From an uncultured Intrasporangium sp. (GTDB lineage: Bacteria; Actinomycetota; Actinomycetes; Actinomycetales; Dermatophilaceae): a DNA stretch of 7,271 nucleotides. The stretch spans positions 1 through 7,271 of the forward strand of contig CALMNV010000015.1 of the NCBI GenBank assembly GCA_937873285.1, written 5' to 3'. Under the pieces are notes generated by a model that worked only from the letters and a program-made list of their open reading frames with translations, was not told where the DNA came from and made no database searches. Position numbers and translations under genes: made by a program. This document shows positions 1-7,271 of this stretch, in pieces (position 1 is the first letter of the stretch; every line of letters begins with the position of its first letter).

Positions 1-864
1 CACAAAGACAATCGTCGCCCCCTCGACCTCCTTGGCAACTTGCAGGGCGGTCCAGCAGGCGCCGGCCGCGGAGACACCCCCGAAGATGCCCTCCACGCGG
101 GCCAGCCGGCGGGCCGTCTCCTCGGCGTCGGCCTGGGTGACCTCTACGGTCCGGTCCACCGCCGACGGGTCGAAGATTCTCGGCACGTACTCCGGTGGCC
201 AGGCGCGGATGCCAGGGATCTTGGAGCCCTCGGCGGGCTGTGCCCCGATGATCTGGATGCCGGGGTTGCGCGCCTTCAGGAACCGCGAGACCCCGGTGAT
301 CGTGCCGGTGGTGCCCATCGCGGACACGAAGTGCGTGATCCGTCCGTCGGTCTGGCGCCACAGCTCCGGGCCCGTCCCGTCCTCGTGGGCGCGGGGGTTG
401 TCCGGGTTGCCGAACTGGTCCAGGACCCGGCCGCGGCCCTCCCGCTCCATCCGCGTCACGACGTCGCGGGCCTCCTCCATGCCGCCACCTGCCGGGGTGA
501 GAACCAGGTCGGCGCCATACGCCTTCATCGTCTGGATCCGCTCGGTGGAGGCGTCCTCGGGCATCACGATGACCAGTGGGTAGCCGCTGATCGCCGCCGC
601 CATCGCCAAGCCGATCCCGGTGTTGCCCGACGTGGCTTCCAGCAGGGTGTCGCCGGGGGATATCTCCCCTCGCGCCTCCGCGCCCCGGATCATGCTGATC
701 GCCGGCCGGTCCTTGACCGAGCCGGCCGGGTTGTTCCCCTCGAGCTTGGCGAGCAGCACGTTGCCGCGGCGTTCGTTCTCCGGCCCCGGCAGGCGCTGCA
801 GACGCACCAGAGGGGTGTCACCGATGACGTCCTCCATCGTGGGGTACGCCGGAGGGTTGCTCAC
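1..864 (-). CDS. cysM: Cysteine synthase B (O-acetylserine sulfhydrylase), 3' end cut by window edge
   Basis: This PLP enzyme makes cysteine from an activated serine (O-acetylserine in the enteric family) and a sulfur donor; CysM-type enzymes can also use thiosulfate. The 288 visible codons run off the left edge in frame. Visible landmarks are the PLP lysine K51 in NPAGSVKDR, the substrate loop TSGNTG (78-83), the NPDNP..H segment (153-160) and the phosphate-binding GTTGT loop (184-188). From memory, the wording LEGNNPAGSVKDR, LDQFGNPDNP and HFVSAMGTTGTITGVSRF is closer to Escherichia coli CysM (about 303 residues) than to the CysO-dependent mycobacterial enzyme, so roughly 20-30 C-terminal residues are missing. 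The GTG at 864 is the chosen start: it gives a family-length N-terminus, and no ATG or Shine-Dalgarno sequence is evident. No mec or cysO homologue lies upstream. The family is certain; the sulfur donor is inferred. Confidence 0.95.
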   Translation of the reverse strand, partial: MSNPPAYPTMEDVIGDTPLVRLQRLPGPENERRGNVLLAKLEGNNPAGSVKDRPAISMIRGAEARGEISPGDTLLEATSGNTGIGLAMAAAISGYPLVIVMPEDASTERIQTMKAYGADLVLTPAGGGMEEARDVVTRMEREGRGRVLDQFGNPDNPRAHEDGTGPELWRQTDGRITHFVSAMGTTGTITGVSRFLKARNPGIQIIGAQPAEGSKIPGIRAWPPEYVPRIFDPSAVDRTVEVTQADAEETARRLARVEGIFGGVSAAGACWTALQVAKEVEGATIVFV

Positions 865-871
865 CCGCCCG

Positions 872-877
872 AGTCTA
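872..877 (-). promoter_or_regulatory. Candidate -10 box (TAGACT) of cysM, leaderless arrangement
   Basis: On the minus strand TAGACT matches the actinobacterial TAnnnT -10 pattern. Seven bases (865-871) separate it from the GTG start of cysM at 864, so a start of transcription 7-8 nt after the box would fall on the GTG itself. That would explain why no Shine-Dalgarno sequence is seen. No good -35 hexamer is visible at 16-18 nt. A second TAnnnT match (TAGGCT, minus strand, 903-908) lies further upstream. Confidence 0.45.
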
Positions 878-1010
878 CGGCGGGCGGTCGCCGAACGATC
901 GCAGCCTACTGCTCGCCCCTGCAAGCACCACCGAGTGCGAAGAGGTCCGCCGACGCACAGGGCGCGCGCAGGACGCAAGTACGCGAGGCCGTTCTCACCC
1001 CCGGCTCGAC

Positions 1011-1202
1011 GTGATCCTGCGCCTAACCGCCGCGAGCCGGCCTGCTGGCATAGGCACGCGCTTGGCGGCAGAACGCCACGAGACGATCGATGAGACGGTG
1101 AACAAGGCCATCCGCGCGCTCCGCCAGGACGCCATGGCGCGGGACCTCGCTGCAGAGCCCACCGACGATGAGACGGCGTGGCTCGATGCTGACGCCGGGT
1201 GA
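1011..1202 (+). CDS. MazE-type ribbon-helix-helix-like antitoxin, atypical N-terminus
   Basis: A 63-residue product, read from GTG 1011, ends in a pattern familiar from actinobacterial antitoxins: a helix (LAAERHETIDETVNKAIRAL, about 19-38) followed by an acidic tail ending TAWLDADAG. In this family the N-terminus binds DNA and autoregulates the operon, while the acidic tail wraps the toxin. The tail and the following MazF-like gene support the call. The first 18 residues are odd: a possible strand (VILRLT) is followed by a Pro/Gly-rich stretch (SRPAGIG) where a regular helix is expected. There is no clear ribosome binding site before GTG 1011, and the frame stays open upstream to at least 933. 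The true start may therefore differ, or the DNA-binding half may be degraded. The stop overlaps the toxin start by 17 nt, consistent with translational coupling. Confidence 0.7.
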   Translation: MILRLTAASRPAGIGTRLAAERHETIDETVNKAIRALRQDAMARDLAAEPTDDETAWLDADAG

Positions 1203-1524
1203 CCTCGTCGAGCTCGAACTCGGTGTGCCCGCCGGCAGCGAGGCGAGGCTCCATCGCCCGGCCATCGTCGTGACAGCCGCCCGGATTCTTCGGGGCGGAC
1301 CCAACGTCGTCCAGGTGGTGCCCTTGACCCGGACGATCCGCACGAGCAGCACCGAGGTCTTGATCGACCCCGACGAGGACAACCGGCTTGTGGCGCGTTC
1401 CTCGGCGCAGTGCCAGCATGTGCGATCCGTGGCCACGACTCGGATTCAGGAGCGCACCGGCAACGTGGGCCCCGTCGTCCTCAACGAAATCCGCGAGACA
1501 CTGGCGCTGCTGTTAGACCTATAG
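1186..1524 (+). CDS. MazF/PemK-type endoribonuclease toxin
   Basis: The predicted 112-residue protein has the full layout of the MazF family, whose members cut single-stranded RNA at short sequence motifs and stop growth when the antitoxin is lost. Landmarks are the opening GDLVELELG.PAGSEA (5-20), HRPAIVV (23-29), VVPLT (44-48), the VLIDP strand, the SSAQCQHVRSV segment and the closing GNVGPVVLNEI..TLALLLDL. R24 and T48 fall where Bacillus subtilis MazF has its active-site Arg25 and Thr48, so the enzyme looks intact. ATG 1186 is preferred over the in-frame upstream codon at 1168 because family members begin right before the GD motif. The start lies inside the antitoxin gene (17-nt overlap), giving the normal antitoxin-first order. 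Length is normal for the family (about 110-115). The family is secure; the cleavage motif cannot be read from the sequence. Confidence 0.92.
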   Translation: MLTPGDLVELELGVPAGSEARLHRPAIVVTAARILRGGPNVVQVVPLTRTIRTSSTEVLIDPDEDNRLVARSSAQCQHVRSVATTRIQERTGNVGPVVLNEIRETLALLLDL

Positions 1525-1590
1525 GGTCGCGCCAGCATCAGGGGACCACCCGAGTGCAACGGCGAGCCCCGGCAGACGGCTGGCGCGCCC
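1525..1590. repeat. 12-bp inverted repeat (11/12 match) just downstream of the toxin gene
   Basis: The left arm GGTCGCGCCAGC (1525-1536) starts directly after the toxin stop codon. The right arm GCTGGCGCGCCC (1579-1590) is its reverse complement with one mismatch; the two are separated by 42 nt. A third copy of the CTGGCGC core lies inside the toxin gene at 1501-1507 and could pair with the left arm instead (7 bp). No T-tract follows, so a classical terminator is not shown. It may be a long RNA stem, a protein site or a chance repeat. Confidence 0.5.
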
Positions 1591-1618
1591 AGCTGACGAA
1601 GTCTTCTCCTCACCCAGG

Positions 1619-1645
1619 TAGTCTCCGGTGACCAAGCTGGCCACC
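1619..1645 (+). promoter_or_regulatory. Candidate -10 box and overlapping imperfect palindrome before the peptidase gene
   Basis: TAGTCT at 1619-1624 matches TAnnnT and would give a transcript starting near 1631 with a leader of about 46 nt. Just downstream, GGTGACCA (1627-1634) and TGGCCACC (1638-1645) form an 8-bp inverted repeat with one mismatch around the spacer AGC. It sits on the expected transcription start, a typical repressor position. The best -35-like hexamer (CTGACG, 1593-1598) is 20 nt away, too far for a standard sigma-70 promoter. Confidence 0.3.
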
Positions 1646-1676
1646 TGGCACCGCTCAAGACACGTGGAGGCAGGCG

Positions 1677-2390
1677 ATGAGGCTTCTCCTGACTTCTGGC
1701 GGCGTGACGAACCGGAGCATCCGCGATGCGTTGGCCGAGCTGTTGGGCAAGCCCATCGCCGACTCGAGCGCTCTATGCATTCCGACCGCGATGTACGGCC
1801 ACCCGTGGGTCGGCCCTGGCGCCAAGGCCTGGCAGTTCATCAGTGGAAGCTCCGAGAGCCCCATGGTCGACCTGGGCTGGAAGTCCGTCGGCGTGCTGGA
1901 GCTCACCGCGCTGCCGAGCATCGAGGAGGAGCGATGGGTGCCGTTGGTCCGGGAGGCGGACGTCCTGCTGGTGGCGGGCGGCGATGTTCTCTACCTGTGC
2001 CACTGGATGCGGCAGTCGGGGCTGGCGGACCTGCTTCCGTCGCTGAGCGAGACGGTCTGGGTGGGACTGAGCGCCGGGAGCATGGTGATGACCCCCGAGG
2101 TCGGACGGGACTTCATCCAGTGGAGACCGCCGACAGGAGACGAGAGCACATTGGGCATCGTCGACTTCTCGATCTGTCCGCACCTGGCTCCTGACGGCAT
2201 GCCGGGCAACTCCCTGGCCGAGGCGGAGCACTGGGCTGCCGGCATCACCGGTCCGGCGTACGTGATGGACGACCAGACGGCGATCAAGGTCGTCGACGGC
2301 ACGGTCGAGGTCGTGTCGGAAGGGCACTGGAAGCACTTTCCCTCGAAGCTGTCGCCACCGCCGCGAGACAGGGAGTCTCCCTCTCTCTAA
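1677..2390 (+). CDS. Peptidase E-like serine peptidase (S51 family)
   Basis: This 237-residue protein resembles peptidase E (PepE, alpha-aspartyl dipeptidase), a cytoplasmic enzyme with a class I glutamine amidotransferase-like fold that removes N-terminal Asp from small peptides. The start MRLLLTSGG is the usual first beta-strand. VAGGDVLYL (99-107) matches the family GGGN-type loop. GLSAGS (130-135) is the nucleophile elbow with S132 as the catalytic serine. SICPHL (165-170) supplies H169, the likely catalytic histidine. Length matches E. coli PepE (about 229). The start is well fixed by GGAGG at 1666-1670, 6 nt before ATG 1677. The last 15 residues (charged, Pro/Ser-rich) extend past the fold and look disordered. 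It follows the toxin-antitoxin pair after a gap of about 150 nt and has its own candidate promoter, so it is probably a separate unit. Related S51 enzymes (cyanophycinase) are longer; dipeptidase is the better fit, but the exact substrate is not shown. Confidence 0.88.
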   Translation: MRLLLTSGGVTNRSIRDALAELLGKPIADSSALCIPTAMYGHPWVGPGAKAWQFISGSSESPMVDLGWKSVGVLELTALPSIEEERWVPLVREADVLLVAGGDVLYLCHWMRQSGLADLLPSLSETVWVGLSAGSMVMTPEVGRDFIQWRPPTGDESTLGIVDFSICPHLAPDGMPGNSLAEAEHWAAGITGPAYVMDDQTAIKVVDGTVEVVSEGHWKHFPSKLSPPPRDRESPSL

Positions 2391-2432
2391 CCGGGTCCGT
2401 CCGTGCAGACCTGCCCTCCCGGAGTCGCACCA

Positions 2433-2456
2433 GGCCATATGCCGCACCGGCATGCC
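2433..2456. terminator. Hairpin between convergent genes, candidate two-way terminator
   Basis: ATGCCG (2439-2444), loop CAC, CGGCAT (2448-2453) is a perfect 6-bp stem. It can be lengthened by GGC (2433-2435) pairing with GCC (2454-2456) across a 3-nt bulge. It lies between the ends of the peptidase gene (2390) and the epimerase gene (2519), which face each other. No T-tract is present on either strand, so termination is inferred from position only. Confidence 0.35.
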
Positions 2457-2518
2457 CCCGCGGCTCCGGAACACGACGGGGCTAACGCTGCCCGTGCCCG
2501 TCGCTCACCACCTGCCCG

Positions 2519-3421
2519 TCACGAGGAGGCGCGAGGATCCGGCAGGACGTCGCGCCACGAGTGCTGCGGCACATAGCCGAGAAGGCCGCGGGCCTTGTCG
2601 ATCGAGTAGAAGGTCTCGTCGCGCCCCATCGGGCGCCGCAGCTCCACCCCGTCGTAGAAGCGCTCTCGCACCTCGTCGGTCGTCGCGGCGACGGACATGT
2701 CGGCGTTGGCGACGTTGAAGACCTCGTAGCCGAGCCCGTCGACCTCGAGACAGCGCTGCACCATCTGGCCGAGGTCCCGGGTGTCGATGTAGGCGAAGAG
2801 GTTGCGCCGCCGCAGCGCCGGGTCGTCGAGAAAGGGTGGGAACATCTCGGCATACTCGTGCGGCTCGATGACGTTGTTGATCCGCAGACCGTAGATGTCG
2901 GCGCCGGAGCGGATCTGGAAGGACCGGGCCGTCACCTCGTTGGCCACCTTGGCCATCGCGTAGGAGTCCTCCGGGACCGTCGGGTGCTCCTCATCGACCG
3001 GCACGTACAGCGGCCGCCGCTCACCCTGGGCGAAGCAGACGCCGTAGGTCGTCTCCGACGACGCGAACACGATCTTGCGGACACCCAGTCGTGTGGCGGC
3101 CTCGAGCACGTTGTAGGTGCTGAGCACGTTGATCGCGTACGTCTTGGCCTCCGACGTGAGCAGGATCGCCGGCACCGCTGCGAAGTGCACGACGGCGTCG
3201 TACGACGGCTTCGCCGCCAGCTCCAGCTCGTCGAACCGCGCCAGGCCCGCCAACGCCGAGTACGTCTCACCCGCGTCCGTGAGGTCGACCCTGAGGTCGG
3301 CGACGGCCGGGTGACGCAACGGAACGAGGTCGGCGTTGGTGACCTGATGACCCTGCTCGGCGAGGTGCGTCGCGACGTGCCTGCCGGCCTTGCCGCTGCC
3401 GCCCGTGAAGAAGATGCGCAT
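2519..3421 (-). CDS. NAD-dependent epimerase/dehydratase (extended SDR)
   Basis: The 300-residue product belongs to the extended short-chain dehydrogenase/reductase family, which acts on nucleotide sugars, uronates and similar substrates using a tightly bound NAD(P). The N-terminal Rossmann motif TGGSGKAGR (6-14) has the GxxGxxG spacing. D31 at the end of the second strand suggests NAD rather than NADP. VHFAAVPA (78-85), the active-site serine region FASSETTYG (119-127) and the catalytic pair Y154xxxK158 (SYAMAKVANE) are all in place. RINN and EVFNVAN (233-239) belong to the C-terminal substrate domain, which is short. The start at 3421 is chosen because MRIFFTGG begins the Rossmann strand; the frame is open to 3517 but the extra residues do not look like a domain. 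The ribosome binding site is weak (GAGG one base from the ATG). It is divergent from the F420-type reductase gene. The substrate cannot be named; uronate dehydrogenase-like or sugar epimerase roles are possible. Confidence 0.9.
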   Translation of the reverse strand: MRIFFTGGSGKAGRHVATHLAEQGHQVTNADLVPLRHPAVADLRVDLTDAGETYSALAGLARFDELELAAKPSYDAVVHFAAVPAILLTSEAKTYAINVLSTYNVLEAATRLGVRKIVFASSETTYGVCFAQGERRPLYVPVDEEHPTVPEDSYAMAKVANEVTARSFQIRSGADIYGLRINNVIEPHEYAEMFPPFLDDPALRRRNLFAYIDTRDLGQMVQRCLEVDGLGYEVFNVANADMSVAATTDEVRERFYDGVELRRPMGRDETFYSIDKARGLLGYVPQHSWRDVLPDPRASS

Positions 3422-3545
3422 GCCTCGATCCAACCATCGAAGCCGTCCGAGCCCGCATCGCGCGGCGACCCGTGCCCCGGCCGACATCCGGGAGACCGAT
3501 GCGCGTATGCCGCACACGGCGGCGTCGTCGTCCCTCGCCCAGATG

Positions 3546-3559
3546 TCGGGCCGGCCCGA
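3546..3559. promoter_or_regulatory. 14-bp perfect palindrome in the divergent intergenic region, possible operator
   Basis: TCGGGCCGGCCCGA is a perfect 14-bp palindrome about 125 nt upstream of both the epimerase start (3421) and the reductase start (3685). The rest of the 263-nt gap (3422-3684) shows no TAnnnT -10 match on either strand. A TTGACC hexamer at 3593-3598 has no partner -10. A regulator site is plausible, but GC-only palindromes arise easily in DNA of this composition. Confidence 0.3.
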
Positions 3560-3670
3560 AAGGGTCCGGGAGTAAAGGAGTCGGCTGACCTGTTGACCAG
3601 ACGTGTTCGCTCCCGCGCCACCGGGGATCAGCGGCGCCGCCGCATGACACGGTGACGGGCCGGGCCAGGT

Positions 3671-3677
3671 GAGAGGA
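3671..3677 (+). promoter_or_regulatory. Ribosome binding site deciding a GTG start
   Basis: GAGAGGA lies 7 nt before GTG 3685 and therefore favours that codon over the in-frame ATG at 3703, which has no such site. The same heptamer with the same spacing precedes the alcohol dehydrogenase start at 7081. Confidence 0.7.
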
Positions 3678-3684
3678 CCACGCC

Positions 3685-4098
3685 GTGCACGCTTCGAGCC
3701 CGATGGATGACGCCACGCACACCGCCCTGCACCGCAGCCAGGTCATCGACCTGACGACGACGGGTCGCCGGACCGGCCAGCCGCGGCGGATCGAGATCTT
3801 CCTGCACGACAAGGACGGCCTGCTGTTCATCACCGGGATGCCCCGGGCCGACCGCACCCGCGACTGGATCCACAACATCGGCGCTGACCCCCGCGTCGTC
3901 GTGCACCTGAAGCGGTCCCTCGTCGCGGACCTCCCGGCGACGGCGCGCGTCATCACCGAGCCGCAGGAGCGCCAGCCGCTGATCGAGGCGGCGGCCACGC
4001 GCTGGGGTCGCACCGACGTCGCGACCATGCTCGAGCACAGCCCGCTCATCGTGCTCACCGTCGACGGGGACACGCACGGTCACCCGACCCCCCTCTAG
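3685..4098 (+). CDS. Ddn-like deazaflavin (F420)-dependent nitroreductase/oxidoreductase family protein
   Basis: This 137-residue protein has the signature of the F420-dependent oxidoreductase family typified by mycobacterial Ddn: LTTTGRRTGQPR (23-34), where the backbone and basic residues bind the cofactor phosphate. It is followed by a split-barrel strand pattern (IEIFLHDKDGLLFIT), DWIHNIGADPRVVVHL (60-75) and the closing SPLIVLTVDGD. Family members reduce quinones, enoates or nitroaromatics with F420H2; some bind flavin or heme instead, so the cofactor here is inferred. Length is normal (about 130-150). GTG 3685 is chosen on the ribosome binding site GAGAGGA. Most of the N-terminal membrane-associating region described for Ddn is absent or reduced to about 20 polar residues, so the protein is probably soluble. 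It is divergent from the epimerase and ends before two small hairpins. Its physiological substrate cannot be inferred. Confidence 0.85.
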   Translation: MHASSPMDDATHTALHRSQVIDLTTTGRRTGQPRRIEIFLHDKDGLLFITGMPRADRTRDWIHNIGADPRVVVHLKRSLVADLPATARVITEPQERQPLIEAAATRWGRTDVATMLEHSPLIVLTVDGDTHGHPTPL

Positions 4099-4119
4099 CG
4101 CCCAGCCGGCCAGCTCCCT

Positions 4120-4146
4120 CCGGGCCACCCGGCCGGGCCCACCCGG
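4120..4146. terminator. Two tandem small GC hairpins after the F420-type reductase gene
   Basis: CCGGGCCACCCGG (4120-4132) is followed immediately by CCGGGCCCACCCGG (4133-4146), a tandem near-repeat differing by one inserted C. Each unit is self-complementary (5-bp stem CCGGG/CCCGG with a 3- or 4-nt loop). They begin 21 nt past the stop codon of the reductase gene. No T-tract follows. Tandem GC hairpins are a plausible actinobacterial terminator, but this is inference from structure and position. Confidence 0.4.
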
Positions 4147-4154
4147 CGCGCAGT

Positions 4155-4169
4155 CGAGTGGTCCACTCG
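4155..4169. promoter_or_regulatory. Palindrome CGAGTGG-T-CCACTCG, candidate operator of the GTPase/Arr-fusion operon
   Basis: Two perfectly complementary 7-bp arms flank a single T at 4162, in the form of a binding site for a dimeric regulator. The site lies 81 nt before the GTG at 4251 and about 33 nt upstream of the candidate -10 box at 4203, so it would overlap or abut the -35 region. No regulator gene is adjacent. Function is inferred from symmetry and position only. Confidence 0.4.
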
Positions 4170-4202
4170 TCCCGGTGTGCGCGCGCCGACGCCGACGGAA
4201 CG

Positions 4203-4208
4203 TAGGCT
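4203..4208 (+). promoter_or_regulatory. Candidate -10 box (TAGGCT) of the GTPase/Arr-fusion operon
   Basis: TAGGCT matches the actinobacterial TAnnnT consensus and would start transcription near 4215, leaving a leader of about 36 nt that carries AGGAGG. No -35 hexamer is recognisable at 16-18 nt, which is common for such promoters. Confidence 0.4.
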
Positions 4209-4250
4209 CGGTCTGCCACTGGCTCCCGACCCCCATGCCGAGGAGGCTCC

Positions 4251-5057
4251 GTGTCTCAGACACCATCCCGGATCCGGACCATTTTGCCCGGCTCGAGCCG
4301 CGCTGCCCTGGGGGCCACCGTCGCCGGCGGGGTGCTGACCGGTCTCGCGTCGGCTCCCGAGCGGATGAGCCGGCTCTTCCGGAGCCGCTTCCCCATGGTG
4401 GCCGTGACCGGGATGACCGGCGTCGGCAAGAGCCAGCTCGTCGACCGGCTGACCCGGCGCACCTCCGACGACGGCGTGGCCGAGGTGGGCTCGGCGGTCA
4501 TGGAGCGCCGGACCCGACGCTCGCCCCGGCTGCAGGGCTTCCGCTTCCTCGTGGTGCCGGGCGACAACGCGGCGACGCGGCTCGGCGCCCTCGACGAGGT
4601 CTTCCATGACGAGCCGGTCGACGGGGTGATCCACGTCGTCGCCAACGGCTACGCCACACCCCGGCGCGCCGCAGGCACCACCGGCGCGGCGAGCGCCACC
4701 CGGGAGGAGCAGCTCGCCGCCGAGCTCGAGGACTGGACCATCACGTCACACCGCATCGCCTCGATGGCCGTCCGCCGCGACAAGCCGATCTGGCTGGTCG
4801 TCGCCGTGACGAAGACCGACCTCTACCCCGACGACGTGGACGCGGTCGTCGACTACTACTCGCCGGGCAGCGGCTCGCCGTTCGCCGCCAGGGTCGATGC
4901 GCTGCGAGCCTTGGCGGGCGGCGCGAAGCTCTCGATCGACGTGCTCCCGGTGTCCAGCCAGAGCGGTGACCGCAGGTCGGCGAGCTCGGCCAAGGGGGCC
5001 AGCGCCATGGTCGATGCCCTCGCGGCCCGGCTGGCCCAGCTGAGCGGTCACGTCTGA
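4251..5057 (+). CDS. P-loop GTPase-like protein, operon partner of the Arr fusion
   Basis: The 268-residue product has a clear Walker A/G1 motif, GMTGVGKS (54-61), with K60 and S61 for phosphate and magnesium binding. A TKTD motif (187-190, after the hydrophobic strand WLVVAV) stands where GTPases have NKxD, and VSSQSG (234-239) fits the G5 position. The G3 site is divergent: instead of DxxG the strand ends VVPGDN (101-106). It therefore looks like a TRAFAC-type GTPase domain with a weakened or altered hydrolysis switch. Before the domain, residues 18-33 (AALGATVAGGVLTGLA) form a small hydrophobic stretch that might touch the membrane but is too weak to call a transmembrane helix. GTG 4251 is preceded by AGGAGG at 4241-4246, 4 nt away. 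The Arr-fusion gene follows after 15 nt, so the two are probably co-expressed. Nothing in the sequence names its role; regulating or switching the partner is a hypothesis. Confidence 0.75.
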   Translation: MSQTPSRIRTILPGSSRAALGATVAGGVLTGLASAPERMSRLFRSRFPMVAVTGMTGVGKSQLVDRLTRRTSDDGVAEVGSAVMERRTRRSPRLQGFRFLVVPGDNAATRLGALDEVFHDEPVDGVIHVVANGYATPRRAAGTTGAASATREEQLAAELEDWTITSHRIASMAVRRDKPIWLVVAVTKTDLYPDDVDAVVDYYSPGSGSPFAARVDALRALAGGAKLSIDVLPVSSQSGDRRSASSAKGASAMVDALAARLAQLSGHV

Positions 5058-5072
5058 GCCAGGGACGAGAGA

Positions 5073-6026
5073 ATGCGGACACGCTCGGGTGACTTCGACC
5101 TGACGATGGACGAGCTGAGGGCCATCTGCGGGTATGCCGCGGCCTGCGCGGAGCCTGCCCTCGTGATCTACCGGAAGGCTCACCCCGACGACCCTCGCCC
5201 AGCGGCGGCGCTGCAGGCTGCCCGGGTCTTCGCCGAGGGAGCGCCCCGTTCGCGCCAACAGCGGACGGCTGCGGCCGACGCCCACCGCGCAGCGAGGGAG
5301 GCTGCCGACGAAGCTGCCCGGCACGCAGCAGACGCCGCCGGAGACGCGGCCTCGGCGGCATACCTGCACCCGTTGGCCAAGGTGACGCAGCTGCGACACA
5401 TCCTGGGGCCGGCCGCCCATGCCGCCCGGGCGGCCGAGCTCGCGAGGGGCGACGACCCGGTCGTCGCGGAGTACGTGGTCACTGCTGCCGCCAAGCGGGC
5501 CACGCCGGTCGTCCTCGACGTGCTGACCTGTTACCCGCGGGCGCCGCAGGGGCGCAGCCGGGTCGCGGCCCTCATGCAACGGCTCGACAGCCTGCTGCGG
5601 GACCCGCTGCCGCCCCCGCGGGTCGTCGAGGACCCAGGGCCGTTCTTCCACGGGACCAGGGCCGACCTGCGCCCGGGTGACCTGCTCACCCCAGGGTGGC
5701 GCTCGAACTACGGCTCGGGGCGTCAGGCCAAGCACATCTACCTGACGGCAACGCGCGAGGGCGCGCCACTGGCGGCCGAGCTCGCTCAGGGCGAGGGGCC
5801 GGGACGGGTCTACCGGGTCGAGCCCCTGGGCACCATCGAGGACGACCCGAACGTCACGGACAAGCGCTTCCCCGGCAACCCGACCCGCTCCTACCGAACC
5901 ACCGAGCCGCTACGGGTCGTCGAGGAGGTCACCGGCTGGTCGCGTCCTGCCCCGGAGATGGTTCGGCAGATGCGCGAACGCATGGTCGAGCTGGCGGAGC
6001 TCGGGATCGAGGCGATGGACGACTGA
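5073..6026 (+). CDS. Imm-5-like helical domain fused to rifampin ADP-ribosyltransferase (Arr) domain
   Basis: The 317-residue protein has two parts. Residues 8 to about 175 are Ala-rich and helical, with HPDDPRPAAALQAARVFAEG (37-56), the AAADAHRAAREAA block and the HILGPAAHAARAAELARGDDP region. I recognise this as the Imm-5-like 'putative immunity protein' family, of unsettled function. After a Pro-rich linker (179-184), residues 188-317 are a complete Arr domain. Arr transfers ADP-ribose from NAD to the C23 hydroxyl of rifamycins, inactivating them. H193 (FFHGT), Y223 (KHIYLTA) and D258 (IEDDPN) match the His19/Tyr49/Asp84 positions of Mycobacterium smegmatis Arr, with 30- and 65-residue spacings. 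KRFPGNPTRSYRT (264-276) is the family hallmark. Ordinary Arr proteins are about 140 residues with nothing in front. ATG 5073 has only a weak purine-rich site (GACGAGAGA) and lies 15 nt after the GTPase-like gene. Arr identity is very secure, the N-terminal family fairly secure, and the purpose of the fusion unknown. Confidence 0.92.
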   Translation: MRTRSGDFDLTMDELRAICGYAAACAEPALVIYRKAHPDDPRPAAALQAARVFAEGAPRSRQQRTAAADAHRAAREAADEAARHAADAAGDAASAAYLHPLAKVTQLRHILGPAAHAARAAELARGDDPVVAEYVVTAAAKRATPVVLDVLTCYPRAPQGRSRVAALMQRLDSLLRDPLPPPRVVEDPGPFFHGTRADLRPGDLLTPGWRSNYGSGRQAKHIYLTATREGAPLAAELAQGEGPGRVYRVEPLGTIEDDPNVTDKRFPGNPTRSYRTTEPLRVVEEVTGWSRPAPEMVRQMRERMVELAELGIEAMDD

Positions 6027-6050
6027 TGGCGGCGCATGACCGCCGGTCAG
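6023..6050. terminator. Hairpin spanning both stop codons of convergent genes
   Basis: GGCGG (6028-6032) pairs with CCGCC (6040-6044) around a 7-nt loop, and CTGA (6023-6026) pairs with TCAG (6047-6050) outside a small internal loop. The outer arms contain the two stop codons, TGA of the Arr fusion and TGA (minus strand) of the alcohol dehydrogenase. Only 20 nt separate the genes, so this is the only place for a shared terminator. No T-tract is seen. Confidence 0.4.
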
Positions 6051-7081
6051 AGGCGGATGACGGTCATGCCCGTGCCTGAGGGGTGGTCCATGGCGGCGAG
6101 GGCCGCGCCGGCGTCGTCGAGTCCGATGACCCGTCCGACCAGGTCGCCCGGCCGCAGAGTGCCGTCCTCGATCAGGCGAAGCAGCGCGGGGTAGTCGCGG
6201 GCTGGCATGCCGTGCGTGCCGTAGAGCTCCAGCTCCTGGGAGACCACGAGGTCCATCGGCAGCGGCGGTGTCGACGAGGCGCCGAGCAGCAGCCCGGCCT
6301 GCACGTGCCGGCCGCGTCGACGCAGGCTGCGCACCGAGGCGACCGCCACCTCGGGGGAGCCGAAGGCGTCGACCGACACGTGCGCGCCGCCGCCGGTCAG
6401 GTCCCGGACCGCCGCGGCCACGTCGCGGTTGCTGCCCGCGGCGACGACCGCGTCGGCTCCGAGCGACAGGGCTCGTTCGCGCGCGCCCGCGGTCACGTCC
6501 ACGGCCACCACTCGCCCCCCGAGCGCCGCGCCGATCATCACGGCGGAGAGCCCGACCCCGCCGCATCCGTGGACGGCCAGCCAGTCGCCCGGGCCGACCC
6601 GGCCGTGGGTCACGACCGCCCGGTATGCCGTCGCGAAGCGGCACCCGAGGGACGCCGCAGTGACGAGGTCCACCGACTCGGGCAGCCGCACCAGGTTGGT
6701 GTCGGCGGCGTGGATGGCCACTCGTTCGGCGAACGACCCGGGGCCGGTGAAGCCGGGCTGGGTCTGGGCGGGGCAGACCTGCGCCTCGCCGGCCTCGCAC
6801 CAGGGGCACCGGCCGCAGCCGCACACGAAGGGCACCGTCACGCGGTCCCCGCGGCTCCAGTGGCGGACGCGGCGTCCGACCGCGGCCACGGTCCCGGCCA
6901 GCTCGTGCCCGGGCACGTGCGGCAGCGGCACGGGGTCATGGCCCTTCCAAGCGTGCCAGTCCGACCGGCAGACCCCGGTCGCGCCCACCGCGATGACGAC
7001 CCCGTCGTCGGGACACTCCGGCTCAGGGACGTCGGCGACCACCGGCAGGGCCCCGAACGCCTCGTACATGACGGCCTTCAT
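6047..7081 (-). CDS. Zinc-dependent medium-chain alcohol dehydrogenase
   Basis: This 344-residue protein oxidises an alcohol or reduces an aldehyde using NAD(P) in the cytoplasm. Family landmarks are complete. Catalytic zinc ligands are C38 (GVCRSDWH), H59 within PGHE and C147 (LGCRFATAY). The four-cysteine structural zinc site is C89, C92, C95 and C103. The GDRV turn is at 78-81. The cofactor-binding loop is HGCGGVGLSA (171-180), and the following strand ends VVAVDV with D195, favouring NAD over NADP. The C-terminus ends GMTVIRL as expected. The frame is open upstream to GTG 7183, but ATG 7081 is chosen because MKAVMYEAF is the normal family start and GAGAGGA lies 7 nt before it. The gene converges with the Arr fusion. 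No TA dinucleotide exists between the start and the window's right edge, so no TAnnnT promoter can lie there; it may be transcribed from a gene further right. The substrate is unknown. Confidence 0.93.
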   Translation of the reverse strand: MKAVMYEAFGALPVVADVPEPECPDDGVVIAVGATGVCRSDWHAWKGHDPVPLPHVPGHELAGTVAAVGRRVRHWSRGDRVTVPFVCGCGRCPWCEAGEAQVCPAQTQPGFTGPGSFAERVAIHAADTNLVRLPESVDLVTAASLGCRFATAYRAVVTHGRVGPGDWLAVHGCGGVGLSAVMIGAALGGRVVAVDVTAGARERALSLGADAVVAAGSNRDVAAAVRDLTGGGAHVSVDAFGSPEVAVASVRSLRRRGRHVQAGLLLGASSTPPLPMDLVVSQELELYGTHGMPARDYPALLRLIEDGTLRPGDLVGRVIGLDDAGAALAAMDHPSGTGMTVIRL

Positions 7082-7088
7082 CCACACA

Positions 7089-7095
7089 TCCTCTC
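7089..7095 (-). promoter_or_regulatory. Ribosome binding site deciding the alcohol dehydrogenase start
   Basis: On the minus strand GAGAGGA lies 7 nt before ATG 7081. It supports this start over the in-frame GTG at 7183, which would add 34 residues with no counterpart in the family. Confidence 0.7.
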
Positions 7096-7156
7096 GTGCG
7101 GCCGACCGCCGCCCGAGCGGCCCGGCGGACGGCTCCGTCGCCTTCATGGTGGCGTG

Positions 7157-7271
7157 ATGGCGACCTCGCTCCGCATCGCTCACCCGCCCGGCTCGCGACG
7201 GAGGCGCCCGGCCCCGGCGAAGCTCGAGCTCGCACAGGCCCGCAAGCCCACGGCTCGGAAGGTCAAGCGAG
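7157..7271 (+). CDS. Possible partial open frame at right edge (uncertain)
   Basis: From ATG 7157 an open plus-strand frame runs off the edge. It gives 38 codons rich in Arg, Lys, Pro and Ala, ending LAQARKPTARKVKR, with about 85 percent G/C at third positions. There is no ribosome binding site and I recognise no family. On the opposite strand two frames are also usable: one is an upstream extension of the alcohol dehydrogenase frame, and one is a possible gene end with a TGA at 7180-7182. None can be preferred from 115 bases, so this is listed only so that the 190-base end region is described. Confidence 0.15.
   Translation, partial: MATSLRIAHPPGSRRRRPAPAKLELAQARKPTARKVKR

What the first reader, a model, noticed from the sequence alone, without database searches (positions are those of the whole stretch)
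5073..6026. Arr-type ADP-ribosyltransferase fused to an Imm-5-like immunity-family domain
Arr is known as a small stand-alone rifamycin-modifying enzyme. Here an apparently intact Arr domain (H193, Y223, D258 and the FPGNPTRSYRT block) follows about 175 residues of an alpha-helical family annotated as putative immunity protein. The fusion suggests either ligand- or partner-controlled rifamycin inactivation, or an Arr-fold ADP-ribosyltransferase redirected to a cellular or invader target with the helical domain as sensor or restraint.
Basis: partly seen in the sequence, partly recalled or inferred. Interest (0 to 1): 0.75.

Follow-up and report, generated by a model that had tools for sequence, protein, structure and literature searches.

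The report
Rifamycin-inactivating enzyme with immunity-fold domain
Some actinobacteria carry a fused protein that joins a domain of an immunity-protein-like family to an intact Arr enzyme domain; it likely inactivates rifamycin antibiotics, and the added domain is predicted to dock on the enzyme and tune it, which would be a new form of a known resistance enzyme.

Summary
Window 5073-6026(+) encodes one 317-residue protein: Imm5_like in residues 1-178, Arr in 191-317. It is no assembly error. The same junction recurs in 25 complete loci of the best 80 fetched, including isolates of Pedococcus, Terrabacter, Intrasporangium, Knoellia, Micropruina and Tessaracoccus. Trees of both halves set the fused forms apart by one well-supported branch, so one fusion event is the simplest reading. 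Both halves are under purifying selection.

The Arr half keeps H193, Y223 and D258 in 43 of 43 fused rows and most of the first rifampicin-binding loop; its model matches solved Arr. It is most likely a working rifamycin ADP-ribosyltransferase.

The predicted fold of the other half most resembles a chain I take to be SsdAI, an immunity protein that blocks a toxin's active site. Yet its invariant polar residues are shared with stand-alone relatives, most from genomes without Arr, and I found no toxin partner. That fits a ligand- or partner-binding module better than a dedicated Arr antitoxin; its role is inferred. Databases already name the fusion Arr; I found no paper on it.

The parts
5073..6026 (+). 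whole fusion gene, 317 aa plus stop
5073..5606 (+). Imm5_like domain (residues 1-178), eight predicted helices
   Evidence: Pfam PF21805 56.1 bits; AlphaFold2 model of residues 1-180, mean pLDDT 94.5
5361..5390 (+). YLHPLAKVTQ segment (residues 97-106): holds an 8-residue insertion that marks this subtype against the main Imm5_like family; H99, P100, Q106 invariant in A4
5445..5474 (+). residues 125-134: stretch with positions constrained in fused forms only (R125, V130, E133, Y134); candidate Arr-docking patch
5607..5642 (+). proline-rich linker, residues 179-190
   Evidence: mostly coil in the model
5643..6023 (+). Arr ADP-ribosyltransferase domain, residues 191-317
5649..5651 (+). H193 of the HGT motif (NAD binding)
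   Evidence: 43 of 43 fused rows
5739..5741 (+). Y223 (NAD binding)
   Evidence: 43 of 43 fused rows
5844..5846 (+). D258, aligned to Asp 84 of Arr-ms
   Evidence: 43 of 43 fused rows; alignment to 2hw2
5853..5879 (+). VTDKRFPGN, aligned to rifampicin-binding site 1
   Evidence: exact in 38 of 43 fused rows; site definition from PMC8492726 section 8

Best explanation
This 317-residue protein joins an Imm5_like domain to an Arr domain that keeps Arr's three key NAD-binding and catalytic residues, and it likely inactivates rifamycin-type antibiotics by ADP-ribosylation while the Imm5_like domain is predicted to dock on Arr and bind a ligand or partner that tunes it. Shown: the architecture, its recurrence, the kept residues, the two predicted folds and purifying selection on both halves. 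Inferred: that one fusion of a stand-alone Imm5_like gene to an arr gene gave rise to all of them; that rifamycins are the substrate (about 0.8 likely); that the first domain works as a binding module attached to Arr rather than as a dedicated inhibitor (about 0.4).
Against: No activity data. Stand-alone relatives do not follow arr: of 35 genomes with an unfused match to P0121 (E <= 1e-15; a few weak ones may be main type), 4 have Arr, against 80 of 394 overall. No Imm5_like gene lies near 62 unfused arr loci, and no arr within 1.5 kb of 87 unfused Imm5_like loci. Neighbours give no clue to a ligand. In 12 of the 15 least diverged pairs the first half evolves faster than Arr. A first list of fused-only positions used too narrow a comparison set; most of it was not upheld, and the contrast with Arr in its first part was not significant (8 of 80 against 1 of 49, Fisher p = 0.15). 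No rifamycin-associated element in the 400 bases before 26 of 26 fused genes (motif recalled), though only 1 of 38 unfused arr tested had one. The three-genome pair may just be shared descent (88-93% identity).
Confidence: 0.5

Rival explanations
1. Built-in guard: the first domain would sit over the Arr cleft, as SsdAI does on the toxin SsdA, and hold the enzyme off until a ligand or partner moves it.
Confidence: 0.15
2. Two independent jobs in one chain: an Arr enzyme plus a helical protein with its own unrelated role, joined only for shared expression.
For: Stand-alone relatives of both halves are common and show no excess of co-occurrence.
Against: Arr is the only widely recurring partner seen: of 120 listed (191 found) long proteins with a main-type Imm5_like domain, 19 carry another Pfam domain and no partner is in more than 2 clusters. 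Fused-only constraint in the first half.
Confidence: 0.22
3. Redirected ADP-ribosyltransferase acting on a cell or phage target, with the first domain as sensor.
For: Stand-alone Arr has a role apart from rifampin in M. smegmatis (PMC3138739 abstract and passages).
Against: Catalytic and site-1 residues largely unchanged; no PADLOC match; neither of 2 matching phage records holds the fusion; no neighbour family in more than 4 of 26 loci.
Confidence: 0.1
4. Assembly or annotation artefact.
For: The window is a whole contig of a 58%-complete genome; one of 25 fetched fused loci has an internal stop.
Against: Same junction in isolates and in two complete chromosomes, L068 and L074; 24 of 25 open.
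Confidence: 0.01

Closest known systems
Arr / rifampin ADP-ribosyltransferase (Arr-ms, PDB 2hw2; Arr-2, PDB 9iba)
   Same: Whole Arr domain, catalytic residues, rifampicin site 1, predicted fold
   Different: Functionally verified Arr are about 140-150 aa (PMC8492726 passage); this one has 178 extra N-terminal residues forming a separate domain
Imm5_like (PF21805), stand-alone 'putative immunity protein', mostly 170-190 aa
   Same: 44-60% identity to the first half, same invariant residues
   Different: Stand-alone gene without Arr; I found no described function
SsdAI immunity protein (PDB 7jtu chain B by inference) and DUF416 proteins (2q9r, 3f7c)
   Different: 12% identity or less; SsdAI is a separate protein paired with a deaminase toxin

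Membership tests
Arr (rifampin ADP-ribosyltransferase) | Score over curated family cut-offs | tested here: met
   PF12120 160 vs 25 bits; NF033144 173.6 vs 130
Arr (rifampin ADP-ribosyltransferase) | HGT motif, NAD-binding Tyr, catalytic Asp | tested here: met
   43 of 43 fused rows
Arr (rifampin ADP-ribosyltransferase) | Rifampicin-binding loop (site 1) | tested here: met
   VTDKRFPGN in the window and 38 of 43 rows
Arr (rifampin ADP-ribosyltransferase) | Arr fold | tested here: met
Arr (rifampin ADP-ribosyltransferase) | Single-domain protein of 140-150 aa | tested here: not met
   317 aa, two domains; a usual size, not part of the enzyme's definition
Arr (rifampin ADP-ribosyltransferase) | ADP-ribosylates rifampicin | not testable with these tools
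   needs an assay
Imm5_like (PF21805) | Score over curated cut-off | tested here: met
   56.1 vs 25 bits
Imm5_like (PF21805) | Immunity-type helical fold | tested here: inconclusive
Polymorphic-toxin immunity protein | Linked cognate toxin gene | tested here: inconclusive
   No neighbour family in more than 4 of 26 fused loci, by a crude gene finder; no toxin family among the 25 of 76 families shown for neighbours of stand-alone genes
Known anti-phage defence system | PADLOC model match | tested here: not met
   0 families for the fusion, P0121 and two other window genes

The most novel reading that the evidence does not exclude
An immunity-protein fold has been captured as a permanent built-in regulator of an antibiotic-modifying ADP-ribosyltransferase, turning a constitutive resistance enzyme into a gated one that acts only when the added domain senses its ligand or partner.
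Probability: 0.2. Interest if true: 0.7.

Novelty: new variant of a known kind. Interest (0 to 1): 0.42.

Why it matters
Functionally verified Arr enzymes are small stand-alone proteins. A two-domain form held under selection across several actinobacterial families suggests that one Arr lineage is regulated or assisted by a domain of unknown function, and it offers a handle on what the widespread Imm5_like family ('putative immunity protein') binds. It also shows that automatic naming hides the second domain.

Tried and rejected
Assembly artefact: rejected by recurrence.

Conserved operon: the P-loop-like gene 16 bases upstream (4251-5057; all Pfam matches below cut-off) is next to the fusion in the window and L059 and 3.3 kb upstream of it in L064 and L067; part of a relative lies 1.3 kb downstream of the fusion in L004. 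No other neighbour family was in more than 3 of 26 loci. The gene finder was crude: it recovered the fusion itself in only 19 of 26 loci, so neighbours will have been missed.

Two-gene precursor: no Imm5_like gene near 62 unfused arr loci, with flanks of up to 10 kb for 53 and 1.5 kb for 9 (the same profile found the gene in 9 of 9 control loci). An earlier look used only relatives of this subtype. From the other side, no arr in 87 unfused Imm5_like loci with 1.5-kb flanks. A back-to-back pair was seen in one unnamed genus (3 of its genomes looked at for this), with another Imm5_like subtype.

Rifamycin-associated element: a recalled 19-base motif gave no close site in the 400 bases before 26 of 26 fused genes (best 6-8 mismatches); one of 38 unfused arr (L136) had it with 1 mismatch.

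Defence, phage and plasmid links: no PADLOC match; two weak PHROG matches, both of unknown function; 0 of 1740 matching plasmid records and 0 of 2 matching phage records cover 80% of the fusion.

Fused-only positions: the first list came from a narrow stand-alone set and was replaced.

Fold of the first half: Foldseek alone was not significant; families absent from the VIA lists are not excluded.

Dropped rows: L063 (internal stop) from alignments, trees and rates; L079 and L082 (cut by contig ends) from counts of complete fusions; 20 of 53 unfused arr loci left out of the Arr tree and 5 of 25 fused sequences out of the other; 5 of 59 neighbour ORFs, judged likely shadows, not handed; 9 of 300 pairs too diverged.

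Literature: for the fusion or the family, judged by title and start of abstract; no listed paper treats the fusion, and one search found 0 papers with PF21805 or Imm-5-like. One search (rifamycin element) listed nothing of use. led to the SsdA paper.

Full report
What is there. The window is one whole contig of a 1.84-Mb, 58%-complete genome. ORF 5073..6026(+) encodes 317 residues without interruption. Pfam gives Imm5_like at residues 16-132 (56.1 bits) and Arr-ms at 191-289 (160 bits), and the halves scanned apart give the same answer. NCBIfam's rifampin_ARR equivalog scores 173.6 against a cut-off of 130, which likely explains why databases name several such proteins as Arr (names).

Is it real. 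The 120 listed of 1414 homologues all carry both Pfam domains. The fusion is in 7 of 58 near genomes, own included, and in 11 of 396 genomes of the order at E <= 1e-60, own included, all in the same family and in 8 of 110 genera. 24 of the 25 have no internal stop; L063 has one at residue 287. Named hosts include Pedococcus, Terrabacter, Terracoccus, Phycicoccus, Nostocoides, Knoellia, Intrasporangium, Ornithinimicrobium, Pengzhenrongella, Micropruina and Tessaracoccus. The spread is patchy, as for an accessory gene.

Origin. In a tree of 58 Arr domains (25 fused, 33 of the 53 unfused) the fused ones are one side of a branch with support 97/98, in 94% of 200 bootstrap trees. In a tree of 61 Imm5_like domains (20 of 25 fused, 41 stand-alone) the support is 100/98. 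One fusion event followed by descent and transfer is the simplest reading (inference). Both halves are under purifying selection: median omega 0.21 for the first half and 0.24 for Arr over 291 of 300 pairs; in 12 of the 15 least diverged pairs, though, the first half evolves faster.

Context. No neighbour family was found in more than 4 of 26 fused loci; the one in 4 is a P-loop-like gene in the window, L059, L064 and L067. That gene finder was crude (it recovered the fusion in 19 of 26). Neighbours of 31 stand-alone loci (54 of 59 ORFs scanned) show no recurrent family, the top one being MFS transporters in 3, with 25 of 76 families shown. Of 62 unfused arr loci none has an Imm5_like gene nearby (control 9 of 9), and of 87 unfused Imm5_like loci none has arr within 1.5 kb. 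Two hints point to pairing: an arr and a different Imm5_like gene stand back to back in three genomes of one genus, and in five genomes chosen because they showed two hits, this subtype lies directly upstream of a main-type Imm5_like gene on the same strand, matches 18-48 bases apart. In the fusion, Arr takes that downstream place. This is a lead, not a test.

Mechanism. I commit to a rifamycin ADP-ribosyltransferase with an attached binding module that docks on it and tunes it. Rifamycin activity is about 0.8 likely; the binding-module role about 0.4. A built-in guard (0.15) and two independent jobs (0.22) remain open. What I could not do: see model coordinates or domain-to-domain error, or run assays.

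Novelty. The parts are known and the architecture is visible in databases (one source names it 'Rifampin ADP-ribosyl transferase/Imm-5 like putative immunity protein'), but none of the papers listed treats the fusion, judged by title and start of abstract. The 2021 Arr survey saw lengths of 36-679 aa and then kept sequences by identity to and coverage of Arr-ms; the words fusion and domain architecture do not occur in its main text (passages). New variant of a known kind.

Noticed in passing
L166 6614-7598, L197 3950-4924, L198 3035-4009: arr and a main-type Imm5_like gene stand back to back about 40 bases apart in three genomes of one unnamed genus: a second Arr/Imm5_like link, separate from the fusion.
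   Followed up: partly
L199-L203 near the middle of each locus: The subtype fused to Arr here occurs as a stand-alone gene directly upstream of a main-type Imm5_like gene, same strand, matches 18-48 bases apart, in five genomes picked for showing two hits.
   Followed up: partly
L104 236-919, L105 10001-10684, L107 5938-6597: Cyanobacterial loci encode two Arr domains in tandem with no gap between the matches.
   Followed up: no
window 1168-1524: PemK/MazF-like gene (56.6 bits); its antitoxin was not looked for.
   Followed up: no
window 4251-5057: P-loop-like gene (Pfam matches below cut-off) ending 16 bases before the fusion; also directly before it in L059, near it in L064, L067 and L004.
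   Followed up: partly
L136, about 83 bases before the arr match: A rifamycin-associated-element-like site (recalled motif) with 1 mismatch before a Mycolicibacterium arr.
   Followed up: no
G016:C9:60774-61031: An Arr fragment (residues 231-317, 76% identical) lies about 2.6 kb downstream of the fusion in the same genome.
   Followed up: no
P0200: An Imm5_like protein of Sanguibacter antarcticus, 199 aa, bears a UniRef name of rifampin ADP-ribosylating transferase although only PF21805 is listed for it: perhaps a name spilled over from the fusions.
   Followed up: no
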